From: Methylophaga sp. 41_12_T18
GTDB taxonomy: Bacteria > Pseudomonadota > Gammaproteobacteria > Nitrosococcales > Methylophagaceae
Reading direction: 5' to 3'
NCBI GenBank assembly: GCA_002163115.1
Contig: MAAI01000008.1
Coordinates: 23,238-87,237, forward strand
DNA: 64,000 nucleotides
The position numbers were made by a program, and so were the translations under genes. The notes beneath the pieces are model-generated. The model had not been told where the DNA came from. It searched no databases and saw only the letters and a list, made by a program, of their open reading frames with translations. Below, piece after piece: positions 1-64,000 of this stretch (within the stretch, counting starts at the first letter, position 1; each line of letters starts with the position of its first letter).

Positions 1-53
1 AACCCAGCCGAATTAGACCATACCTCTTGTTAATTTATTTTTAGGTTCTTACT

Positions 54-899
54 ATGTCCAAATCCTATTCAACAAGTACGGCCAAAGGCCATAATAAAAT
101 TATGCGAGGCTATCCATCTATCAAGGATGATGGAACATTAGTCATAACTCCTAGTAATGATAAAGCTTACAGAATGAATATTAATGGTGAGATCATTGGA
201 GTTACAAACGCCGCTCAAACTTTAATTGATAAATATAATTTGAACAGAGATGAACTTGTAAACGATAGGAAGGCTGCATATCTGGCGAGAGAATCCAAAT
301 TTCATAATAGTCCACGAGGAATGGTTGAATTTTCTCGTCAAGAGTTGGCGGTCTCGCTGCATCATATTCGTTTATTATCAAATAACAGCTTGGCTTTGAA
401 TGTTGATAATCAATCTTATTTTAATAACCTTTTATATTCGAATACAGTTACGGCTCTTGAAGTTTTTTTATCAGACTATTTAGTTTCTAAAATAGAATCA
501 AATAATGATTACCTTGAATCATTTGTAAATAATTATGGGAAATGGAAGGATAAGGTCTACCCGAACAAATCCAATTTAGAAGGAATTAATGATATTCGTT
601 GTAAAGCTGTTAAAGAAGTTAGAACTAATATTCTTTTTCATAACCTAAGCAAGGTTAAATTTTTATATGAATCTATTTTTACTTTAAGATTTCGTTTAGA
701 TGGTTTTCCAGATTTTACTCAACTTGATACAGCAATATATATTCGTCACGATATAGTTCATCGTAATGGGCGAGATCACACTGGTAATTATTGTTTTATT
801 ACTGCTGACGATATTAGTGAACTAGTGTCTCAAGTTTCTGATTTTGCTTCTGCGGTACAGTATTTTGTTGCAGAACATGAATGGAAACTTAATCAGTAA
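54..899 (+). CDS. HEPN-like domain protein, function unknown
   Basis: A 281-residue soluble protein with no signal peptide or membrane segment. Near the C-terminus is R231-HDIV-H236 followed by RNG, which fits the R-x4-6-H motif of HEPN domains (often RNases in toxin-antitoxin, abortive-infection and defence systems). The rest is mostly helical with no motif I recognise. The gene is more AT-rich than the housekeeping genes to its right, suggesting acquisition. Its left neighbour lies outside the window, so a partner cannot be excluded. The start is the ATG at 54. The HEPN assignment rests on one motif and is moderate; the function is unknown. Confidence 0.55.
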   Translation: MSKSYSTSTAKGHNKIMRGYPSIKDDGTLVITPSNDKAYRMNINGEIIGVTNAAQTLIDKYNLNRDELVNDRKAAYLARESKFHNSPRGMVEFSRQELAVSLHHIRLLSNNSLALNVDNQSYFNNLLYSNTVTALEVFLSDYLVSKIESNNDYLESFVNNYGKWKDKVYPNKSNLEGINDIRCKAVKEVRTNILFHNLSKVKFLYESIFTLRFRLDGFPDFTQLDTAIYIRHDIVHRNGRDHTGNYCFITADDISELVSQVSDFASAVQYFVAEHEWKLNQ

Positions 900-1075
900 T
901 CTAAACTTGAGAGAAGCTAACGTAGTTGGTTTTAGTATGATTAATAACTACCCAGAATAAACTCCACTTTTTTCTGAAAAAATTCTGCGACTATCCACTT
1001 TAGGTCGGAAGACATCTAATTAAAACATCCTTAACTTTCAGACTAAATTTAAGCCTCTGCAATTGCTGCCCATAT
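900..1075. other. Intergenic, nothing recognised
   Basis: AT-rich spacer between the end of the HEPN-like gene and the terminator shared with the chelatase operon. No convincing ORF, promoter or repeat was seen. Confidence 0.5.
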
Positions 1076-1106
1076 AAAAACGCCGCTGTAGAATAGCGGC
1101 GTTTTT
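1076..1106. terminator. Bidirectional Rho-independent terminator
   Basis: Perfect 12-bp arms (AAAAACGCCGCT at 1076-1087 and its complement at 1095-1106) around a 7-nt loop, with A/T tracts on both sides. It lies between the convergent HEPN-like gene and the chelatase gene that ends at 1127, and can serve both. Confidence 0.85.
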
Positions 1107-1126
1107 GTTGTTAGATTCAAATTTAT

Positions 1127-4100
1127 TTATGTAGGTTTGCTACGTAATTGCCTAACAAATCCTAACATCAACATCACCACAAATAATGCTAATGCTAACA
1201 GCAGTTGTTGATCCCACTCTTTATCTTCCGGTTGTTGCTGTTCTACTTTTTCCAGCTTCTGTCCTTGGACTTCAACAGCTTCAGCAGCAGCTTCGGTATT
1301 AGCCGCAGGTGTTTCTACAGCTGATGGCAATGCTTTAAGGCCAAAACCATTGGCTTGCTGCTCGACAAATTCGCGGAGTTTTTCGTTATCAACAAACACG
1401 TCATACTTTTCTACTAGATCAACATAACGTTCAATCATATGCTCCAATGTTTCTGCGTCAGCTTGCCAATACTCTTTACGGTTTGCTTCCAACATACGTT
1501 CTAACATTTGAGCTTGAGAACGTGGGTTCGTTTGCTCAAACCATTCATCAATATTCAGTTCTAATTTGTCATTCACATAGACTTCATAAAACTCTTGCCA
1601 CTGGTCATCACGTACCACGTTCGGGTCAACTACCTGCCATCCCCAAAAGTTGCTTAAATGAGATGATAAAGTGGTTGCACCGCTATAACCTTCCTTCATC
1701 ATTTCTTCGACCCAGCGTTTATGGAAGTTGCGTGACCGAAGTTCTTTTGCCAAAAATTCAGCGGCGGCTTGTGCTTTAGGATTATTAGCATCACGAAGGT
1801 TACTAATCACCATCTCAGGACTGGCACCATCTAAGTTTCGCACCGCTAAAGCCAATGAACCAAAATACTCAAAAGGGTCATCTGAGCTAAGCATACCGTA
1901 GACATTAGATGATCTAGAAAACATCGCGATATCCGTACCGGACAATTGCTTGGCATATAAGTCGACATTGTCTACTTTTTGTCCCCAGCGGCTATTGTCA
2001 GAACCGTAAAAGTGGCCCATTTTGGATAAGTATAAGTCAGCGATTTTTTCATCCGACTCCCATGTATCACTGGCAAACACAGCGTCTTCAACACCAGATC
2101 CATAGTTACCTGATGCATTAGAAAAAACACGTACCGTAGACAGGTACTCAGCTTCTTCAGCCTCAACACCTTCAGCTATCAACTCATCTTTAATGCGTTG
2201 ACTATTACGCCATACAAAGTTCGACTCCTCTTTGAGAGTAGCAATAGTTTCTACCGCTTTAGCAAGTAACTGCATCACATTAGGAAAGGCATCACGATAT
2301 AAACCGGTTGCTGATAACACCACATCAACTCGAGGTCGTTTTAATTCTGCAGCAGGAATAATCTCTGTGCCGATAACCCGACCATCATCACTCCACTTCG
2401 GTTTAATGCCCATTGCATACAACACTTGGCTTTCTAATACGCCATAGTGACGCATGGTTTCAATTGACCATAATGAGAACGCTAACTTATCTGGGTATTC
2501 ACCATGTTTGGCGTAATAGTCAGCAATCACACCTTCAGTTAATTCTTTACCTTGTTCATAAGCAGCTTTAGTCGGCACTCGTGACGGATCAAACCCATAT
2601 AAGTTGAATCCTGTTGGCACAGCTTCAGGATGACGTATCGGATCACCACCATTTTTAACCGGAATATGCTTACCTGCTAGACCGTCAACAAGGTGTTGCA
2701 TCTCACGAATATCAATAAAACGTTGATGCAAGTCTCGACCTTTTTCAATCTCGGCTAATAGCTCTTTACTCAGCTCATTATCGTGACTGGTATCTTCATT
2801 AACGACAAATTCACGGACTGTTCTAAATCCAATCAAGTCTTCCAAGTTCTCACCACTTTCTTGCATCAAGCTATTGCTAAACCCTAATCTAGAATCAAGC
2901 TCAGCATGATTATGGTGTTCATTCTCGTGGCCGTGATCTGAAGTGAAATGCTCTCGTTCAAAATCTGCAGCCAGACTAACAAAGTGCTGCCCCATCATTT
3001 GAACCAATGTCGATATGACTAACTCCTCTCTTGGTAACTCACCATAAGTATGTAAGCCCAGAGGTTGGTTTTGTGCAGAAAGCTCAACTAAGTAATCATG
3101 CAAAGCATCAAGAAAGCCATCAAAATCAGCATCAATCTGAGTTTGCTGCCAGCCAAAGTCGGCACAAATATTATTGGCAATACAGTCATCAATGATTTGC
3201 TGACCGGTTTTTTGTTTAACACCACCATCATCCAAAGACTTATATTGATGCATCAACTCATGGATATTAGCCATTTCACCTTGCAAACCTGCAGCAGCAA
3301 ACGGTGGTGTCATATGAGCTAGAACAGTCGCTCGGCCTCGACGCTTGGTTTGCATCGCTTCGCCGACATCATCAACGATGAATGGATATAGAACAGGCGT
3401 ATCCCATACTGCAAGATTACCTTGGTCATAAATTGATAAACCACGCTCTTTACCTGATAGATATTCTTGTGAACCATGCGTACCTAAATGCACAATGGCA
3501 TCACTATGCCAATATTCACGAGCATAATAATAGGCTGCAAGATAAAAGTGATTCATCGGCACAGTGCCCTTGTGATAAATCCGCTTATCTTCATCTTTAT
3601 CATCGGCACGTGGTGGCTGACGCATCACCAACATATTGCCATTACGAATTCGTGGCAGCACAAACTGATCTTGACCATCACGGTTCACCACCATGAAATT
3701 GTCTTTAGGATGGCCCCAATAATCATTGATCGGCTGACGAACATGGTCAGGTAAGGTATTAAACCAAGCTAGGTACTCACTAATTGGCATCAACTCAGCC
3801 AAGTCATCTGCTAATAACTTATCTAACTCGTAATCCATATAAAAAGGACTAAGAATGCGATCGATACGAGAAGTGAAATAATCACTATCTACTACATCAA
3901 TGCCATAACCTTGCTCATTGAGTGTTGAGCTAATGACCCGTAAGCTTTCAGGCACATTTAAAAAAGAAGCACCTACATCCTGACTGCCCCACACCATAAT
4001 AGACAGCTGCTTGTCTTTATTTGGCTTGTTTTTTAGTTTAACCAAGTTAACCACTTTATTAACCATGTGTTCGAGCTGGTAATCAATGATCTCTGTTTTG

Positions 4101-5119
4101 CCTGTTTCATCATTCAGCGCTGCAACGATCATCGGATCAACAACACCCGCCGCTTCTGGTAGCACCAAAACAAACGGCGTCATGCCGGGTGAAATACCTT
4201 GGCTACTATTTTCCCAATGTTGCTGATTGCCATCAAAGTAAGTCAGCGCTTGTAATACGGGTACGCCAAAATGACTAAATTCGGACTGACGTTTGCTTGC
4301 CCAATGAATCGATCTAAAGTTAATAACTGCATCAACAATTGTTTTACCTTGCTGCTGTATCAAGGCATTGTAATTAGAAGTGTTGGGGCTGAGTTCGAAG
4401 AAAAAAGGGACAGCGATCAAGCCTTGTTGTTCTAACTGTCTAATCGTCTCATCGATCAACTGTGTTTCCACCGACTCTATTGATGTGCGTTGTAACATCA
4501 CGCCAACCATAGGCTTAGCTGAAACTTCAACTTGTCGCCATTGGAGATACTGTTCTAATGTTGGAAAGATCAGACCTTCATAATCGGGATGATATATCCC
4601 CAACGGTGGGTAAATAATCGGCGCTGCAACATGGTGAGCGTTATTGCTGAAAACACGCTGTTGTAAATAGTCCGCCATTCGAGATAAATTTTCACGACCA
4701 CCATTACTGTAATAGTCAGACAAATTCTGTGCTTGTTGGCTAGAAATACCTTTTGTTAACTCTGCTGCTTCCAGCCAATTAATCGCTATAAATCGTGCTG
4801 TTGATTGTGCTATTACCGACGCATATTGCGCGTATATTTTCTTACTTTCTCTTACAGAGATAGCTTCCATAATAACTAAGTCATACGGTGCAAACACACC
4901 GGCAGCCATTTTTAAATCACCCAAGTCACGCTGCGCTTTTAAATCAATTAACATGCCTCGTTGCTTGGCAAACTCTGTTAACAGCGTTAATTTAGCTTTA
5001 CTGCTATGAGTGCCATTTACGAACAAGATGCGTTGTTCATCTGCCCATAATGTAGAACTTAATAACAACACCATTAAACTAACCATTACTCTAACTAAAT
5101 TATTCATTTTCACAATCAC
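1127..5119 (-). CDS. Exported, membrane-anchored CobN/ChlH-family chelatase subunit (HmuS-like)
   Basis: A 1330-residue protein of the CobN/BchH/ChlH large chelatase-subunit family, which binds a tetrapyrrole and inserts or removes a metal. Family hallmarks include HLGTHGSQEYLSGKERGLS and FSNASGNYGSGVEDAV. Unlike cytoplasmic CobN it has an N-terminal signal peptide (hydrophobic to about residue 26, LLSSTLWA/DEQ) and a C-terminal transmembrane helix (about 1303-1323) ending RQLRSKPT, so it should face the periplasm. A His-rich loop lies at about 721-737. It is last in an operon after an ExbB-like and a DUF2149 gene, under a Fur-box promoter. No ChlI/ChlD ATPase subunits or cobalamin genes are nearby. 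By analogy with Bacteroidetes HmuS it may remove iron from haem; this is inference. Start is GTG at 5119; ATG at 5107 is equally possible. Confidence 0.85.
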   Translation of the reverse strand: MIVKMNNLVRVMVSLMVLLLSSTLWADEQRILFVNGTHSSKAKLTLLTEFAKQRGMLIDLKAQRDLGDLKMAAGVFAPYDLVIMEAISVRESKKIYAQYASVIAQSTARFIAINWLEAAELTKGISSQQAQNLSDYYSNGGRENLSRMADYLQQRVFSNNAHHVAAPIIYPPLGIYHPDYEGLIFPTLEQYLQWRQVEVSAKPMVGVMLQRTSIESVETQLIDETIRQLEQQGLIAVPFFFELSPNTSNYNALIQQQGKTIVDAVINFRSIHWASKRQSEFSHFGVPVLQALTYFDGNQQHWENSSQGISPGMTPFVLVLPEAAGVVDPMIVAALNDETGKTEIIDYQLEHMVNKVVNLVKLKNKPNKDKQLSIMVWGSQDVGASFLNVPESLRVISSTLNEQGYGIDVVDSDYFTSRIDRILSPFYMDYELDKLLADDLAELMPISEYLAWFNTLPDHVRQPINDYWGHPKDNFMVVNRDGQDQFVLPRIRNGNMLVMRQPPRADDKDEDKRIYHKGTVPMNHFYLAAYYYAREYWHSDAIVHLGTHGSQEYLSGKERGLSIYDQGNLAVWDTPVLYPFIVDDVGEAMQTKRRGRATVLAHMTPPFAAAGLQGEMANIHELMHQYKSLDDGGVKQKTGQQIIDDCIANNICADFGWQQTQIDADFDGFLDALHDYLVELSAQNQPLGLHTYGELPREELVISTLVQMMGQHFVSLAADFEREHFTSDHGHENEHHNHAELDSRLGFSNSLMQESGENLEDLIGFRTVREFVVNEDTSHDNELSKELLAEIEKGRDLHQRFIDIREMQHLVDGLAGKHIPVKNGGDPIRHPEAVPTGFNLYGFDPSRVPTKAAYEQGKELTEGVIADYYAKHGEYPDKLAFSLWSIETMRHYGVLESQVLYAMGIKPKWSDDGRVIGTEIIPAAELKRPRVDVVLSATGLYRDAFPNVMQLLAKAVETIATLKEESNFVWRNSQRIKDELIAEGVEAEEAEYLSTVRVFSNASGNYGSGVEDAVFASDTWESDEKIADLYLSKMGHFYGSDNSRWGQKVDNVDLYAKQLSGTDIAMFSRSSNVYGMLSSDDPFEYFGSLALAVRNLDGASPEMVISNLRDANNPKAQAAAEFLAKELRSRNFHKRWVEEMMKEGYSGATTLSSHLSNFWGWQVVDPNVVRDDQWQEFYEVYVNDKLELNIDEWFEQTNPRSQAQMLERMLEANRKEYWQADAETLEHMIERYVDLVEKYDVFVDNEKLREFVEQQANGFGLKALPSAVETPAANTEAAAEAVEVQGQKLEKVEQQQPEDKEWDQQLLLALALFVVMLMLGFVRQLRSKPT

Positions 5120-5141
5120 TTTGTATCTTGTTAACCGTCAT

Positions 5142-5447
5142 TTATTCCGGCACATAAACCATCGATCCGTCGGCCATCGTGTAAGCCACTCCAGCTTTAG
5201 TACCCTGACCGCCACCAATCTCACCTGATGATTCATAGTGTTCAATGGTTTCGCCTTTTTTAACAATCACTTCCATATTGTCTTGGCCAGCATTTTTTAT
5301 CACCGTGACATTGTCAGCGCTATAGGGGTTGAGTGGGTTTTGGGCAATGGATATTAACAAAGCAGCAATCAGCACTAGAAACACATCCACTAAATTAATC
5401 ATTGAACTGGCTGGGTTTAAATCATCATCTTCATTAAGCAGCTTCAC
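5142..5447 (-). CDS. DUF2149 small membrane protein
   Basis: A 101-residue protein with a short acidic N-terminus (LLNEDDDLNPASSMINLVD), one transmembrane helix at about 20-40 (VFLVLIAALLISIA) and an extracytoplasmic C-terminal domain. This layout resembles ExbD/TolR proteins, including an Asp (D25) at the start of the helix, and matches DUF2149. It overlaps the upstream ExbB-like gene by 14 bp and lies 22 bp before the chelatase gene. A role as ExbD-like partner that couples proton flow to the chelatase or a receptor is inference from the context. Confidence 0.8.
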   Translation of the reverse strand: MKLLNEDDDLNPASSMINLVDVFLVLIAALLISIAQNPLNPYSADNVTVIKNAGQDNMEVIVKKGETIEHYESSGEIGGGQGTKAGVAYTMADGSMVYVPE

Positions 5448-6027
5448 GGGTTAACTCCTCAACTAAATCGTTATTGTCTTGCTGTGGATGAGGGACAACA
5501 CTACGTAACTGTGCAATATCAACCAGCTCAGTTGCTAACCAACGTTTGTGTACGGTCGCCAACCAAAAACTTATCGAAGCGATCACCATGCCGAAGATAA
5601 CCACAGAAAAAGCAATAATTAGGTTTTCACTGATGCCTTGCACATTGCCATCACTTAATGATTTTAATGCTGGAGCCATAGGAATCATGGTGCCAATAAG
5701 ACCCAACATAGGTGCAACTCTCGTTGTGATACGTAATAACTCCAATTGCTTTAAGGCCATCACATCCAACTGCTCCATTGTTAACTGTGGTTGTATTTTT
5801 TCTTGGATTAACAAGGAATATCCTGCAAGTTGTGACACAGGAATATCTTTATTTTTTAATACATTTTGATAGTTAGTGAAATTTTTACTGCGCTGCCAAC
5901 TCTGTGCACTAAAGCTTCCTACTGCGTAAATGCAATAAAGAAATAACACCGCAATGGCAATTAAAATCGGTGCCATAAACCAACCTGACAATTGATACAT
6001 CAATTGCTCTAACCACGCTAAATTCAT
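5434..6027 (-). CDS. MotA/TolQ/ExbB-family proton channel protein
   Basis: A 197-residue inner-membrane protein with three transmembrane segments (about 17-37, 102-125 and 136-158) in the TolQ/ExbB arrangement. The conserved region TRVAPMLGLIGTMIPMAPAL corresponds to the TxAPxLGLLGTVxGM signature of proton channels. It is the first gene of the operon, with AGGGGA a few bases before the ATG at 6027. Channels of this family use proton-motive force to drive an ExbD/TolR-type partner, here probably the DUF2149 protein. It is not the canonical ExbB of a TonB operon, as no tonB is adjacent. Confidence 0.85.
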   Translation of the reverse strand: MNLAWLEQLMYQLSGWFMAPILIAIAVLFLYCIYAVGSFSAQSWQRSKNFTNYQNVLKNKDIPVSQLAGYSLLIQEKIQPQLTMEQLDVMALKQLELLRITTRVAPMLGLIGTMIPMAPALKSLSDGNVQGISENLIIAFSVVIFGMVIASISFWLATVHKRWLATELVDIAQLRSVVPHPQQDNNDLVEELTREAA

Positions 6028-6097
6028 CTTGTCCCCTATCTATTTAACACACCGTATTAATGACAAGCTCGAGGCATTAAACTGGCAGTGACAGATC

Positions 6098-6126
6098 ATA
6101 ATACACTCGATACAAATGCGAATCAA
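6098..6126 (-). promoter_or_regulatory. Sigma-70 promoter of the ExbB/DUF2149/CobN operon
   Basis: On the minus strand, TTGATT (6126-6121) and TATTAT (6103-6098) are separated by exactly 17 bp, about 64 nt upstream of the first start codon when the expected transcription start is counted. The -35 element lies inside the Fur box. Confidence 0.7.
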
Positions 6127-6131
6127 TATCA
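6117..6131. promoter_or_regulatory. Fur box overlapping the -35 element
   Basis: TGCGAATCAATATCA matches the 7-1-7 Fur consensus tGAtAATnATTaTCa at 12 of 14 defined positions. It covers the -35 hexamer of the leftward operon, the expected place for iron-dependent repression. An outer AATGCG/CGCATT inverted repeat (6115-6120 and 6134-6139) surrounds it. Confidence 0.65.
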
Positions 6132-6192
6132 ACCGCATTCAACACTTATCTCCTAAACATCGATAACTTATAAATAAATCATCAACATATGT

Positions 6193-6207
6193 GTAAAGTT
6201 AGGTTAA
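6193..6207 (+). promoter_or_regulatory. Candidate CpxR box
   Basis: GTAAA-N5-GTTAA (6193-6197 and 6203-6207) matches the GTAAA-N5-GTAAA CpxR consensus at 9 of 10 positions. It lies just upstream of a possible promoter (TTGGTG at 6213-6218, 18 bp, TATTAT at 6237-6242) for the cpxRA-like genes, consistent with autoregulation. Confidence 0.55.
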
Positions 6208-6268
6208 CCTTGTTGGTGTGATGAAACATGAAACCTTATTATTGTCACTCCCATAAATGAGGTGAACA

Positions 6269-6961
6269 GTGGAAAAGATTTTAATTATTGATGACGATGT
6301 TGAGTTAACTAGCTTATTTCAAGACTATCTCGTCAAAGAACACTTTTTTGTTGATATCGCTTATGACGGCACCAGCGGTTTGAAAGCGGCACTTTCCAAT
6401 AAATATGACTTGGTCATTTTAGATATGATGCTGCCCGATATGGTCGGCACCGAGATTCTGGTGAAACTTCGCCTGAACAGCACGCTGCCAGTGTTAATGT
6501 TTACCGCTAAAGGCGATGATCTCGATCGCATTATTGGCCTAGAATCAGGGGCCGACGATTATGTAGCCAAACCTTGTACCCCAAGAGAATTAGTCGCCAG
6601 AATTCGCGCTATTCTCCGCCGCATTAATCAACAAGCCGTCTCCGCTAGCACAACGCAGCAAACATTAAATATTGGACCGTTAGTATTATCTAGCAGTAAC
6701 CGTAAAGCGACATGGTTTGAGCAAGATTTAAAATTAACCAGCACTGAATTTAATTTATTAGAAGCTCTCGCCCAACAAGCTGGACAAGTGGTCAACAAAA
6801 ATGACTTATCAGAACATGCCTTAGGCCGAAAGCTAGTACGTTATGATCGGAGTATTGATGTCCATATGAGCAGCATTCGCCAGAAGTTAGGCCAACAAAA
6901 AGATGGCCATTCCTATATACAAACGGTACGCGGGAAAGGCTACCAATTGATCAAAGGTTAA
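6269..6961 (+). CDS. cpxR: OmpR/PhoB-family response regulator, CpxR-like
   Basis: A 230-residue regulator. The receiver domain (1-118) has acidic residues D8-D10, phosphoacceptor D52 in LVILDMMLPDM and K101. A winged-helix DNA-binding domain follows (about 132-229, ending RGKGYQLI). The receiver text closely resembles CpxR, the envelope-stress regulator. Start is GTG at 6269 with GAGGTG before it. The histidine kinase follows 10 bp downstream. A CpxR-like box upstream supports the name, but no cpxP is nearby and other OmpR-family regulators remain possible. Confidence 0.8.
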   Translation: MEKILIIDDDVELTSLFQDYLVKEHFFVDIAYDGTSGLKAALSNKYDLVILDMMLPDMVGTEILVKLRLNSTLPVLMFTAKGDDLDRIIGLESGADDYVAKPCTPRELVARIRAILRRINQQAVSASTTQQTLNIGPLVLSSSNRKATWFEQDLKLTSTEFNLLEALAQQAGQVVNKNDLSEHALGRKLVRYDRSIDVHMSSIRQKLGQQKDGHSYIQTVRGKGYQLIKG

Positions 6962-6971
6962 TGATGAAATA

Positions 6972-8381
6972 ATGGGTAGGTTATTCTGGAAGTTCTTTCT
7001 CGCCTTTTGGCTAACGCTGATCGTGGTGGCCATTATTGTTGGCACCGGCGTACGTTTACGCCATAACTCCACCCATCATAATCATATTGAAGACTACCGT
7101 TTGGATCATCGTGCTGGCATCTTCATTACCCCTGCCGCCAGCATTGCTGAGCAAAGTGATATTGCAACCCTCAAACGCTATCTTAATGATATAGATCAGT
7201 CACGAGGCCCAACCTTGTACGCTGTTGATGCTAAAGATCAAGACATTCTTGGCCGAGATATAGAGCCAGCCATTTTAATAGAAGCAAAAAAACAGTTTGA
7301 ATTAGGACATCATCAAAATACCATTCGTCAGGTCACCACCCCATTAAATCAAAATCTATTTTTGTTTGCCGTGGTGCCAGAACATTTTACTGCTCGCTGT
7401 AAATCAAATAAACAAATTCCCAAAGCCAGTCATGGTTCAGCAGGCCCATTTAACGGTAAACCTGGCGGCCCAGGTGGTTTAATTGGCCTACCAGCAGATC
7501 TATTTTTGCTTATTACTGTTGGCATTATTGCCAGCCTCTTTTTCAGTGGCATCCTTGCTTGGTATTTCACCAAACCAATTCGCCATCTACGTAACGCCTT
7601 TACTGCTGTATCAGCTGGAAACTTAGATACTCGCATTAGTGCAACTATGTATCACCGTAAGGATGAGCTCAGTGAATTAGGAATTAATTTTGATGATATG
7701 GTCAGTAAATTACAAAACCTGATAACTGGCCAACAGCAACTATTACACGACGTATCTCATGAACTTCGTTCACCGCTCGCTAGAATGCAAGCCGCTATAG
7801 GCATTGCTCAACAACAACCAGAAAAAAGACAGGAAACATTTAGTCGGTTAGAGCGAGAGACCCAACGGATAAGTGATCTTATTGGTGAGTTGTTAATGTT
7901 GTCACAGGTCGAAAACACCGATAATTTGCAAACCAAGCAAGCCATCGACTTTGCTGAATTAATGGCTGAGATAATTGAAGATACCCGTTATGAAGCTGAT
8001 GAAAAAAATATCACCATCAATTATACAACTGGTTCAGATTTTTCTCTCATGGGCTATGAAGAGTTACTCCGGCGAGCGATAGAAAATGTAATTCGTAATG
8101 CAATCAAGTTTTCACCACCAGCCAGTACTATTTTTGTCACGGTGAAACAGTTTGACCAACACGTTATTTTAACCGTAGCCGATCAAGGTCCAGGTGTTGC
8201 CGGTGAAGATTTATCAAATATCTTCCAGCCATTCTTCCGTACTAAAAATCAAGATGATGAAAGCTCTGGCTTAGGCTTAGCTATCGCTCTACGTGCCGTA
8301 GAAAAACATAACGGTGTTATTGCGGCGACTAATCAGGATGACGGTAAGGGATTGATTGTAATGATTAACCTACCGCTTTAA
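6972..8381 (+). CDS. cpxA: Sensor histidine kinase, CpxA-like
   Basis: A 469-residue inner-membrane kinase: transmembrane helix at about 8-26, a periplasmic sensor region, a second helix at about 175-198 (LFLLITVGIIASLFFSGILA), HAMP, then HisKA with H263 in HDVSHELRSPLAR and an HATPase_c domain with N and G boxes (NVIRNAIKFS, DQGPGV, GLGLAIA). The dimerisation region is close to CpxA. A Gly/Pro-rich stretch before the second helix (FNGKPGGPGGLIG) is unusual. It pairs with the regulator just upstream and presumably senses envelope stress. Confidence 0.8.
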   Translation: MGRLFWKFFLAFWLTLIVVAIIVGTGVRLRHNSTHHNHIEDYRLDHRAGIFITPAASIAEQSDIATLKRYLNDIDQSRGPTLYAVDAKDQDILGRDIEPAILIEAKKQFELGHHQNTIRQVTTPLNQNLFLFAVVPEHFTARCKSNKQIPKASHGSAGPFNGKPGGPGGLIGLPADLFLLITVGIIASLFFSGILAWYFTKPIRHLRNAFTAVSAGNLDTRISATMYHRKDELSELGINFDDMVSKLQNLITGQQQLLHDVSHELRSPLARMQAAIGIAQQQPEKRQETFSRLERETQRISDLIGELLMLSQVENTDNLQTKQAIDFAELMAEIIEDTRYEADEKNITINYTTGSDFSLMGYEELLRRAIENVIRNAIKFSPPASTIFVTVKQFDQHVILTVADQGPGVAGEDLSNIFQPFFRTKNQDDESSGLGLAIALRAVEKHNGVIAATNQDDGKGLIVMINLPL

Positions 8382-8397
8382 CTGCACTATTAATCAT

Positions 8398-8419
8398 CCC
8401 CCAAGCTGAAGCTTGGGGG
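8398..8419. terminator. Hairpin between convergent genes
   Basis: Arms CCCCCAAGC (8398-8406) and GCTTGGGGG (8411-8419) form a strong GC stem between the kinase gene and the EF-hand gene. The following T-run is weak, so terminator function is likely but not certain. Confidence 0.6.
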
Positions 8420-8434
8420 GCTATTTAACTAAAA

Positions 8435-9286
8435 CTATGCACTCGTTGAAAAAGTACTTGTTGCTATCTCGTTATCCATAGCAACACCATAAGTGCGTAG
8501 TAACTCTGAAATTGTCCGCATCATTTGTGCATCTGTTTCAGCCGCTGCAATAGTCTCATCAGAAGATGAAGCACTACCATTTTGTTCTTGGAAGTTCATT
8601 GCCTCTTCACGTGACACTTCACCATCACCATTCGCATCAGCCTCACCGAAATTTTCCGCAAGTTGAGCAAATAGCTGTGTCATTTCCGAATTGCCCGTAG
8701 TTTCGGCCATTTCAGTTAATTCTTCTAAGCTATAACTAGGAGACTCTTCTTCTGATGGTGGCGGTGGTGGCATATTACCCTGGAAGCTCATCGCTTCCTC
8801 TCGAGACATTTCTCCATCACCATTGGTATCGGCCTCATCAAAATTTTCAGCTAACTGAGAAAAGAGTTCGCTCAAAGCTTCATCATCTGTCGAATCTGCC
8901 ATTTCTAGCAATTCATCTAAGCTGTAACTTGCTGACTCTTCATCTTCTTCCGATGGTGGAGGCGGTGGCATTCCACCTGGCTGACTCCCCTGCATACGTA
9001 CACTCATTTCAGCCGCCATATCTTCAAAGGATGAAGTCATTTCCGCTTGGGTAATTTTGCCATCACCATCGGTATCAATCATTTCGAACATTTTGTCAGA
9101 TGATAACGTACCCTCTGAATTGACTAGATTTTTCATTGCTGAATCTAGGTCACTCTGTTCAATATAGCCTTTGCCATCACTATCAATACTAGAAAAAACA
9201 TCCTCTGCCACTTGAGATGCATCTGGCCGCTGCATGTTTTGCATCCCGCTATACATCATCGACGAACTTATTCCACTAATGCTCAT
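8435..9286 (-). CDS. EF-hand calcium-binding protein with internal duplication
   Basis: A 283-residue, very acidic protein with no clear signal peptide. Four EF-hand loops are visible: DSDGKGYIEQSD (about 35), DTDGDGKITQAE (about 70), DTNGDGEMSREE (about 153) and DANGDGEVSREE (about 218). The last two lie in a tandem unit of about 65 residues: an MPPPPPSEE linker, a Ser/Tyr-Ser-Leu helix, QLAENF, then the EF loop. Such duplication suggests recent expansion. It should bind Ca2+, probably with a sensor or buffer role; the partner is unknown. GAGGAA precedes the ATG. It is convergent with the CpxA-like gene. Confidence 0.85.
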   Translation of the reverse strand: MSISGISSSMMYSGMQNMQRPDASQVAEDVFSSIDSDGKGYIEQSDLDSAMKNLVNSEGTLSSDKMFEMIDTDGDGKITQAEMTSSFEDMAAEMSVRMQGSQPGGMPPPPPSEEDEESASYSLDELLEMADSTDDEALSELFSQLAENFDEADTNGDGEMSREEAMSFQGNMPPPPPSEEESPSYSLEELTEMAETTGNSEMTQLFAQLAENFGEADANGDGEVSREEAMNFQEQNGSASSSDETIAAAETDAQMMRTISELLRTYGVAMDNEIATSTFSTSA

Positions 9287-9526
9287 AATTTATTCCTCAT
9301 TCGTAATTTAACCCCACAATGATTAAGCCAACGGTTAATCATCAAGCAGTGCGATTCCTGTCACATTTTTAGCAGCAGAAAACGCATAACCAGTGGAGCA
9401 ATATACCTGCTAAAACACCATGTAAAACAGTGCTTAACATGTAAAGTGGAGTAAAGATTTGTTAATGATTTTTAGTATCGGTAAAGACGGTATTGCAAGC
9501 ATTAGCTGATCGCTTATACAGCTCTA

Positions 9527-9620
9527 TTTTAGATGGTTAAATAAGCTTAAAACGGCAATATTTGCCATAGTGATAAAACGATTAATATCACGGTTAACCT
9601 GATATTTTTATCGTTTTTTT
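9527..9620 (+). ncRNA. Candidate small RNA or msrB leader with terminator
   Basis: The 375-bp gap between the EF-hand gene and msrB contains a promoter-like pair (TTGCAA at 9493-9498, 16 bp, TATACA at 9515-9520) and, downstream, an imperfect hairpin with a 7-T run. The predicted transcript is about 94 nt. It could be an independent sRNA or an attenuated leader of msrB, which starts 41 bp after the T-run. No ORF was recognised. Confidence 0.3.
9575..9620 (+). terminator. Rho-independent terminator upstream of msrB
   Basis: The left arm AAAACGATTAATATCA (9575-9590) pairs imperfectly with TGATATTTTTATCGTTTT (9600-9617) around a 9-nt loop, followed by T's to 9620. No annotated gene reads into it from the left on this strand. 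Confidence 0.55.
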
Positions 9621-9661
9621 ATAGAATACTACTTTAGATTGATAAAGCCTGAAGACCCAAT

Positions 9662-10060
9662 ATGGTTAATAAGATTGATAAAACAGAGCAACAATGGCAG
9701 CAACAGCTTACTGATGAGCAATATCGCATTACACGCTTAGCCGGTACAGAACCACCGTTTTCAGGCATCTATGCTGAACATAACGATAGTGGTAATTATC
9801 ACTGCATTTGTTGTGATCAGGTTTTATTTTCTTCAACAGACAAATTTGACTCAGGCTGTGGCTGGCCTAGCTTTTCCAATCAAATTGAACAAGGCATGGT
9901 CAGTCATCATATCGATCAAAGTCTCGGCATGGATCGCACCGAAGTTCGCTGTAAACATTGTGATGCTCATTTAGGCCATATTTTTGATGATGGTCCTGCT
10001 CCCACCGGCCTACGTTATTGCATAAACTCTGTTGCTTTAAACTTTTCTGACAAAAAATAG
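9662..10060 (+). CDS. msrB: Peptide-methionine (R)-S-oxide reductase
   Basis: A 132-residue MsrB, which reduces methionine-R-sulfoxide in proteins and so repairs oxidative damage in the cytosol. Zinc ligands C48/C51 and C97/C100 and catalytic C120 in RYCINS are all present, as are the SGCGWPSF and TEVRCKHCDAHLGHIF signatures. The length is normal for a single-domain MsrB. A GIY-YIG gene follows after 2 bp, suggesting co-transcription. The terminator-like hairpin upstream may control it. Confidence 0.95.
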   Translation: MVNKIDKTEQQWQQQLTDEQYRITRLAGTEPPFSGIYAEHNDSGNYHCICCDQVLFSSTDKFDSGCGWPSFSNQIEQGMVSHHIDQSLGMDRTEVRCKHCDAHLGHIFDDGPAPTGLRYCINSVALNFSDKK

Positions 10061-10062
10061 CG

Positions 10063-10320
10063 ATGGCAGCAAGCGAGTGGTTTGTTTATATCGTTGAAGC
10101 TGAAAACGGTCATTTATATACAGGCATTACCACCGATTTAAAACGACGACTTGCAGAACACCAGTCGAAACAGGGCGGCGCACGCTTTTTTCATACCAGT
10201 GCAGCCAAACAGATGGTCTATCATGAAACTCAAGCGGATCGTAGCAGCGCCTCTAAACGTGAAGCCGCAATCAAAAAACTAAGTCGTAAAGCCAAAATAG
10301 AACTTATCGAAAACCAATAA
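10063..10320 (+). CDS. GIY-YIG nuclease-superfamily protein (YhbQ-like)
   Basis: An 85-residue protein consisting of one GIY-YIG domain: WFVYIVEAENGHLYTGITTD has the paired YIV and YTG elements, followed by LKRRLAEHQ with the catalytic-type Arg and a Lys-rich tail. This matches the small UPF0213/YhbQ family, whose members have nuclease activity in some species and an uncertain role. It follows msrB after 2 bp and probably shares its transcript. Confidence 0.88.
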   Translation: MAASEWFVYIVEAENGHLYTGITTDLKRRLAEHQSKQGGARFFHTSAAKQMVYHETQADRSSASKREAAIKKLSRKAKIELIENQ

Positions 10321-10390
10321 GACCATGTATAATGGTTGGTTATTCTAATTTTGAGTTCACACTCTACTTTAATCCACATAGGTAACTAAA

Positions 10391-11986
10391 TTGCTTACAA
10401 CTGCAAATATCACCATGCAATTTGGCGCAAAGCCACTTTTTGAAAATGTTTCTGTTAAATTTGGTAACGGTAATCGCTATGGTTTAATCGGCGCCAACGG
10501 CTGTGGTAAATCCACATTCATGAAAATTTTATCTGGCGATCTTGCTCCGACTTCGGGTAACGTTAGCCTCGATGTTAATGAAACATTTTCCGTATTAAAA
10601 CAAGATCAATTTGCTTATGAAGAACTGCGCGTTATCGATGTAGTCATCATGGGTGACGCGGCTTTATGGGAAGTGCATCATGAACGTGATCGCATTTATA
10701 ACCTGCCTGAAATGTCTGAAGAAGATGGTATTAAAGTTGCTCACCTTGAAGGTGAATATGCTGAAATGGATGGTTACACCGCTGAGTCACGTGCCGGTGA
10801 ATTATTATTAGGTGTCGGCATTCCTACCGAGCAACATTACGTGCCAATGAGTGAAATTGCACCCGGTTGGAAATTACGTATTTTACTTGCTCAGGTTTTA
10901 TTTGCTGAACCTGACATTTTGTTACTTGATGAGCCGACTAACCATTTGGATATCAATACCATTCGCTGGTTAGAAGACATGATCAATCAACGTAACGGCA
11001 CCATGGTTATCATTTCGCATGATCGTCACTTTTTAAACAGTGTTTGTACTCATATGGCTGATATGGATTTCGGTGAGTTACGTATTTATCCAGGTAACTA
11101 TGATGAATACATGCTGGCATCGACCCAAGCTCGTGCCCAACAATTGTCTGACAATGCTAAGAAAAAAGCCCAAATTATCGAGCTGCAAGATTTCGTTCGT
11201 CGCTTCTCAGCAAATGCCTCTAAAGCGAAACAGGCAACATCTCGTGCTAAACAAATTGATAAAATCCAATTAGATGACATCAAACCTTCTAGCCGTGTCA
11301 ATCCTTATATTCGTTTTGATCAAGAGAAAAAGTTGTTCAGAAATGCCATTGAAGTAACCGGCATTAGCCAAGGTTATGATAACGAAGCCGCATTATTTGA
11401 AAACTTCAAATTTATGGCTGAAGTCGGTGAACGCATTGCGATTATCGGTCCTAACGGTATTGGTAAATCTACTTTAGCTAAAACATTGGTCAATGAATTA
11501 GCGCCTAAATCCGGTGAAGTGAAATGGTCTGAAAATGCCAATATTGGTTATTACGCGCAAGACCACGAATACTTATTTGAAAATGATCTCGATTTGTTTG
11601 ACTGGATGTCACAATGGGGCAGCAGCAATGATGACGAACAAGTTATTCGCAGTACTTTAGGTCGCTTGTTATTCTCTGGCCACCTCATCGAGAAAAAAGC
11701 CAAAGTATTATCCGGTGGTGAAAAAGGTCGGATGATGTTTGGTAAATTATTACTGCAAAAACCAAATATTCTAGTGATGGATGAGCCAACCAACCATATG
11801 GATATGGAATCAATCGAGTCATTAAATATGGCGTTAACTCAATACGAAGGTACTTTATTCTTCGTTAGTCATGATCGTGAGTTTGTATCATCACTCGCTA
11901 CTCGTATCTTTGATATTACCGAAAATGGCATTATTGACTTCGATGGAACCTATGAAGAATACCTCGTGAGCCAAGGTATTAAGTAG
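10391..11986 (+). CDS. ybiT: ABC-F ATPase YbiT
   Basis: A 531-residue soluble tandem ABC protein of the ABC-F class, which acts on ribosomes. Domain 1 has Walker [10 protein letters not shown], a degenerate signature and Walker [13 protein letters not shown]; domain 2 has [17 protein letters not shown] and [12 protein letters not shown]. The charged inter-domain linker (about 240-300) is present. N-terminal text ([20 protein letters not shown]) and overall length match E. coli YbiT rather than EttA, Uup or YheS. The likely start is TTG at 10391, which aligns with the YbiT N-terminus. A strong terminator follows. Confidence 0.92.
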
Positions 11987-12010
11987 TCCAAACTAGCTAA
12001 GATTTTCAAT

Positions 12011-12043
12011 AAAAAAGCCTGACTTTTTAGTCAGGCTTTTTTT
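12011..12043. terminator. Bidirectional terminator
   Basis: AAAAAAGCCTGACT and its complement form a stem with a T loop and A/T tracts on both sides. It lies between ybiT and the convergent GGDEF gene; the stop codon of the latter (12031-12033) sits inside one arm. Confidence 0.88.
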
Positions 12044-13476
12044 GTTAGCTCGCCACCATACTCGTCACTGAACCGATATTGATTCTTGCCAGCACTTTTT
12101 GCCACATACATGGCTTCATCAGCTCGCTTCACTAGAAACTCCGGTGCCATTGTCGAGGATGAGGTAATAGCAATGCCTGTGCTAGCTGATACCGATATCC
12201 TGTTATCCTTAATAATAAATTCCTGACTCACTAAATCAGTTATTTTTTCAGCTACTAAAACAGCCCCTTCTCTATCATTTAGATTAGTGAGGATAATAAT
12301 AAACTCATCCCCTCCTAACCTTGAAACAGTATCAAGACCTATACGAACACAGTCTTCTAAGCGTTTACCTACTTTATGTAGCAAATCATCACCAATACCA
12401 TGACCAAAAGTATCGTTAACTTGCTTAAAGCCATCTAAGTCAATAAATAATACCGCAGTCATCGTTTGCATTCGTTGCGATGATTTTAGTGCTTGCCCTA
12501 GCCGATCCATCCCCAACACTCTATTTGGTAAATTGGTCACCGAATCAAAGTGGGCAAGTTGGTTTAACTTGTCTCGGTTTTGTTGTAACAACTTAGATTC
12601 ATTAATAGTCAGAGCAATATATCGATTAACATAGGTAGAAAACATCACAGATGCCACCGTTAAAAATAAAATAATCACGGTCACCGTCGGTAACATCTCA
12701 CCAATGAAGACTTCACCCGGTCGGTCTGGACGCCAAACTATATTTTTTTCATGTTTGCCAGTAGGAGATAGCATCGGCTCAAAGACATAACCTGACTCTA
12801 TTTTTTGTGTGTGATCTTGTATCTGTAAATCATGTAAGCGAAATTGCTTTGACCAGTTGGCTAAGAGCTTTTGATCGATAATTTCAGTCAACATCAATAC
12901 CCCGTATGCATGGCCAAACTTGAATTCATCGTTATCCACATTAGGTGCAATTACAGAGACAGCAATTAAGTGAAGCTCACCACCGATTACCATCACACCG
13001 GTAACAAAGTCTGGAGCTTTAAGGTTAGTAGCCAATGCTCGCTCAATCAACAATTTACTAGGAGGCGTTGAAAATATATCGGGGGGAGACGTTTCTACCT
13101 CGCCTTTGACAATAGACAATTGAGCCGTGTTTCCGCTATCAAAAACAACGATACGCTCAACATTAAAAGCGTCCTTCATATAACTCCCTAAAAAATTTTC
13201 TTCTAAGAAGTCATAGTCTATTTTTTCGTCAGTTAAGGCTGCAACAGCTTCATTCCAAACACTATAATCGATAGCTAACTTGCCCAGTTTATTATGCTCG
13301 GACTGAAATACACTTTGAAAGATAAGCGTTGAAGACTCAACAGAATAGTCGTTAAGTTTGTGATAGGACTGATTGGATAGAAAAACGACATAGACAGCCA
13401 CTCCAACCAACATAAAGAAGAGTAGATAAAGGCTTAGCTTGAGCTGGGTCAAAATACTATCAATGCGATATTTCAT
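12031..13476 (-). CDS. CHASE4-GGDEF diguanylate cyclase
   Basis: A 481-residue membrane enzyme expected to make cyclic di-GMP from GTP. Helix at about 12-32, a periplasmic CHASE4-type sensor (FQSEHNKLGKLAIDYSVWNE), second helix at about 258-278, then a GGDEF domain with an intact RLGGDEF active site and the HFDSVTNLPNR entry motif. The residues before it read RIGLD, so the usual RxxD inhibitory site is not in register; product inhibition may be absent. No EAL domain. A GTG at 13485 is possible, but the ATG at 13476 has a better-placed GAGTG. Confidence 0.9.
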   Translation of the reverse strand: MKYRIDSILTQLKLSLYLLFFMLVGVAVYVVFLSNQSYHKLNDYSVESSTLIFQSVFQSEHNKLGKLAIDYSVWNEAVAALTDEKIDYDFLEENFLGSYMKDAFNVERIVVFDSGNTAQLSIVKGEVETSPPDIFSTPPSKLLIERALATNLKAPDFVTGVMVIGGELHLIAVSVIAPNVDNDEFKFGHAYGVLMLTEIIDQKLLANWSKQFRLHDLQIQDHTQKIESGYVFEPMLSPTGKHEKNIVWRPDRPGEVFIGEMLPTVTVIILFLTVASVMFSTYVNRYIALTINESKLLQQNRDKLNQLAHFDSVTNLPNRVLGMDRLGQALKSSQRMQTMTAVLFIDLDGFKQVNDTFGHGIGDDLLHKVGKRLEDCVRIGLDTVSRLGGDEFIIILTNLNDREGAVLVAEKITDLVSQEFIIKDNRISVSASTGIAITSSSTMAPEFLVKRADEAMYVAKSAGKNQYRFSDEYGGELTKKA

Positions 13477-13615
13477 CGTTATCACTCACAATAGCGTTGA
13501 ACTAACGTTAACTAGTGAAGCATTGAACTCTAAATCTTTAAGTCATCATAGCACTTTTATTCATGTAGAATAAAATGACACAGCCACTTACTCTATAAAT
13601 GAAAAGGATAATTTT

Positions 13616-14170
13616 ATGAGTTACTCAGCTAAATATCGTATCGTTTTCTTGTTCATTAGTTTAATGATGATTTCACTAAGTCCTGCATCTATCGCAGCCT
13701 CTGCCACCGAAATTAACATTGGTGTTTCTGAGACCTTAAAACGCTTCAAACAAGATGTCTCCGGTGGTGAAGAATTCTTAAAACAAGCCAAAGGTGTCCT
13801 GGTATTCCCGAGTATTATTAAAGCCGGCTTTATTGTTGGTGGTGAATATGGTGAAGGTGCCCTACTCATTGGTGATAAAACCATCGATTATTACAGTACA
13901 GCTGCAGCTTCCCTCGGATTTCAACTCGGTGCCCAATCTAAATCAGTCGTCTTAGTTTTTATGACCAATGACGCACTTAAGTCATTTCAATCTAGCAAGG
14001 GTTGGAAGGCGGGTGTCGATGGCTCCGTTGCAGTTATTGAATGGGGTGTTGGCGAAGATATCAATACTGTTGATATAAAAGATCCCATTATTGGCTTTGT
14101 CTTTAGCAATAAGGGATTGATGTTCAACTTAACGCTGGAAGGCTCAAAATTTACTAAAATCGAAAAGTAG
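13616..14170 (+). CDS. SYLF/YSC84 domain lipid-binding protein
   Basis: A 184-residue exported protein: signal peptide to about residue 28 (LMMISLSPASIAASA), then a SYLF (YSC84) domain with FLKQAKGVLVFPSIIKAGFIVGG, GEGALLIG and LGFQLGAQSKSVVLVFMT. SYLF domains bind phospholipids, and bacterial members are periplasmic or outer-membrane-associated proteins of uncertain role. The ASCH-domain gene starts 4 bp after its stop, so the two are probably co-transcribed. Confidence 0.88.
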   Translation: MSYSAKYRIVFLFISLMMISLSPASIAASATEINIGVSETLKRFKQDVSGGEEFLKQAKGVLVFPSIIKAGFIVGGEYGEGALLIGDKTIDYYSTAAASLGFQLGAQSKSVVLVFMTNDALKSFQSSKGWKAGVDGSVAVIEWGVGEDINTVDIKDPIIGFVFSNKGLMFNLTLEGSKFTKIEK

Positions 14171-14174
14171 GATT

Positions 14175-14510
14175 ATGAAAAACTTAAATTACCCAGAAAA
14201 AACATGCGAAATAGATCGTCTCGTCACCCACCCTAAATTAGTTGAATCAGCCTTGGCTGGTACAAAAACGCAACAACGACGTGATGGTGTTTATGCATAT
14301 CCAGGTGAAACATTTGAATTAGAAGGTGTTAAATTTATCGTCACCAGTTTAGAACATAAGACCTTGGGCGATATGACCGATGCTGATGCACAAGCAGAAG
14401 GCTACCCTAGTATGGAGGCTTATAAAGCCCTTATATTAAGAATGCATGCCGGCATGCAATGGGATGAAAGTCATCTTGTCTGGGTGCATGAATTCAAGAA
14501 AGAAAACTAA
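14175..14510 (+). CDS. ASCH/PUA-like domain protein
   Basis: A 111-residue soluble protein with an ASCH-like pattern: a basic segment ALAGTKTQQRR near the start, a central GETFELEGVKFIVTSLEHKTLGDMTDADA resembling the beta-core and acidic turn of ASCH domains, and a C-terminal HLVWVHEF strand. ASCH proteins are thought to bind RNA. It follows the SYLF gene by 4 bp. The family assignment is moderately sure; the function is unknown. Confidence 0.65.
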   Translation: MKNLNYPEKTCEIDRLVTHPKLVESALAGTKTQQRRDGVYAYPGETFELEGVKFIVTSLEHKTLGDMTDADAQAEGYPSMEAYKALILRMHAGMQWDESHLVWVHEFKKEN

Positions 14511-14518
14511 ACAACGAC

Positions 14519-14560
14519 CATTAAAGACACTGCTAGTGCATTATTAGCAGTGTCTTTAAT
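14519..14560. terminator. Bidirectional terminator
   Basis: ATTAAAGACACTGCTA pairs perfectly with TAGCAGTGTCTTTAAT (14545-14560) around a 9-nt loop, between the ASCH gene and the convergent CheY-like gene. Confidence 0.8.
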
Positions 14561-14565
14561 AACTT

Positions 14566-14931
14566 CTAAGCTAAAACCTTATTAACCACATTCACCAATT
14601 GGGTGGGGTTAAATGGTTTCACCAGCCAACCTGTTACCCCAGCTTCACGACCTTGCTGTTTGACTGCCGCGCTAGACTCCGTTGTTAAAACAAGGATCGG
14701 AGTAAACTTATATTCAGCTTTCGCTCTTAATGCCGTCGCGAACTCTAAACCATTCATATTAGGCATATTCAAGTCAGTAATAACCAAATCAAATTTTTGT
14801 GTTTGTGCCGTTTGTAGTGCATTGGCGCCATCTACACAGTCGGTTAAAGTATGGGAGCCTTCTCCGCCTAATGTAAATACAACCATTTTTCGCATTGATG
14901 ACGAGTCATCAACAATTAATATATTTGCCAT
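14566..14931 (-). CDS. CheY-like single-domain response regulator
   Basis: A 121-residue stand-alone receiver domain: D8/D9, phosphoacceptor D53 in LVITDLNMPNMNG, T83/T84 and K105 in WLVKPF. There is no output domain. The sequence resembles receivers of the chemotaxis/twitching type, but no che or pil genes flank it, so the cognate kinase and target are unknown. Located between a terminator and the dodecin gene on the same strand. Confidence 0.88.
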   Translation of the reverse strand: MANILIVDDSSSMRKMVVFTLGGEGSHTLTDCVDGANALQTAQTQKFDLVITDLNMPNMNGLEFATALRAKAEYKFTPILVLTTESSAAVKQQGREAGVTGWLVKPFNPTQLVNVVNKVLA

Positions 14932-14997
14932 CTAAAATCTTTTTCCATTTTTATTTAGTAAGAACGTTAATCTTTAACGTTCCAGTCCTTTTGAAGT

Positions 14998-15207
14998 CTA
15001 ATCTTCTATTCTAAAACCAACTTTAATCGTTACTTGCCAGTATTTCACTCCCCCCTCTTCGATATAACCACGCGTATCAATCACTTGAAACCAGTGTAAG
15101 TTTTTTACCGTTTCATTTGCTTTTGCAATGGCGTTTTGAATCGCTTGATCTGAACTGTCTGCTGAGCTACCAGTGAGTTCAATATGTTTATATGTATGCT
15201 CGGTCAT
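14998..15207 (-). CDS. Dodecin flavin-storage protein
   Basis: A 69-residue protein with the dodecin pattern: YKHIELTGSSADSSDQAIQNAI, a helix, then the conserved W/Q pair in LHWFQVIDTRGYI (the Trp that stacks on flavin) and the final strand YWQVTIKVGFRI. Dodecins form hollow dodecamers that bind flavin and limit free flavin photochemistry. GGAGAG precedes the ATG. Confidence 0.9.
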   Translation of the reverse strand: MTEHTYKHIELTGSSADSSDQAIQNAIAKANETVKNLHWFQVIDTRGYIEEGGVKYWQVTIKVGFRIED

Positions 15208-15616
15208 TTCTTCTCTCCTTAAATATTTATCTACGTAAATAGAGTCAGCCTACAACACTATTTTGCCTAGGCTGAGCCTTCATATCACAATCAGTTCTGA
15301 CTTAGACAATATGACACGCCTACGGATAATCAGCCAAGTAAAATTTCTATTTTTAGCCATTCAATTCCTGATAATAATGCGATTCCTCATATCAGTAAGC
15401 CCAAATACAGCTTAACTTCATTCAAATTGATTTCTAAACAAGCTTTTGGCGTTATAATAGAAGCCTATAAATTCCTATTTCTGTATCAATTTAGTCAATT
15501 ATTTAACAGACTGATTTGACTGGCTTTTATTATGAAACTTGCGTATAATTGTTCGATTGGTTTCTCCCTCTATTCAGCTTACGATAGATAACAAGCTGGT
15601 TTTCACAGGTTAATAC
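15208..15616 (+). promoter_or_regulatory. Long leader and promoter region of deaD
   Basis: A gene-free 409 bp upstream of deaD. A good -10 (TATAAT, 15453-15458) without a strong -35 would give a 5' UTR of roughly 150 nt; a second TATAAT-like element lies near 15542. Long leaders are usual for cold-shock helicase mRNAs. CACAGG at 15604-15609 may be part of the ribosome-binding region. The exact promoter is uncertain. Confidence 0.4.
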
Positions 15617-17431
15617 ATGTCCACTGAAGAACAACAATCTACGCCTTTATTCTCTGAATTAGGCTTATCTGCTCCTATTTTAAAAGCTGTGCAAGAAGCC
15701 GGCTATGAAACGCCATCACCGATACAAGCACAAAGTATTGCACCATTATTAGAAGGTCGCGATCTGCTTGGCCAAGCACAAACGGGTACAGGTAAAACCG
15801 CTGCTTTCTCATTGCCGCTATTAAGTCGTATTGATGTAAAATCTAAGATGCCGCAGATGTTGGTATTAGCACCAACTCGCGAACTTGCCATTCAAGTTGC
15901 TGAAGCCATTCAAAGTTACGCGCGACATATGAAAGGTTTACATGTGTTGCCTATTTATGGTGGCCAAAGCATGGGCATTCAACTACGTCAATTGCAACGT
16001 AACCCACAGGTCATCGTCGGCACACCGGGGCGGATCCTTGATCATATTCGTCGTAGCACCTTAAAACTTGGTGAGCTAAAATCATTGGTTTTAGATGAAG
16101 CTGATGAAATGTTACGTATGGGCTTTATTGATGATGTAGAAACCATCCTAAAAGAAACACCAGATAGCCGTCAGGTCGCATTGTTCTCAGCAACAATGCC
16201 TAGCGCTATTCATCGTGTCGCGACTCGTTACTTAAAAGATCCGGTAGAAATTCGTATCAAATCGAAGACTACAACCATGGAAACAATCAATCAACGTTAC
16301 TGGCAAGTGACTGGCATGCATAAACTTGATGCCTTAACTCGTATTCTTGAAGTTGAAGAATTTGATGCCATGATCATTTTTGTTCGCACAAAAAACTCTA
16401 CTGCTGAACTTGCTGAAAAATTAGAAGCGCGCGGTTACTCCAGTTCACCACTTAACGGTGATATGAACCAAGCTGCACGTGAAAAAGCTATTGAGCGGAT
16501 GAAAAAAGGTAAGTTAGACATCTTAGTCGCAACCGATGTCGCTGCTCGTGGCCTCGATATTGCTCGAATGAGCCATGTTGTGAACTATGACATTCCTTAC
16601 GATACTGAATCTTATGTTCACCGTATTGGTCGAACAGGCCGTGCCGGTCGTAAAGGTGAGGCTATCTTGTTTGTTTCACCTCGTGAAAAACGCATGTTAT
16701 TCGCGATTGAAAAAGCAACACGTCAAACTATTGCAAAAATGCAGTTACCAAGCACTGAAGATATTGCTGACCGTCGAGTCATGCAATTTAACCAACAACT
16801 CAGTGAAACAATGGAAGCTCAAGACTTAAGTTTCTTTGAAAAAGTGATCAGTGACTACCAACAAGAACACAATGCTGATCCACTTGAAGTTGCCGCAGCC
16901 TTAACCTATTTAGTGCAAAAAACACGTCCGCTAAAACCGGTTAAACATGTGCAAGAGCGTCCGGCTCGTGCAGAGCGTGAACGTGGTAGCCGTAATGAGC
17001 GACCAGAACGAGGCGATCGTGAACGTTCACCTCGTCGTAGCAATCGTTCTTCTGAACATAAAGCTGAACAAGGTATGCAAACATACCGTGTCGAAGTCGG
17101 TCGTACACATGGCGTCGAAGTTAAAAACTTAGTCGGTGCTATTGCAAATGAAGCCGGTATTGATAGCAAAGACATTGGTCGTATTAGCTTACAAGATAGC
17201 CATAGCACAATCGATTTACCGGAAGGCATGCCAAAAGATTTATTCCAACAATTACGCAAAGTTTGGGTCTGTAACAAACAGCTTGAACTAAGCTTAATGG
17301 GTGCAGGTGAAGCTAGCTCTGATGACTCGTCTCCTCGTAAACCAAGACGTTCAGGTAAGCCTCGCTCACGACCTCGTGATGCATCTCGTCGACCTAGTAC
17401 TCGACGTAGCAATAAACCAAGCAGTGATTAA
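15617..17431 (+). CDS. deaD: DEAD-box RNA helicase DeaD/CsdA
   Basis: A 604-residue ATP-dependent RNA helicase involved in cold-shock mRNA turnover and ribosome assembly. The N-terminal Q motif (PSPIQAQS), AQTGTGKT, PTRELAIQ, DEADEML, SAT and HRIGRTGR are intact. After the helicase core (to about 370) come an alpha-helical dimerisation region, an Arg/Glu-rich linker (about 445-490) and the DbpA-type RNA-binding domain (about 493-565: VGRTHGVEVKNLVGAIANEA), then a basic Ser/Arg tail. The domain order and length are those of DeaD rather than RhlE/SrmB. Confidence 0.95.
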   Translation: MSTEEQQSTPLFSELGLSAPILKAVQEAGYETPSPIQAQSIAPLLEGRDLLGQAQTGTGKTAAFSLPLLSRIDVKSKMPQMLVLAPTRELAIQVAEAIQSYARHMKGLHVLPIYGGQSMGIQLRQLQRNPQVIVGTPGRILDHIRRSTLKLGELKSLVLDEADEMLRMGFIDDVETILKETPDSRQVALFSATMPSAIHRVATRYLKDPVEIRIKSKTTTMETINQRYWQVTGMHKLDALTRILEVEEFDAMIIFVRTKNSTAELAEKLEARGYSSSPLNGDMNQAAREKAIERMKKGKLDILVATDVAARGLDIARMSHVVNYDIPYDTESYVHRIGRTGRAGRKGEAILFVSPREKRMLFAIEKATRQTIAKMQLPSTEDIADRRVMQFNQQLSETMEAQDLSFFEKVISDYQQEHNADPLEVAAALTYLVQKTRPLKPVKHVQERPARAERERGSRNERPERGDRERSPRRSNRSSEHKAEQGMQTYRVEVGRTHGVEVKNLVGAIANEAGIDSKDIGRISLQDSHSTIDLPEGMPKDLFQQLRKVWVCNKQLELSLMGAGEASSDDSSPRKPRRSGKPRSRPRDASRRPSTRRSNKPSSD

Positions 17432-17432
17432 T

Positions 17433-17462
17433 AAAAAGCCCTCTTTATGAGGGCTTTTTTTT
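17433..17462 (+). terminator. deaD terminator
   Basis: AAAAAGCCCTC, a 5-nt loop and GAGGGC followed by eight T's, immediately after the deaD stop codon. Confidence 0.9.
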
Positions 17463-17513
17463 GGCTACCATCCAAATGCTTCCACTCTTAGCTTCAACAT
17501 GTAAAATAACCCC

Positions 17514-18743
17514 ATGTTAAATTTCATTTGGATCAGCTTTTTTTTCATTGCCTTTATAGTGGCACTCATCAAACTATTTGTTTTTGGTAATACAGAAATA
17601 TTCGGCCAGTTAATGACCGCTATGTTTAGTTTATCTAAAACAGCATTCGAAATTTCACTGGGCCTAGCCGGTATCTTAGCTTTATGGCTAGGTATTATGC
17701 GTATTGGTGAACGTAGTGGCTTTATTGACTTATTAACGCGTGGCTTAGCCCCCCTCTTTGCCAAACTGATGCCAGAAGTCCCTAAAGGCCACCCAGCATT
17801 AGGTGCCATGGTGATGAATATAGCTGCTAATGCTTTAGGTCTCGATAATGCAGCAACACCGCTGGGCATTAAAGCTATGAATGAGCTGCAAAAGCTCAAC
17901 CCTTTTAAAGATACCGCCAGCAATGCTCAAATTCTGTTTTTGGTCATCAATACTTCTGCTGTTACTTTATTCCCAGTCACCATTTTTACTTATCGCGCGC
18001 AGTTAGGAGCAGAAAACCCTACCGACGTGTTTATCCCAATTCTCATCGCCACCTATGCTTCAACGATGGTCGGTCTATTAACTGTCGCCTGGGTACAAAA
18101 AATAAATTTATTCGATCGAGTAGTATTGAGTTATTTGGCGGTTTTTACCCTTCTCGTAGTAGGTTTACTCAGCTACTTCTCAAGCTTGCCACAAGCAGAA
18201 ATGTTGATGCAGTCAGCCCTCATTAGCAATGTCATTTTATTTTCTCTGGTTATGCTATTTATTTCTGGCGCAGTCGTTAAAAAAGTAAATGCTTATGAGG
18301 CTTTCATTGATGGTGCTAAAGAAGGCTTTGCAACAGCCATCAAAATCATTCCTTATTTAGTCGCTATGTTAGTAGCCATTGGCGTATTTCGAGCCAGTGG
18401 TGCCCTCGATATTTTATCTTCTGGCTTACGTAGCATCGTGTTAAGTCTAAATTTTGATGACCGTTTTATTGAAGGCTTACCTACGGCTTTAATGAAACCG
18501 TTTAGTGGTAGTGGTGCCCGTGCGATGATGGTTGATACCATGCAAGCTTATGGTGCTGACTCCTTTGCCGGTCGATTATCATCAATTGTGCAAGGCAGTA
18601 CAGAAACAACCTTTTATGTACTTGCAGTTTATTTTGGTTCAGTCGGCATTAAGAATATTCGTCATGCCGCAGCTTGTGGACTTGCTGCAGATTTTGCTGG
18701 CATTATTGCTGCTATTGCCGTCTGTTATTGGTTCTTTGGTTAA
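17514..18743 (+). CDS. Fused SpmA/SpmB nucleoside-recognition (Gate) membrane protein
   Basis: A 409-residue polytopic membrane protein with two Gate domains. The N-terminal half (to about 215) has the SpmA pattern GHPALGAMVMNIAANALGLDNAATPLG; the C-terminal half has the SpmB pattern GAKEGFATAIKIIPYLVAMLVAIG and KPFSGSGARAMM plus GSTETTFYVLAVYFGSVG. In Firmicutes spmA and spmB are separate spore-maturation genes; in many proteobacteria they are fused and the substrate is unknown. Preceded by the deaD terminator and transcribed alone. Confidence 0.85.
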   Translation: MLNFIWISFFFIAFIVALIKLFVFGNTEIFGQLMTAMFSLSKTAFEISLGLAGILALWLGIMRIGERSGFIDLLTRGLAPLFAKLMPEVPKGHPALGAMVMNIAANALGLDNAATPLGIKAMNELQKLNPFKDTASNAQILFLVINTSAVTLFPVTIFTYRAQLGAENPTDVFIPILIATYASTMVGLLTVAWVQKINLFDRVVLSYLAVFTLLVVGLLSYFSSLPQAEMLMQSALISNVILFSLVMLFISGAVVKKVNAYEAFIDGAKEGFATAIKIIPYLVAMLVAIGVFRASGALDILSSGLRSIVLSLNFDDRFIEGLPTALMKPFSGSGARAMMVDTMQAYGADSFAGRLSSIVQGSTETTFYVLAVYFGSVGIKNIRHAAACGLAADFAGIIAAIAVCYWFFG

Positions 18744-18821
18744 GCGCTGCTAGTTTTTGTTGCGAGAGAGAACAAAACAGGTCTATAGTTAGATTATTAC
18801 TAATCAAACAAGGAGTTAGCT

Positions 18822-19565
18822 ATGAAAAAAGCACTCTCTGTTAGCTATGCTGTTATTAGTTATCTAATATTCTTCACTGTTTTTCTTTATCTAATCGCCT
18901 TTGTTGGCGATCTTATTGCTCCCAAGACGGTAAGCTCTGGTACGACACAACAATTCAGTACAGCCTTGTCTATCAATATACTTCTGATCAGCCTATTTGC
19001 CATCCAACACACCATCATGGCTCGACAGTCATTTAAACAGTGGTTCACTCAATACATCCCCACTCATTTGGAACGTAGTAGTTATATGCTTGCCACTAGT
19101 ATTGTTCTAGCTCTATTGTTTTGCTACTGGCAGCCGATAGAAGGTAAGTTATGGGAGTTTAGCCATCCCATTTTAGTTAATCTATTTTATATATTATTTG
19201 CTAGTGGCTGGCTTCTTGTCTTAATTTCAACCTTCCTCACCAATCATTTTGACTTGTTTGGCCTTCGCCAAGCTTATCTGTATGCCATTGATAAGCCTTA
19301 TAGCCATTTGCCATTCAGCAATCATTGGTTTTACCAATGGCTTAGGCACCCGATGATGTTAGGTTTATTAATTGCTTTTTGGTTTACACCCATCATGACA
19401 ATCAGTCACTTAATGTTTAGTGTTGGCATGACAATCTACATATTTGTCGGTATAAACTTTGAAGAAAAGAGTTTAATTAAATTACTGGGTGAAGACTACA
19501 TCCAGTATCGCAACAACACCCCGATGTTATTGCCGTGTAAATGCAAATGTAAAGATGCTCAATAA
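18822..19565 (+). CDS. mddA: MddA-like methanethiol S-methyltransferase
   Basis: A 247-residue integral membrane protein with about six transmembrane segments in the NnrU/isoprenylcysteine-methyltransferase superfamily. Segments such as LFAIQHTIMARQSFKQWFT, TFLTNHFDLFGLRQAYLY, RHPMMLGLLIAFW and NFEEKSLIKLLGEDY follow MddA, which methylates methanethiol with S-adenosylmethionine to release dimethylsulfide. AAGGAG precedes the ATG. A Cys/Lys tail (CKCKCKD) is unusual. The family is clear; the exact substrate is inferred from memory of the sequence pattern. Confidence 0.75.
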   Translation: MKKALSVSYAVISYLIFFTVFLYLIAFVGDLIAPKTVSSGTTQQFSTALSINILLISLFAIQHTIMARQSFKQWFTQYIPTHLERSSYMLATSIVLALLFCYWQPIEGKLWEFSHPILVNLFYILFASGWLLVLISTFLTNHFDLFGLRQAYLYAIDKPYSHLPFSNHWFYQWLRHPMMLGLLIAFWFTPIMTISHLMFSVGMTIYIFVGINFEEKSLIKLLGEDYIQYRNNTPMLLPCKCKCKDAQ

Positions 19566-19644
19566 ATTGAACTAAACATAGTAAGATAGCTGCTCATTTA
19601 TAATTTAAGTTTACTGCTTAGCTTAAAAAGTCGTTAGGAATATA

Positions 19645-20190
19645 ATGAAAAAAAGTGCCCTTGAAATCCTCCAACTCGGCCACCCACATTTGCGGCGCAC
19701 TTCACATGTTATTCCTGATCCCAGTGATGTTGAGTTTCAAGATTTTACGGCTCGTCTAGTCGAGTTTGTCAGGCAACAAGGCGGTATGGGCATTGCTGCA
19801 CCACAAGTTAATGTTGCATCACGTATGTTTATTATGAGTTCACATCCCAACTCTCGTTACCCCACTGCTCCTATCATGGATGCTACGGTGGTGATCAATC
19901 CTGAAATAACTTGGACTTCACCAGAAATAGAAAAAGATTGGGAAGGCTGTTTAAGCTTACCGGGGATTCGCGGTTTAGTATCTCGCCATAAAAAGATAAA
20001 AGTAAGCTACCTTTCAGCAAGCGGTGAACAGATCGAAACTGAATATACTGATTTTTTAGCTCGAATATTCCAACATGAACTGGATCACCTTAATGGCACA
20101 GTCTTTCTCGATCGAGTTGATAGCACTCATGAAATCATGATGGAACAAGAGTGGCAACGTCGCGTTATTGATAATAACGAAGTCGATTAA
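19645..20190 (+). CDS. def: Peptide deformylase
   Basis: A 181-residue metalloenzyme that removes the formyl group from nascent N-terminal methionine. Motif 1 GMGIAAPQ (48-54), motif 2 EGCLSL with metal ligand C102, and motif 3 H144-E-L-D-H148 are all intact. It is not beside fmt here, so it may be an additional deformylase; the usual def-fmt locus is not in the window. Convergent with the DUF3549 gene with only 9 bp between. Confidence 0.93.
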   Translation: MKKSALEILQLGHPHLRRTSHVIPDPSDVEFQDFTARLVEFVRQQGGMGIAAPQVNVASRMFIMSSHPNSRYPTAPIMDATVVINPEITWTSPEIEKDWEGCLSLPGIRGLVSRHKKIKVSYLSASGEQIETEYTDFLARIFQHELDHLNGTVFLDRVDSTHEIMMEQEWQRRVIDNNEVD

Positions 20191-20199
20191 CTCAGTAAG

Positions 20200-21249
20200 T
20201 TAGCCAAACATACGGCCTACATATCGACTTAGCTCATCTGAACGTTCAGGAGAGCGTAAAGCAGTCAGAATATTTGCTCGCATACCCGGCATAAACATTA
20301 CATCTGCTAGTAGCTGACTAAAGCCTGCATAACCATATTCTGTTTTAGCTAACTGCTCTAAAAATAAGTGACAAGTATGTTTTTGTTCTAGAACACGCCA
20401 AAGACGCCCAGAAATAATTGCTAAGACTTCAATATTGGTACTGCTTGGGTGCTGTAAAACCCGTTTGACCATTTGATCAACCAAGCCAGCAGCTGGGCTA
20501 TTTGAAGCTGCACGCAAACAGGCACAAACACGATCCATATCAGGCTGTTCGTTCTCAAGTTCCATATTGACTCGTTGCGACAGCACTTCAACGATGCCAG
20601 CAGCAGGCTCAGCATGCTCTAAAAAGGTACTCAATACAGCAAAAGGTTCGTCAGGCAAAGAAGGAATCGTTTCAATCAGGCCTAGGGTTTCATCATTATC
20701 ATCTAAACGAACCGCAACATCTGCAACACCCTGCATGCCCAAACTTTGCCAGCTATCTATATCAGCCTTGCCAGTAAAATATTGCAAAGCTTGCTCATAG
20801 TACTTTGATGGTTTTGCCGCTAAGCTCTTAGTCGCTTTAGCATTAAAGGCAGCCATTTTATCTTCACGAGGCGTGAAGGTATATGGACTATCTTTCAAAG
20901 CTCCTTCAATTCTCTGGCCATCATCTGCAGCTAACATGCACTCACCTACACGGTCGAGCAACATAACAAGAAACTCATCACGAGCAGCTTGGATCAGTAA
21001 ACCTTGCTCATCTAATGGAAACTTCAAGAACCAAACATAATGCTTGTCTGGCAAAGAAGGATTCCAGAAAATCACCCCAAATAAAGCGCTCTGTTGAAAT
21101 GGGTATGGATACGGTTTCTTAGCCCATTCAAAATTAACAAACTCATCAGGACTTAATTTTACAACTCGGCGACCAATATCAAATACACGATACTTTGCAC
21201 CGGTTTGATGAAGAAACTCACTTAAAGTCGTGATCTTATTTGTAGCCAT
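20200..21249 (-). CDS. DUF3549 family protein
   Basis: A 349-residue soluble protein matching the gammaproteobacterial DUF3549 family, with the N-terminal pattern FLHQTGAKYRVFDIGRRVVKL followed by PYPYPFQQSALFGVIFW and a largely helical remainder that may be repeat-like. No catalytic motif was recognised. It lies 21 bp downstream of argJ on the same strand, so it probably shares the secA-argJ transcript. Function unknown. Confidence 0.75.
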   Translation of the reverse strand: MATNKITTLSEFLHQTGAKYRVFDIGRRVVKLSPDEFVNFEWAKKPYPYPFQQSALFGVIFWNPSLPDKHYVWFLKFPLDEQGLLIQAARDEFLVMLLDRVGECMLAADDGQRIEGALKDSPYTFTPREDKMAAFNAKATKSLAAKPSKYYEQALQYFTGKADIDSWQSLGMQGVADVAVRLDDNDETLGLIETIPSLPDEPFAVLSTFLEHAEPAAGIVEVLSQRVNMELENEQPDMDRVCACLRAASNSPAAGLVDQMVKRVLQHPSSTNIEVLAIISGRLWRVLEQKHTCHLFLEQLAKTEYGYAGFSQLLADVMFMPGMRANILTALRSPERSDELSRYVGRMFG

Positions 21250-21270
21250 ACTAACTCTCCAAACTACAGT

Positions 21271-22497
21271 TTAAGTGCGGTACTCTGCATTTATTTTGAC
21301 ATAGTCATATGAAAAATCGCAGGTCCAAATCGTATCTTGAGCTTGGCCTCGACCAAGCTGAACTTTAATGATAATTTCATCTTGGTTCATTACTGTTTGG
21401 CCTTGTTGCTCTGTATAGCTTGCTGCAGGCTCACCATTTTCAACAATGCAAACATCACCTAGATAAATCGCAACTTTACTAAGGTCAAAATCAGTAACGC
21501 CACTACGACCTACTGCCGCTAGAATTCTTCCCCAGTTTGGATCAGATGCAAATAAAGCTGTTTTAACTAATGGCGAATGGGCAATCGTGTAAGCAACTTG
21601 ACGACATTCTTCCGTATCTTGGCCCTGTTGAACATTAACCTCGATGAATTTAGTTGCGCCTTCACCATCACGCACAATGGCATGAGCTAAATATTGACTG
21701 ACTTCAGCGATAGCTTGATAAAGGGTTTCAGCGGCATCTGATGCAAGGTCGTTGATTTCACTATTGCCAGCTTTAGCTGTTGCCATCAATACACAAGCGT
21801 CATTAGTCGAAGTATCACCATCAACAGAAATTCGATTGAAGGATTGCTCGGCAGATCGTAGCAAAATATCATCTAAAACAGACTGGTTAACGGCAGCATC
21901 AGTGGCAATATATGACAACATTGTCGCCATATTTGGACAAATCATGCCCGAGCCTTTTGCTATACCAGTAATAGTCACTAACTGACCATCAATTTCAATT
22001 TTCTTAGATAAAGCTTTCGCAACAATATCCGTTGTCATGATGCCATGTGCGGCATCAAACCAATTATCTTCAGCTAAGTCTGCAAATGCAGCAGGCATCG
22101 CCTGAGTAATCTTATCAACCGGTAATTGCTGACCAATAACACCCGTTGAAAATGGCAGCACAGTTTCTACAGTGGTTTGTGCTAATTCAGCGACTTTCTG
22201 GCAACATGCTTGAGCAGATTGCATACCCAAGTCACCCGTACCAGCGTTAGCATTGCCAGAATTAATCAATAAATACTGCGGTGATACTTTTGCTTGATGT
22301 TGCTTAGCTAAAGTAACAGGTGCTGCACAAAATGCATTTTGAGTATAAACCGCTGAAGTTGTAGTTCCTTGAGCAAGCTCAATTAACACAACATCAGGTG
22401 TGCCAACTTTTTTAATGCCTGCACTCGTAATACCAAGCTTTATGCCATCAACCGCTAATAAACTACCTTTAACCGGTGCAGTTAAATTAACTGGCAT
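21271..22497 (-). CDS. argJ: Bifunctional ornithine acetyltransferase / N-acetylglutamate synthase
   Basis: A 408-residue ArgJ, which recycles the acetyl group in arginine synthesis. The self-cleavage region GSGMICPNMATMLSYIATDA with the nucleophilic Thr and the GDTSTNDACVLMAT signature are intact. The start is set at the ATG at 22497, which overlaps the secA stop by one base (TAATG) and has GGAG 10 nt upstream; an in-frame ATG at 22518 lies directly on that ribosome-binding site and is rejected. The overlap indicates translational coupling to secA. Confidence 0.93.
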   Translation of the reverse strand: MPVNLTAPVKGSLLAVDGIKLGITSAGIKKVGTPDVVLIELAQGTTTSAVYTQNAFCAAPVTLAKQHQAKVSPQYLLINSGNANAGTGDLGMQSAQACCQKVAELAQTTVETVLPFSTGVIGQQLPVDKITQAMPAAFADLAEDNWFDAAHGIMTTDIVAKALSKKIEIDGQLVTITGIAKGSGMICPNMATMLSYIATDAAVNQSVLDDILLRSAEQSFNRISVDGDTSTNDACVLMATAKAGNSEINDLASDAAETLYQAIAEVSQYLAHAIVRDGEGATKFIEVNVQQGQDTEECRQVAYTIAHSPLVKTALFASDPNWGRILAAVGRSGVTDFDLSKVAIYLGDVCIVENGEPAASYTEQQGQTVMNQDEIIIKVQLGRGQAQDTIWTCDFSYDYVKINAEYRT

Positions 22498-25214
22498 TAA
22501 GAGATGGCTCCATGGCACTGTTTAAACTTCTTACCAGAACCACAAGGGCAAGGATCATTACGACCTACTTTCTTGCCATCTCTAGTGTAAGGTTCTGAAT
22601 CTGTAGGCACATGTGCTTCTTCTTCGCTACCAGCAATGCCTTCTGCTTGCTCATGTTGATATTCAACTTCAGCCGTTTGACGACGCTGCTCTTCTACAGC
22701 TTCCACATCTTCAGGCGCACGAACTTGTACACGTGAGATATGTGAAATAACGCCATGTTTTATGTTATCCAACATGCTCGTAAATAACTGGAATGCTTCA
22801 CGCTTAAACTCTTGTTTTGGATCTTTTTGAGCATAACCACGTAAGTTAATACCCTGACGTAGATAATCCATTTGCGCTAAGTGCTCTTTCCATTGACTAT
22901 CTAAGGTTTGCAACATAATTGATTTTTCAAAATGTCGCATCAGTTCAGCACCAACCGTTTCTTCTTTGACTTGGCACTCTTCTTCTGCGGTGGTAACGAT
23001 ACGCTGACGTAATGTTTCTTCATGCAGCTCATCGTCCAGCTCTAACCACTGGCCGATATTAAGCTCTAATGCAAAATCATCACGTAAAGCATCTTCTAAG
23101 CCAGGCACACTCCACTGCTCATCAATGCTATTAGGTGGGATATAAATATTAATAACGTCATTAATAACAGTGTCACGCATCGAAACGACCGTCTCTGCTA
23201 CATCTTCAGTAGCCATTAATTCATTTCTTTGCTCGTAGACTACTTTACGTTGATCATTAGCAACATCATCAAATTCTAATAATTGTTTACGAATATCAAA
23301 GTTATGACCTTCTACTTTACGTTGTGCATTTTCAATGGCACGAGATACCCATGGATGCTCAATCGCTTCACCTTCTTCCATGCCTAATTTCTGCATCAAT
23401 CCCGCCATGCGTTCTGAGGCAAATATGCGCATTAAATTATCTTCTAAAGATAAATAGAACCGACTCGAACCTTGATCGCCTTGACGACCTGAACGACCAC
23501 GTAATTGATTATCAATACGACGTGACTCATGACGCTCAGAACCAATGATATGTAAACCACCCGCAGCTAGAACGGCATCATGGCGTAACTGCCAAGCTTG
23601 AGTAAGCTTTTCTTTCTCAGCATCCGTTGCATTTTCTGCTAATTCTTCTAATTCAGCGTCTAAACTACCACCCAATACAATATCGGTACCACGGCCTGCC
23701 ATATTGGTGGCGATAGTTACCGCACCAGGTCGACCAGCATGGGTAATGATTTGTGCTTCTTTTTCGTGAAACTTAGCATTTAGTACTTCATGAGGTACTT
23801 TTGCTTTTTCCAATAAGTCATGTACGTATTCAGAGCTTTCTATCGATGATGTACCGACTAATACTGGCTGTTTACGCTCAATACAATCTTTAATATCAAC
23901 CACGATGGCATCATATTTTTCTTTGGTCGTGAGATAGATTTGATCGGCTTCATCTTTACGTTGCATAGGGCGATGGGTAGGAATAACAACAACTTCTAAA
24001 CCATAGATAGATTGCAATTCGAACGCTTCAGTATCAGCCGTGCCAGTCATACCTGATAGTTTGTTATAAAGGCGGAAATAATTTTGGAAAGTAATCGACG
24101 CTAGGGTTTGATTCTCATTCTGAATCGACACCCCTTCTTTTGCTTCTACTGCTTGATGCAAGCCTTCTGACCAACGACGGCCCGGCATAGTACGGCCAGT
24201 AAACTCATCAACAATAACAACTTGGTTATCTTGCACAATATAATCAACATCACGCTGGAATAAAACATGAGCACGTAATGCTGCGGTTGCATGATGCATT
24301 AAGCTGATATTCGCCGCGTCATATAAACTGCCATTATCATCTAATAGGCCGGCTTGTGTTAACAAGTTCTCAATCTGTTCATGACCTGCTTCGGTGAAAT
24401 GAACTTGTTTGCTTTTTTCGTCAACCGTGTAATCACCGGCCACTTCAATTTCTTCACCTTCGCCAATCTGTTTTGTCAGACTAGGAATAAGTGCATTCAC
24501 TTGCTGATACATTGCTGAACTATCTTCGGCAGGACCAGAAATAATCAGCGGAGTACGTGCTTCATCGATTAAGATTGAATCCACTTCATCGATAACCGCG
24601 AAATGTAATGTACGTTGTACTTTTTCTTCGATACTAAAAGCCATATTATCGCGCAGATAATCAAAGCCAAACTCATTGTTAGTACCGTAGGTAATATCTG
24701 CGGCATAAGCTGCACGACGTGCTTCAGATTCTAAGCCTGAAATAATCACGCCTGTAGATAAACCTAAAAATTCATACAGTTTGCTCATCCAAGCAGAGTC
24801 ACGTTGAGCGAGGTAATCGTTTACGGTGATAACATGAACACCTTGCCCTTCAAGTGCATTTAGATAAACAGTTAAGGTAGCAACTAAGGTTTTACCTTCA
24901 CCAGTACGCATTTCAGCGATACGACCTTGGTTTAACACCATGCCGCCAATCATTTGCACATCAAAGTGACGCATATCTAAAACACGGACACCAGCCTCAC
25001 GTACCACAGCAAATGCTTCGGGCAAAATATCATCTAAGGTTTGGCCATCTGCCAAGCGTTGACGAAACTCAATCGTTTTGGCTTGGAGCGCTTCATCGCT
25101 TAATTGTCCGATCTCAGCTTCTAAACTAGTAATCTGACCAACTATCTTACGCATACCTTTGAGCACTCGTTCATTACGACTGCCAAATATCTTGCTGAAA
25201 AACTTGCTTACCAT
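22497..25214 (-). CDS. secA: Preprotein translocase ATPase SecA
   Basis: A 905-residue motor ATPase that drives protein export through SecYEG. Walker [28 protein letters not shown], the TGTAD preprotein cross-linking region, MAGRGTDI and [11 protein letters not shown] are present, and the C-terminus carries the zinc-binding SecB/lipid tail [13 protein letters not shown]. The length is normal. It follows an M23 peptidase gene by 145 bp; no SecM-like arrest peptide is found upstream, unlike in enterobacteria. Confidence 0.97.
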
Positions 25215-25271
25215 TACTTGTCACTACCTGTGTGAGATCAAAACGTATGTTGTGATCGTAAATTTGATAAA

Positions 25272-25292
25272 GCTCGCGATTATAACGCGAGC
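25272..25292 (-). promoter_or_regulatory. Palindrome with embedded -10 upstream of secA
   Basis: GCTCGCG-ATTATAA-CGCGAGC is a perfect 7-bp inverted repeat about 58 bp before the secA start. On the minus strand TATAAT (25284-25279) occupies its loop, so it may be a secA promoter with an operator or an mRNA hairpin. The -35 side is poor (TTAGAC with an 18-bp spacer). Could instead be a terminator for the M23 gene, but the T-run is missing. Confidence 0.35.
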
Positions 25293-25359
25293 AGTGTTCA
25301 AGGTCTAAAACTAATTTTGATATAGGTGAAAATTGCTTTTATAAATCAAGCCATCACAG

Positions 25360-26262
25360 CTAACGCTTAACAAAAGTATAGGGGTTTATATGTTTGCCAT
25401 CGCGTAATATTTCAAAGTGAACGTGTGGACCTGTAGAGCGACCAGTAGAGCCCATCAAGGCTAATAATTGGCCTTTCACAACCTTGTCGCCCCATGTCAC
25501 TTTAATGGTCTTGTTATGGGCATAACGCGTTACATAGCCATTGCCATGATCGACTTCAACCAAACCTCCATAACCACTACGCTGACCGATCCAAGTCACA
25601 ATCCCATCAGCAACCGTATTTACAGCTGTACCTGATTTCCCTGCTATGTCTATGCCGCGATGAAAGGCTTGTTTACCGGTGAATGGATCGATTCGATTAC
25701 CATAATATGATGAAACCCAACCACCTTCTATTGGTTTGCCTTGTGGAATAGCAGATTCAATATTGTCTTGAGTCAGTACCAGATCTTGCAGAGTAAGTAG
25801 CTGCTGCTGCTGTTGCTCAAATCCTAATGACAGTACTTTTAAACCATCATTAAAATCTTCAAATGACAAAACATGACCTGTTTTTTCAATTCCACCTTGG
25901 GCCGCATCATCATCAAGTAAAAATGACGATACATCTAAGCCCGATAAACTAGCCAACTTTTCTGTTAACGCTTTTAAACGAATAGCTTCAGCTTGCAGCT
26001 GACCTAATTTCTTAACATAAACATTACTCACCGCATCGGACGTCAGATCGGGCACTGGAATTGTAATCAACTCAGGTGCTAATGTCGCGTGAGAAAAAGG
26101 GGGGAGAGTTGATGATTCAGAAGGATTTAACACTTGTATAACAGCGACACTACTCATTAGCAATAATGAGACAACGATGCTCATTAACAGCATTAATTTA
26201 GTTCGGCTTAGATGCCAATGTTTATGTGTCTTGTTATTAGGCGATATAATGATAACTTGCAT
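25360..26262 (-). CDS. M23 (LytM-type) metallopeptidase, membrane-anchored
   Basis: A 300-residue protein with a basic N-terminus, a transmembrane helix at about 22-43, a periplasmic coiled-coil-like stretch (QLQAEAIRLKALTEKLASL) and a C-terminal M23 domain. Zinc ligands H201 and D205 in HRGIDIA and H280/H282 in HVHFE are intact, so it should be an active peptidoglycan endopeptidase rather than an EnvC-type pseudo-enzyme. Located between divergent dciA and secA, an arrangement common in gammaproteobacteria. Confidence 0.9.
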   Translation of the reverse strand: MQVIIISPNNKTHKHWHLSRTKLMLLMSIVVSLLLMSSVAVIQVLNPSESSTLPPFSHATLAPELITIPVPDLTSDAVSNVYVKKLGQLQAEAIRLKALTEKLASLSGLDVSSFLLDDDAAQGGIEKTGHVLSFEDFNDGLKVLSLGFEQQQQQLLTLQDLVLTQDNIESAIPQGKPIEGGWVSSYYGNRIDPFTGKQAFHRGIDIAGKSGTAVNTVADGIVTWIGQRSGYGGLVEVDHGNGYVTRYAHNKTIKVTWGDKVVKGQLLALMGSTGRSTGPHVHFEILRDGKHINPYTFVKR

Positions 26263-26297
26263 TATTATCCTTTTTAAACCAAACAGAGTCGGTATTT

Positions 26298-26744
26298 ATG
26301 GCTAGAAAACTTGAACGTATAAATAGTGTTTGTGAACAAAATAAGCGGTTAAATAAATTAACTCATCGAGTTCAAAAATTAAACCAACTTAATATTGTTA
26401 TGCAACAAGCACTACCCATCCAGTTTGCTAGTCACTGTCATCTAGCTAACGTTACTGCTACACACATTATCATTCATACCGACAATGCGTCTTATGCCAG
26501 CTTATTGCGTTTTCAGGCTCCAGTGCTATGCAAAACACTTTCTGAATATTTACCTCATGCTATCGATAAGCTCGAAGTTAAAGTCAGACCTAAAAATGCA
26601 CCACTTGTACAACCTACTAGCGCTAATATTACACTTCCAGGTAAAGCGGCAGAGTCATTACAACAAACTGCCGACTCACTTGAAGATGGTGCACTTAAAA
26701 CTGCGCTGGCAAAACTTGCACAACGCAGCTCTAAATCAAACTAA
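26298..26744 (+). CDS. dciA: DciA (DUF721) replicative-helicase loader
   Basis: A 148-residue protein with the DUF721 pattern: basic helical N-terminus, LNQLNIVMQQALPIQFASHCHLANV, then HTDNASYASLLRFQAPVL and LEVKVRP. DciA interacts with DnaB and assists helicase loading in bacteria without phage-derived DnaC. It is divergent from the M23 gene and convergent with lpxC, the usual gammaproteobacterial position. A dnaB gene lies at 60.7-62.1 kb of this window. Confidence 0.8.
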   Translation: MARKLERINSVCEQNKRLNKLTHRVQKLNQLNIVMQQALPIQFASHCHLANVTATHIIIHTDNASYASLLRFQAPVLCKTLSEYLPHAIDKLEVKVRPKNAPLVQPTSANITLPGKAAESLQQTADSLEDGALKTALAKLAQRSSKSN

Positions 26745-26750
26745 TATTTA

Positions 26751-27668
26751 TTAACTAACGACTGATGCTGCAGGGCGACTAAATAAGATTGGCGCATCTT
26801 TCTCGTCTTCAAATGTTACTAATTCCCATGCATCCTCATCAGCTAATAATTTACGTAATAGCTTATTATTTACTTCATGGCCTGATTTATAACCACTAAA
26901 GGTTCCGATCAAGCTATAACCCAATAAATATAGATCACCAATTGCATCCAACACTTTATGACGAACAAACTCGTCTTCGTAGCGTAAACCATCTTCATTG
27001 ACGATTCGGTAATCATCTAATGCGATAGCATTATCTACACTAGCGCCAAGAGCTAAGTTGTTTTCACGTAGTTTTTCGATATCTTTCATAAAACCAAAAG
27101 TACGGGCACGGCTCACTTCACGAACAAATGATGTGGAGGAGAAGTCAACCTCAACTTGTTGCGGGCGGCCGGTGAACGCAGGATGGTCAAAGTCGATTGT
27201 GAAACTAACTTTAAAGCCTTCAAATGGCTCAAACTTACCCCATTTATCACCGTCTTCCACGATAATTGATTTTTTAATTCGAATGAATTTCTTCGCCGCA
27301 GCCTGCTCTTCGATACCAGCAGATTGCACTAAAAATACAAACGGACCGGCACTACCATCCATAATTGGAACTTCGGGTGCATTCAAATCAATATAGGCAT
27401 TATCAATGCCTAACCCTGCAAACGCAGACAATAAATGCTCAACCGTTGATACCTTATGTCCATCTTGAACCAATGTAGTAGATAATGCAGTTTCACCTAC
27501 ATTTTCGGCCTTTGCTTCAAATTCGACGACAGGATCTAAATCAACACGCCGGAATATGATGCCAGTATCAGGCGCAGCAGGTCGTAAAGTGAGATAAACA
27601 GTATCGCCACTATGCAACCCAACACCGGTTGCACGAATCACATTCTTTAATGTTCGTTGCTTTATCAC
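26751..27668 (-). CDS. lpxC: UDP-3-O-acyl-N-acetylglucosamine deacetylase LpxC
   Basis: A 305-residue zinc amidase, the committed step of lipid A synthesis. TGVGLHSG, the metal site [18 protein letters not shown] and [14 protein letters not shown] are present. The start is GTG at 27668 (reads IKQRTLKN after Met), 9 nt after AAGGGGG; this gives exactly the E. coli length. An upstream in-frame TTG at 27677 abuts the ribosome-binding site and is rejected. It follows ftsZ by about 78 bp. Confidence 0.95.
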
Positions 27669-27746
27669 GGTGTACAACCCCCTTACTAAACTTAATATAC
27701 AGATCGAAAGATCATAACATAAGCAACACGATTTCAGCTAATGTCG

Positions 27747-28904
27747 CTAGTCTGCTTGTCTACGTAAAAATGCAGGAATATCTAAGTAGTCCATATTAAT
27801 ATCACTGTTTGCTACTTGCTTTTGCACTTCTTGCTCACTTTGGCGCATTACAGTTGGTTTATCGTAATCAATATCTACCGGCTTCTTCACAATTTCGATT
27901 TGTGGGGCGACCACTGCAGGAGCTTTAGCAACTTCAGCTTGTTTTACGCCACCTAAACCAGTTGCTACCACTGTGACCCGTAATTCATCGGTCATTTCAG
28001 GGTCAATAACGGTACCAACCACCACCGTTGCATCTTCAGAAGCAAATTCCTTAACGGTATTACCTACTTCTTCAAATTCACCAATCGTCATATCCAAACC
28101 AGCAGTAATGTTGACCAAAACACCACGTGCTCCAGCTAAATCAACATCTTCTAATAGCGGACTGGAGACAGCAGTTCTGGCTGCTTCTGTTGCGCGATTA
28201 TCACCTGATGCTTGTCCGGTGCCCATCATCGCCATGCCCATTTCAGACATTACGGTACGTACGTCCGCGAAATCGACATTAATCATACCTTCACGGGTGA
28301 TTAACTCAGCAATACCTTGTACAGCGCCTAACAAGACATCGTTAGCTGCTTTAAAGGCGTTTAACAAACTCATATCCTTACCTAGAACGGCAAGTAACTT
28401 TTCATTAGGAATAGTGATCAAAGAATCAACATGTTGACTTAACTCCTCTAAGCCAGCGTGAGCTATTTTTAAACGCTTGGCGCCTTCAAACGGAAAAGGT
28501 TTAGTCACCACCGCAACGGTTAAGATGCCCATTTCTTTGGCTACTTGAGCGACTACAGGTGCAGCACCTGTACCTGTACCACCGCCCATACCAGCGGTGA
28601 TAAAGATCATGTCGGCACCACTAATCACTTCCATAATACGTTCGCGATCTTCTAACGCTGCTTGACGGCCCACATCTGGGTTGGCACCAGCACCCAAACC
28701 TTTAGTGATGTCGGTACCCAATTGCAATTGCGTTGTCGCTGAGCTTTTACGTAACGCCTGAGCATCGGTATTGGCACAAATAAAATCAACCCCTTCAATT
28801 TCATTGGCAACCATATGTTCAAGTGCGTTACCGCCACCGCCACCGACACCAATAACCTTAATTACCGCGTTCTGTGCATATGTATCAATCAGTTCAAATG
28901 TCAT
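27747..28904 (-). CDS. ftsZ: Cell-division GTPase FtsZ
   Basis: A 385-residue tubulin homologue that polymerises into the division ring. The GTP-binding motif [13 protein letters not shown] (about 105-117), ANTDAQAL and the NxDFAD T7 loop (NVDFADV) are intact, followed by a variable linker and the conserved C-terminal peptide [15 protein letters not shown] that binds FtsA and ZipA. It is 56 bp after ftsA, the last division gene in the cluster. Confidence 0.98.
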
Positions 28905-28960
28905 GCTTCTCTCCCCAGTTTTTTATTACTTTATTTTTTATATAACTATTAATTTTTTGC

Positions 28961-30214
28961 TTAGAAATTACCTTGGAACCAGCTCTTCATACGTGCCAAC
29001 ATCCCTTTAAACCCTTCACCCATTTTTAATTCCGTTTGCCCACTGGTGACCTCTTCATTGCCAAATAACAATAAACCCACACCTGTTGCATGAATCGGGT
29101 TACGTACTACTTCCGCCAAACCACCTACATGCTGAGGTAGTCCTAATCTCACTGGCAGATGAAATACTTCTTCAGCCAATTCGATAACCCCTTCCATCTT
29201 GGAACTTCCACCCGTTAACACCACACCCGCTGCTAACAGTTCTTCAAAGCCACTTTTTCTTAATTCTGCTTGTACCAACATCAATAATTCTTCATAACGA
29301 GGCTCAACAACTTCCGCCAATGTTTGTCTAGCTAATTGCCGTGGTGGTCGTTCACCGACACTTGGTACTTCAATTGTTTCGTCTTCACGCGCTAGTTGGC
29401 GTAAAGCACAGGCATATTTAATTTTGATTTCATCGGCATATTGCGTTGGCGTTCTTAATGCAACGGCTATGTCATTGGTTACTTGATCGCCTGCAATAGG
29501 TATCACTGCGGTATGGCGAATTGCACCATCAATAAATACAGCGATATCGGTAGTGCCACCACCAATATCAACTAAACACACACCTAGCTCTTTTTCATCG
29601 TGTTCAAGTACCGAGTAGCTAGAAGCCATTTGTTCTAGAATGATACCGTCTACTGTCAAGCCACAACGTTCAATACACTTACTAATATTTTGGGCAGCAC
29701 TGACCGCACCAGTAATCAAATGTACTTTTGCTTCCAAACGAACTCCCGACATGCCAATCGGCTCACGGATACCTTCTTGGTTATCAATGATGTATTCCTG
29801 AGGCATCACGTGTAATAACTGTTGATCGCCTGGAAAGTGAACTGCTTTTGCAGCATCTAATACACGCTCGATATCACCTGCAGTCACTTCTTTATCTCGT
29901 ATCGCGACCGTGCCATGAGAATTCAAGCTGCGAATATGACTACCAGCAATACCGGCAAAAACAGAATGAATTTGGCAACCAGCCATTAATTCTGCTTCTT
30001 CAACAGCCCGTTGGATAGATTGCACGGTCGATTCAATATTGATGACCACACCCTTTTTCATCCCACGTGCAGGATGAGAACCGATACCAATAATATCCAG
30101 TGCTTTATCTTTTGGACCAGCATCAACATTCGGAGCAGCCACGATCGCTACTACTTTCGAAGTACCAATATCTAAACCCACAATAAGTTCTCTTTCACTT
30201 CTTTTTGACATCAT
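28961..30214 (-). CDS. ftsA: Cell-division protein FtsA
   Basis: A 417-residue actin-like ATPase that tethers FtsZ to the membrane. The N-terminus ELIVGLDIGTSKVVAIV, the phosphate loop LVDIGGGTTDIAVF and the VLTGGSSKMEGV adenosine motif are intact. The C-terminal amphipathic helix (GMLARMKSWFQGNF) provides membrane binding. It overlaps ftsQ by 4 bp. Confidence 0.97.
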   Translation of the reverse strand: MMSKRSERELIVGLDIGTSKVVAIVAAPNVDAGPKDKALDIIGIGSHPARGMKKGVVINIESTVQSIQRAVEEAELMAGCQIHSVFAGIAGSHIRSLNSHGTVAIRDKEVTAGDIERVLDAAKAVHFPGDQQLLHVMPQEYIIDNQEGIREPIGMSGVRLEAKVHLITGAVSAAQNISKCIERCGLTVDGIILEQMASSYSVLEHDEKELGVCLVDIGGGTTDIAVFIDGAIRHTAVIPIAGDQVTNDIAVALRTPTQYADEIKIKYACALRQLAREDETIEVPSVGERPPRQLARQTLAEVVEPRYEELLMLVQAELRKSGFEELLAAGVVLTGGSSKMEGVIELAEEVFHLPVRLGLPQHVGGLAEVVRNPIHATGVGLLLFGNEEVTSGQTELKMGEGFKGMLARMKSWFQGNF

Positions 30215-30990
30215 ACTGTTCCGATAAAATCAGGTTTTTGTTCCTGCTTCCAAATCACAGACATTCCATTGGTATAGCGCATATCTACCACTGCAATATC
30301 ATCTCGATATTCATTTAAATTTGCTTTAAAAACTGTAATAAACCGCTGTAAACGTTGCTCACTATTTGCTCGACCAAGTACTACTTCTAGCCCATTATCA
30401 AACTGTATGGACCAAGCTCTGCGTTGATCCAATTTAATTTCTGTTACGGTTAAACCCAGCGCTTTTACTTGCTGCTGGATAGTTAACAACCGTTGACTCA
30501 TCACTACATTTGAACCTTCAACACCCTCTAGCTTTGCTAATCCTGTTGGAATGGTGCTTTTAGCTGGGGTAAATATCTCACCTTTAGCATTAATTAATGA
30601 TTCACTACCCCAACGAGCCATTGCTGTCTGCTCTTCAACGATTAAGTGCAAACTATCAGGCCAAATACGTCTCACTTGAACTAGTTGTATCCATGGCAGT
30701 GCTTCACCGGCATCACGAATACTTGCTACAGCAACATTGATAAAGCTACCGGTCACAAATGGACTGACGGCCTTAACTAACTCATCTTTATTAGCATGAA
30801 CAAAATCACCTTCTACGCTGACATGTAAAATAGGCAAGGTATCGTCTTGCTGTAAATAGACACTGCTTGATACAACGACAATCAATAGCAGCCCTATCAG
30901 TGAATAGCGCAACCAATGTTGCCATGCCACAGGTTGGCGCTGCTTACGAATTGGCTTACGTGTTGCACCGCGTTTTTTCACAGCAGCCAT
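30211..30990 (-). CDS. ftsQ: Cell-division protein FtsQ
   Basis: A 259-residue bitopic inner-membrane protein of the FtsQBL complex. Basic cytoplasmic N-terminus (KKRGATRKPIRKQRQP), transmembrane helix at about 28-47, then a POTRA domain (LPILHVSVEGDFVHANKDEL) and the FtsQ beta domain (LPWIQLVQVRRIWPDSLHLIVEEQTAMARW). It overlaps ftsA by 4 bp and ddl by one base. Confidence 0.95.
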   Translation of the reverse strand: MAAVKKRGATRKPIRKQRQPVAWQHWLRYSLIGLLLIVVVSSSVYLQQDDTLPILHVSVEGDFVHANKDELVKAVSPFVTGSFINVAVASIRDAGEALPWIQLVQVRRIWPDSLHLIVEEQTAMARWGSESLINAKGEIFTPAKSTIPTGLAKLEGVEGSNVVMSQRLLTIQQQVKALGLTVTEIKLDQRRAWSIQFDNGLEVVLGRANSEQRLQRFITVFKANLNEYRDDIAVVDMRYTNGMSVIWKQEQKPDFIGTV

Positions 30991-31931
30991 TAGGCAGTCA
31001 CCTCAACACTGGTTGCCAAGATTTTCCAGACTAATGCTTCAAAACTTAAACCCGCTTGTTTTGCTGCCATTGGTACTAAGCTATGGTCTGTCATACCCGG
31101 TACACTATTAGCTTCAAGCAAATAAAATTCACCATCCTGATCACGCATCATGTCGACACGTCCCCAGCCCGTCATTCTTAAACCATTAAAGGCTGTTAAT
31201 GCTAATTGTTGGCAGAAACTTTCTTCTTGCTCCGTTAAGCCACAAGGACATAAATATTCTGTGGTATTGGTTTTATATTTCGCTTCATAATCATAAAACT
31301 CATGCGGTGTTTGTAAGCGAATCATTGGCAGTGCCACTTGGTCTAAGATAGCCACTGTATATTCAGGACCATTGATCCAGCGTTCAGCCATCACTTCAGC
31401 ATCAAATTTAGTTGCCACTTGGATTGCAGCTAATAATTCATCAGCTGAATTTACTTTAGCCATACCAATGCTAGAACCTTCATTCACTGGCTTGATAATC
31501 AGTGGCAAACCGATACGTGAAATAACAGCATCAAGATCTGATTGCTCACTAACACGTTCAAAAATTGCTGTCGGTAACTGTTGTTGTAACCATGACTGTT
31601 TGCTGATCATCTTGTTCATTGACAATACAGCGCCCGTTACATCACTGCCAGTGAAGGGGATATTCATTGACTGTAATAGCCCTTGAATAGCACCATCTTC
31701 ACCACCACGACCATGCAGCATCACCAAAGCACGATCAAAGTTGCCAGCACTCAACTGTTCAGTAATATCAAAATCAACATCAACTTTATGGGCATCAATA
31801 CCTTGATTTTGTAATGCCGTTAATACAGTTTCACCACTCATCAGTGAAATCTCACGTTCAGCGGAGCGGCCGCCCATCAACACAGCAACTCGACCAAAAT
31901 CAGTGGCAGAAAGTGATTGTTTATCGATCAT
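30990..31931 (-). CDS. ddl: D-alanine--D-alanine ligase
   Basis: A 313-residue ATP-grasp enzyme that makes D-Ala-D-Ala for the peptidoglycan stem peptide. VLMGGRSAEREISLMSG, HGRGGEDGAIQGLLQ, PLIIKPVNEGSSIGMAKV and LLEANSVPGMTDHSLVP are all present. Length and position (between murB and ftsQ) are those of DdlB. Alanine racemase, supplying D-alanine, is at 59.6-60.7 kb. Confidence 0.97.
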   Translation of the reverse strand: MIDKQSLSATDFGRVAVLMGGRSAEREISLMSGETVLTALQNQGIDAHKVDVDFDITEQLSAGNFDRALVMLHGRGGEDGAIQGLLQSMNIPFTGSDVTGAVLSMNKMISKQSWLQQQLPTAIFERVSEQSDLDAVISRIGLPLIIKPVNEGSSIGMAKVNSADELLAAIQVATKFDAEVMAERWINGPEYTVAILDQVALPMIRLQTPHEFYDYEAKYKTNTTEYLCPCGLTEQEESFCQQLALTAFNGLRMTGWGRVDMMRDQDGEFYLLEANSVPGMTDHSLVPMAAKQAGLSFEALVWKILATSVEVTA

Positions 31932-32821
31932 ACAATCTCCCCCACTATATGCACTTCTGGTACTAAGCTCACACCATGAATTTGAACAATTTTTTGCTGA
32001 ACTAATGTAATCAAAGCTTCAATATCACTTGCTGTTGCAGTGCCATCATTAACAATAAAATTGGCATGTTTCTCAGAAACACGTGCTCCGCCAATATTCA
32101 GTCCTTTTAAATTGGCACTCTCAATCAAACGGCCTGCAAAATCGCCTTCTGGATTTCTAAACACCGAACCTGCACAAGCCTGATTGGCTGGCTGACTAGC
32201 ATTACGACGTTTTAGTAATTGTTTAATTTGTTCTAATTCTTGTTCAGCATCACCGATAGGAAAGTTAAGTGTCGCCGTGGCAAACCACTCACCTTCTGGC
32301 AGTTCAACATGGCGATAACTCACTTTAAAGTCTTCTGGTTTTCGAACTCGAATCGTGCCAGCGCGATCTACCGTTGTCACTTCAGATACAAACTGCCAAA
32401 TTTCAGCTTGGTGGGCACCGGCATTCATCGCTAATGCACCACCTAATGTGCCCGGAATTCCCGCTAAGAATGCAGCGCCAGTCAAACCTGACTTAGCTAT
32501 TCTTCTCGCTAGCTTGGCACAATAAACACCTACTTCAGCCGTGACAGTTTGAGATTCAATATCTAATGTTTTTAATGTTCCAGACGTTGAGATAACGGTA
32601 CCTGCAAAACCACCATCACGGACAAGTAAGTTACTACCTAAGCCTAACCACATTAAAGGTTCAGATTCTGGTAACTGAGATAAAAACACCGCTAAATCTT
32701 GTACATTTTCAGGACGGTAAAACTGTTGAGCAAGACCACCAACACGCCATGATGTATGTTTAGCTAATGGCTCATTAGTGCGTAATTCACCTTGTAAATT
32801 TTGGTAGCGTTCAACAATCAT
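31928..32821 (-). CDS. murB: UDP-N-acetylenolpyruvoylglucosamine reductase
   Basis: A 297-residue FAD enzyme that reduces the enolpyruvyl group to form UDP-MurNAc. The FAD-binding segments [16 protein letters not shown] and [18 protein letters not shown] and the catalytic CAGSVFRNP loop are visible. The short form corresponds to type II MurB rather than the longer E. coli type. Overlaps murC by 4 bp. Confidence 0.96.
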
Positions 32822-34236
32822 GATGACGCTTCCAATTGCTCAGGTAATTCACTAGACATCCGACCGATATCACCCGCACCTAAGGTCAACAACAGGTCAC
32901 CGTCTTCAACAAGACTTGGCAACAAGTCAAATAAAGCCTGCTTGTTCTCTGCAAATACGGGTTCAACTTGACCACGTAAACGGATAGCTCGGCATAAGCT
33001 ACGTGCATCTGCGCCAGCAATTTTTGCTTCGCCAGCGGGATAAACTTCTAACACTACCAATACATCGACTGTCGATAAGACTTGGGCAAAGTCTTCAAAC
33101 AAATCACGCGTTCGGCTATAACGATGCGGTTGGAACACAACAACAATTCGTTTATCAGGCCAGCTCGCTTTTGTAGCCGCCACAGTTGCAGCAATTTCAG
33201 TTGGATGATGACCATAATCATCCACCAATAACACGTCACCTTTTGCAGTATTAATTGTTCCTGCAATATTAAAGCGTCGACCAATGCCTGCAAATTTAGC
33301 TAGTGCTTGCTGACAGGCTTCAACAGAAACACCCAAATTACGTGCGACTGCTAATCCGGCTGTCGCATTAAGTGCATTATGAATACCTGGCATATTTAAG
33401 GTGATATCAAAGCGTGCTTCAGCTTGTTTATCAATGATGCTGAAATGACTCTTTCCATTAGCCTGAGTTAACTCAACAAGTTGAAAGTCAGCATCGTCAC
33501 TTTGGCCATAAGTTAACAATGGTCGAGTAACATCAGTTAATACTTCACGAACAACTGGATCATCAATACACATCACCGCTAAGCCGTAAAAAGGTAAGTG
33601 ATGTAAAAACTCAATAAAGGTGGCTTTTAATTTTTCAAAATCATTATCATAAGTCGCCATATGATCTTCATCGATATTAGTCACAATCGAGATCATTGGT
33701 TGCAGGTATAAAAATGACGCATCACTTTCATCTGCTTCAGCGACTAAATAGCGACCGCTGCCTAACCGTGCATTAGTCCCAGCACTATTAAGTCGACCAC
33801 CAATAACAAATGTTGGGTCTAAGTCGCCTTCACTTAATAAAGCTGCCACTAGACTTGTTGTCGTTGTTTTTCCGTGAGTACCGGCAACAGCAATACCGTA
33901 ACTAAAACGCATTAACTCCGCTAACATTTCTGCTCGTGGCACCACTGGAATACGTTGTTCTCTGGCAGCCATCAATTCAGGGTTATCTTCAGCTACAGCA
34001 GTTGTCACCACAACAACATCAGCACCTTCTAAATATGCAGGATCATGGCCTAGTTTGATATCAGCACCTAAGCTACGCAGATGTTGTACTAACGCATTTT
34101 CAGCAAGATCTGAACCTGACACTTGATAGCCCAGGTTAATTAATACTTCAGCAATGCCCCCCATACCTACACCACCGATACCGATAAGGTGTATATGTTT
34201 GACTCTGCTTTGCATTGCTGAGGTTAATTTATCCAT
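32818..34236 (-). CDS. murC: UDP-N-acetylmuramate--L-alanine ligase
   Basis: A 472-residue Mur ligase adding the first residue, L-alanine, to UDP-MurNAc. N-terminal [19 protein letters not shown], the ATP loop [13 protein letters not shown], and [10 protein letters not shown] of the C-terminal domain are intact. It overlaps murG by 8 bp and murB by 4 bp. A later in-frame ATG (34215) is possible but the first fits the overlap pattern. Confidence 0.97.
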
Positions 34237-35308
34237 GTGCTAACTCCTGACACACAGAACTTATTACTTGTGCGGTGCCGTTTTTTGCTTGTGTTCTCGC
34301 AGCTGATGCCATTGTTAATAACTGCTGACGATCTTGTGTCATTGTCTGTATTTCATTGGCTAGCGATTGTGCAGTCAATGCGTTTTCTTGTATTAATTTT
34401 GCACCGCCGACCTTAACTAATGCTGCAGCATTATGTGTCTGATGGTCATCTACCGCATAAGGGTAAGGCACTAAAATAGCCGGTAAACCTACAGCTGATA
34501 ATTCAGCAACTGTTAACGCACCTGCTCGGCAAATCACCATGTCAGCCCACTCATATTCAGCGGCCATATCATCAATAAAGGCTGAAACATTGCTTGCTAC
34601 TCCGGCCTGTTGATACGACTCAATACAATCATCGTAATGACGTTGACCACATTGATGTTTGACTTCAGGTCGCTGTGCTTCATCAATCAAAGCCAGTGCT
34701 TGTGGAATTAATGTATTTAAAGCTCTAGCACCCAAACTACCACCTAGTACTAGCAAACGTATTGCACCTGTTCTTGAACTATAACGCTGTGCTGGTGCTG
34801 CAATTTGTTCTATCTCGCTACGTACAGGGTTGCCTACCCACTGCGATTCGATGTTGTTAGCAAAGCTATTTGGAAAACCTTCCATCACAACTTTAGCTAA
34901 TCGAGCTAAACATTTATTGGTTAATCCTGGAATCGCATTTTGTTCATGAATAACTAATGGTTTAGCCATTAATTTAGCAGCCACGCCACCTGGGCCAGAA
35001 GCAAAACCACCTAAGCCCATCACAACGTCAGGCTTAATATTTCTAATGGCAGACATCGCTTCAAAAACAGCCTTAGCAACTTTAAACGGAGCTAACAACC
35101 AACCTAAAGCGCCATTGCCACGTAGACCTTGCACTGAGATATAACTAATTGGGATATCAGCTGCAGGTACCAACTTCGCTTCAATACCACGTTCAGTGCC
35201 CATCCAGAATACTTCCACATTTTGCTTACGTAATTCTTCAGCCACGGCTAATGCTGGGAAAACATGTCCACCAGTACCGCCCGCCATAATTAATACACGT
35301 ATAGTCAT
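34229..35308 (-). CDS. murG: MurG N-acetylglucosaminyltransferase
   Basis: A 359-residue peripheral membrane GT-B glycosyltransferase that converts lipid I to lipid [46 protein letters not shown] and [24 protein letters not shown] are present. Overlaps ftsW by 4 bp and murC by 8 bp. Confidence 0.97.
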
Positions 35309-36444
35309 CGTTTCACCCTCGCTGCTGCTTTTTCAGGGAAACGAGTTTCTTGATCAACTCGAAATAACAAGGCAATGGCAACACCGACGATCACTAAACT
35401 ACTACCGCCATAACTCATTAAAGGCAGTGTTAAGCCTTTAGTTGGTAACGCGCCCATATTCACGCCCATATTGACGCAGGCTTGAAGACCTAACCAAATA
35501 CCTACGCCATAAGCGACTTGAGCACCAAATACTTGACCTGATAATTCTGCTGCTCTGCCGATAGCTAATGCACGCCAGATAAAGACAAAAAACAATGCAA
35601 TTATTGACATTGCGCCGACTAAACCCAGCTCTTCAGCCAAGATGGAATATAAAAAGTCCGTATGTGCTTCTGGTAAATAAAATAACTTTTGCATGCTGCT
35701 ACCCAAGCCAACGCCTAACCAGTCACCTCGACCGAAGGCTATTAATGCCTGCGTTAATTGGAAACCACTGCCAAAAGGATCAGCCCAAGGGTCAAGAAAG
35801 CTTTGTAGCCGTTGTAAGCGATAAGGGGCCAACCACACCAATAAAGCGAATAGCGCACCCATCACACTGATTAATGCAGCAAAGACATCTAAGCGTGCTC
35901 CACCTAGAAATAACATCGCTAACACTGTCGATAAGATAACGACCATCGAGCCCATATCTGGTTGCATTAACAATAAAATTGCCGCAACTCCTAATAACAC
36001 TAGTGGTGCTAATACTTTGAAGAATGAACTATGCAGCTGGCCATGGTGTCGTTGTAAGTAGTCGGCAATATAAAATATTGCAAACAATTTAATGATTTCA
36101 GCAACTTGTACATTGATAGGTCCTAACGGCAACCAACGTGAACTACCATTCACTTCCCGGCCAATACCGGGTATCAATACCAAAACTAACAAGCCGACAC
36201 CGATCATTAATAACTGAGGAGCAAACCGTTGCCAAAAAGACAGTCGAATTGAAACAACTAAGCCAGCGATTACTAAGCCAACGCCGGCAAAGATTGCTTG
36301 GCGAATAAAATAATACAATGGCTGTGACATTTTGCTATCAGCAATGGTAATAGATGCTGAAGCGACCATAATTAGGCCAATCACCAACAGTGATAAGGTG
36401 ACAAATAATAGGCTACGATCAAAATTAGCAGTCGGTTGAGTCAT
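35305..36444 (-). CDS. ftsW: FtsW septal peptidoglycan glycosyltransferase
   Basis: A 379-residue SEDS-family polytopic membrane protein (about ten helices) that polymerises lipid II at the septum together with PBP3. The signature GREVNGSSRWLPLGPINVQVAEIIK, the conserved EAHTDFLYSILAEELG and LPLMSYGGSSLV are present. It sits between murD and murG, the standard position. Confidence 0.96.
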   Translation of the reverse strand: MTQPTANFDRSLLFVTLSLLVIGLIMVASASITIADSKMSQPLYYFIRQAIFAGVGLVIAGLVVSIRLSFWQRFAPQLLMIGVGLLVLVLIPGIGREVNGSSRWLPLGPINVQVAEIIKLFAIFYIADYLQRHHGQLHSSFFKVLAPLVLLGVAAILLLMQPDMGSMVVILSTVLAMLFLGGARLDVFAALISVMGALFALLVWLAPYRLQRLQSFLDPWADPFGSGFQLTQALIAFGRGDWLGVGLGSSMQKLFYLPEAHTDFLYSILAEELGLVGAMSIIALFFVFIWRALAIGRAAELSGQVFGAQVAYGVGIWLGLQACVNMGVNMGALPTKGLTLPLMSYGGSSLVIVGVAIALLFRVDQETRFPEKAAARVKR

Positions 36445-37799
36445 TATTTCAACTCCTGAACTGCTTGCTCAAAAGCATCGCCACGTTGGACATAGCCATC
36501 AAACATGTCAAAACTAGCACAAGCTGGAGAAAGTAATACACTGCTACCTGCTACAGCTTGTTCAGCAGCCATAGTCACCGCCAGCTCTAAAGTATCAGCT
36601 TGCAGTGTAGTAACGCTATCAGGAACTACTTGCTCAATCTGTTGTGCATCTTGGCCAAACAATACGACCGCTTTAATATGTTTTGCTAATACGGCAGTTA
36701 ATGTTGAGAAATCTTGATCTTTAGCCACTCCACCTGCCAGTAAAATTAAATCACCCTGCCCAGCTAAACCTTCAATTGCTGCAATCGTAGCGCCAACATT
36801 GGTTGCTTTAGAATCATTAAACCAACGCACGTCATTAATTTTATCAACCAAACGACAGCGATGGGCTAGGCCTCGATATGCTTGTATCGCTGATAACATT
36901 GCTGCCATCGGTAGTGCCATTGCAGAACCTAAGGCTAAGGCAGCTAAAGCATTGGCAATATTATGTTTGCCGACAATTTTCATATCCGTAACAGCTAATA
37001 ATGCTTGTTCACCTTCAGCTAACCATTGCTGTCCATCTTGCTCTATTAGGCCAAAATCAACACCTTCAGTTGCATGCAAGCTAAAGCCAATTTGATTACG
37101 GCCCATTTGTGATAATTCGTTAACTACAGCATCTTCACGATTAATAACCATGACGCCGTCACCATTAAAGATACGTGCTTTTGCTTGTTGATAATCTTCA
37201 ATGCTGTCGTAACGATCTAGGTGATCGGGGCTGACATTTAATATTGCCGCAGCAAATGCATTAAGTGTTTTCACTGTTTCTAGTTGAAAACTAGATAACT
37301 CCACGATATAAAAGTCTGGTGCTGGCTCAGTGATTAAATCCAATGCTGGCGTACCCAAATTACCGCCAACTCGAATCACTTTATCTGCTGCTTCAGCCAT
37401 CTCAGCTAATAAGGTTGTAACTGTACTTTTACCATTTGAACCGGTAATAGCTACGATAGGTGCATTGGCATAACGTGAAAATAGCTCGATATCACCGACC
37501 ATTTCTACCCCAGCTTCACGGGCAGCAACAATTTCAGGTAAACGAGGATCGATGCCAGGACTTAATACGATCATGTCTGCTTGTTTCATCCAAGCTAGAT
37601 CTAAACCACCTGTTTTTACGACTACTTCTGGATAATTTTGCTGTAATTCAGCTAATGATGGTGGTCTTTCACGCGTATCCATCACTGCTACATCAACATA
37701 ATGTTGCACCAAAAATTTGGCACAAGACAATCCCGTCTGTCCTAAACCTAGGATCAGACAGTTTGTTGGCTGTAGTTGATGGTTAGCGTTGGCAGTCAT
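36444..37799 (-). CDS. murD: UDP-N-acetylmuramoylalanine--D-glutamate ligase
   Basis: A 451-residue Mur ligase adding D-glutamate. [16 protein letters not shown], the ATP loop [17 protein letters not shown], the carbamylated-lysine region and [19 protein letters not shown] are intact. The start is taken as the ATG at 37799, which overlaps the mraY stop as ATGA; an upstream in-frame ATG at 37853 would add 18 non-conserved residues inside mraY and is rejected. Confidence 0.95.
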
Positions 37800-38878
37800 C
37801 GTATTTTTAAACTCGCTAAGCCAACTAATACTAAAAATACGGTGATGATCCAAAAGCGCACAATGATACGAGGCTCAGGCCAACCTTTTAATTCATAATG
37901 ATGATGAATCGGTGCCATCAAAAATACACGTTTGCCACGTAATTTATATGAGCCAACTTGCAAAATCACCGATAGAGTTTCGACAACAAATACACCGCCC
38001 ATAATCATCAATACCAATTCTTGACGAACCAACACTGCCACTGTACCTAAAGCTGCACCTAATGCTAAGGCACCAATATCGCCCATAAAGACTTGGGCTG
38101 GATAGGTGTTAAACCATAAAAATCCTAAACCAGCACCGACCATGGCAGCACAAAATACAGTCAATTCGCCAGCGCCAGGAATAAAAGGAATAGCTAGATA
38201 AGTCGCAAATTCAAAATGGCCCGTCACATAACTAAATAAGCCTAATGCTGCTGCCACCATCACTGTTGGCATCACAGCTAAACCATCTAAACCATCAGTT
38301 AGGTTTACCGCATTACTACTACCTACGATCACTAAGTAAGTAAGCAACATATACCAGCCACCTAATGGAATAATAATGTCTTTAAAGAAAGGAATAATTA
38401 ACTGTGTTTCTGCAGGAATAAGTGCGGTTTGATATAAAAACACTGCTGCAACGACACCAACGACTGATTGCCAAAAATACTTATAACGACTTAATAAGCC
38501 TTTTGGATCTTGACGTACTAATTTGATGTAATCATCAACAAAACCAATCACACCAAATGACAGTGTGACTAATAACACCGTCCATACATAACGGTTATTT
38601 AAATCAGCCCACAATAAAGTGCTCACAGCTATAGCGACCAATATTAGAGCGCCGCCCATTGTCGGCGTGCCAGACTTACTTAAGTGCGACTGAGGGCCAT
38701 CATCGCGGATAACTTGGCCAATTTGCTTGAAACTCAAATGACGAATCATGCTTGGGCCAACAATTAAGGCAATACCTAATGCTGTTATAACACCCAAAAT
38801 GGCTCTTAAGGTTAAGTATTGGAAAACAGCAAAACCACTGTGGAATTGTGTTAAATATTCACTTAAGTAAAGTAACAT
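37796..38878 (-). CDS. mraY: Phospho-N-acetylmuramoyl-pentapeptide transferase MraY
   Basis: A 360-residue polytopic membrane enzyme that forms lipid [15 protein letters not shown], the Asp-rich GFVDDYIKL and [13 protein letters not shown] motifs, and the [11 protein letters not shown] loop are all present. Normal length. Overlaps murF by one base and murD by 4 bp. Confidence 0.98.
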
Positions 38879-40233
38879 TAGGCTTCTCCCTGCTCAGCTA
38901 ACATATCTGCTAACTTATCTAATTGCATAAAACGAGAGCCTTTTATTAGGCAAGTAATTTCAGGTGTTAATTCCTGTTGTAACTGTTGTTGCAAGATGTT
39001 CATATCCTCAAAATGGTTTGCACCATCACCAAATGCTTGCATGGCAAATTGACTGCTGTCGCCAATACAAAATAACTTTTTAATTCCTGAAGCTTTGGCA
39101 TCTTTACCCATCTGTTGGTGTAAAGACTTACTTTCTTCACCAAGCTCACCAAAGTCGCCTAATACCAACCAATGCTCACCAGAGAAACTATGCATACTGG
39201 CTAAGGCTTGTTGATATGAAGTTGGATTTGCATTGTAGGTATCATCGATAATCTGTGAGCCATTGACTGCAGCACGTACTTGCAGTCGATGCGGTACAGC
39301 TTTCATTGTCGCTAAACCTTTCACCATGTCTTCTATAGAAATAGTGAAGGCATTACAGATAGCAATTGCTGCTAAGGCGTTAGCGATATTATGTTTACCG
39401 GTAAGTGGTAAGTTGATGTAGTTGTACTGACCGGCAAGCTCAACCATAAAATGACTTGCTGCGGTATCTAGCTGAATATCTTGAGCTGTCACATCAGCAA
39501 CGTCATCAAAGCCAAACATCACCGTATTGTTGTCAGCAAGTACTTGCTTCCATTTATCTACATAGGGCATATCGGCATTAAAGATACCGGTTCCATTTGC
39601 TGCTAGCGTTGAGAAAATCTCTGTTTTGGCATTGGCAACACCCTCGACACTGCCAAAGCCTTCTAAATGAGCCGGCGCGACATTGTTAATGATCGCCACA
39701 TCAGGTTGGGCCATTGCAACTAACTTGGCAATTTCACCTGGATGATTAGCACCCATTTCAATAACAGCAAAATCATCACTTTCAGCCAAGCGACATAATG
39801 TAAGAGGCACACCTAGTTCGTTATTTAAATTACCTTGTGTTGCTAACACTAAATGACTTTGTCCTAGAATCGACGCAACCATTTCTTTAACCGTGGTTTT
39901 ACCGTTACTGCCTGTGATAGCAACGACTTTCACATCACACTGTTGACGCCAATAAGCTGCAATAACACCAAATGCCACTACCACATCGTCGACAACAAGT
40001 TGAGGTAATTCATCATCTTGTAGTTCTGTGACTAATGCTGCACTTGCACCTGAAATACGTGCTTGGGCAATATAGTCATGACCATTTACATGCTCGCCAC
40101 TGAGAGCAACAAATAAACTGCCAGGTTGAACTTTTCTGCTATCAATCACAGCTGAACGTACTACTGCATCTTGCTCTGGTACTTCACATGCTAATAATGT
40201 AGCTAAGGCTGACAACGTAACATTTATAGTCAT
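38878..40233 (-). CDS. murF: UDP-MurNAc-tripeptide--D-Ala-D-Ala ligase
   Basis: A 451-residue Mur ligase that completes the pentapeptide. ATP loop [30 protein letters not shown], and [16 protein letters not shown] with LGDFGELGE are the MurF-specific signatures. Overlaps murE by 4 bp; its substrate D-Ala-D-Ala is produced by ddl of the same cluster. Confidence 0.97.
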
Positions 40234-41774
40234 AACACTACCTCGCTTGAACGATGACTGGCGTCATTTGCAGCATTAAGTGCCGTCATCACGGCTTGAG
40301 CATCACTAAAAGCATGCTTAACACCGGCTATTTCTTGATATTGCTCATGGCCTTTACCAGCCACTAAAACGATGTCGCTACTAGCAGCATGTTGCACTGC
40401 AAAGCTAATTGCTTGTTGACGATCATGTTCAACATGAACACCTTCTGTTCTGGTAATGCCACTGATAATATCGCTAACAATATCTTCATTATTTTCACTG
40501 CGTGGGTTATCTGAAGTAAGCACTAACATTTCAGCACTATCTTGGGCTGCTTTGCCCATCAAAGCGCGTTTGCCCTTATCACGATCGCCACCACAACCAA
40601 ATACGCACCATAGCTGGCCATTACTAGTTAAATGTGTTTTTAGAGAAGTTAATGCTTGTGTCAGCGCATCAGGCGTATGGGCAAAATCAATCACCACAGC
40701 AGTTGTGTTATCGCTACCGTAAGCCTGCATTCTGCCTTCAACTGCCTGACAGTGAGTAATTGCTTCAATAGCTGCTTCAAAATCGATATCACAGGCTTGC
40801 AGTACTAATAACGCAGCTTGTAAATTATCGACATTAAAACGACCCAATAATGAACTTTTAATTTCTACACTCTGACTTGCTTGCTCTAATTTAAAAGCAA
40901 TGCCAGCAGGAACGGTTGTCACTTCACTGGCTTGTAAGTGTTGTTCACTTGCAAGACTGTTTTCAACATGACTGCTATAAGTTAGTAATGTCGCTTCATC
41001 ACTTGAGAACTGCTGAGCAAGTGTTTGTCCAAACTCATCAGCAATATTAATGATTGCAGTTGAAAGTGATTCAAACTTAAATAGCTTTTGCTTAGCAGCA
41101 GCATAATTTGCCATCGTTTGGTGATAATCCAAATGATCACGAGTTAAGTTGGTATAAACCGCAATATCAATCGACACACTATTTAAGCGACCTTGCTCTA
41201 ATGCATGTGACGACGCTTCCAAGACAACGTAGTGCACACCTTGATGTTCAAGCGCTGCCAGCTCTGCTTGTAGCGTTACCGGATCAGGTGTTGTCATTCC
41301 AGTAGTTTTTAAGTCTGTAATTCGACCAACACCTAAAGTACCAACCACACCACAAGCAATACCTAATGATTCTAGTGCTTGAGCAATAAATTGACTGACT
41401 GATGTTTTACCATTAGTGCCAGTGACAGCAATGATAGTTTGCTTGTCTGCTGGGTAGCGATAAAACCTTGCTGCAATTTCAGCTGCATTATTAGCTAAGT
41501 CATCAACTGCGTAATAAGCTGAACCAGCTTGCTGACACAGCGCTAACTCTTCAGTCGATAAAGGCTGTTCGCTATCAAACAGCACAACAACTGCACCTTG
41601 AGTTAAAGCTTGTTGTAAATAGGTTTGTCGTTGCTCAATATTCACTGCCAACGACAAGAACAAGCCATTTTTCTCAACCTTACGGCTGTCTAATGTAATG
41701 TTGCTCACAGTTGTTTCAACCAACATCGTTGGCTCTGCGGCTAAATTAGTCAGTAATTGCGTTAATGACATCAT
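40230..41774 (-). CDS. murE: UDP-MurNAc-L-Ala-D-Glu--meso-diaminopimelate ligase
   Basis: A 514-residue Mur ligase adding the third residue. ATP loop AVTGTNGKTSVSQFIAQ, LEASSHALEQGRL and the specificity motif DNPR (in LTSDNPRSENNEDIV) indicate meso-diaminopimelate rather than lysine, as expected in Gram-negatives. Overlaps ftsI and murF by 4 bp each. Confidence 0.97.
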   Translation of the reverse strand: MMSLTQLLTNLAAEPTMLVETTVSNITLDSRKVEKNGLFLSLAVNIEQRQTYLQQALTQGAVVVLFDSEQPLSTEELALCQQAGSAYYAVDDLANNAAEIAARFYRYPADKQTIIAVTGTNGKTSVSQFIAQALESLGIACGVVGTLGVGRITDLKTTGMTTPDPVTLQAELAALEHQGVHYVVLEASSHALEQGRLNSVSIDIAVYTNLTRDHLDYHQTMANYAAAKQKLFKFESLSTAIINIADEFGQTLAQQFSSDEATLLTYSSHVENSLASEQHLQASEVTTVPAGIAFKLEQASQSVEIKSSLLGRFNVDNLQAALLVLQACDIDFEAAIEAITHCQAVEGRMQAYGSDNTTAVVIDFAHTPDALTQALTSLKTHLTSNGQLWCVFGCGGDRDKGKRALMGKAAQDSAEMLVLTSDNPRSENNEDIVSDIISGITRTEGVHVEHDRQQAISFAVQHAASSDIVLVAGKGHEQYQEIAGVKHAFSDAQAVMTALNAANDASHRSSEVVL

Positions 41775-43477
41775 TTTTGAGCCACTCGTAATTGAGTGGA
41801 AGATAGATCATCTGGAGCAATATTCAATAAGCGCATCGCACCCGTCATTACTTCAGAAAATACCGGTGCAGCTACCAGGCCACCGTAATATTTATCACCT
41901 TGTGGGTCATCAACCATCACTACCATCGCGAGACGTGGATTTTTAGCTGGAATAACACCGGCAAATGACGACAAATAACGATGTTCAGCATAACCACCTG
42001 ATGTCGCTTTTTTAATCGTGCCGGTTTTGCCTGCCACCGTATAATTCGTTACCGCCGCTTGCTGAGCTGTACCTCCAGGCTTAACGACTGTTTCCATCAT
42101 AGCGAGCACTTGCTTCATCACATCATTGGAATAGACCCGTCGGCCTAATGGCACTGTATCTGTTTTGATAAAGCTAACTGGCCGCAATATGCCACCATTA
42201 CCAAGCACAGCGTAAGCACGTGCTAACTGTAACGCAGAGGTTGCAACACCATATCCATAAGCTAAGGTTGCTCTATCTAATTTACGCCATGATTGTGGAT
42301 CAGGCATCGAGCCCATCGCTTCACCAGGAAAGTATGCCCCAGTCGACTCGGCTAAACCAAAAGCAGAAAAACTGTGCCATAAGGTTTCTGGCTTCATTGC
42401 TAATGCCACTTTACTCGCAGCGACATTGCTTGATTTTTGAATCAAGGTGGTTAGATCAATTTGTCCGTAATCACGAAAATCTCTAATGGTATGACCACTG
42501 ACCTTAAATAAGCCCGGTTTAGTATCGATGATTGAATCTACGGTGAATTTACCGGACTTTAGACCACCAGCAACAGTAAAAGGCTTAACAGTTGAGCCGG
42601 GTTCAAATACATCAGTAACCGCGCGGTTTCTAAAGTCACTGGTTTTCAATCCACGACGATTATTGGGATTAAAAGACGGTTGATTAACCATCGCCAGCAC
42701 TTCACCCGTTTTCACATCCAGAACCACTGCCGTGCCTGAACGCGCGTTAAACTTATTCACGGTTGATTTAAGCGCTTGATAAGTCAGATACTGCAAGCGA
42801 AGATCGATGCTTAAGCTGATATTTTCACCGGCTTTAGCTGCTCGTAATTGCTCACCACCACCAACAAAATTACCACGACTATCTCTAACCATACGCTTCA
42901 AGCCGGGTACACCGGTCAATAAATCGTTATGGGCGAGCTCTAAGCCTTCTTGTCCGGCATCATCAATACTGGTAAAACCTACGACATGTGAACTCACTTC
43001 ACCAGTAGGGTAATAACGCTTATATTCGCGCTGTAAAGCGACACCTGCAATAGCCAGTGATTTCACCTGACCAGCCAGTTCCGGTTGAACACGGCGTTTT
43101 AAATAAATAAATTCACGATTTTGATTTGATGTGATTTTTTTCTTGATCGTGCTCAGTCTAATATTTAACACTTTAGCCAGTTGAGCTAACTCCGGTGCAC
43201 TTGCATCCACTTCTTGTGGGTTTAACCAAACCGAATGTACAGGAGTACTTATTGCTAACGGCTCTCCATGACGATCTAAGATCATGCCGCGATGGGCTGC
43301 TACAGCTACCTTACGCAGGTGACGGGCATCCCCCTGGTAACGCAAAAAATCATTATTCAATACTTGAATGTCAGCTAATCGCCAACCTAAGCCAACTACT
43401 AATACGATGAACATTAGACGGACTACGTTAAGTCGCCAAACACCGATATTATTCACTGTTTTACTACGTCGGCTCAT
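41771..43477 (-). CDS. ftsI: Penicillin-binding protein 3 (FtsI)
   Basis: A 568-residue class B transpeptidase that cross-links septal peptidoglycan with FtsW. Short cytoplasmic tail, transmembrane helix at about 19-37, a pedestal/dimerisation domain (R63GMILDRHGEPLA onward) and the transpeptidase domain with S295-T-V-K298, S349-S-N351 and K484-T-G-T487 all intact. Overlaps ftsL and murE by 4 bp each. Confidence 0.97.
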   Translation of the reverse strand: MSRRSKTVNNIGVWRLNVVRLMFIVLVVGLGWRLADIQVLNNDFLRYQGDARHLRKVAVAAHRGMILDRHGEPLAISTPVHSVWLNPQEVDASAPELAQLAKVLNIRLSTIKKKITSNQNREFIYLKRRVQPELAGQVKSLAIAGVALQREYKRYYPTGEVSSHVVGFTSIDDAGQEGLELAHNDLLTGVPGLKRMVRDSRGNFVGGGEQLRAAKAGENISLSIDLRLQYLTYQALKSTVNKFNARSGTAVVLDVKTGEVLAMVNQPSFNPNNRRGLKTSDFRNRAVTDVFEPGSTVKPFTVAGGLKSGKFTVDSIIDTKPGLFKVSGHTIRDFRDYGQIDLTTLIQKSSNVAASKVALAMKPETLWHSFSAFGLAESTGAYFPGEAMGSMPDPQSWRKLDRATLAYGYGVATSALQLARAYAVLGNGGILRPVSFIKTDTVPLGRRVYSNDVMKQVLAMMETVVKPGGTAQQAAVTNYTVAGKTGTIKKATSGGYAEHRYLSSFAGVIPAKNPRLAMVVMVDDPQGDKYYGGLVAAPVFSEVMTGAMRLLNIAPDDLSSTQLRVAQK

Positions 43478-43767
43478 GGGCGCACGACCACCGTCATGTC
43501 AGCAGTGGGTACGATCATCTTCAAACGCACTCGTGATTGCTGCTCAACTCGGCCCGGCCCCGCCCAAGTACTTTCTTCTAATAATAAGCGGCCCCACTCT
43601 TCGTTTAACTTGTCTCGTGTATTTTCTAATTTTTGTAAGCTAATAAATTCATTACGACTGATGTGTTTGATATAAATCACAGCAATGGCAGAAATTAAGA
43701 TGGCTAAAACCATCAACAAAATAGGCAGATCGACTCGAATATGATCGAAGAGATCCGCTAGTTTCAC
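43474..43767 (-). CDS. ftsL: Cell-division protein FtsL
   Basis: A 97-residue bitopic protein with a transmembrane helix at about 15-36 and a periplasmic coiled-coil ([21 protein letters not shown]) ending in a TxVxxP-like tail. This is the usual form of FtsL of the FtsQBL complex, located between rsmH and ftsI. Overlaps both neighbours by 4 bp. Confidence 0.92.
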
Positions 43768-44702
43768 GCTAGCTTCTCCACAACACGTAATACAGCACTA
43801 CGGGCCCGTGGATTTTTTCCTAGTTCTTGCTCGCCTGCTTTGATCGCTTTACCGATAATTTTGACACGCGGGTTAAGCTGATCAGCAGTAATTGGGAAAT
43901 CAGAAGGCAAGTCATCACCTAAAGCTTCATCACGAAAATAACGTTTAACAATACGATCTTCTAATGAATGAAAACTAATCACCACCAAACGTCCACCCAC
44001 AGCCAACATATCTAACGCCTGTTCTAGTCCTAGCTTTAAATCGCCTAATTCATTATTAATATGAATACGGATTGCTTGGAAAGTCCGTGTTGCTGGATGT
44101 TTATTTTTTTCGCGTGATGGACTGGCTTTATCTACCAACTTAGCTAATTGATGGGTAGTCGTAATCGGTGTCTCGTCACGTGCCTCAACAATGGCTCTAG
44201 CAATACGTTTACCGTAACGCTCTTCGCCCAATGTTTTAATCACCGTGGCGATTTCATCCATATCAGCCTTAGCTAACCACTGCGCAGCACTGATACCCAC
44301 ATCAGGGTTCATACGCATATCTAAAGGGCCATCTTTTTGAAAACTAAAACCGCGTTCTGCAACATCTAATTGTGGCGAGGAAACACCGATATCAAGCAAG
44401 ATACCATCAACTTGTCCCTGCCATAGATGACCGCTTACTGCTGAAGCTAAATCTGCAAATGAACATTGTTCAATGAAAAAACGACTATCTTGTTGGGCTA
44501 AAGCATTGGCAGAGTTAATGGCATCAGGATCTTTATCTAAGCCGAGCATTCGACCTTTGTCAGATAGTTTAGCTAGTACAGCACGAGCATGCCCACCTCG
44601 ACCAAAAGTACCATCCACATAAATACCATCTGCTTTTACTGCCAAAGCAGTAACGGTCTCATCTAGCAATACTGGTAGATGTTCTGAAGGCTTATCAGTC
44701 AT
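43764..44702 (-). CDS. rsmH: 16S rRNA m4C1402 methyltransferase RsmH
   Basis: A 312-residue SAM-dependent methyltransferase (formerly MraW) that N4-methylates C1402 of 16S r[16 protein letters not shown], the SAM loop [26 protein letters not shown] and [16 protein letters not shown] are present. C1402 also receives a 2'-O-methyl group from RsmI, encoded at 53.5-54.3 kb. Confidence 0.97.
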
Positions 44703-44711
44703 AATCTCGCT

Positions 44712-45164
44712 CTAAATTGACAGGTTTTCGAGTTCAGTAGGTAAAATGCCATCAAAATCTTCTTCCAGGCATTCATCCATCAAACTGTTCCAACTCTGCT
44801 CATCCCATAATTCAAATTTATTACCCTGACCGATCATCACCATGCTTTTTTCCAAACCGGCAAACTCACGTAACTTAGCTGGTAACAAAATTCTGCCATT
44901 ACCATCCATTTCACATTCCGTCGCATAGCCTAGTAACATACGTTTCAAACTACGGACTTTAGGATTCATACTTGGCAATGCAGATAGTTTTTGTTCAACT
45001 AATTCCCATTCAGGCATTGGGTAAAGCTGTAAACAGTGATCAACATGGTCGATAGTGACAACTAAACGGCCCTCACAACAGACGTCAAGATGCTTGCGGA
45101 ACTTGGCTGGGATTGCCATCCGTCCTTTTGCATCCAGATTGAAAGTTGCTACGCCTCGAAACAC
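44712..45164 (-). CDS. mraZ: Transcriptional regulator MraZ
   Basis: A 150-residue protein with two AbrB/SpoVT-like MraZ repeats: N-terminal FNLDAKGRMAIPAKFRKHL and central CEMDGNGRILLPAKLREFA, each with the GRxxxPxKxR signature. It is first in the dcw operon and normally represses its own promoter by binding phased repeats, which are present just upstream. AGGAGCG precedes the ATG. Confidence 0.97.
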   Translation of the reverse strand: MFRGVATFNLDAKGRMAIPAKFRKHLDVCCEGRLVVTIDHVDHCLQLYPMPEWELVEQKLSALPSMNPKVRSLKRMLLGYATECEMDGNGRILLPAKLREFAGLEKSMVMIGQGNKFELWDEQSWNSLMDECLEEDFDGILPTELENLSI

Positions 45165-45186
45165 TTATCGCTCCTAAATCAATGTG

Positions 45187-45211
45187 ATCCACTTTGATCC
45201 ACTTTTCCCCA
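45187..45211 (-). promoter_or_regulatory. MraZ operator: three phased boxes
   Basis: On the minus strand TGGGG (45211-45207), TGGAT (45201-45197) and TGGAT (45191-45187) are spaced exactly 10 bp, each preceded by G. This is the TGGGN-N5 layout bound by MraZ, with two boxes differing at the fourth base. It begins at the expected transcription start, suitable for repression. Confidence 0.8.
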
Positions 45212-45220
45212 CTAAGCGAC

Positions 45221-45249
45221 ACTATAGGTTTGAGCCATAAGCCTGTCAA
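45221..45249 (-). promoter_or_regulatory. Main dcw promoter
   Basis: Minus-strand TTGACA (45249-45244), 17 bp, TATAGT (45226-45221): a near-consensus sigma-70 promoter directly upstream of the MraZ boxes and about 50 nt before the mraZ start. Confidence 0.85.
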
Positions 45250-45515
45250 GCATCAGAATAAACAAAATCTCCTTTTGTGCTCAATGACTTAGCTAACTTT
45301 TTTAAAGGTGGGAGGTTTTTCCTGGCAGCGCAGGAAAAGACTACTTTTTTATCAAAAAAGTGGCATCGGAAGTTAAAGTGAATTCTAGCTATCGGATTTA
45401 TCTTTTTTAACAAACCACTGCTGATCACGATAGAAAAATTAGATCATGAATTGATCTAAATTAAAGTTGATGCGGATTTGAGTTAAAAAGAAGAAACTTC
45501 AACTGGATATATAGA
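45250..45515. other. Spacer between mraZ promoter and element left end, with two hairpins
   Basis: No credible gene. Two adjacent inverted repeats are seen: TTTTCCTG/CAGGAAAA (45317-45338, 6-nt loop) and ACTTTTT/AAAAAGT (45343-45361). Before insertion of the element this DNA lay just downstream of rnpB, so the hairpins may have acted on rnpB read-through; function unproven. Confidence 0.4.
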
Positions 45516-45632
45516 AAAAAAGAGATGGCCGATAAGCCGGGTTCTGTCGTGGACAATCATTCATCTGGGACAAGCATCGCTACTTGCCTCAAGCAACCTA
45601 CCCAGGAACAATGCGGGCAGCATATTCTCGTC
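45516..45632. repeat. Left attachment-site copy: partial rnpB 3' end
   Basis: A 117-bp segment identical, base for base, to 53084-53200. It covers the terminal part of the RNase P RNA gene (minus strand), from the GGCCATCTC end inward, without the 5' two-thirds. Together with the second copy it brackets the integrative element. Confidence 0.93.
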
Positions 45633-45642
45633 AGTGCGTTAG
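45631..45642 (+). repeat. 12-bp inverted repeat, left end
   Basis: TCAGTGCGTTAG is the exact reverse complement of CTAACGCACTGA at 53053-53064. It begins in the last two bases of the left 117-bp repeat. Possibly a recombinase or excisionase site. Confidence 0.6.
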
Positions 45643-46009
45643 GAATAATTATAGCTGCTGTGTACCAGTTTGTGTACCACGGCCCAAAGTGGCTGTTAGC
45701 GAAACGTCTTCATTCCATAGCTGTACATGGAAATAATTTACTTCTCTCCCAGTTCACCATCATGCGCTTTCAATTCCAGTCCCAATACTCTCTTATAATA
45801 TACTACAGCTATAAATAAAAGGCTTTTTCAAGGCCTTAGCAAGCATGGAAGCTTTTTTTCACTCTTACATACAACCTTATAAATAATACGCTACAATCGC
45901 TCTACATTACGGCATTGTATTAAAGGGACACTGACAAGGCTTGCTATTGTTTTTAACAACTTAGAGTCAGCGATGTAAGTGTAATTAATAAACAAACTGA
46001 GGGAATAGT
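45633..46009. other. Left end of the element, no gene
   Basis: Besides the inverted repeat and tandem motif listed separately, this 377-bp stretch has no convincing coding sequence. It should contain the promoter of the three-gene cassette starting at 46010, but no strong hexamer pair was found. AGGG lies about 13 bases before that start codon. Confidence 0.45.
45659..45679 (+). repeat. Tandem TGTGTACCA motif, left
   Basis: TGTGTACCA occurs twice with GTT between; the same 21 bp recurs at 53002-53022 near the other end in the same orientation. Placement 27 bp inside the left repeat suggests integrase arm-type binding sites. Confidence 0.65.
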
Positions 46010-47008
46010 GTGGCAGAAACAATTAATACTAGCGAGCTGGCAGAGAAAATTTCGAAAGACATTTTTAAGCACTTTCTTTGGCAAACTCACCCCAAACACG
46101 ACGATAACTTTCACTGTCATAATGAAAAGCATCTTGGTGACGGTGACAAACCTAAAAAATCACATCCAGGAGATGTAGTTTTTTCCTATGATGATCCATA
46201 TCTAGGTAAGAAGGTTTACCTACATACTGACTTGAAAAGTTACGGTAAAGCTAGCATCACTCCACATAAGTTGCGAAAGGCTTTCCACTCACTATGCTTA
46301 GCCGTTGAGTGCGCCAAAGAGTCTATTGACTGGAGGATGAAATACTCTGTCGATGAGTCGGAAGCACATGAAGTTCGAGGTATGCTCTTTGTATATAATC
46401 ATGATAATAACTATGAAATGGCATTTTCAGATGCAATCGATAAAGTTGACGTAAATAACTTACCGGTTGGACCTAATTCGACACTCCACTTTTTAGGACC
46501 TGATGATATTCAACGACTGTATAGTATTGGTAATGACATCATAAGGCTTAAACAAGATGATGAACTACCTTCAGAATACACCTTTTACTATCCCGATAAG
46601 GTGATGTATCACCGTCATGGCGATATTTGGGGACAGTCAGCAACCATAGAGTCACTCACTGACCCCTATTTCATCATTAGACATAAACGTCTGAAGGACT
46701 CCAACCTTAGTAAAGGTTACCTAATTTATTACAATAGGCCTGGTGATAATGTTGATGAGTTTGTTTACTTTTTAGATACGTTATCTCGATATCAGATGTT
46801 GGACTCCGATCAGAAAATAAGAATTAGAGTTACAAGTCCAGCTGCAAGCAATGATTTAAAAAGTATCTTTCAAACTGCAAAAAATAAGTATTCGAAAGCA
46901 TGGGGCTTTGACCCTAGCCGTGAAAAACTACTCAATAGTATTCAAATTGATCGCATCACAAGTGTAACCAGTACATATAATCCTGGCGACGTAGGATGGA
47001 AAGAATGA
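46010..47008 (+). CDS. Unrecognised protein with nuclease-like motif, cassette gene 1
   Basis: A 332-residue soluble protein I do not recognise. The N-terminal region contains HPGD55VVFSYDDPYLGKKVYLHTD74LK76: an acidic residue, then 18 residues, then D-x-K at the end of a beta strand. This fits the PD-(D/E)xK nuclease core, but a single motif is weak evidence. A Cys/His patch (HDDNFHCHNEKH, 30-41) precedes it. The remainder is mixed alpha/beta without known motifs. It is first in a three-gene run with overlapping ends (ATGA with the next gene), so the products probably act together. Compatible with a restriction or defence role; unproven. Confidence 0.75.
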   Translation: MAETINTSELAEKISKDIFKHFLWQTHPKHDDNFHCHNEKHLGDGDKPKKSHPGDVVFSYDDPYLGKKVYLHTDLKSYGKASITPHKLRKAFHSLCLAVECAKESIDWRMKYSVDESEAHEVRGMLFVYNHDNNYEMAFSDAIDKVDVNNLPVGPNSTLHFLGPDDIQRLYSIGNDIIRLKQDDELPSEYTFYYPDKVMYHRHGDIWGQSATIESLTDPYFIIRHKRLKDSNLSKGYLIYYNRPGDNVDEFVYFLDTLSRYQMLDSDQKIRIRVTSPAASNDLKSIFQTAKNKYSKAWGFDPSREKLLNSIQIDRITSVTSTYNPGDVGWKE

Positions 47009-48090
47009 AAAAACAAGTTCATGGACCCTCACAATTTTATGCGACTGACAAAAATGTCTTCGATGCTCTGAATCAACACAAAGTAGACAACCCTACCATT
47101 CTAAAGCTGTTTGAACGGCGGAATATTATTGTTGGTAAAAAGACTCCACGAGAAGAACTTGCGAAGTATTTTGCAAGGCTTACTCATGACTATTATGACC
47201 ATCAAGATATCGCTAAACGGTTAGGCATAACAACTAGACGAGAAAGGCTAACATCCCTTGATTTGAAGGGGCTTAATGATAAGTCAGATATACAGGCACC
47301 TATAGATCAGCTCAAAGCCGAACTAGAGTCTACCGGTAATGTTATTCAAGTGTCAGGAGATGCTGATAATGTAACCATCAATATTCAATATTCAACGATT
47401 GACTATAAACTTAGTGAACTATCACAAGTTCAAGCAAAAGACGGTACAATCGAATTTGAAAAAACGCCTGAAGGTTACATCATTCGTAATACAGACAATG
47501 AACATATGAATGATCTGCGAGAGTCCTTACTTGGCAAAATTGAAAAGTCTACGACCACAGAAATAACAAAATCTGCAATTTCTTTATTTGATATAACCTC
47601 ACCTAAAGAGCGATCTAAGTTTTTTTATGACTTAATAAAGACAGATCAATCTTATAGGATGGAAGATGTAACTTCTGTTTTCACCTATAGAGCAAAACCA
47701 GATGACGACTCGGATGAAGGAGAAGTATCTGATGAAGATACTTATATAGAAAAAGTATCATTAAGCGGTAGTGGCGTATCTCGTTCAGAGCTATTAAATC
47801 AGCTATTAGATAATGATGACTTTTATATCATCAAAGTCAGGTGGGAAGCCAAGCAGCTCCTTAAAGGTGGTCACGTTTACGATATCGAAGCGACGTTTTC
47901 TAATCCACAAGACTGCACCGGTTTCTCATACATTCTAAAAGGTGTATACCAGTATGAAGAAGGGAAAGTATCAAGCCAGCGGCGAACACCCACAAAAGAA
48001 GAAATCAAAGTGGTTTCTCAAGCAGTGGAAGCAAAATCACGTGATCTTGTAAAAAAACTTGATGAACAACGACAAACTGAGGCCGAATAA
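47005..48090 (+). CDS. Unrecognised protein, cassette gene 2
   Basis: A 361-residue soluble protein with no family I can name. The first 100 residues are helical and basic (FERRNIIVGKKTPREELAKYF; DIAKRLGITTRRERL could be a helix-turn-helix). A beta-rich middle (NVIQVSGDADNVTINIQYS) follows, then an acidic loop (KPDDDSDEGEVSDEDTY, about 225-241) and a helical Lys/Glu tail. The start is the ATG at 47005, overlapping the upstream stop as ATGA with GGA sequences before it; an in-frame ATG at 46996 is also possible. It ends one base into gene 3 (TAATG). Confidence 0.72.
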   Translation: MKKQVHGPSQFYATDKNVFDALNQHKVDNPTILKLFERRNIIVGKKTPREELAKYFARLTHDYYDHQDIAKRLGITTRRERLTSLDLKGLNDKSDIQAPIDQLKAELESTGNVIQVSGDADNVTINIQYSTIDYKLSELSQVQAKDGTIEFEKTPEGYIIRNTDNEHMNDLRESLLGKIEKSTTTEITKSAISLFDITSPKERSKFFYDLIKTDQSYRMEDVTSVFTYRAKPDDDSDEGEVSDEDTYIEKVSLSGSGVSRSELLNQLLDNDDFYIIKVRWEAKQLLKGGHVYDIEATFSNPQDCTGFSYILKGVYQYEEGKVSSQRRTPTKEEIKVVSQAVEAKSRDLVKKLDEQRQTEAE

Positions 48091-48776
48091 TGCTTACCAG
48101 ATACCGCTGGTACTTAATTAAAATCCCTATTGGATGTGCCAGTTTGATTTCTGCCATAGGCGAACACTTATTTTCTCAAAACGAGAATGATGGCTTTTCC
48201 ATAATAGAAGAAACTGCTGAAGAATGTTTATGTCGTTTTATTTATCGTACCAATGTGCAAGTAACTAGCCTGAATGGTGATGGGACTACGGTAATTGAAA
48301 GTATCAGCAGCGTTAACATTACTAACTTTAGTATTGTGACAAGAACAAAACCGGAACTTACCTTCCTTCGTATTGAAAACCCAGGGAAGAGCTCTCGTGA
48401 ACTTTTGAATGCTCTCGAATCTCTGGTTGGTTTTGGCTTTATGGTTAAACCTCTAAACTTTGAAAAAAGTTCTCCATCCACGATATTTAACAGTCTGGAC
48501 TCAACTAAACTCATTGGACTAAAAGTTGTAAGTGCAGTCATTGATAAAGATTTGGTTGCTCGTATGGAGTTTGCTTCTAAAAATGGTATAGATATTAGCA
48601 GCATCAAACCTTTACAAGGTGTGAACTACAAATTGCTATCCGCTACATACCAAGTATTCTTTGAAGGAATAAAAGGCCAGCTGACTTATTCCTCAGGTGG
48701 ATTGATAAAAGTTAGTGGTCAATTAGCACCTAAAATATTACATTTAATAGAAACAGATTTACCTAATTTTATCTAA
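48090..48776 (+). CDS. Unrecognised protein, cassette gene 3
   Basis: A 228-residue soluble protein with no recognised domain. Alternating strands and helices (RYRWYLIKIPIGCASLISAIG at the start; SSRELLNALESLVGFGFMV in the middle). Start ATG shares one base with the stop of gene 2, so translation is coupled. The last gene of the cassette; the next gene is on the opposite strand. No transmembrane segment seen, so it is not an obvious membrane effector. Confidence 0.7.
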   Translation: MLTRYRWYLIKIPIGCASLISAIGEHLFSQNENDGFSIIEETAEECLCRFIYRTNVQVTSLNGDGTTVIESISSVNITNFSIVTRTKPELTFLRIENPGKSSRELLNALESLVGFGFMVKPLNFEKSSPSTIFNSLDSTKLIGLKVVSAVIDKDLVARMEFASKNGIDISSIKPLQGVNYKLLSATYQVFFEGIKGQLTYSSGGLIKVSGQLAPKILHLIETDLPNFI

Positions 48777-48796
48777 GACCTAGAGAATAGTATTGC

Positions 48797-49063
48797 TTAA
48801 CCTTCTTGGTTACATGAGGCATGAACACCATCGTTATACCCTAAAGCGAAAGCGGCATGAGGGCTTTTATGTCTAACTACACTCGCTTGGCAGTCAGGTA
48901 AGTCATCTAAGTTCATACTTAACTCTTCCTCCCTAATAAAGCCTAATTCGTATCCCTTTTCATAAGCACAGCCTGCGCACTTATGCCTACCAATCCCACC
49001 CTGATCTTTTGGCAATGATTCGAAAAAAGGCCAATGACGATGTTCACCACTACATATTTCCAT
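48797..49063 (-). CDS. Small CxxC-containing protein
   Basis: An 88-residue protein with a Cys/His array: CSGEHRHWPFF, then HKCAGCAYEKGYELGF, then DCQASVVRHKS and a C-terminal C. The CxxC with nearby His suggests a zinc-binding fold. A second repeat-like half (AAFALGYNDGV) echoes YEKGYELGF. GGAG precedes the ATG. It is convergent with the cassette, 20 bp from its end. Function unknown; similar short proteins occur in mobile and defence islands to my recollection. Confidence 0.62.
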   Translation of the reverse strand: MEICSGEHRHWPFFESLPKDQGGIGRHKCAGCAYEKGYELGFIREEELSMNLDDLPDCQASVVRHKSPHAAFALGYNDGVHASCNQEG

Positions 49064-49364
49064 ATTAACGCTCCTTAATGAACCTATTTTGGATTGAACA
49101 TATCATAGGATCACCACCGCAACAATTTTTAGCTAGTTTTATAGGTATTACAGTGCTTTATGGAGTCAGCTTCCCACTAATGTCTTTACCATCTGCGAAT
49201 CAGTATTAACTAATACGAGAGGAGAGAATCAAATTAAGAAAGACAGTACATCATCTTAAAATACTAGTAGTCAGGATTGATATAACTCCATACTTTACAT
49301 ATTGTGATGTGATTATAAAAGGCGTACATTTGAACGATAGGGTAACTGGCCTAGGGTAAGACCG
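49064..49364. other. Divergent intergenic region in the element
   Basis: An AT-rich 301-bp gap between the divergent CxxC gene and the DUF4124-like gene. It must hold promoters for both, but none is strong enough to name. No repeat or RNA structure recognised. Confidence 0.45.
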
Positions 49365-49910
49365 ATGAACAGAATAGGGTTTTCAATAACCATCTTCGTG
49401 TTTATGGTGCTGACATTAACCATTAGCATTTCAAACTCGCAAACATTATATAAATGTACATTAGATGACGATTCTATCGTTTTTTCTGATATCGCATGTG
49501 AAAAAGATGCAAAGAAATACCAGCTTAAGGAATCGTATATTCCTGACCCATTACACCTCAACATTCCAACAACCCGCCAACAAAAAACGCCAACAAAGTT
49601 AAACAGTGACTCAATAACGGCTAAAGAACCACATGCTTTACCGAAACAAATTGAGAGCAATCAAGTTACTACTTATAAATGTACTTCTTCCAGAGGAATC
49701 TACTACACAACAACTGGGTGTGGCAGCTCTAACGCACTTGTAATAACGAATCAAGGCTTAGCAACGACCGTTGGCAAGCCATTCCAAGATGGAGAGCAAG
49801 TAGTCCCAAGATCTGAAGCCTGCTCATGGGCAACTCAGAGAGCAAAAAAAGGAGGCCTGTCTTCTGATATACGTCGCTCTGCAAAAGCCTTAGCCAGAGA
49901 AGTTTGTTAG
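49365..49910 (+). CDS. Exported DUF4124-like protein
   Basis: A 181-residue protein with a signal peptide (hydrophobic to about 25, ISISNSQT) and two short Cys-paired segments: TLYKCTLDDDSIVFSDIACEKD and TTYKCTSSRGIYYTTTGCGS. The first fits DUF4124 (YKC...G...FSD..C); the second looks like a divergent repeat. A C-terminal helix (SWATQRAKKGGLSSDIRRSA) ends in Cys. Periplasmic location expected, role unknown. The palm-like gene follows 8 bp later, probably in the same transcript. Confidence 0.65.
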   Translation: MNRIGFSITIFVFMVLTLTISISNSQTLYKCTLDDDSIVFSDIACEKDAKKYQLKESYIPDPLHLNIPTTRQQKTPTKLNSDSITAKEPHALPKQIESNQVTTYKCTSSRGIYYTTTGCGSSNALVITNQGLATTVGKPFQDGEQVVPRSEACSWATQRAKKGGLSSDIRRSAKALAREVC

Positions 49911-49918
49911 TCACAAAA

Positions 49919-51037
49919 ATGGAACAAACTCAAAACGACAATGCAGCTAAGTTAGCAGATATGATTATTGCTAACGGAGAACCAGATAAAAACTCGTCAA
50001 CAAGAGTACTCACACTTGCAGGTAGGAGTATTGGTACATCTTCGGCACAGTTCAGAGCCTTATTAGATGAACTCTCAACCAAAGTGACTAAATCAAAGAA
50101 TCAGACTGATATTGACAATCATAAACACTGCCTTAATCACATCTTAAACACCCTTGTGCTATGTATGTTTCGCTTTGAGTGGGTCACCCTTCCTGTTAAC
50201 TCCTCTAATTTTAAAAGGGGCGAGTACCTGCACCGGTTAGGATTCAGTCGTCGAATTATGCAACGATGCATTGATGTTCTTCTTGAAAATAGTGTAATAA
50301 CTCTAGGACGTAAGGGGTTTAAGGGTGGTAATGACTGGGGCTCAAGAGCGAAAGCATCACAATATTACCCTACACCACCTTTTATTCGCGATATGTGTAA
50401 AAGCTTGTACATGGAGTTTGGTGACTTCGATGCCAATACTGATGATGACCTCTATAGGTTTAAGCGGTTTGAGCAGGAACACATTCCTCCTTATGAATCG
50501 TACCAGTTCAAAGTTGACATCATAAGACGCTACAACAACATCATGCGTGACCACAGCTGGGCAATGAAGAATCCCAGCCATCTAACAGTGAAAGACTTTG
50601 ATGGAAGAAGTGGTCGTGTCACTAACTACTATCAAAATATTGCTCAAAGGCGAGTGCCAATAAGAACTAGCACTTTGATTGATGGTCATCAGGTAGCTGA
50701 ACCTGACTTCTCAGCTAATCATCTTCGTATGGCATCGTTTTTAGTGGGAGAAGAGTTACCGGATGATCCTTATACTGCTATTGGTGACGAAACCGGCCTT
50801 ACTAGAGATGAGATTAAGTCTGTAGTGACCAAGTGCATGGGAGCAAGCAGCCTTAAGCAGAAAGGTTCCTTAATACAGTTTTCTCACCTCGACAAGACGC
50901 CTGTCGATGCTGATAACTTTAGAGCCGTTCTAGCATCATTTGAGCATAATTATCCTTGGACTAAAGGCATATTCTTTCATGATGTTGGTACTCGATTACA
51001 GTACCTTGAAGGTGAAATAGCGCGAGTGGGCAGCTGA
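49919..51037 (+). CDS. Polymerase-palm-like mobile-element protein, frameshifted before its last motif
   Basis: A 372-residue reading frame. The first part has helices and a winged-helix-like region (RLGFSRRIMQRCIDVLLENSVI). The C-terminal part resembles a family-A polymerase palm: motif A D263FSANHLRMASFLVG, preceded by R..LIDGHQVAEP, and a motif-B-like TRDEIKSVVTKCMGAS. The frame ends at 51037, but +1 from 51024 the sequence continues with an HDAF motif-C-like element. A one-base insertion near 51022-51024 would explain this. Start set at ATG 49919; a TTG at 49904 overlaps the upstream gene. A replication role for the element is inference. Confidence 0.65.
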   Translation: MEQTQNDNAAKLADMIIANGEPDKNSSTRVLTLAGRSIGTSSAQFRALLDELSTKVTKSKNQTDIDNHKHCLNHILNTLVLCMFRFEWVTLPVNSSNFKRGEYLHRLGFSRRIMQRCIDVLLENSVITLGRKGFKGGNDWGSRAKASQYYPTPPFIRDMCKSLYMEFGDFDANTDDDLYRFKRFEQEHIPPYESYQFKVDIIRRYNNIMRDHSWAMKNPSHLTVKDFDGRSGRVTNYYQNIAQRRVPIRTSTLIDGHQVAEPDFSANHLRMASFLVGEELPDDPYTAIGDETGLTRDEIKSVVTKCMGASSLKQKGSLIQFSHLDKTPVDADNFRAVLASFEHNYPWTKGIFFHDVGTRLQYLEGEIARVGS

Positions 51038-51221
51038 GTATAAAATACCGCTATTAGCCGTTCACGACGCTTTTGCTGTTAGGTACTTTGATGAAGCAGA
51101 TACCTATGCACAAATGCAAGACACTTGGAATAGAGTACTCAATCAAGCCAAGGTAGAGGACTTTTTAGGAATAACTGATTACACCGTGCCACTTGTGATA
51201 GATCGTAATAAAGCTAAATAG
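51024..51221 (+). pseudogene. Frameshifted C-terminal part of the palm-like protein
   Basis: Reading in the +1 frame gives 65 residues starting EWAAEYKIPLLAVHDAFAVR and ending at the TAG at 51219-51221, with no start codon of its own. The VHDAF element corresponds to polymerase motif C and continues the upstream protein naturally (YLEGEIA then EWAAEYK). Either the gene is broken, the sequence has an error, or frameshifting is used. Confidence 0.65.
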
Positions 51222-51781
51222 TTACATATTACTATTAGGTAATAAGAAGAACATAGAGAGGGAGAGGACGGGACCTATAGACACTAGCATGTACACCCCC
51301 AGTACAAGCCCATGCTACAAGGGATTAGAGAGGTTCAGCATTCAACCAGATTCAATCAATTTATATAGTAGATTTATCTGTATACATCGTGTTAGCCATG
51401 ACTTATATGTTATTCCTATTTCTGCTCACCCTCTCCCTCGTAGGCTTAATATATTACTGTTTAGTAAAGTAATACCTGCCTGCATTCCCTTCAGATACAT
51501 TACTCGTCTTTATGTGTATGTCCTTGGTCTAGGTGTATAGAGGATATAACTAAATAAGGAGGTGCTCTAAACTACCCCCCAGCCTTCGAAATAACACATA
51601 TCATGATTTCAGGTAAAAGTACTCCTGAGTCAGTAAAGACAGTTCAGAGATCCTGGGTGATCCATACAGATCATAAAAGTGTTTCAAGCTACTGTAAGAT
51701 CAGTTCAAGATTAAAGCCGCTTAGAGGGGACCTGAAGCCGCTCTAGTTCGTACATTCGGGTTATGTGAAGGTAAAGCATAG
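51222..51781. other. Gene-free 560 bp next to the integrase with phased GATC sites
   Basis: No credible gene (an 83-codon open frame at 51289-51540 has no ribosome-binding site or coding character). Three GATC sites start exactly 10 bp apart (51649, 51659, 51669) with a fourth at 51698, and AAGCCGCT is repeated at 51714 and 51735. The layout suggests a control or replication site of the element; unproven. Confidence 0.45.
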
Positions 51782-53023
51782 TCACCCATACGTGGCATTA
51801 TCAATTACAGGTAACAAATCTTTAAGTTGGAACGCATGAGTGTACCTGTCTGTTTGACCTGCTCCTGATTTCTCATGACCAACAACTTGCTGGACTAGGA
51901 CCTTAGAAACACCTGCTGCTCTGACCTTTGTAATAAATGTATGTCGAAGGGAATGCAAGACTATACGTTCACCAACATAGTTAACACGCTCATCCAATAA
52001 CGAAGTGAATAAGTCTGTCACTCGATTCGGTTGGATATTGAATATTCTTTCTTTTGTTCTTGTATCAATCCACTTTAGAAGCCCTCTTTCAACAAGCTCT
52101 TTGTGTAGAGGAACTAGCCTAATCGCAGCTTTCGTCTTACCTTTCCGTATATGGAAGTAATCTCTCTTTGTGTCAGGACAATACTTAAAATCTGCCTTAT
52201 CTAATCCTAGTAATTCTGAACGCCTAGCACCAGAATACACAGCAAGTAGTATGAACCACCTAAACCAATCAGGTTTATGTTGTGATTTCTCCAGTACAGT
52301 TCTAACTTGCTCGTCGCTTAGGGATGCATAACGATTGTCCTGATATTCATACTTAAGACCTTCTGTTGGCGACACTGTAAGTAAGTCAACTTCTGACTTC
52401 AAATACCTGCTAAATAGGCTCTGACATAGCTTCAGATGCTCTTTAACGTATTTACCTGATACAACATCATTGTCAGGTATATCCATGCGAACAAGCTGCT
52501 CTAGGCTCAGCTGCTTATAACTCTTCTTATTACGCTGAGGTAAGCCTGCTATGTTATTTAGAGCCGTTCTAATATCTAACTTAGTCACATCATCAACAGG
52601 AATATCTCCAATGAAGAAGATTAAGTTATCAAATATCCGTTGGTTGGCTTTACCCTGCTTTATTGTCCATGACTTCCACTGAGAAAACTCATACCATGCC
52701 TCTGATAAAGTGAGGGTAGATACTTGATTAATCTCACCCTGGTGGTAATACGCGTCTAATCTTAACTCCGAAGAGAAGTCTGATATTTGACTAATTAGTA
52801 CTTCAATATTCGATAGGCTATTACATTCACGTATTTGCTTAATCAACAGCAGTTTTTCGCACACTAAGGTTAATGCAGTCGAGTATGAATCAGTCCGTAA
52901 ACTACGCTTAATTTCTCTAGGAAGACTTAAGTTCAGCCGCTTAATGTGTGCAGGTATACGGAAACGAAAGTAGAAAGTATCACCTCTGCGAACAAGGTGA
53001 TTGTGTACCAGTTTGTGTACCAT
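51782..53023 (-). CDS. Tyrosine recombinase (integrase)
   Basis: A 413-residue phage-type integrase. An N-terminal DUF6538-like/arm-binding region (VRRGDTFYFRFRIPAHIKR), a core-binding domain (about 105-225) and the catalytic domain with the first Arg in YSGARRSELLGL, H357-SLR360 in LHSLRHTF, H383 in VGHEKSG and nucleophile Y394 in TDRYTH. All catalytic residues are present, so it should be active. Its start codon lies in the tandem TGTGTACCA motif, 61 bp from the rnpB repeat, so integrase binding there could repress its own gene. Confidence 0.94.
   Translation of the reverse strand: MVHKLVHNHLVRRGDTFYFRFRIPAHIKRLNLSLPREIKRSLRTDSYSTALTLVCEKLLLIKQIRECNSLSNIEVLISQISDFSSELRLDAYYHQGEINQVSTLTLSEAWYEFSQWKSWTIKQGKANQRIFDNLIFFIGDIPVDDVTKLDIRTALNNIAGLPQRNKKSYKQLSLEQLVRMDIPDNDVVSGKYVKEHLKLCQSLFSRYLKSEVDLLTVSPTEGLKYEYQDNRYASLSDEQVRTVLEKSQHKPDWFRWFILLAVYSGARRSELLGLDKADFKYCPDTKRDYFHIRKGKTKAAIRLVPLHKELVERGLLKWIDTRTKERIFNIQPNRVTDLFTSLLDERVNYVGERIVLHSLRHTFITKVRAAGVSKVLVQQVVGHEKSGAGQTDRYTHAFQLKDLLPVIDNATYG
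53002..53022 (+). repeat. Tandem TGTGTACCA motif, right
   Basis: The same 21 bp as at 45659-45679. It overlaps the first codons of the integrase gene (read on the minus strand) and ends 61 bp from the right 117-bp repeat. Confidence 0.65.
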
Positions 53024-53052
53024 TGGGTTAGCGCCTCTATAAAAGAAGAAAA

Positions 53053-53064
53053 CTAACGCACTGA
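53053..53064 (-). repeat. 12-bp inverted repeat, right end
   Basis: CTAACGCACTGA, the exact reverse complement of 45631-45642, about 20 bp inside the right 117-bp repeat. Confidence 0.6.
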
Positions 53065-53089
53065 TATATCAAGACAAAAGGAGAAAAAA

Positions 53090-53454
<365 letters not shown>

Positions 53455-53480
53455 TAGCTCGCTATTTTACCTGACTATAA

Positions 53481-54329
53481 TTACTTCTGCTGAAGTTTCA
53501 ATGCCATGTCATAGGCTTTATTTTTACTTACATCTAATAATGATGATGTTATTGCTGCTGCTTTTTTAACGGGCAGCTCTTTTAACAATAAACCAAGCAC
53601 GCGATTAACTTCAGTATCGCTGGCATCAATCTGGTTCTTAATGCCTTCCACTAAGACAACACACTCACCTTTTTGCTGATTGTGATCACTGGCAACCCAA
53701 TCAAGCAGCTCAATTACCGGTTTAGTGACTATGGTTTCGTGCAGCTTAGTCAGTTCACGTGCTAAACACACTCGGCGCTGCTCGCCAAATATCTCAGCGA
53801 GATCAGTCAACATGGCTTGTAATCGTCTAGGGCTCTCATAAAATATTAAGGTTCTGCTCTCGCCCACTAGACCTTCTAAAGCCTGTCTTCGAGCACCTAA
53901 TTTAGGTGGTAAAAAACCTTCAAAGCTAAAACTATCGGAAGGTAGGCCTGATGCCGATAAGGCAGTGATTAATGCACAACAGCCCGGAATCGGCACTACT
54001 TTAATGTCATGTTCACGAACAAAACTGACTAATCGATAACCTGGGTCACTAATTAATGGCGTACCGGCATCACTGATCAATGCAACAGATTCACCTTGTT
54101 GCAATCGAGCTAAAATTGTTTCACAACGTTGCTGTTCATTATGTTCATGCACGGAAATCATTGGCGTATTAATTGAATGGTGCTGTAACAAATGACCGCT
54201 ATGACGAGTATCTTCAGCGGCGACTATGGCCACCTCTTGTAATACTTCTATCGCTCGTGCAGACATATCCGATAAGTTGCCTATTGGCGTAGCAACGATA
54301 TACAAGCTAGCTGTTGGTTGTTTTGACAC
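53481..54329 (-). CDS. rsmI: 16S rRNA 2'-O-ribose C1402 methyltransferase RsmI
   Basis: A 282-residue tetrapyrrole-methylase-fold enzyme. LYIVATPIGNLSDMSARAIEVL, AAEDTRHSGHLLQHHSI, ALISDAGTPLISDPGYRLV and TLIFYESPRRL match RsmI. The start is GTG at 54329 with AAAGGT 9 nt upstream; a GTG at 54353 would place that site inside the gene. It lies just upstream of rnpB on the same strand and divergent from lpoA. Its target nucleotide is also modified by RsmH. Confidence 0.95.
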   Translation of the reverse strand: MSKQPTASLYIVATPIGNLSDMSARAIEVLQEVAIVAAEDTRHSGHLLQHHSINTPMISVHEHNEQQRCETILARLQQGESVALISDAGTPLISDPGYRLVSFVREHDIKVVPIPGCCALITALSASGLPSDSFSFEGFLPPKLGARRQALEGLVGESRTLIFYESPRRLQAMLTDLAEIFGEQRRVCLARELTKLHETIVTKPVIELLDWVASDHNQQKGECVVLVEGIKNQIDASDTEVNRVLGLLLKELPVKKAAAITSSLLDVSKNKAYDMALKLQQK

Positions 54330-54424
54330 TTTGTTTTTACCTTTCAATAACACACGGTTCTGGTCGTAATATACGCGAACAGGTAAGATGTTGCCTTTAA
54401 TGTTTTCACATAGATCACAAAGCT

Positions 54425-56287
54425 ATGCTCCCACAGACATATCGAATTCTAATTGTACTACTGGTTTTATTTTTAAATGCTTGTCAGCCAACACAGACGA
54501 CGACTGTGCGACCCGATCCTGCAGTAGAAAGTGAGGCGATGGCAGCAGAGCAATCTGGCAACTATTTACTCGCTGCAGAACGCTATATAGCCTTAGCTAA
54601 TGATGCGAAGGGACAGCAACAAGCTTATTATTTATATCGGGCGATTCAGTCCTATAATCAAATCAATCAATTTGCTCAAATCAGCGATCTACTGATGCAA
54701 CTTGATAACAGCTTGCTAACCACTTCACAGCAACTCGACTTAGCGATTATAGAAGCTAATATCGCACTAGCTGATAATAATCCGGAACAGACTTTAGCTG
54801 CATTAGCACCGTTTCAGCTCAGCGATGCCACCACACAACAGCAACAAACCGCACTGCCACTTAAAATTAAAGCCTACCAACTGACTGAGAATTGGTTAGA
54901 AAAAGCCAACGCTCATATAGCACTTGCCAACCTATTAAATACACCAGAAACAGTTGCTGAAAACCAACAAGCATTATGGCAAGCTTTGTTACAGCTAACA
55001 CCGCAAGCATTAGACTTATTTAACCCAGGTATCGCACCTGCTGTTGATAGTGGTTGGTTTGCCTTAGCTTATGCAGTCAAAGCATATAAAACTAATCCTG
55101 ATACGCTTATTGTGGCTATAGAAGACTGGCAACGTAATTATCCGAATCATCCTGCTGATACGGCTTTATATAAAGAGCTATTAAAAACAGGGACTCGCTT
55201 GCCACAGCAATTAACTGATATTGCTATTTTACTACCTGATTCAGGGCCATATGCTGTAGCAGCAAATGCTATCAAGCAAGGAATCATTGCCGCCCATTTC
55301 AATGCTAAATCGTCAGCTAGACTGCATTTCTTTGCTACTGAGACCGACAGTCAATCAGGACAAAGTAATGTTTGGCAACAATATCAAAAGGCGATTGATG
55401 TTAATGCTAGCTTAGTAATAGGACCTTTAGATAAAACATCGGTGCAAATACTGGCTGATGCTAAAGAATTAACCATTCCCGTTATTGCCTTGAACCGAAT
55501 AACGCCTGCCATTCAGATAGCAAACTTATTCCAGTTTGGCTTAGCACCTGAAGATGATGCTGTGGCCGTAGCCAATTATGCAACAGCGCAAAATTATCAT
55601 CGTGCTGTAGTGCTCGCACCGACAGGTGATTGGGGAAATCGTATTGCCTCAGCATTTAATGAGCAATGGTTAGAAAATGGTGGCACCTTATTAAATCACT
55701 CGACTTATGATGCCAGTAAAAGTGATTTTTCAGCAGTCATTAAACCTCTACTGTCAATTGAGGCAAGTAAAGAACGTCAACAGAGTTTAAAACGAACCTT
55801 AGGTGTTTCAGTCGAGTTTGAACCGCGTCGCCGTCAAGATATCGACTTTTTATTCCTAGTAGCTAAACCATTGAAAGCAAGACAATTAATACCACAATTG
55901 AAATTTCATCGCTCAGGGAACTTAGCTGTTATTGCCACATCTCATGCCTATAGTGGTAAAGAAAACCGTCAACAAGATGTGGATTTGAATGGCCTTATCA
56001 TTAATGATATCCCTTGGATTTTTGATGATACAGCTATTGAAGATCCAGCTTATCTGTCATTAAAAAATTCTCAGCCAAAACATTTCAATAACTTTATTCG
56101 TCTCTATGCGCTGGGCACTGATGCTTACCGTCTCATTCCAAGTTTGAATAGCCTCAGTCGTTCGTCAGAGCTGACGATTATCGGTGCAACTGGTGATTTA
56201 TCCATTGATGAAAATGGTCATGTTAACCGTGCCACTCGCTGGGCTAAATTTAAACAAGGCAAAATTAAAGCCTTGGCTGATAAGTAA
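54425..56287 (+). CDS. lpoA: Penicillin-binding protein activator LpoA
   Basis: A 620-residue outer-membrane lipoprotein that stimulates PBP1A. Signal with lipobox LFLNAC at about residue 20; a TPR-like N-terminal domain (about 30-255, many Gln-rich helices) and a periplasmic-binding-protein-like C-terminal domain (DIAILLPDSGPYAVAANAIKQGIIAA; IDFLFLVAKPLKARQLIPQLKFH). Divergent from rsmI and followed by yraN, the standard order in gammaproteobacteria. Confidence 0.92.
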   Translation: MLPQTYRILIVLLVLFLNACQPTQTTTVRPDPAVESEAMAAEQSGNYLLAAERYIALANDAKGQQQAYYLYRAIQSYNQINQFAQISDLLMQLDNSLLTTSQQLDLAIIEANIALADNNPEQTLAALAPFQLSDATTQQQQTALPLKIKAYQLTENWLEKANAHIALANLLNTPETVAENQQALWQALLQLTPQALDLFNPGIAPAVDSGWFALAYAVKAYKTNPDTLIVAIEDWQRNYPNHPADTALYKELLKTGTRLPQQLTDIAILLPDSGPYAVAANAIKQGIIAAHFNAKSSARLHFFATETDSQSGQSNVWQQYQKAIDVNASLVIGPLDKTSVQILADAKELTIPVIALNRITPAIQIANLFQFGLAPEDDAVAVANYATAQNYHRAVVLAPTGDWGNRIASAFNEQWLENGGTLLNHSTYDASKSDFSAVIKPLLSIEASKERQQSLKRTLGVSVEFEPRRRQDIDFLFLVAKPLKARQLIPQLKFHRSGNLAVIATSHAYSGKENRQQDVDLNGLIINDIPWIFDDTAIEDPAYLSLKNSQPKHFNNFIRLYALGTDAYRLIPSLNSLSRSSELTIIGATGDLSIDENGHVNRATRWAKFKQGKIKALADK

Positions 56288-56291
56288 AACC

Positions 56292-56651
56292 ATGGCATCG
56301 CTAGATACCGGCAACCAAGCTGAAGATCTAGCTCTAAAACATCTACAATTAAATAAGTTATCCCTAGTAGAACGTAACTATCACTGTCGTCGTGGTGAAA
56401 TTGATCTGATTATGCTTGATCAAACCGTGCTCGTTTTTATCGAGGTTCGTTATCGAAAGTCAGCCCGTTTCGGTAGCGCTTTAGAAAGTGTCGATCAGCG
56501 TAAGCAAAATAAAATCATTCATACCGCCAACCATTACTTACAACAGCAGGCTCCAACACACACTGGCTGTCGTTTTGATGTCGTTGCCATTAGCTCAGGC
56601 TTGAGCTCAAGTGATATCACTTGGGTAAAAGATGCCTTTCAAGTTAATTAA
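56292..56651 (+). CDS. yraN: YraN family (UPF0102) nuclease-like protein
   Basis: A 119-residue protein of the UPF0102 family with a restriction-endonuclease-like core: GNQAEDLALKHLQ, NYHCRRGEIDLIML and VFIEVRYRKSARFGSA (E-x-R replacing E-x-K). The start is the ATG at 56292, 4 bp after the lpoA stop; an in-frame ATG at 56184 would lie inside lpoA and is rejected. The biological role is unsettled. Confidence 0.9.
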   Translation: MASLDTGNQAEDLALKHLQLNKLSLVERNYHCRRGEIDLIMLDQTVLVFIEVRYRKSARFGSALESVDQRKQNKIIHTANHYLQQQAPTHTGCRFDVVAISSGLSSSDITWVKDAFQVN

Positions 56652-56713
56652 ATAGTAGCCAAGCTGATTTAGGCTAGCGATAATAGCCGCTTCAACTTTG
56701 TCAGGATGTCTCC

Positions 56714-57286
56714 ATGTCTAACTTTAGATTTGCTTTATTACTGTTAATTCCATTTTTGCTGTTACAAGGCTGTGCGACAGCGATAATTACCGGTGCAGCT
56801 GGTGCTTCAGTTGCTCATGACCGACGTACAACCGGTTCAATCATTGATGATCAGGGTATTGAATTTAAAGCCTCATATGCCTTATTTGATGATAAAGAAA
56901 TTTATGACCAAAGCCATACCAATATCACTAGCTATAATGGCATTGTATTAGTTACCGGTGAGACTCTGACTGAACAACTTAAGCAACAGATATCTAATAA
57001 AGTATCAGCTATCGCAAAAGTCCGTCGCATCCATAATGAGCTACTTATCGGTGCCCCAAGTGCACTACCTTCTCGCAGTAGTGATGCCTGGATTACCTCA
57101 AAAATTAAGGCTAAATTAACCACTGCCGATAGTATTGACCCTTTCTATGTCAAAGTCGTCACCGAACATGGGGTGGTCTATTTAATGGGTATAGTCAGCC
57201 ATGCTGAAGCGGAACGAGCAGTAGAAATTGTGACTCAATCTGCCGGCGTACAACGCGTTGTTAAAATATTCGAATACACCGATTAA
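56714..57286 (+). CDS. dolP: BON-domain outer-membrane lipoprotein DolP
   Basis: A 190-residue lipoprotein: signal ending in LLLQGC (lipobox Cys about 20), a Gly/Ala segment, then two BON domains (about 50-115, with NGIVLVTGETLTEQLKQQI, and about 120-190, with HGVVYLMGIVSHAEAERAVEI). DolP (YraP) binds anionic phospholipid and supports outer-membrane integrity. Follows yraN; diaA, which often lies between them, is absent. Confidence 0.9.
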   Translation: MSNFRFALLLLIPFLLLQGCATAIITGAAGASVAHDRRTTGSIIDDQGIEFKASYALFDDKEIYDQSHTNITSYNGIVLVTGETLTEQLKQQISNKVSAIAKVRRIHNELLIGAPSALPSRSSDAWITSKIKAKLTTADSIDPFYVKVVTEHGVVYLMGIVSHAEAERAVEIVTQSAGVQRVVKIFEYTD

Positions 57287-57297
57287 AGTTGATACCT

Positions 57298-57336
57298 AAG
57301 CCCGCCAAACTTATTCACCTTAAGTTTGGCGGGCTT
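57298..57336. terminator. Bidirectional terminator
   Basis: AAGCCCGCCAAACTTA and its exact complement (57321-57336) around a 7-nt loop, between dolP and the convergent hemJ gene. Confidence 0.85.
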
Positions 57337-57342
57337 GTTTAA

Positions 57343-57768
57343 TTAGAAGGGTCTAACCACCGCTAAGATAACCACGGCAATTAATACCGCGACCGGTAAT
57401 TCATTAAACCAACGATAGAAAACATGCGAATGTTGGTTGGCATCATTTTTAAAGGCTCGTAGTAGACGGCCACAATAGTGTTGATAGGCCAATAACAAGA
57501 CAACCAGCAGTAACTTGGCATGTAACCAGTGCATAGCGGTGATCGCATCTATGCCATAAAAGCTGATTAACCAGCCACCAAAGAACAGCGTCGCCAAAGC
57601 ACTCGGCACCATAATTCCGCGATATAGCTTTCTTTCCATCACTTTAAACCGTTCATTGCCCGCTTCGTCTTCACACATAGCGTGATAAACGAATAGTCGT
57701 GGCAAGTAAAATAATGCTGAAAACCACGTTATAACAAACACGATATGAAAGGCCTTAACCCATAACAT
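57343..57768 (-). CDS. hemJ: Protoporphyrinogen oxidase HemJ
   Basis: A 141-residue integral membrane protein (four transmembrane segments) of the HemJ/UPF0093 family. WVKAFHIVFVITWFSALFYLPRLFVYH contains the conserved His and the W-F-AGLFYLPRLFVYH-type signature; MHWLHAKLLLV and YRWFNELPV are also typical. It oxidises protoporphyrinogen IX in haem synthesis. It is not in a haem operon here. Confidence 0.9.
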   Translation of the reverse strand: MLWVKAFHIVFVITWFSALFYLPRLFVYHAMCEDEAGNERFKVMERKLYRGIMVPSALATLFFGGWLISFYGIDAITAMHWLHAKLLLVVLLLAYQHYCGRLLRAFKNDANQHSHVFYRWFNELPVAVLIAVVILAVVRPF

Positions 57769-57832
57769 TCTTTAGTTACTCCTAATCAATTAATCAATGT
57801 TACTATCAGTGTAAACCATTGTGGAGGTAGTT

Positions 57833-58210
57833 ATGTCTACGGAAAGTTCAAATGAACGGCGGCGTTTTAGCCGTATCCCTTTTCATATTGAAGCAAACAT
57901 TACCTTCAATGCGAGTATCAGCTATCCGGGCTGCGAGGTGATTGATGTTTCACTCAATGGTTTACTGATCACCAAACCAGCTGATTGGACAGGCCAACAG
58001 TCAGATTCACATAGTATTACTTTATTGCTCGAAAATGGCCTAACAACCATCCACATGCAAGCAGCAGTGGCACATATTGATGAGACGAGCATTGGCTTTA
58101 TTTGTGAGCACATTGATTTAACCAGTATCAGTCACCTCAAACGATTGGTTGAACTTAACCTCGGCGATGAAAACTTATTACAACGTGAACTTTCAGCCTT
58201 AATCCACTAA
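57833..58210 (+). CDS. PilZ-domain c-di-GMP receptor protein
   Basis: A 125-residue single-domain PilZ protein: NERRRFSRIPF carries the RxxxR motif and DVSLNGLLI the D/NxSxxG motif that together bind cyclic di-GMP. A possible effector for the GGDEF enzyme at 12-13.5 kb or others. Start is ATG 57833 with GGAGGT close upstream; the GTG at 57821 overlaps that site. It ends 4 bp into the convergent radA gene. Confidence 0.88.
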   Translation: MSTESSNERRRFSRIPFHIEANITFNASISYPGCEVIDVSLNGLLITKPADWTGQQSDSHSITLLLENGLTTIHMQAAVAHIDETSIGFICEHIDLTSISHLKRLVELNLGDENLLQRELSALIH

Positions 58211-59598
58211 TCCGCCTGTTTTAATGCCTCAATCGCTTCACCTAAGTGCAATACTGGAATAATCTTCATACCTTTAATGTCTTTTCTCGGTGCATTTGCC
58301 TTTGGCACTATGGCATGAGTAAAACCATGTTTAGCCGCATCACTAATTCGCTCTTCACCAGCCTGTACTGGCCGAATCTCACCGGTCAAACCCACCTCAC
58401 CAAATAAAACCCAATCTCGTGGTATCGGCCGATTTCGTAAGCTTGATAATATTGCAGCTAATACCGCTAAGTCAGCGCCAGTTTCGCTTAGCTTCACGCC
58501 ACCCACCACGTTGATAAAGACATCTTGATCACTACAGGTGATGCCACCATGACGATGTAATATCGCTAACAACATCGATAAGCGATTTTGATCTAGTCCC
58601 ACTGATACACGGCGTGGATTACCTAATGGGCTGTCATCGACTAAAGCTTGCACTTCAACCAGCATCGGACGACTGCCTTCTCGAATCACTGTCACCACAC
58701 TACCTGCTACTGCCGCATCACCTCGAGACAGGAAGATCGCTGAAGGATTACTCACTTCTTTAAGACCTAACTCAGTCATACCAAAGACACCGAGCTCATT
58801 GATGGCACCGAAGCGATTTTTTACAGCACGTAAAATTCGAAAACGAGTTGAAGTATCGCCTTCAAAATACAACACCGTATCAACCATATGTTCTAGAACT
58901 CGAGGGCCAGCTAGTGCACCTTGCTTGGTTACATGACCCACTAAGATCATCGTTGTGCCACTTGATTTAGCATAACGAACTAACTGTGCTGCACTTTCCC
59001 GAACTTGAGCGACTGTACCTGGTGCTGATTGTGATAATTCAGTAAATACAGTTTGGATGGAATCTATTACCATCACTTGTGGTTTTTGCTTTTGAGCAAT
59101 AGCAATCATTTTCTCAGCATGAGTTTCAGCTAACAAATCTAATGGAGCTTGTTCTAGTTGCAAGCGCTCAGCTCGCAAGCGAATCTGCTGTAGTGACTCT
59201 TCACCACTGATATATAAAGGACTGACACCACTAGTTTCAGCCATTTTTGCCATTGCTTGCAGTAATAATGTTGACTTACCTATGCCAGGATCACCACCGA
59301 TTAATACCACTGAGCCAGTAACTAAACCACCGCCCAGCACCCGATCTAGTTCTGGCATGCCGGTAGTCCAGCGTACTGCTTTTTCTGAGGTAACAGCACT
59401 TAAAGTTTGAATGTCATTCTTTTGCTCGCCAGCATAACCGGTATGACGACTAATGGTTGCTTGGTTGGCAGCATTTGCAGGTAATTTAACTTCTTCCTCT
59501 AAGCTATTCCAAGCCCCGCATTCTCCACAGCGTCCTGCCCACTGTGGTGTTTGGCTATCACAGTCGGTGCAGCGATAAAGGCGTTTAACTTTGGCCAT
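58207..59598 (-). CDS. radA: DNA repair protein RadA/Sms
   Basis: A 463-residue RecA-like ATPase that helps process recombination intermediates. N-terminal zinc finger CTDCDSQTPQWAGRCGECG, Walker A GGDPGIGKSTLL, the KNRFG RadA motif and the C-terminal Lon-like domain (NVVGGVKLSETGADLAVLAAILSS) are present. It overlaps alr by 14 bp and is the last gene of the rpsR-to-radA block. Confidence 0.96.
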   Translation of the reverse strand: MAKVKRLYRCTDCDSQTPQWAGRCGECGAWNSLEEEVKLPANAANQATISRHTGYAGEQKNDIQTLSAVTSEKAVRWTTGMPELDRVLGGGLVTGSVVLIGGDPGIGKSTLLLQAMAKMAETSGVSPLYISGEESLQQIRLRAERLQLEQAPLDLLAETHAEKMIAIAQKQKPQVMVIDSIQTVFTELSQSAPGTVAQVRESAAQLVRYAKSSGTTMILVGHVTKQGALAGPRVLEHMVDTVLYFEGDTSTRFRILRAVKNRFGAINELGVFGMTELGLKEVSNPSAIFLSRGDAAVAGSVVTVIREGSRPMLVEVQALVDDSPLGNPRRVSVGLDQNRLSMLLAILHRHGGITCSDQDVFINVVGGVKLSETGADLAVLAAILSSLRNRPIPRDWVLFGEVGLTGEIRPVQAGEERISDAAKHGFTHAIVPKANAPRKDIKGMKIIPVLHLGEAIEALKQAD

Positions 59599-60676
59599 GA
59601 TGATATTCCCTTCTCACTCGAGGATTTAACTGACACAGTAATTCATAAGGAATCGTGTTTGCTTGTTTTGCTAGCCATTCAACAGGTAACTGTTCACCTC
59701 CCCATAACAGTACTTCATCACCAACATCAGCATCTGAACAAGTGTGCAGATCAATACAGATCATATCCATAGATACGCGACCTAATACGGCTACGCGTTG
59801 ACCATTAATCATCACCTGACCAGCATTAGATAAATATCGACTATAACCATCACCATAACCAATACTGACAATGCCGATTTCAGTTACCTTCGTAGCAGTC
59901 CAATCGCCACCATAGCCAACTTGGTCACCTGCTTGTAATGTTTGCTTAGCGGTCAAAACAGATTTTAACTGCATAACTGGTTTTAAATCTAACTCTACTG
60001 CTGTTTTATCATCAAATGGAGAAACACCGTATAACATTAGACCGGGACGCAACCATTGTTGATGACTGGCAGGAAATGACAATATTGCAGCTGAGTTAGC
60101 GAGGCTGACTTCACACCGCTGCTTATCGGCACAATGCAAAGTAATATCTAGCTGCTGTTGGTTGCGGTCATCACCAACTAAATCAGCATTTGCAAAGTGA
60201 CTCATCAGACCCACGTCACCTGAGATAGCTTCACTAGTTTCCATCGTAGTAATCAGTTCGGCTACATCTGTTTTGGCAAAACCTAATCGGTGCATGCCTG
60301 TTTCTATCATCAGCCAGCAAAACTGTAACGGTTTAGTCAAAGGGGTAGAAAGTAATTGAATTTGAGATCGGTGATGGAAGACTGGAGATAAATCATACTG
60401 TGCTGCTAGTTGTATTTCAGCAGCGGTCATAACCCCTTCTAACAAAATAATTTTGTGGGTAATGCCGGACTTTCGTAGCTGTATGCCTTCAACAAGACGA
60501 GCTACAGCAAAGGCATCACTATCAGTTAAGACGTTCGCTACTTCAGCATAACCATGGCCGTATGCATTGGCTTTAATCACCGAAATAATTCGACTAGTTG
60601 GTGCTAATTGTTTGATACGATCAAAATTATGCTTCAATGCAGCAAGGTCAATACTCGCAACTGGATAGGAGTTCAC
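59585..60676 (-). CDS. alr: Alanine racemase
   Basis: A 363-residue PLP enzyme that makes D-alanine for peptidoglycan. PLP lysine K35 in ISVIKANAYGHGYAEV, METGMHRLGF-type IETGMHRLG, and the second catalytic Tyr in SIGYGDGYSRYL are intact. It lies 2 bp after dnaB. Provides substrate for ddl of the dcw cluster. Confidence 0.96.
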   Translation of the reverse strand: MNSYPVASIDLAALKHNFDRIKQLAPTSRIISVIKANAYGHGYAEVANVLTDSDAFAVARLVEGIQLRKSGITHKIILLEGVMTAAEIQLAAQYDLSPVFHHRSQIQLLSTPLTKPLQFCWLMIETGMHRLGFAKTDVAELITTMETSEAISGDVGLMSHFANADLVGDDRNQQQLDITLHCADKQRCEVSLANSAAILSFPASHQQWLRPGLMLYGVSPFDDKTAVELDLKPVMQLKSVLTAKQTLQAGDQVGYGGDWTATKVTEIGIVSIGYGDGYSRYLSNAGQVMINGQRVAVLGRVSMDMICIDLHTCSDADVGDEVLLWGGEQLPVEWLAKQANTIPYELLCQLNPRVRREYHHGQS

Positions 60677-60678
60677 AG

Positions 60679-62088
60679 CTACTCATCACCATAACTTTCA
60701 TAATCGCCATACTCATTGAAGGCGAAGTTTTCAAAACGGGTATATTTTCCTTGGAAGGTTAATGCAACCGTACCAATCGGACCATTACGTTGTTTACCGA
60801 TGATAATTTCAGCTTTACCTTTTTCAGGTGAATCCGCGTTATAGACTTCATCTCGATAAATAAAGACAATTAAATCCGCATCCTGCTCAATCGCACCAGA
60901 TTCACGTAAATCAGACATGATCGGCCGTTTATTCGGACGTTGCTCCAAACTACGGTTTAGCTGTGACAATGCAATAACCGGTACTTCTAATTCTTTTGCT
61001 AACGCTTTTAATGACCGCGAAATTTCGGATACCTCTGACGCACGGTTTTCATTGCTGCCACCACTGCCTTGCATTAACTGAATATAGTCAATCACGATCA
61101 AGCTCAGGCCATGCTCACGCTTTAACCGTCGCGCTCTTGCCCGTAATTCTGTTGACGTTAATGCTGGCGTATCATCAATAAACAACGGAGCTTCATTCAA
61201 TAAAGCAATTGCAGAAGTTAATCGAGGCCAATCATCATCATTTAATCGACCAGAACGCAAGCGGCTCTGATCTATCTGGCCAAGAGAAGATAACATCCTC
61301 ATCGCCAAAGCATCCGCTGGCATTTCCATACTAAATACCGCAACTGGCTCTTTACTCTTAATAGCTGCATTTTCTGCAAGGTTCATCGCAAATGTCGTTT
61401 TACCCATCGATGGACGACCAGCAACGATCACCAGATCGGCAGGTTGCAATCCTGAGGTTTGCTCATCAAAATCACTAAAGCCTGTAGAAAGCCCGGTGAT
61501 CGGACTATCATTTTCAAATAAGGTATCAATACGATCAACAACCTTACTCAATACTTCCTTCACTTGAATAAAGCCACCACCACGTTTGGCACCTTTTTCA
61601 GCGATTTCAAACACTTGCTTCTCAGCCATATCCAGCATTTCTTCACTGCTGCGGCCTTCAGGGTTAAATGCGACATTGGAAATTTCAGATCCAACTTGAA
61701 TAAGCTGACGTAGTACCGATCGCTCACGAACGATAGCGGCATAAGCACCAATATTAGCTGCACTCGGTGTATTTCTAGCTAACATGCCTAAATAAGCTAG
61801 TTCACCCACTTGATCGAGTTCACCACGTTTATCATGGAATTCAGCTAATGTAATAACATCAACAGGTAGGGATTGCTCAAAGAGTTGTGCAATAGCACGA
61901 AAAATAAGTTGATGGTCGCGACGATAAAAGTCTTGCTCCACCAAAAGGTCGGCGACTTTGTCCCAACTACCATTTTCCAACATCAAACCACCCAGCACGG
62001 ACTGCTCGGCTTCAAGAGAATGTGGAGGAACTTTAAGTTGTGCTGTGGCCTCATCCTTATAAGAGTCGGGATATGACATATCTTCCAC
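60679..62088 (-). CDS. dnaB: Replicative DNA helicase DnaB
   Basis: A 469-residue hexameric helicase. The N-terminal domain (PPHSLEAEQSVLGGLMLENGSW), linker, and RecA-like C-terminal domain with Walker A GRPSMGKTTFAMN, Walker B LIVIDYIQLMQG and DLRESGAIEQDADLIVFIYR are present. No intein. The start is GTG at 62088, 5 nt after AGGTGG; GTG at 62097 overlaps that site and ATG 62079 is too far in. Loading is probably by DciA, as no dnaC is present. Confidence 0.95.
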   Translation of the reverse strand: MEDMSYPDSYKDEATAQLKVPPHSLEAEQSVLGGLMLENGSWDKVADLLVEQDFYRRDHQLIFRAIAQLFEQSLPVDVITLAEFHDKRGELDQVGELAYLGMLARNTPSAANIGAYAAIVRERSVLRQLIQVGSEISNVAFNPEGRSSEEMLDMAEKQVFEIAEKGAKRGGGFIQVKEVLSKVVDRIDTLFENDSPITGLSTGFSDFDEQTSGLQPADLVIVAGRPSMGKTTFAMNLAENAAIKSKEPVAVFSMEMPADALAMRMLSSLGQIDQSRLRSGRLNDDDWPRLTSAIALLNEAPLFIDDTPALTSTELRARARRLKREHGLSLIVIDYIQLMQGSGGSNENRASEVSEISRSLKALAKELEVPVIALSQLNRSLEQRPNKRPIMSDLRESGAIEQDADLIVFIYRDEVYNADSPEKGKAEIIIGKQRNGPIGTVALTFQGKYTRFENFAFNEYGDYESYGDE

Positions 62089-62159
62089 AGTAACCACCTA
62101 AGTCATCTGTTGCATAAAATATCAACCAATATCATTGCAATATTAGCTACATAAAAAAT

Positions 62160-62190
62160 AATAGAGCCGTGACAATATCACGGCTCTATT
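62160..62190 (-). terminator. rplI terminator
   Basis: AATAGAGCCGTGA and its complement (62178-62190) around 5 nt, followed on the minus strand by an A/T-rich tract. It lies between rplI and dnaB, so dnaB may have its own promoter or depend on read-through. Confidence 0.75.
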
Positions 62191-62201
62191 GGTCTTACTT
62201 T

Positions 62202-62750
62202 TTAAGCGTCTTCTTGCTCTTTAGCAATTTTTTCAGCTTCTTCTAAAGCTTTTGCTTTTGCTTTTGCTGCATCAGCTGCTTCAGCTTTTGCTTGCAATTC
62301 AGCTTCTGAAGTTACGTCTACTTTAACCGCAACAACAACGTCAGAGTGTAGTTGAATATCAATCATATATTCACCAGTATGACGTAATGGGCCTGTAGGT
62401 AGGCGAACTTCACTACGATCAATCTCTGCACCAGCTGCATTCAATTGGTCAGCAATATCTGCTGCGCCGATTGAACCAAACAATTTACCTTCGATACCCG
62501 CGTTAGCTAAGATATTTACATCACCAGCAGCGACAAGTTTTTCTTTACGCTTTTCTGCTGCAGTCAGAAGTTGAGCTGCCGCGGCTTCAAGTTCAGCACG
62601 ACGAGATTCAAATACTTCTCTATTTCTTTTGTTCGCAGGTAAAGCTTTACCATTTGGAACTAAGAAATTACGACCGAAACCAGCTTTAACGCTAACTTCA
62701 TCGCCTAAGTTACCAAGCTTCTGCATTTTCTCTAGCAAAATTACTTGCAT
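62202..62750 (-). CDS. rplI: 50S ribosomal protein L9
   Basis: A 182-residue L9 with [36 protein letters not shown] (shown here only as landmark: residues 1-36) in the N-terminal rRNA-binding domain, the long central helix and the C-terminal domain. It is about 30 residues longer than usual because of an Ala/Lys/Glu-rich tail ([20 protein letters not shown]) that looks like an extended charged helix. Part of the rpsR-rplI block. Confidence 0.94.
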
Positions 62751-62799
62751 CGTTCTACCCTCATTCGCAGTATTACACTGCTCTTAAAGTTACTCGTAT

Positions 62800-63708
62800 T
62801 TATTCAGCTGAATATTTACGAAAATTCATCCACTGTTCCAAAACACCTAGTGTTGCCAATATCACCACCATCTGCGGCATCATCATAACTAACAATACAT
62901 AGACGGCTATTAACCAAAATTTCTGTTTTTGTTGCTGCTTAACAATGGCATGAATAACAGCTAGTCCTTGTAAAGCAAATACAGTTAAAGCAATGGGTAA
63001 ACAATCTACCACTAAACTCAAACTTCCTTGCACTGGCAATACAGATATCACCATCAATACTATTGTTACTATAGCGGCTTGTTTGCCTAGTTTTAATTGA
63101 TAAAACTCGCTCGCAAAACCTCCAGGGTTAAACAATTTGGCTTGCCATGCTCGGCCTATCAATAAACCAAACATTACATTTGCACTTAATCCTGCAGCAA
63201 TTAAACCGGTCATCATGCCAGACAATCTCACGATTAAATCTTGAGTTTGCTGCTGGTCAAACTGCCAACCGGGCTGTTGGGCTATTACCTCAAAAAAAGG
63301 TATTAATATTTGCTGCCACCACATAGTAGGATCAGACAAAACTATATGAGTACCAAGTACAACCAAAATACCTAAGCCACTTGCTGCTAATAAACTCACA
63401 GCCAATGATCGGGTATAACCTAATAACAAACTGACAACCAATACGGGTAGCCAACTTGATAACAAAAACGCGCCGGCAATATAAAACTGTCCCAGCAAAA
63501 AACCCGCTAGTAATGTAAATATTACTGTAGCTGCTGCAACAACTTTTATTCCTTCTTTGGGCCCTATACGTAATGTAGTGAGCACCAATATACCGCTGGC
63601 TAAATAACTGAGCGGCGGCAACATCAATGCTGCGAATGAAAGCAATGCAGTGACGATAGCAGCTTGCCATCTTCCTTGCATTGCAAATGTTGCAATTCCA
63701 CTCAACAT
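62800..63708 (-). CDS. DUF2232 (YybS-like) membrane protein
   Basis: A 302-residue polytopic protein with about eight hydrophobic segments, matching the DUF2232 proteins that lie between rpsR and rplI in many gammaproteobacteria. No catalytic motif. Position conservation suggests a role tied to growth or envelope, but the function is unknown. Confidence 0.8.
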   Translation of the reverse strand: MLSGIATFAMQGRWQAAIVTALLSFAALMLPPLSYLASGILVLTTLRIGPKEGIKVVAAATVIFTLLAGFLLGQFYIAGAFLLSSWLPVLVVSLLLGYTRSLAVSLLAASGLGILVVLGTHIVLSDPTMWWQQILIPFFEVIAQQPGWQFDQQQTQDLIVRLSGMMTGLIAAGLSANVMFGLLIGRAWQAKLFNPGGFASEFYQLKLGKQAAIVTIVLMVISVLPVQGSLSLVVDCLPIALTVFALQGLAVIHAIVKQQQKQKFWLIAVYVLLVMMMPQMVVILATLGVLEQWMNFRKYSAE

Positions 63709-63762
63709 ATCTGTTACTTTTTCTCTAAATTAACTAAATGTTTTGAACAATATCACCTTTAA

Positions 63763-63990
63763 TTACTTATGCATGTCGCAATAAGGAATTAACGCTAAGA
63801 AACGCGCACGTTTTACACAAGTAGAAAGCTGACGTTGGTAACGCGCTTTAGTACCAGTGATACGGCTAGGAACAATTTTTCCTGTTTCCGTGATGTAATT
63901 TTTCAATAAATTTACATCTTTATAATCGATTTGCTTAACACCTTCAGAGGTGAAGCGACAAAATTTTCTACGTCTAAAAAAACGTGCCAT
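63763..63990 (-). CDS. rpsR: 30S ribosomal protein S18
   Basis: A 75-residue S18: [40 protein letters not shown] and the basic [21 protein letters not shown] core are complete. rpsF would be expected upstream, beyond the window end. Confidence 0.97.
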
Positions 63991-64000
63991 TATTATGCTC

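Follow-up and report, generated by a model that had tools for sequence, protein, structure and literature searches.

We identified a three-gene set that may act in the periplasm to remove iron from haem, with proton flow through an ExbB-like/DUF2149 pair replacing the ATPase of known class I chelatases, a reading to which we give a probability of about 0.5. The set lies on the minus strand of a 64-kb stretch of DNA from Methylophaga sp. 41_12_T18, referred to as a whole as the window, and encodes an ExbB-family, a DUF2149 and a CobN-family protein at positions that agree with the initial annotation (Table 1). The substitution of a proton motor for the ATPase, as judged from gene content across genomes, is well supported. 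The interpretation put forward earlier was supported in part, by kinship with the haem de-chelatase HmuS, the receptors and HmuY proteins of relatives, the Fur-like site and the tracking of CobN by the pair.

Table 1. Features of the three-gene set and its flanks (window coordinates)
Feature	Position	Strand	Details
ExbB/TolQ/MotA-family channel protein, 197 aa, HmuU-like	5434..6027	-	PF01618 38 bits, cut-off 22.9
DUF2149 protein, 101 aa, HmuV-like	5142..5447	-	PF09919 98 bits, over cut-off; single membrane helix and beta-rich tail
CobN-family protein, 1330 aa, GTG start	1127..5119	-	PF02514 (CobN-Mg_chel) 1000 bits, over cut-off, residues 135-1225
Terminator-like GC hairpin with T run after the operon	1074..1106 (about)	-	minus-strand sequence GCCGCTATTCTACAGCGGCGTTTTT
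Fur-like site ACAAATGCGAATCAATATC	6112..6130		84 nt ahead of the ExbB-like gene, the first of the set
Asp21 in DUF2149 membrane helix, candidate proton carrier	5385..5387	-	Asp conserved in 99% of 107 loci
Predicted signal peptide, residues 1-26	5042..5119	-	hydropathy windows at 1-8; sequence ends ...STLWA/DEQ (slash, predicted end)
C-terminal membrane anchor, about residues 1302-1327	1139..1216	-	hydropathy 2.36; windows starting at residues 1302-1309
His548 in HLGTHG, counterpart of HmuS catalytic His538	3476..3478	-	alignment to 9d26
Asp1081 at the place of haem-facing HmuS His1209	1877..1879	-	alignment to HmuS
Histidine-rich stretch HGHENEHHNH, residues 729-738, disordered linker	2906..2935	-	pLDDT about 30

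Organization and predicted control of the operon

The ExbB-like and DUF2149 genes overlap by 14 nt. Because the DUF2149 and CobN genes stand 22 nt apart (34 nt if CobN starts at the in-frame ATG at 5107, giving a protein of 1326 aa, the length of the database cluster protein P0001), the set described as one overlapping operon has a single overlapping junction. No ChlI/ChlD ATPase or cobalamin gene was seen beside the operon, in agreement with the initial annotation, and the operon lacks an HmuT-like gene. No receptor gene adjoins it, and no remnant of one was detected at E 1 between the operon and the response regulator. At L051, the second-closest row of the tree, a receptor occupies the corresponding place, next to genes for the regulator (75% identical) and the kinase (54%). 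A search with our own models found neither ExbB-DUF2149 fusions nor CobN fusions.

The proposal that the operon is Fur-controlled was borne out at the level of a predicted site. Using a matrix built from the sites of relatives, with the window left out, the site upstream of the ExbB-like gene scored 14.45 bits and ranked first in the 64 kb; the relatives' own sites had a leave-one-out median of 14.19 bits, and 14.45 bits was attained by 0.3% of 1000 shuffles. The shape of the matrix is partly circular because its training sites were picked by consensus, but the window's rank is not. A plain count of matches to the Fur consensus in the window's 300 bases ranked another site first (13/19, p about 0.23), and 14 of the 31 upstream regions of the clade had under 14/19 matches, counts that are rough because the regions were drawn mechanically and in some relatives (e.g. 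L064, L066, L068) begin within the operon. As for other regulators, no Zur match of at least 11/13 was present in any of the 31 regions, leading us to reject Zur control of this clade, while NikR half-sites reached 6-9/12 in the same regions. Riboswitch control was likewise rejected: the Rfam matches in seven relatives' loci, three of them of this clade, amounted to one tRNA.

The CobN-family protein is sister to HmuS

Whether organisms can remove iron from haem was long disputed. HmuS, already published as a haem de-chelatase, is the enzyme in which this removal, yielding protoporphyrin and Fe(II), was demonstrated directly (PMC12583661). In a careful tree of 33 rows, the 27 motor-partnered rows split from the six CobN and BchH rows (99/96). 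The clade of 31 rows that contains the window's protein belongs to a proteobacterial group, and this group has HmuS as its sister (97/95.9). The window's protein is thus not a member of HmuS, whose five rows stand apart as a separate clade (100/100). A grouping of the proteobacterial rows with cobalamin CobN (from S. meliloti, Azotobacter and others) was rejected (p-AU 0.011), upholding the suggested kinship with HmuS over cobalamin CobN. The best sequence match in the PDB was also HmuS (9d26, 4.8e-122). Identity was no higher for HmuS (26% to the B. finegoldii protein) than for CobN (25 and 24%) and BchH (26 and 25%), and the predicted model (residues 28-1225, pLDDT 85.1, pTM 0.83) was as near in fold to CobN 7c6o (TM 0.82) as to HmuS 9d26 (TM 0.77).

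As described for the hmuYRSTUV system of Bacteroidota (PDB 9d26, PMC12583661), HmuS shares with the window's protein the CobN-family fold, His538, Glu577 and membrane anchoring. The two systems also have in common the ExbB-like and DUF2149 partners (HmuU/HmuV), an iron-type control that is predicted for the window's operon and, in relatives of the window's operon, a TonB receptor and HmuY. The catalytic histidine of the HmuS motif HFG(T/A)HG is kept in HLGTHG, and His548 is invariant in alignments A1 and A5. In contrast, Met79 is replaced by Ile, His254-Gly-Arg (HGR) by Ser-Ile-His, His1209 (in LSLDHxxEFMGG) by Asp (LSSDDPFEYFGS) and Trp1202 by Tyr. The methionine-rich insertion of HmuS is also missing, the linker holding at most 2 Met per 30 residues; it is instead rich in histidine (7 His per 30 residues, with a median of 6 across the clade and 0-4 in other groups). 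With Met79, His254 and His1209, the haem ligands of HmuS, all replaced, the substrate and chemistry may differ from those of HmuS. Together with the separate clade, the 26% identity, the absence of HmuT-like and adjoining receptor genes and a search that found no ORF resembling FeoB, these replacements speak against plain identity with HmuS.

The signal peptide and C-terminal anchor noted initially were both marked by hydropathy windows and remain predicted. By the same measure a C-terminal membrane segment is present in 29 of the 31 clade members and in none of seven CobN, BchH and archaeal rows, one of which has an N-terminal segment. The CobNST and ChlHID class I chelatases are cytoplasmic enzymes that resemble the window's protein in fold and central-cavity His and differ in having ATPase partners and no C-terminal anchor.

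The ExbB-like/DUF2149 pair follows CobN

The 38-bit MotA_ExbB match agrees with the ExbB/TolQ-like channel proposed for the first gene; it is partial (profile positions 42-120 of 127). Near-invariant positions of this protein are P104, G107-L108 and T111 (hit numbering). The description of its partner as ExbD-like holds for topology, with one membrane helix and a near-invariant Asp (Asp21, invariant across the 32 rows of alignment A4), whereas no kinship to ExbD was seen by profile or fold. Comparison with one single ExbD by hhalign gave a probability of 0.2%, and a fold search with a low-confidence model (helix 12-35 and five strands, pLDDT 73.8, pTM 0.38) returned no match, an absence that proves nothing.

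Across the class, DUF2149 was over cut-off in 20 of 369 genomes, and in all 20 CobN lay within 5 kb on the same contig. With CobN in 41 of the 369 genomes, the association has a hypergeometric probability of 5e-22, ignoring kinship. The 22 CobN loci that lack DUF2149 include 11 with a ChlI-type ATPase nearby and a further weak case, as against one of the 122 motor-side loci scanned. Three genomes (L063, L064, L073) have a CobN operon without the pair, and in each the pair stands elsewhere without CobN, preceded by a Fur-like site that is the best of the surrounding 16-19 kb. The idea that the motor replaces the ATPase thus gains support from gene association, in which the pair accompanies CobN and ATPase neighbours occur at the other CobN loci.

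Haem receptors and HmuY in relatives

Of ten neighbouring receptors tested in the window's clade, seven (L050, L057, L052, L053, L061, L067, L091) exceeded the haem-receptor cut-offs (TIGR01785/TIGR01786), as did those of L097, L086 and L099 in the sister clade. L051 is among the three that fell below, its receptor matching a B12 model best (231 of 599.7 bits). An HmuY domain was present in all seven partner proteins tested, five of them in the window's clade. In the Methylophaga genome itself, none of seven receptors tested (of 15) attained a haem cut-off, which counts against the haem reading; in its favor, no PF01126 haem oxygenase was found.

Proposed mechanism and alternative readings

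We propose that iron starvation would switch the operon on and that haem would reach the periplasm through a TonB receptor whose gene lies elsewhere in the genome, then moving into the cavity that surrounds His548 in CobN. In DUF2149, the conserved Asp21 would carry protons through the ExbB-like channel; the anchored CobN protein would receive the resulting movement, which would open or distort the site and so release Fe from the ring. The disordered linker, whose richness in histidine is seen mainly in this clade, may pass on haem or metal, much as has been suggested for the HmuS methionine-rich insertion.

The motor could instead power TonB and an outer-membrane haem receptor, the CobN-like protein working without one. 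Published B. theta models assign HmuU/HmuV to the TonB receptor (PMC10100974, PMC12583661), and HmuS was active in vitro with NADH (PMC12583661), so it may need no motor. The ExbB-family match, the receptor that gene maps show at the locus of 29 of the 31 clade members and the receptor gene 4-6 kb from the split-off pairs L202 and L203 fit such a role. However, L050 and L057 hold their own TonB and ExbB/TolQ-type genes beside the pair in the same operon (the L050 ExbB and ExbD types being below cut-off), 10 of 16 type D loci have no receptor within seven genes, and among 14 control genomes DUF2149 follows CobN rather than receptors: Methanosarcina acetivorans has DUF2149 and CobN and no receptors, while receptors occur in the absence of DUF2149 in E. 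coli, Caulobacter and Bacteroides ihuae. We consider a TonB motor unlikely. It is also rather doubtful that the same machine takes the metal from something other than haem, be it a tetrapyrrole of cobalt, zinc or nickel or a metallophore. In favor of another cargo are the Asp at the place of His1209, as in three of four cobalamin CobN rows, the histidine-rich linker and the best score of the L051 receptor with a B12 model. Relatives elsewhere occur inside a hyp (nickel hydrogenase) cluster in Runella, in a cobalamin plasmid region in Trichlorobacter and near NikR in Azospirillum. The PA1922-PA1925 operon of Pseudomonas aeruginosa, which combines a TonB receptor with genes that are CobN-like, annotated as ExbD and of the DUF2149 type, is described as Zur-controlled (PMC4542158, PMC9431628); L122 and L127, the rows from Pseudomonas that stand in for PA1923, lie in another clade, L122 with a CirA-type receptor. 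The window's clade, in contrast, has Fur-like and no Zur-like sites, haem-type receptors in seven of ten cases tested and HmuY partners, and the seven loci scanned, three of them of this clade, have no riboswitch among their Rfam matches.

The opposite direction, in which metal is placed into a porphyrin in the periplasm, appears very improbable: the fold is equally near CobN 7c6o and HmuS, but Fur-like control, receptors and the absence of a biosynthetic neighbor argue against insertion. Least probable of all is a CobN of cobalamin synthesis, even though NCBIfam names the protein cobaltochelatase subunit CobN (1297.5 bits, cut-off 1248). This function is unlikely because the assembly lacks CobT (PF06213) and has just two tetrapyrrole-methylase (TP_methylase) genes, and the signal and anchor segments and the tree position also oppose it; within the limits of an assembly that is 94.9% complete, it is refuted. 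AAA_5 proved useless as a ChlI marker, with 22 matches in the genome and matches in all 14 control genomes. The test for partner chlI/chlD genes elsewhere covered CobT, which is absent, and three AAA_5 proteins of the genome, which had no NCBIfam match at 1e-20.

Implications for class I chelatases

Among known systems, the CobN-like BtuS1/BtuS2 of Bacteroides fragilis, a member of Bacteroidota, are required to obtain iron from haem (PMC6460266), BtuS2 being equated with the HmuS of that species (PMC13227078). More tentatively, the ExbB-like/DUF2149 pair could be a dedicated proton motor for CobN-family proteins, defining a second major branch among the class I chelatases in which periplasmic, proton-driven metal strippers replace cytoplasmic, ATPase-driven inserters. 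Sub-branches might serve haem iron (the window's clade and HmuS, with Fur-like sites, haem receptors and HmuY) and perhaps zinc, nickel or cobalt chelates, and the pair may serve CobN in archaea, which have no outer membrane.

Some of these proteobacterial genera are known from the sea, where the recycling of haem iron matters. If the proton motor is real, it would account for the missing ATPase, give two small membrane proteins a job and represent a novel power source for a type of enzyme discovered recently. The stripping of haem or other metal chelates would then be predicted in many proteobacteria, marine genera included, and many genes now named 'cobaltochelatase CobN' would be re-labelled.

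Organization of the operon

The ExbB-like, DUF2149 and CobN-family genes that the initial annotation placed in one operon are present on the minus strand at 1127-6027, and a hairpin followed by a run of T closes the operon. The window belongs to a Methylophaga-like bacterium; its closest named protein match, at 79% identity, comes from Methylophaga sp. 42_25_T18, which shares flanking genes on both sides of the operon. The response regulator and sensor kinase also occur at L051, the locus of a relative (75% and 54% identical).

Features of the operon and its flanks in the window
Feature	Position	Strand or orientation	Place and remarks
Convergent gene, 281-aa protein	54-899	convergent	downstream, adjoins operon end; HEPN match sub-threshold
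CobN-family gene	1127-5119	minus	last gene of operon
DUF2149 gene	5142-5447	minus	second gene of operon
ExbB-family gene	5434-6027	minus	first gene of operon
Fur-like site	6112-6130		upstream of operon
Response-regulator/kinase pair	6269-8381	divergent from operon	upstream of operon

The CobN-family protein is neither a cobalamin CobN nor a true HmuS

NCBIfam calls the window protein CobN, over its cut-off, and the closest PDB sequence is HmuS, the CobN-family haem de-chelatase of Bacteroidota (9d26, 4.8e-122). In a structure prediction, residues 28-1225 adopted a fold (pLDDT 85.1, pTM 0.83) about equally close to HmuS 9d26 (TM 0.77) and CobN 7c6o (TM 0.82), and identity was 26% to HmuS and 25 and 24% to CobN rows; because fold and identity are nearly equal for the two, neither measure decides between them. 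A quick tree of 117 rows, excluding nine loci with a CobN frame below 1150 aa and three duplicates, placed the window protein within a 31-row clade (support 100), and its deepest forks, including the placement of HmuS, were weak (33). A careful 33-row tree separated 27 motor-partnered rows from four CobN and two BchH rows (99/96) and made 18 proteobacterial rows sister to five HmuS rows (97/95.9); the join of CobN and BchH may be a long-branch effect, according to the tree program's warning. Grouping of the proteobacterial rows with cobalamin-synthesis CobN, set beforehand as a refutation, was rejected in this tree (p-AU 0.011). No CobT was found in the window's assembly (94.9% complete), which holds two TP_methylase genes (461 and 313 aa) that we take, by size, to be CysG and RsmI. 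On these grounds, together with the rejected grouping, we discarded a cobalamin CobN, and we discarded a true HmuS since in the careful tree the window protein lies in the group that is sister to the HmuS rows.

Residues were mapped through the HmuS of B. finegoldii, which is collinear with that of B. theta to about residue 795, and beyond that point by anchoring on LSLDH; positions 1143 and 1281, where the published HmuS letter mismatched, were left out. His538 and Glu577 (HmuS numbering) are present in the window protein and in all rows of the residue table. Relative to HmuS, Met79 and Gly80 are replaced by Ile and Ser, His254-Gly-Arg by Ser-Ile-His, and Gln299, Trp1202 and His1209 by Phe, Tyr and Asp, and the methionine-rich insertion described as a feature of HmuS (PMC12583661) is absent. 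A histidine-rich linker, disordered in the predicted model of the window protein, is typical of the window's clade (31 rows, 1-12 His per 30 residues, median 6, with L056 the low-end exception at 1), compared with 0-4 in other groups.

The putative ExbB-like/DUF2149 motor pair follows CobN across genomes

Relatives came from a profile search of genome contigs (the best 80 of at least 399 confirmed), plasmid records and further genomes, with mechanical gene calls. The class to which the window belongs was sampled with 369 genomes; 20 of them had DUF2149 over its cut-off and 41 had CobN. Each of the 20 DUF2149 genomes carries CobN on the same contig within 5 kb (hypergeometric 5e-22, uncorrected for kinship); a 21st has a sub-threshold DUF2149 match and lacks CobN. 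The remaining 21 CobN genomes hold 25 CobN places, 22 of which were examined (three short second pieces were left out), and none of the 22 had a DUF2149 or ExbB-like gene within the stretch. A ChlI-type ATPase above 300 bits was found at 11 of them and another, at 129 bits, at one more; ten had none, two of these on contigs shorter than 5 kb. On the motor side 122 loci were scanned, a number that counts duplicates and short contigs, and one of them (L124) had a ChlI-type gene. DUF2149 occurs in 11 plasmid records, at most 4 kb from CobN in ten (nine by sequence, one by coordinates); on a Paracoccus plasmid, CobN was not seen in 12.5 kb. Across 107 loci, 99% retain the membrane Asp of DUF2149.

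The pair is present at 28 of the 31 loci of the window's clade. At the other three (L063, L064 and L073) it is absent from the CobN locus and found elsewhere in each genome without CobN alongside. A Fur-like site ranks first in the 16-19 kb around these separated pairs, two of the three regions hold a receptor gene at a distance of 4-6 kb, and in one of these genomes a second pair adjoins an HmuS-type gene (L201).

Published models have HmuU and HmuV, the ExbB-like and DUF2149 partners of HmuS, power the receptor through TonB (PMC10100974; PMC12583661), so that the pair would energise a receptor and not the CobN-family protein. Against this, the operons that hold the pair at L050 and L057 also contain their own TonB and ExbB/TolQ-type genes (the L050 proteins match the ExbB/TolQ and ExbD/TolR models below cut-off), and the window operon has no receptor beside its pair. 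Moreover, DUF2149 was found in one of 14 control genomes, that of Methanosarcina acetivorans, an archaeon not known to have an outer membrane, which has CobN and no PF00593 match. HmuU-like and HmuV-like proteins are already reported in Proteobacteria, and HmuV-like proteins in Methanomicrobia, in PMC10100974, and the accessible part of PMC13227078 goes no further than a possible effect of HmuT, HmuU and HmuV on the activity of HmuS. No proposal of a proton motor for CobN-family proteins was found in the portions of the literature searched, with subscription journals outside it.

Haem receptors and HmuY partners

A survey of neighbouring genes for TonB-dependent receptors, suggested by the initial annotation, pointed to haem in most of the relatives tested and found nothing beside the window's operon, neither a receptor gene nor a remnant of one. 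Among receptors beside cassettes (motor pair plus CobN-family gene) in the window's clade, seven of the ten tested exceeded both haem-receptor cut-offs (L050, L057, L052, L053, L061, L067 and L091) and three missed them (L051, L055 and L072). All three tested in the sister clade were over the haem-receptor cut-offs (L086, L097 and L099), and the one Pseudomonas receptor tested (L122) was CirA-like and below every cut-off given. Clustering, or an HmuY model built for this analysis, identified a gene next to the receptor at 19 of the 31 loci of the clade, and the HmuY domain was over cut-off in 7/7 such proteins tested (five from the window's clade, two from a neighbouring clade). L051 has a receptor at the position where the window has none: in a window-like gene order (L051:6922-8811), it sits between the cassette and the two-component genes and scores best with a B12 model.

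The window's genome has 15 PF00593 matches. Seven of these proteins were scanned; three scored best with the haem model (246-275 of 316.85, below cut-off), one was B12-like and below cut-off, and one exceeded the siderophore cut-off. No PF01126 haem oxygenase was found in this genome, and no FeoB-like ORF was recognised among its ten FeoB_N matches on the basis of ORF length and known types of GTPase.

A putative Fur site upstream of the operon

The matrix was built from the best Fur-consensus match in each relative's upstream region (at least 13/19; 57 loci, 54 different sites), excluding the window and duplicate loci. By this matrix the Fur-like site anticipated upstream of the operon is the best candidate anywhere in the 64 kb, at 14.45 bits (leave-one-out median of the relatives' sites, 14.19), a score reached by 0.3% of 1000 shuffles of the window's intergenic region. 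At least 14/19 Fur positions were matched in 17 of 31 upstream regions of the window's clade and 10 of 28 scored in the sister clade (29 loci in all), in none of 19 regions of the Pseudomonas/beta clade and in none of 15 scored (of 16) in type D, a distant motor-paired CobN type. Zur-like matches of at least 11/13 numbered one in the Pseudomonas/beta clade and none in the window's clade, the sister clade or type D.

Related cassettes and other metals

Expression of PA1922-1925, the Pseudomonas operon, is reported to rise in a mutant starved of zinc, and the operon to have a Zur site (PMC4542158). A Trichlorobacter cassette lies on a cobalamin plasmid (PMC3403914). On a Runella plasmid (L026:3545-11579), a receptor, motor pair and CobN lie within a hyp (nickel hydrogenase) cluster, which suggests a nickel version; on an Azospirillum plasmid (L023:7869-19651), the cassette has a receptor and iron ABC genes, with nikR near. 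All four surroundings are contexts, not tests of metal function. L138-L143 and L150-L160 represent a third and distant type of motor-paired CobN; most of these proteins have about 1450 aa, and the DUF2149 match is weak. Of this kind, 10 of 16 type D loci have no receptor within seven genes. Within the family of the window, two genomes (L130:4766-8851 and L131) encode true HmuS-type proteins (HGR, His1209) with a motor pair and, at L130, also a 232-aa protein without a Pfam match. L130 and L131 are cases of HmuS outside Bacteroidota.
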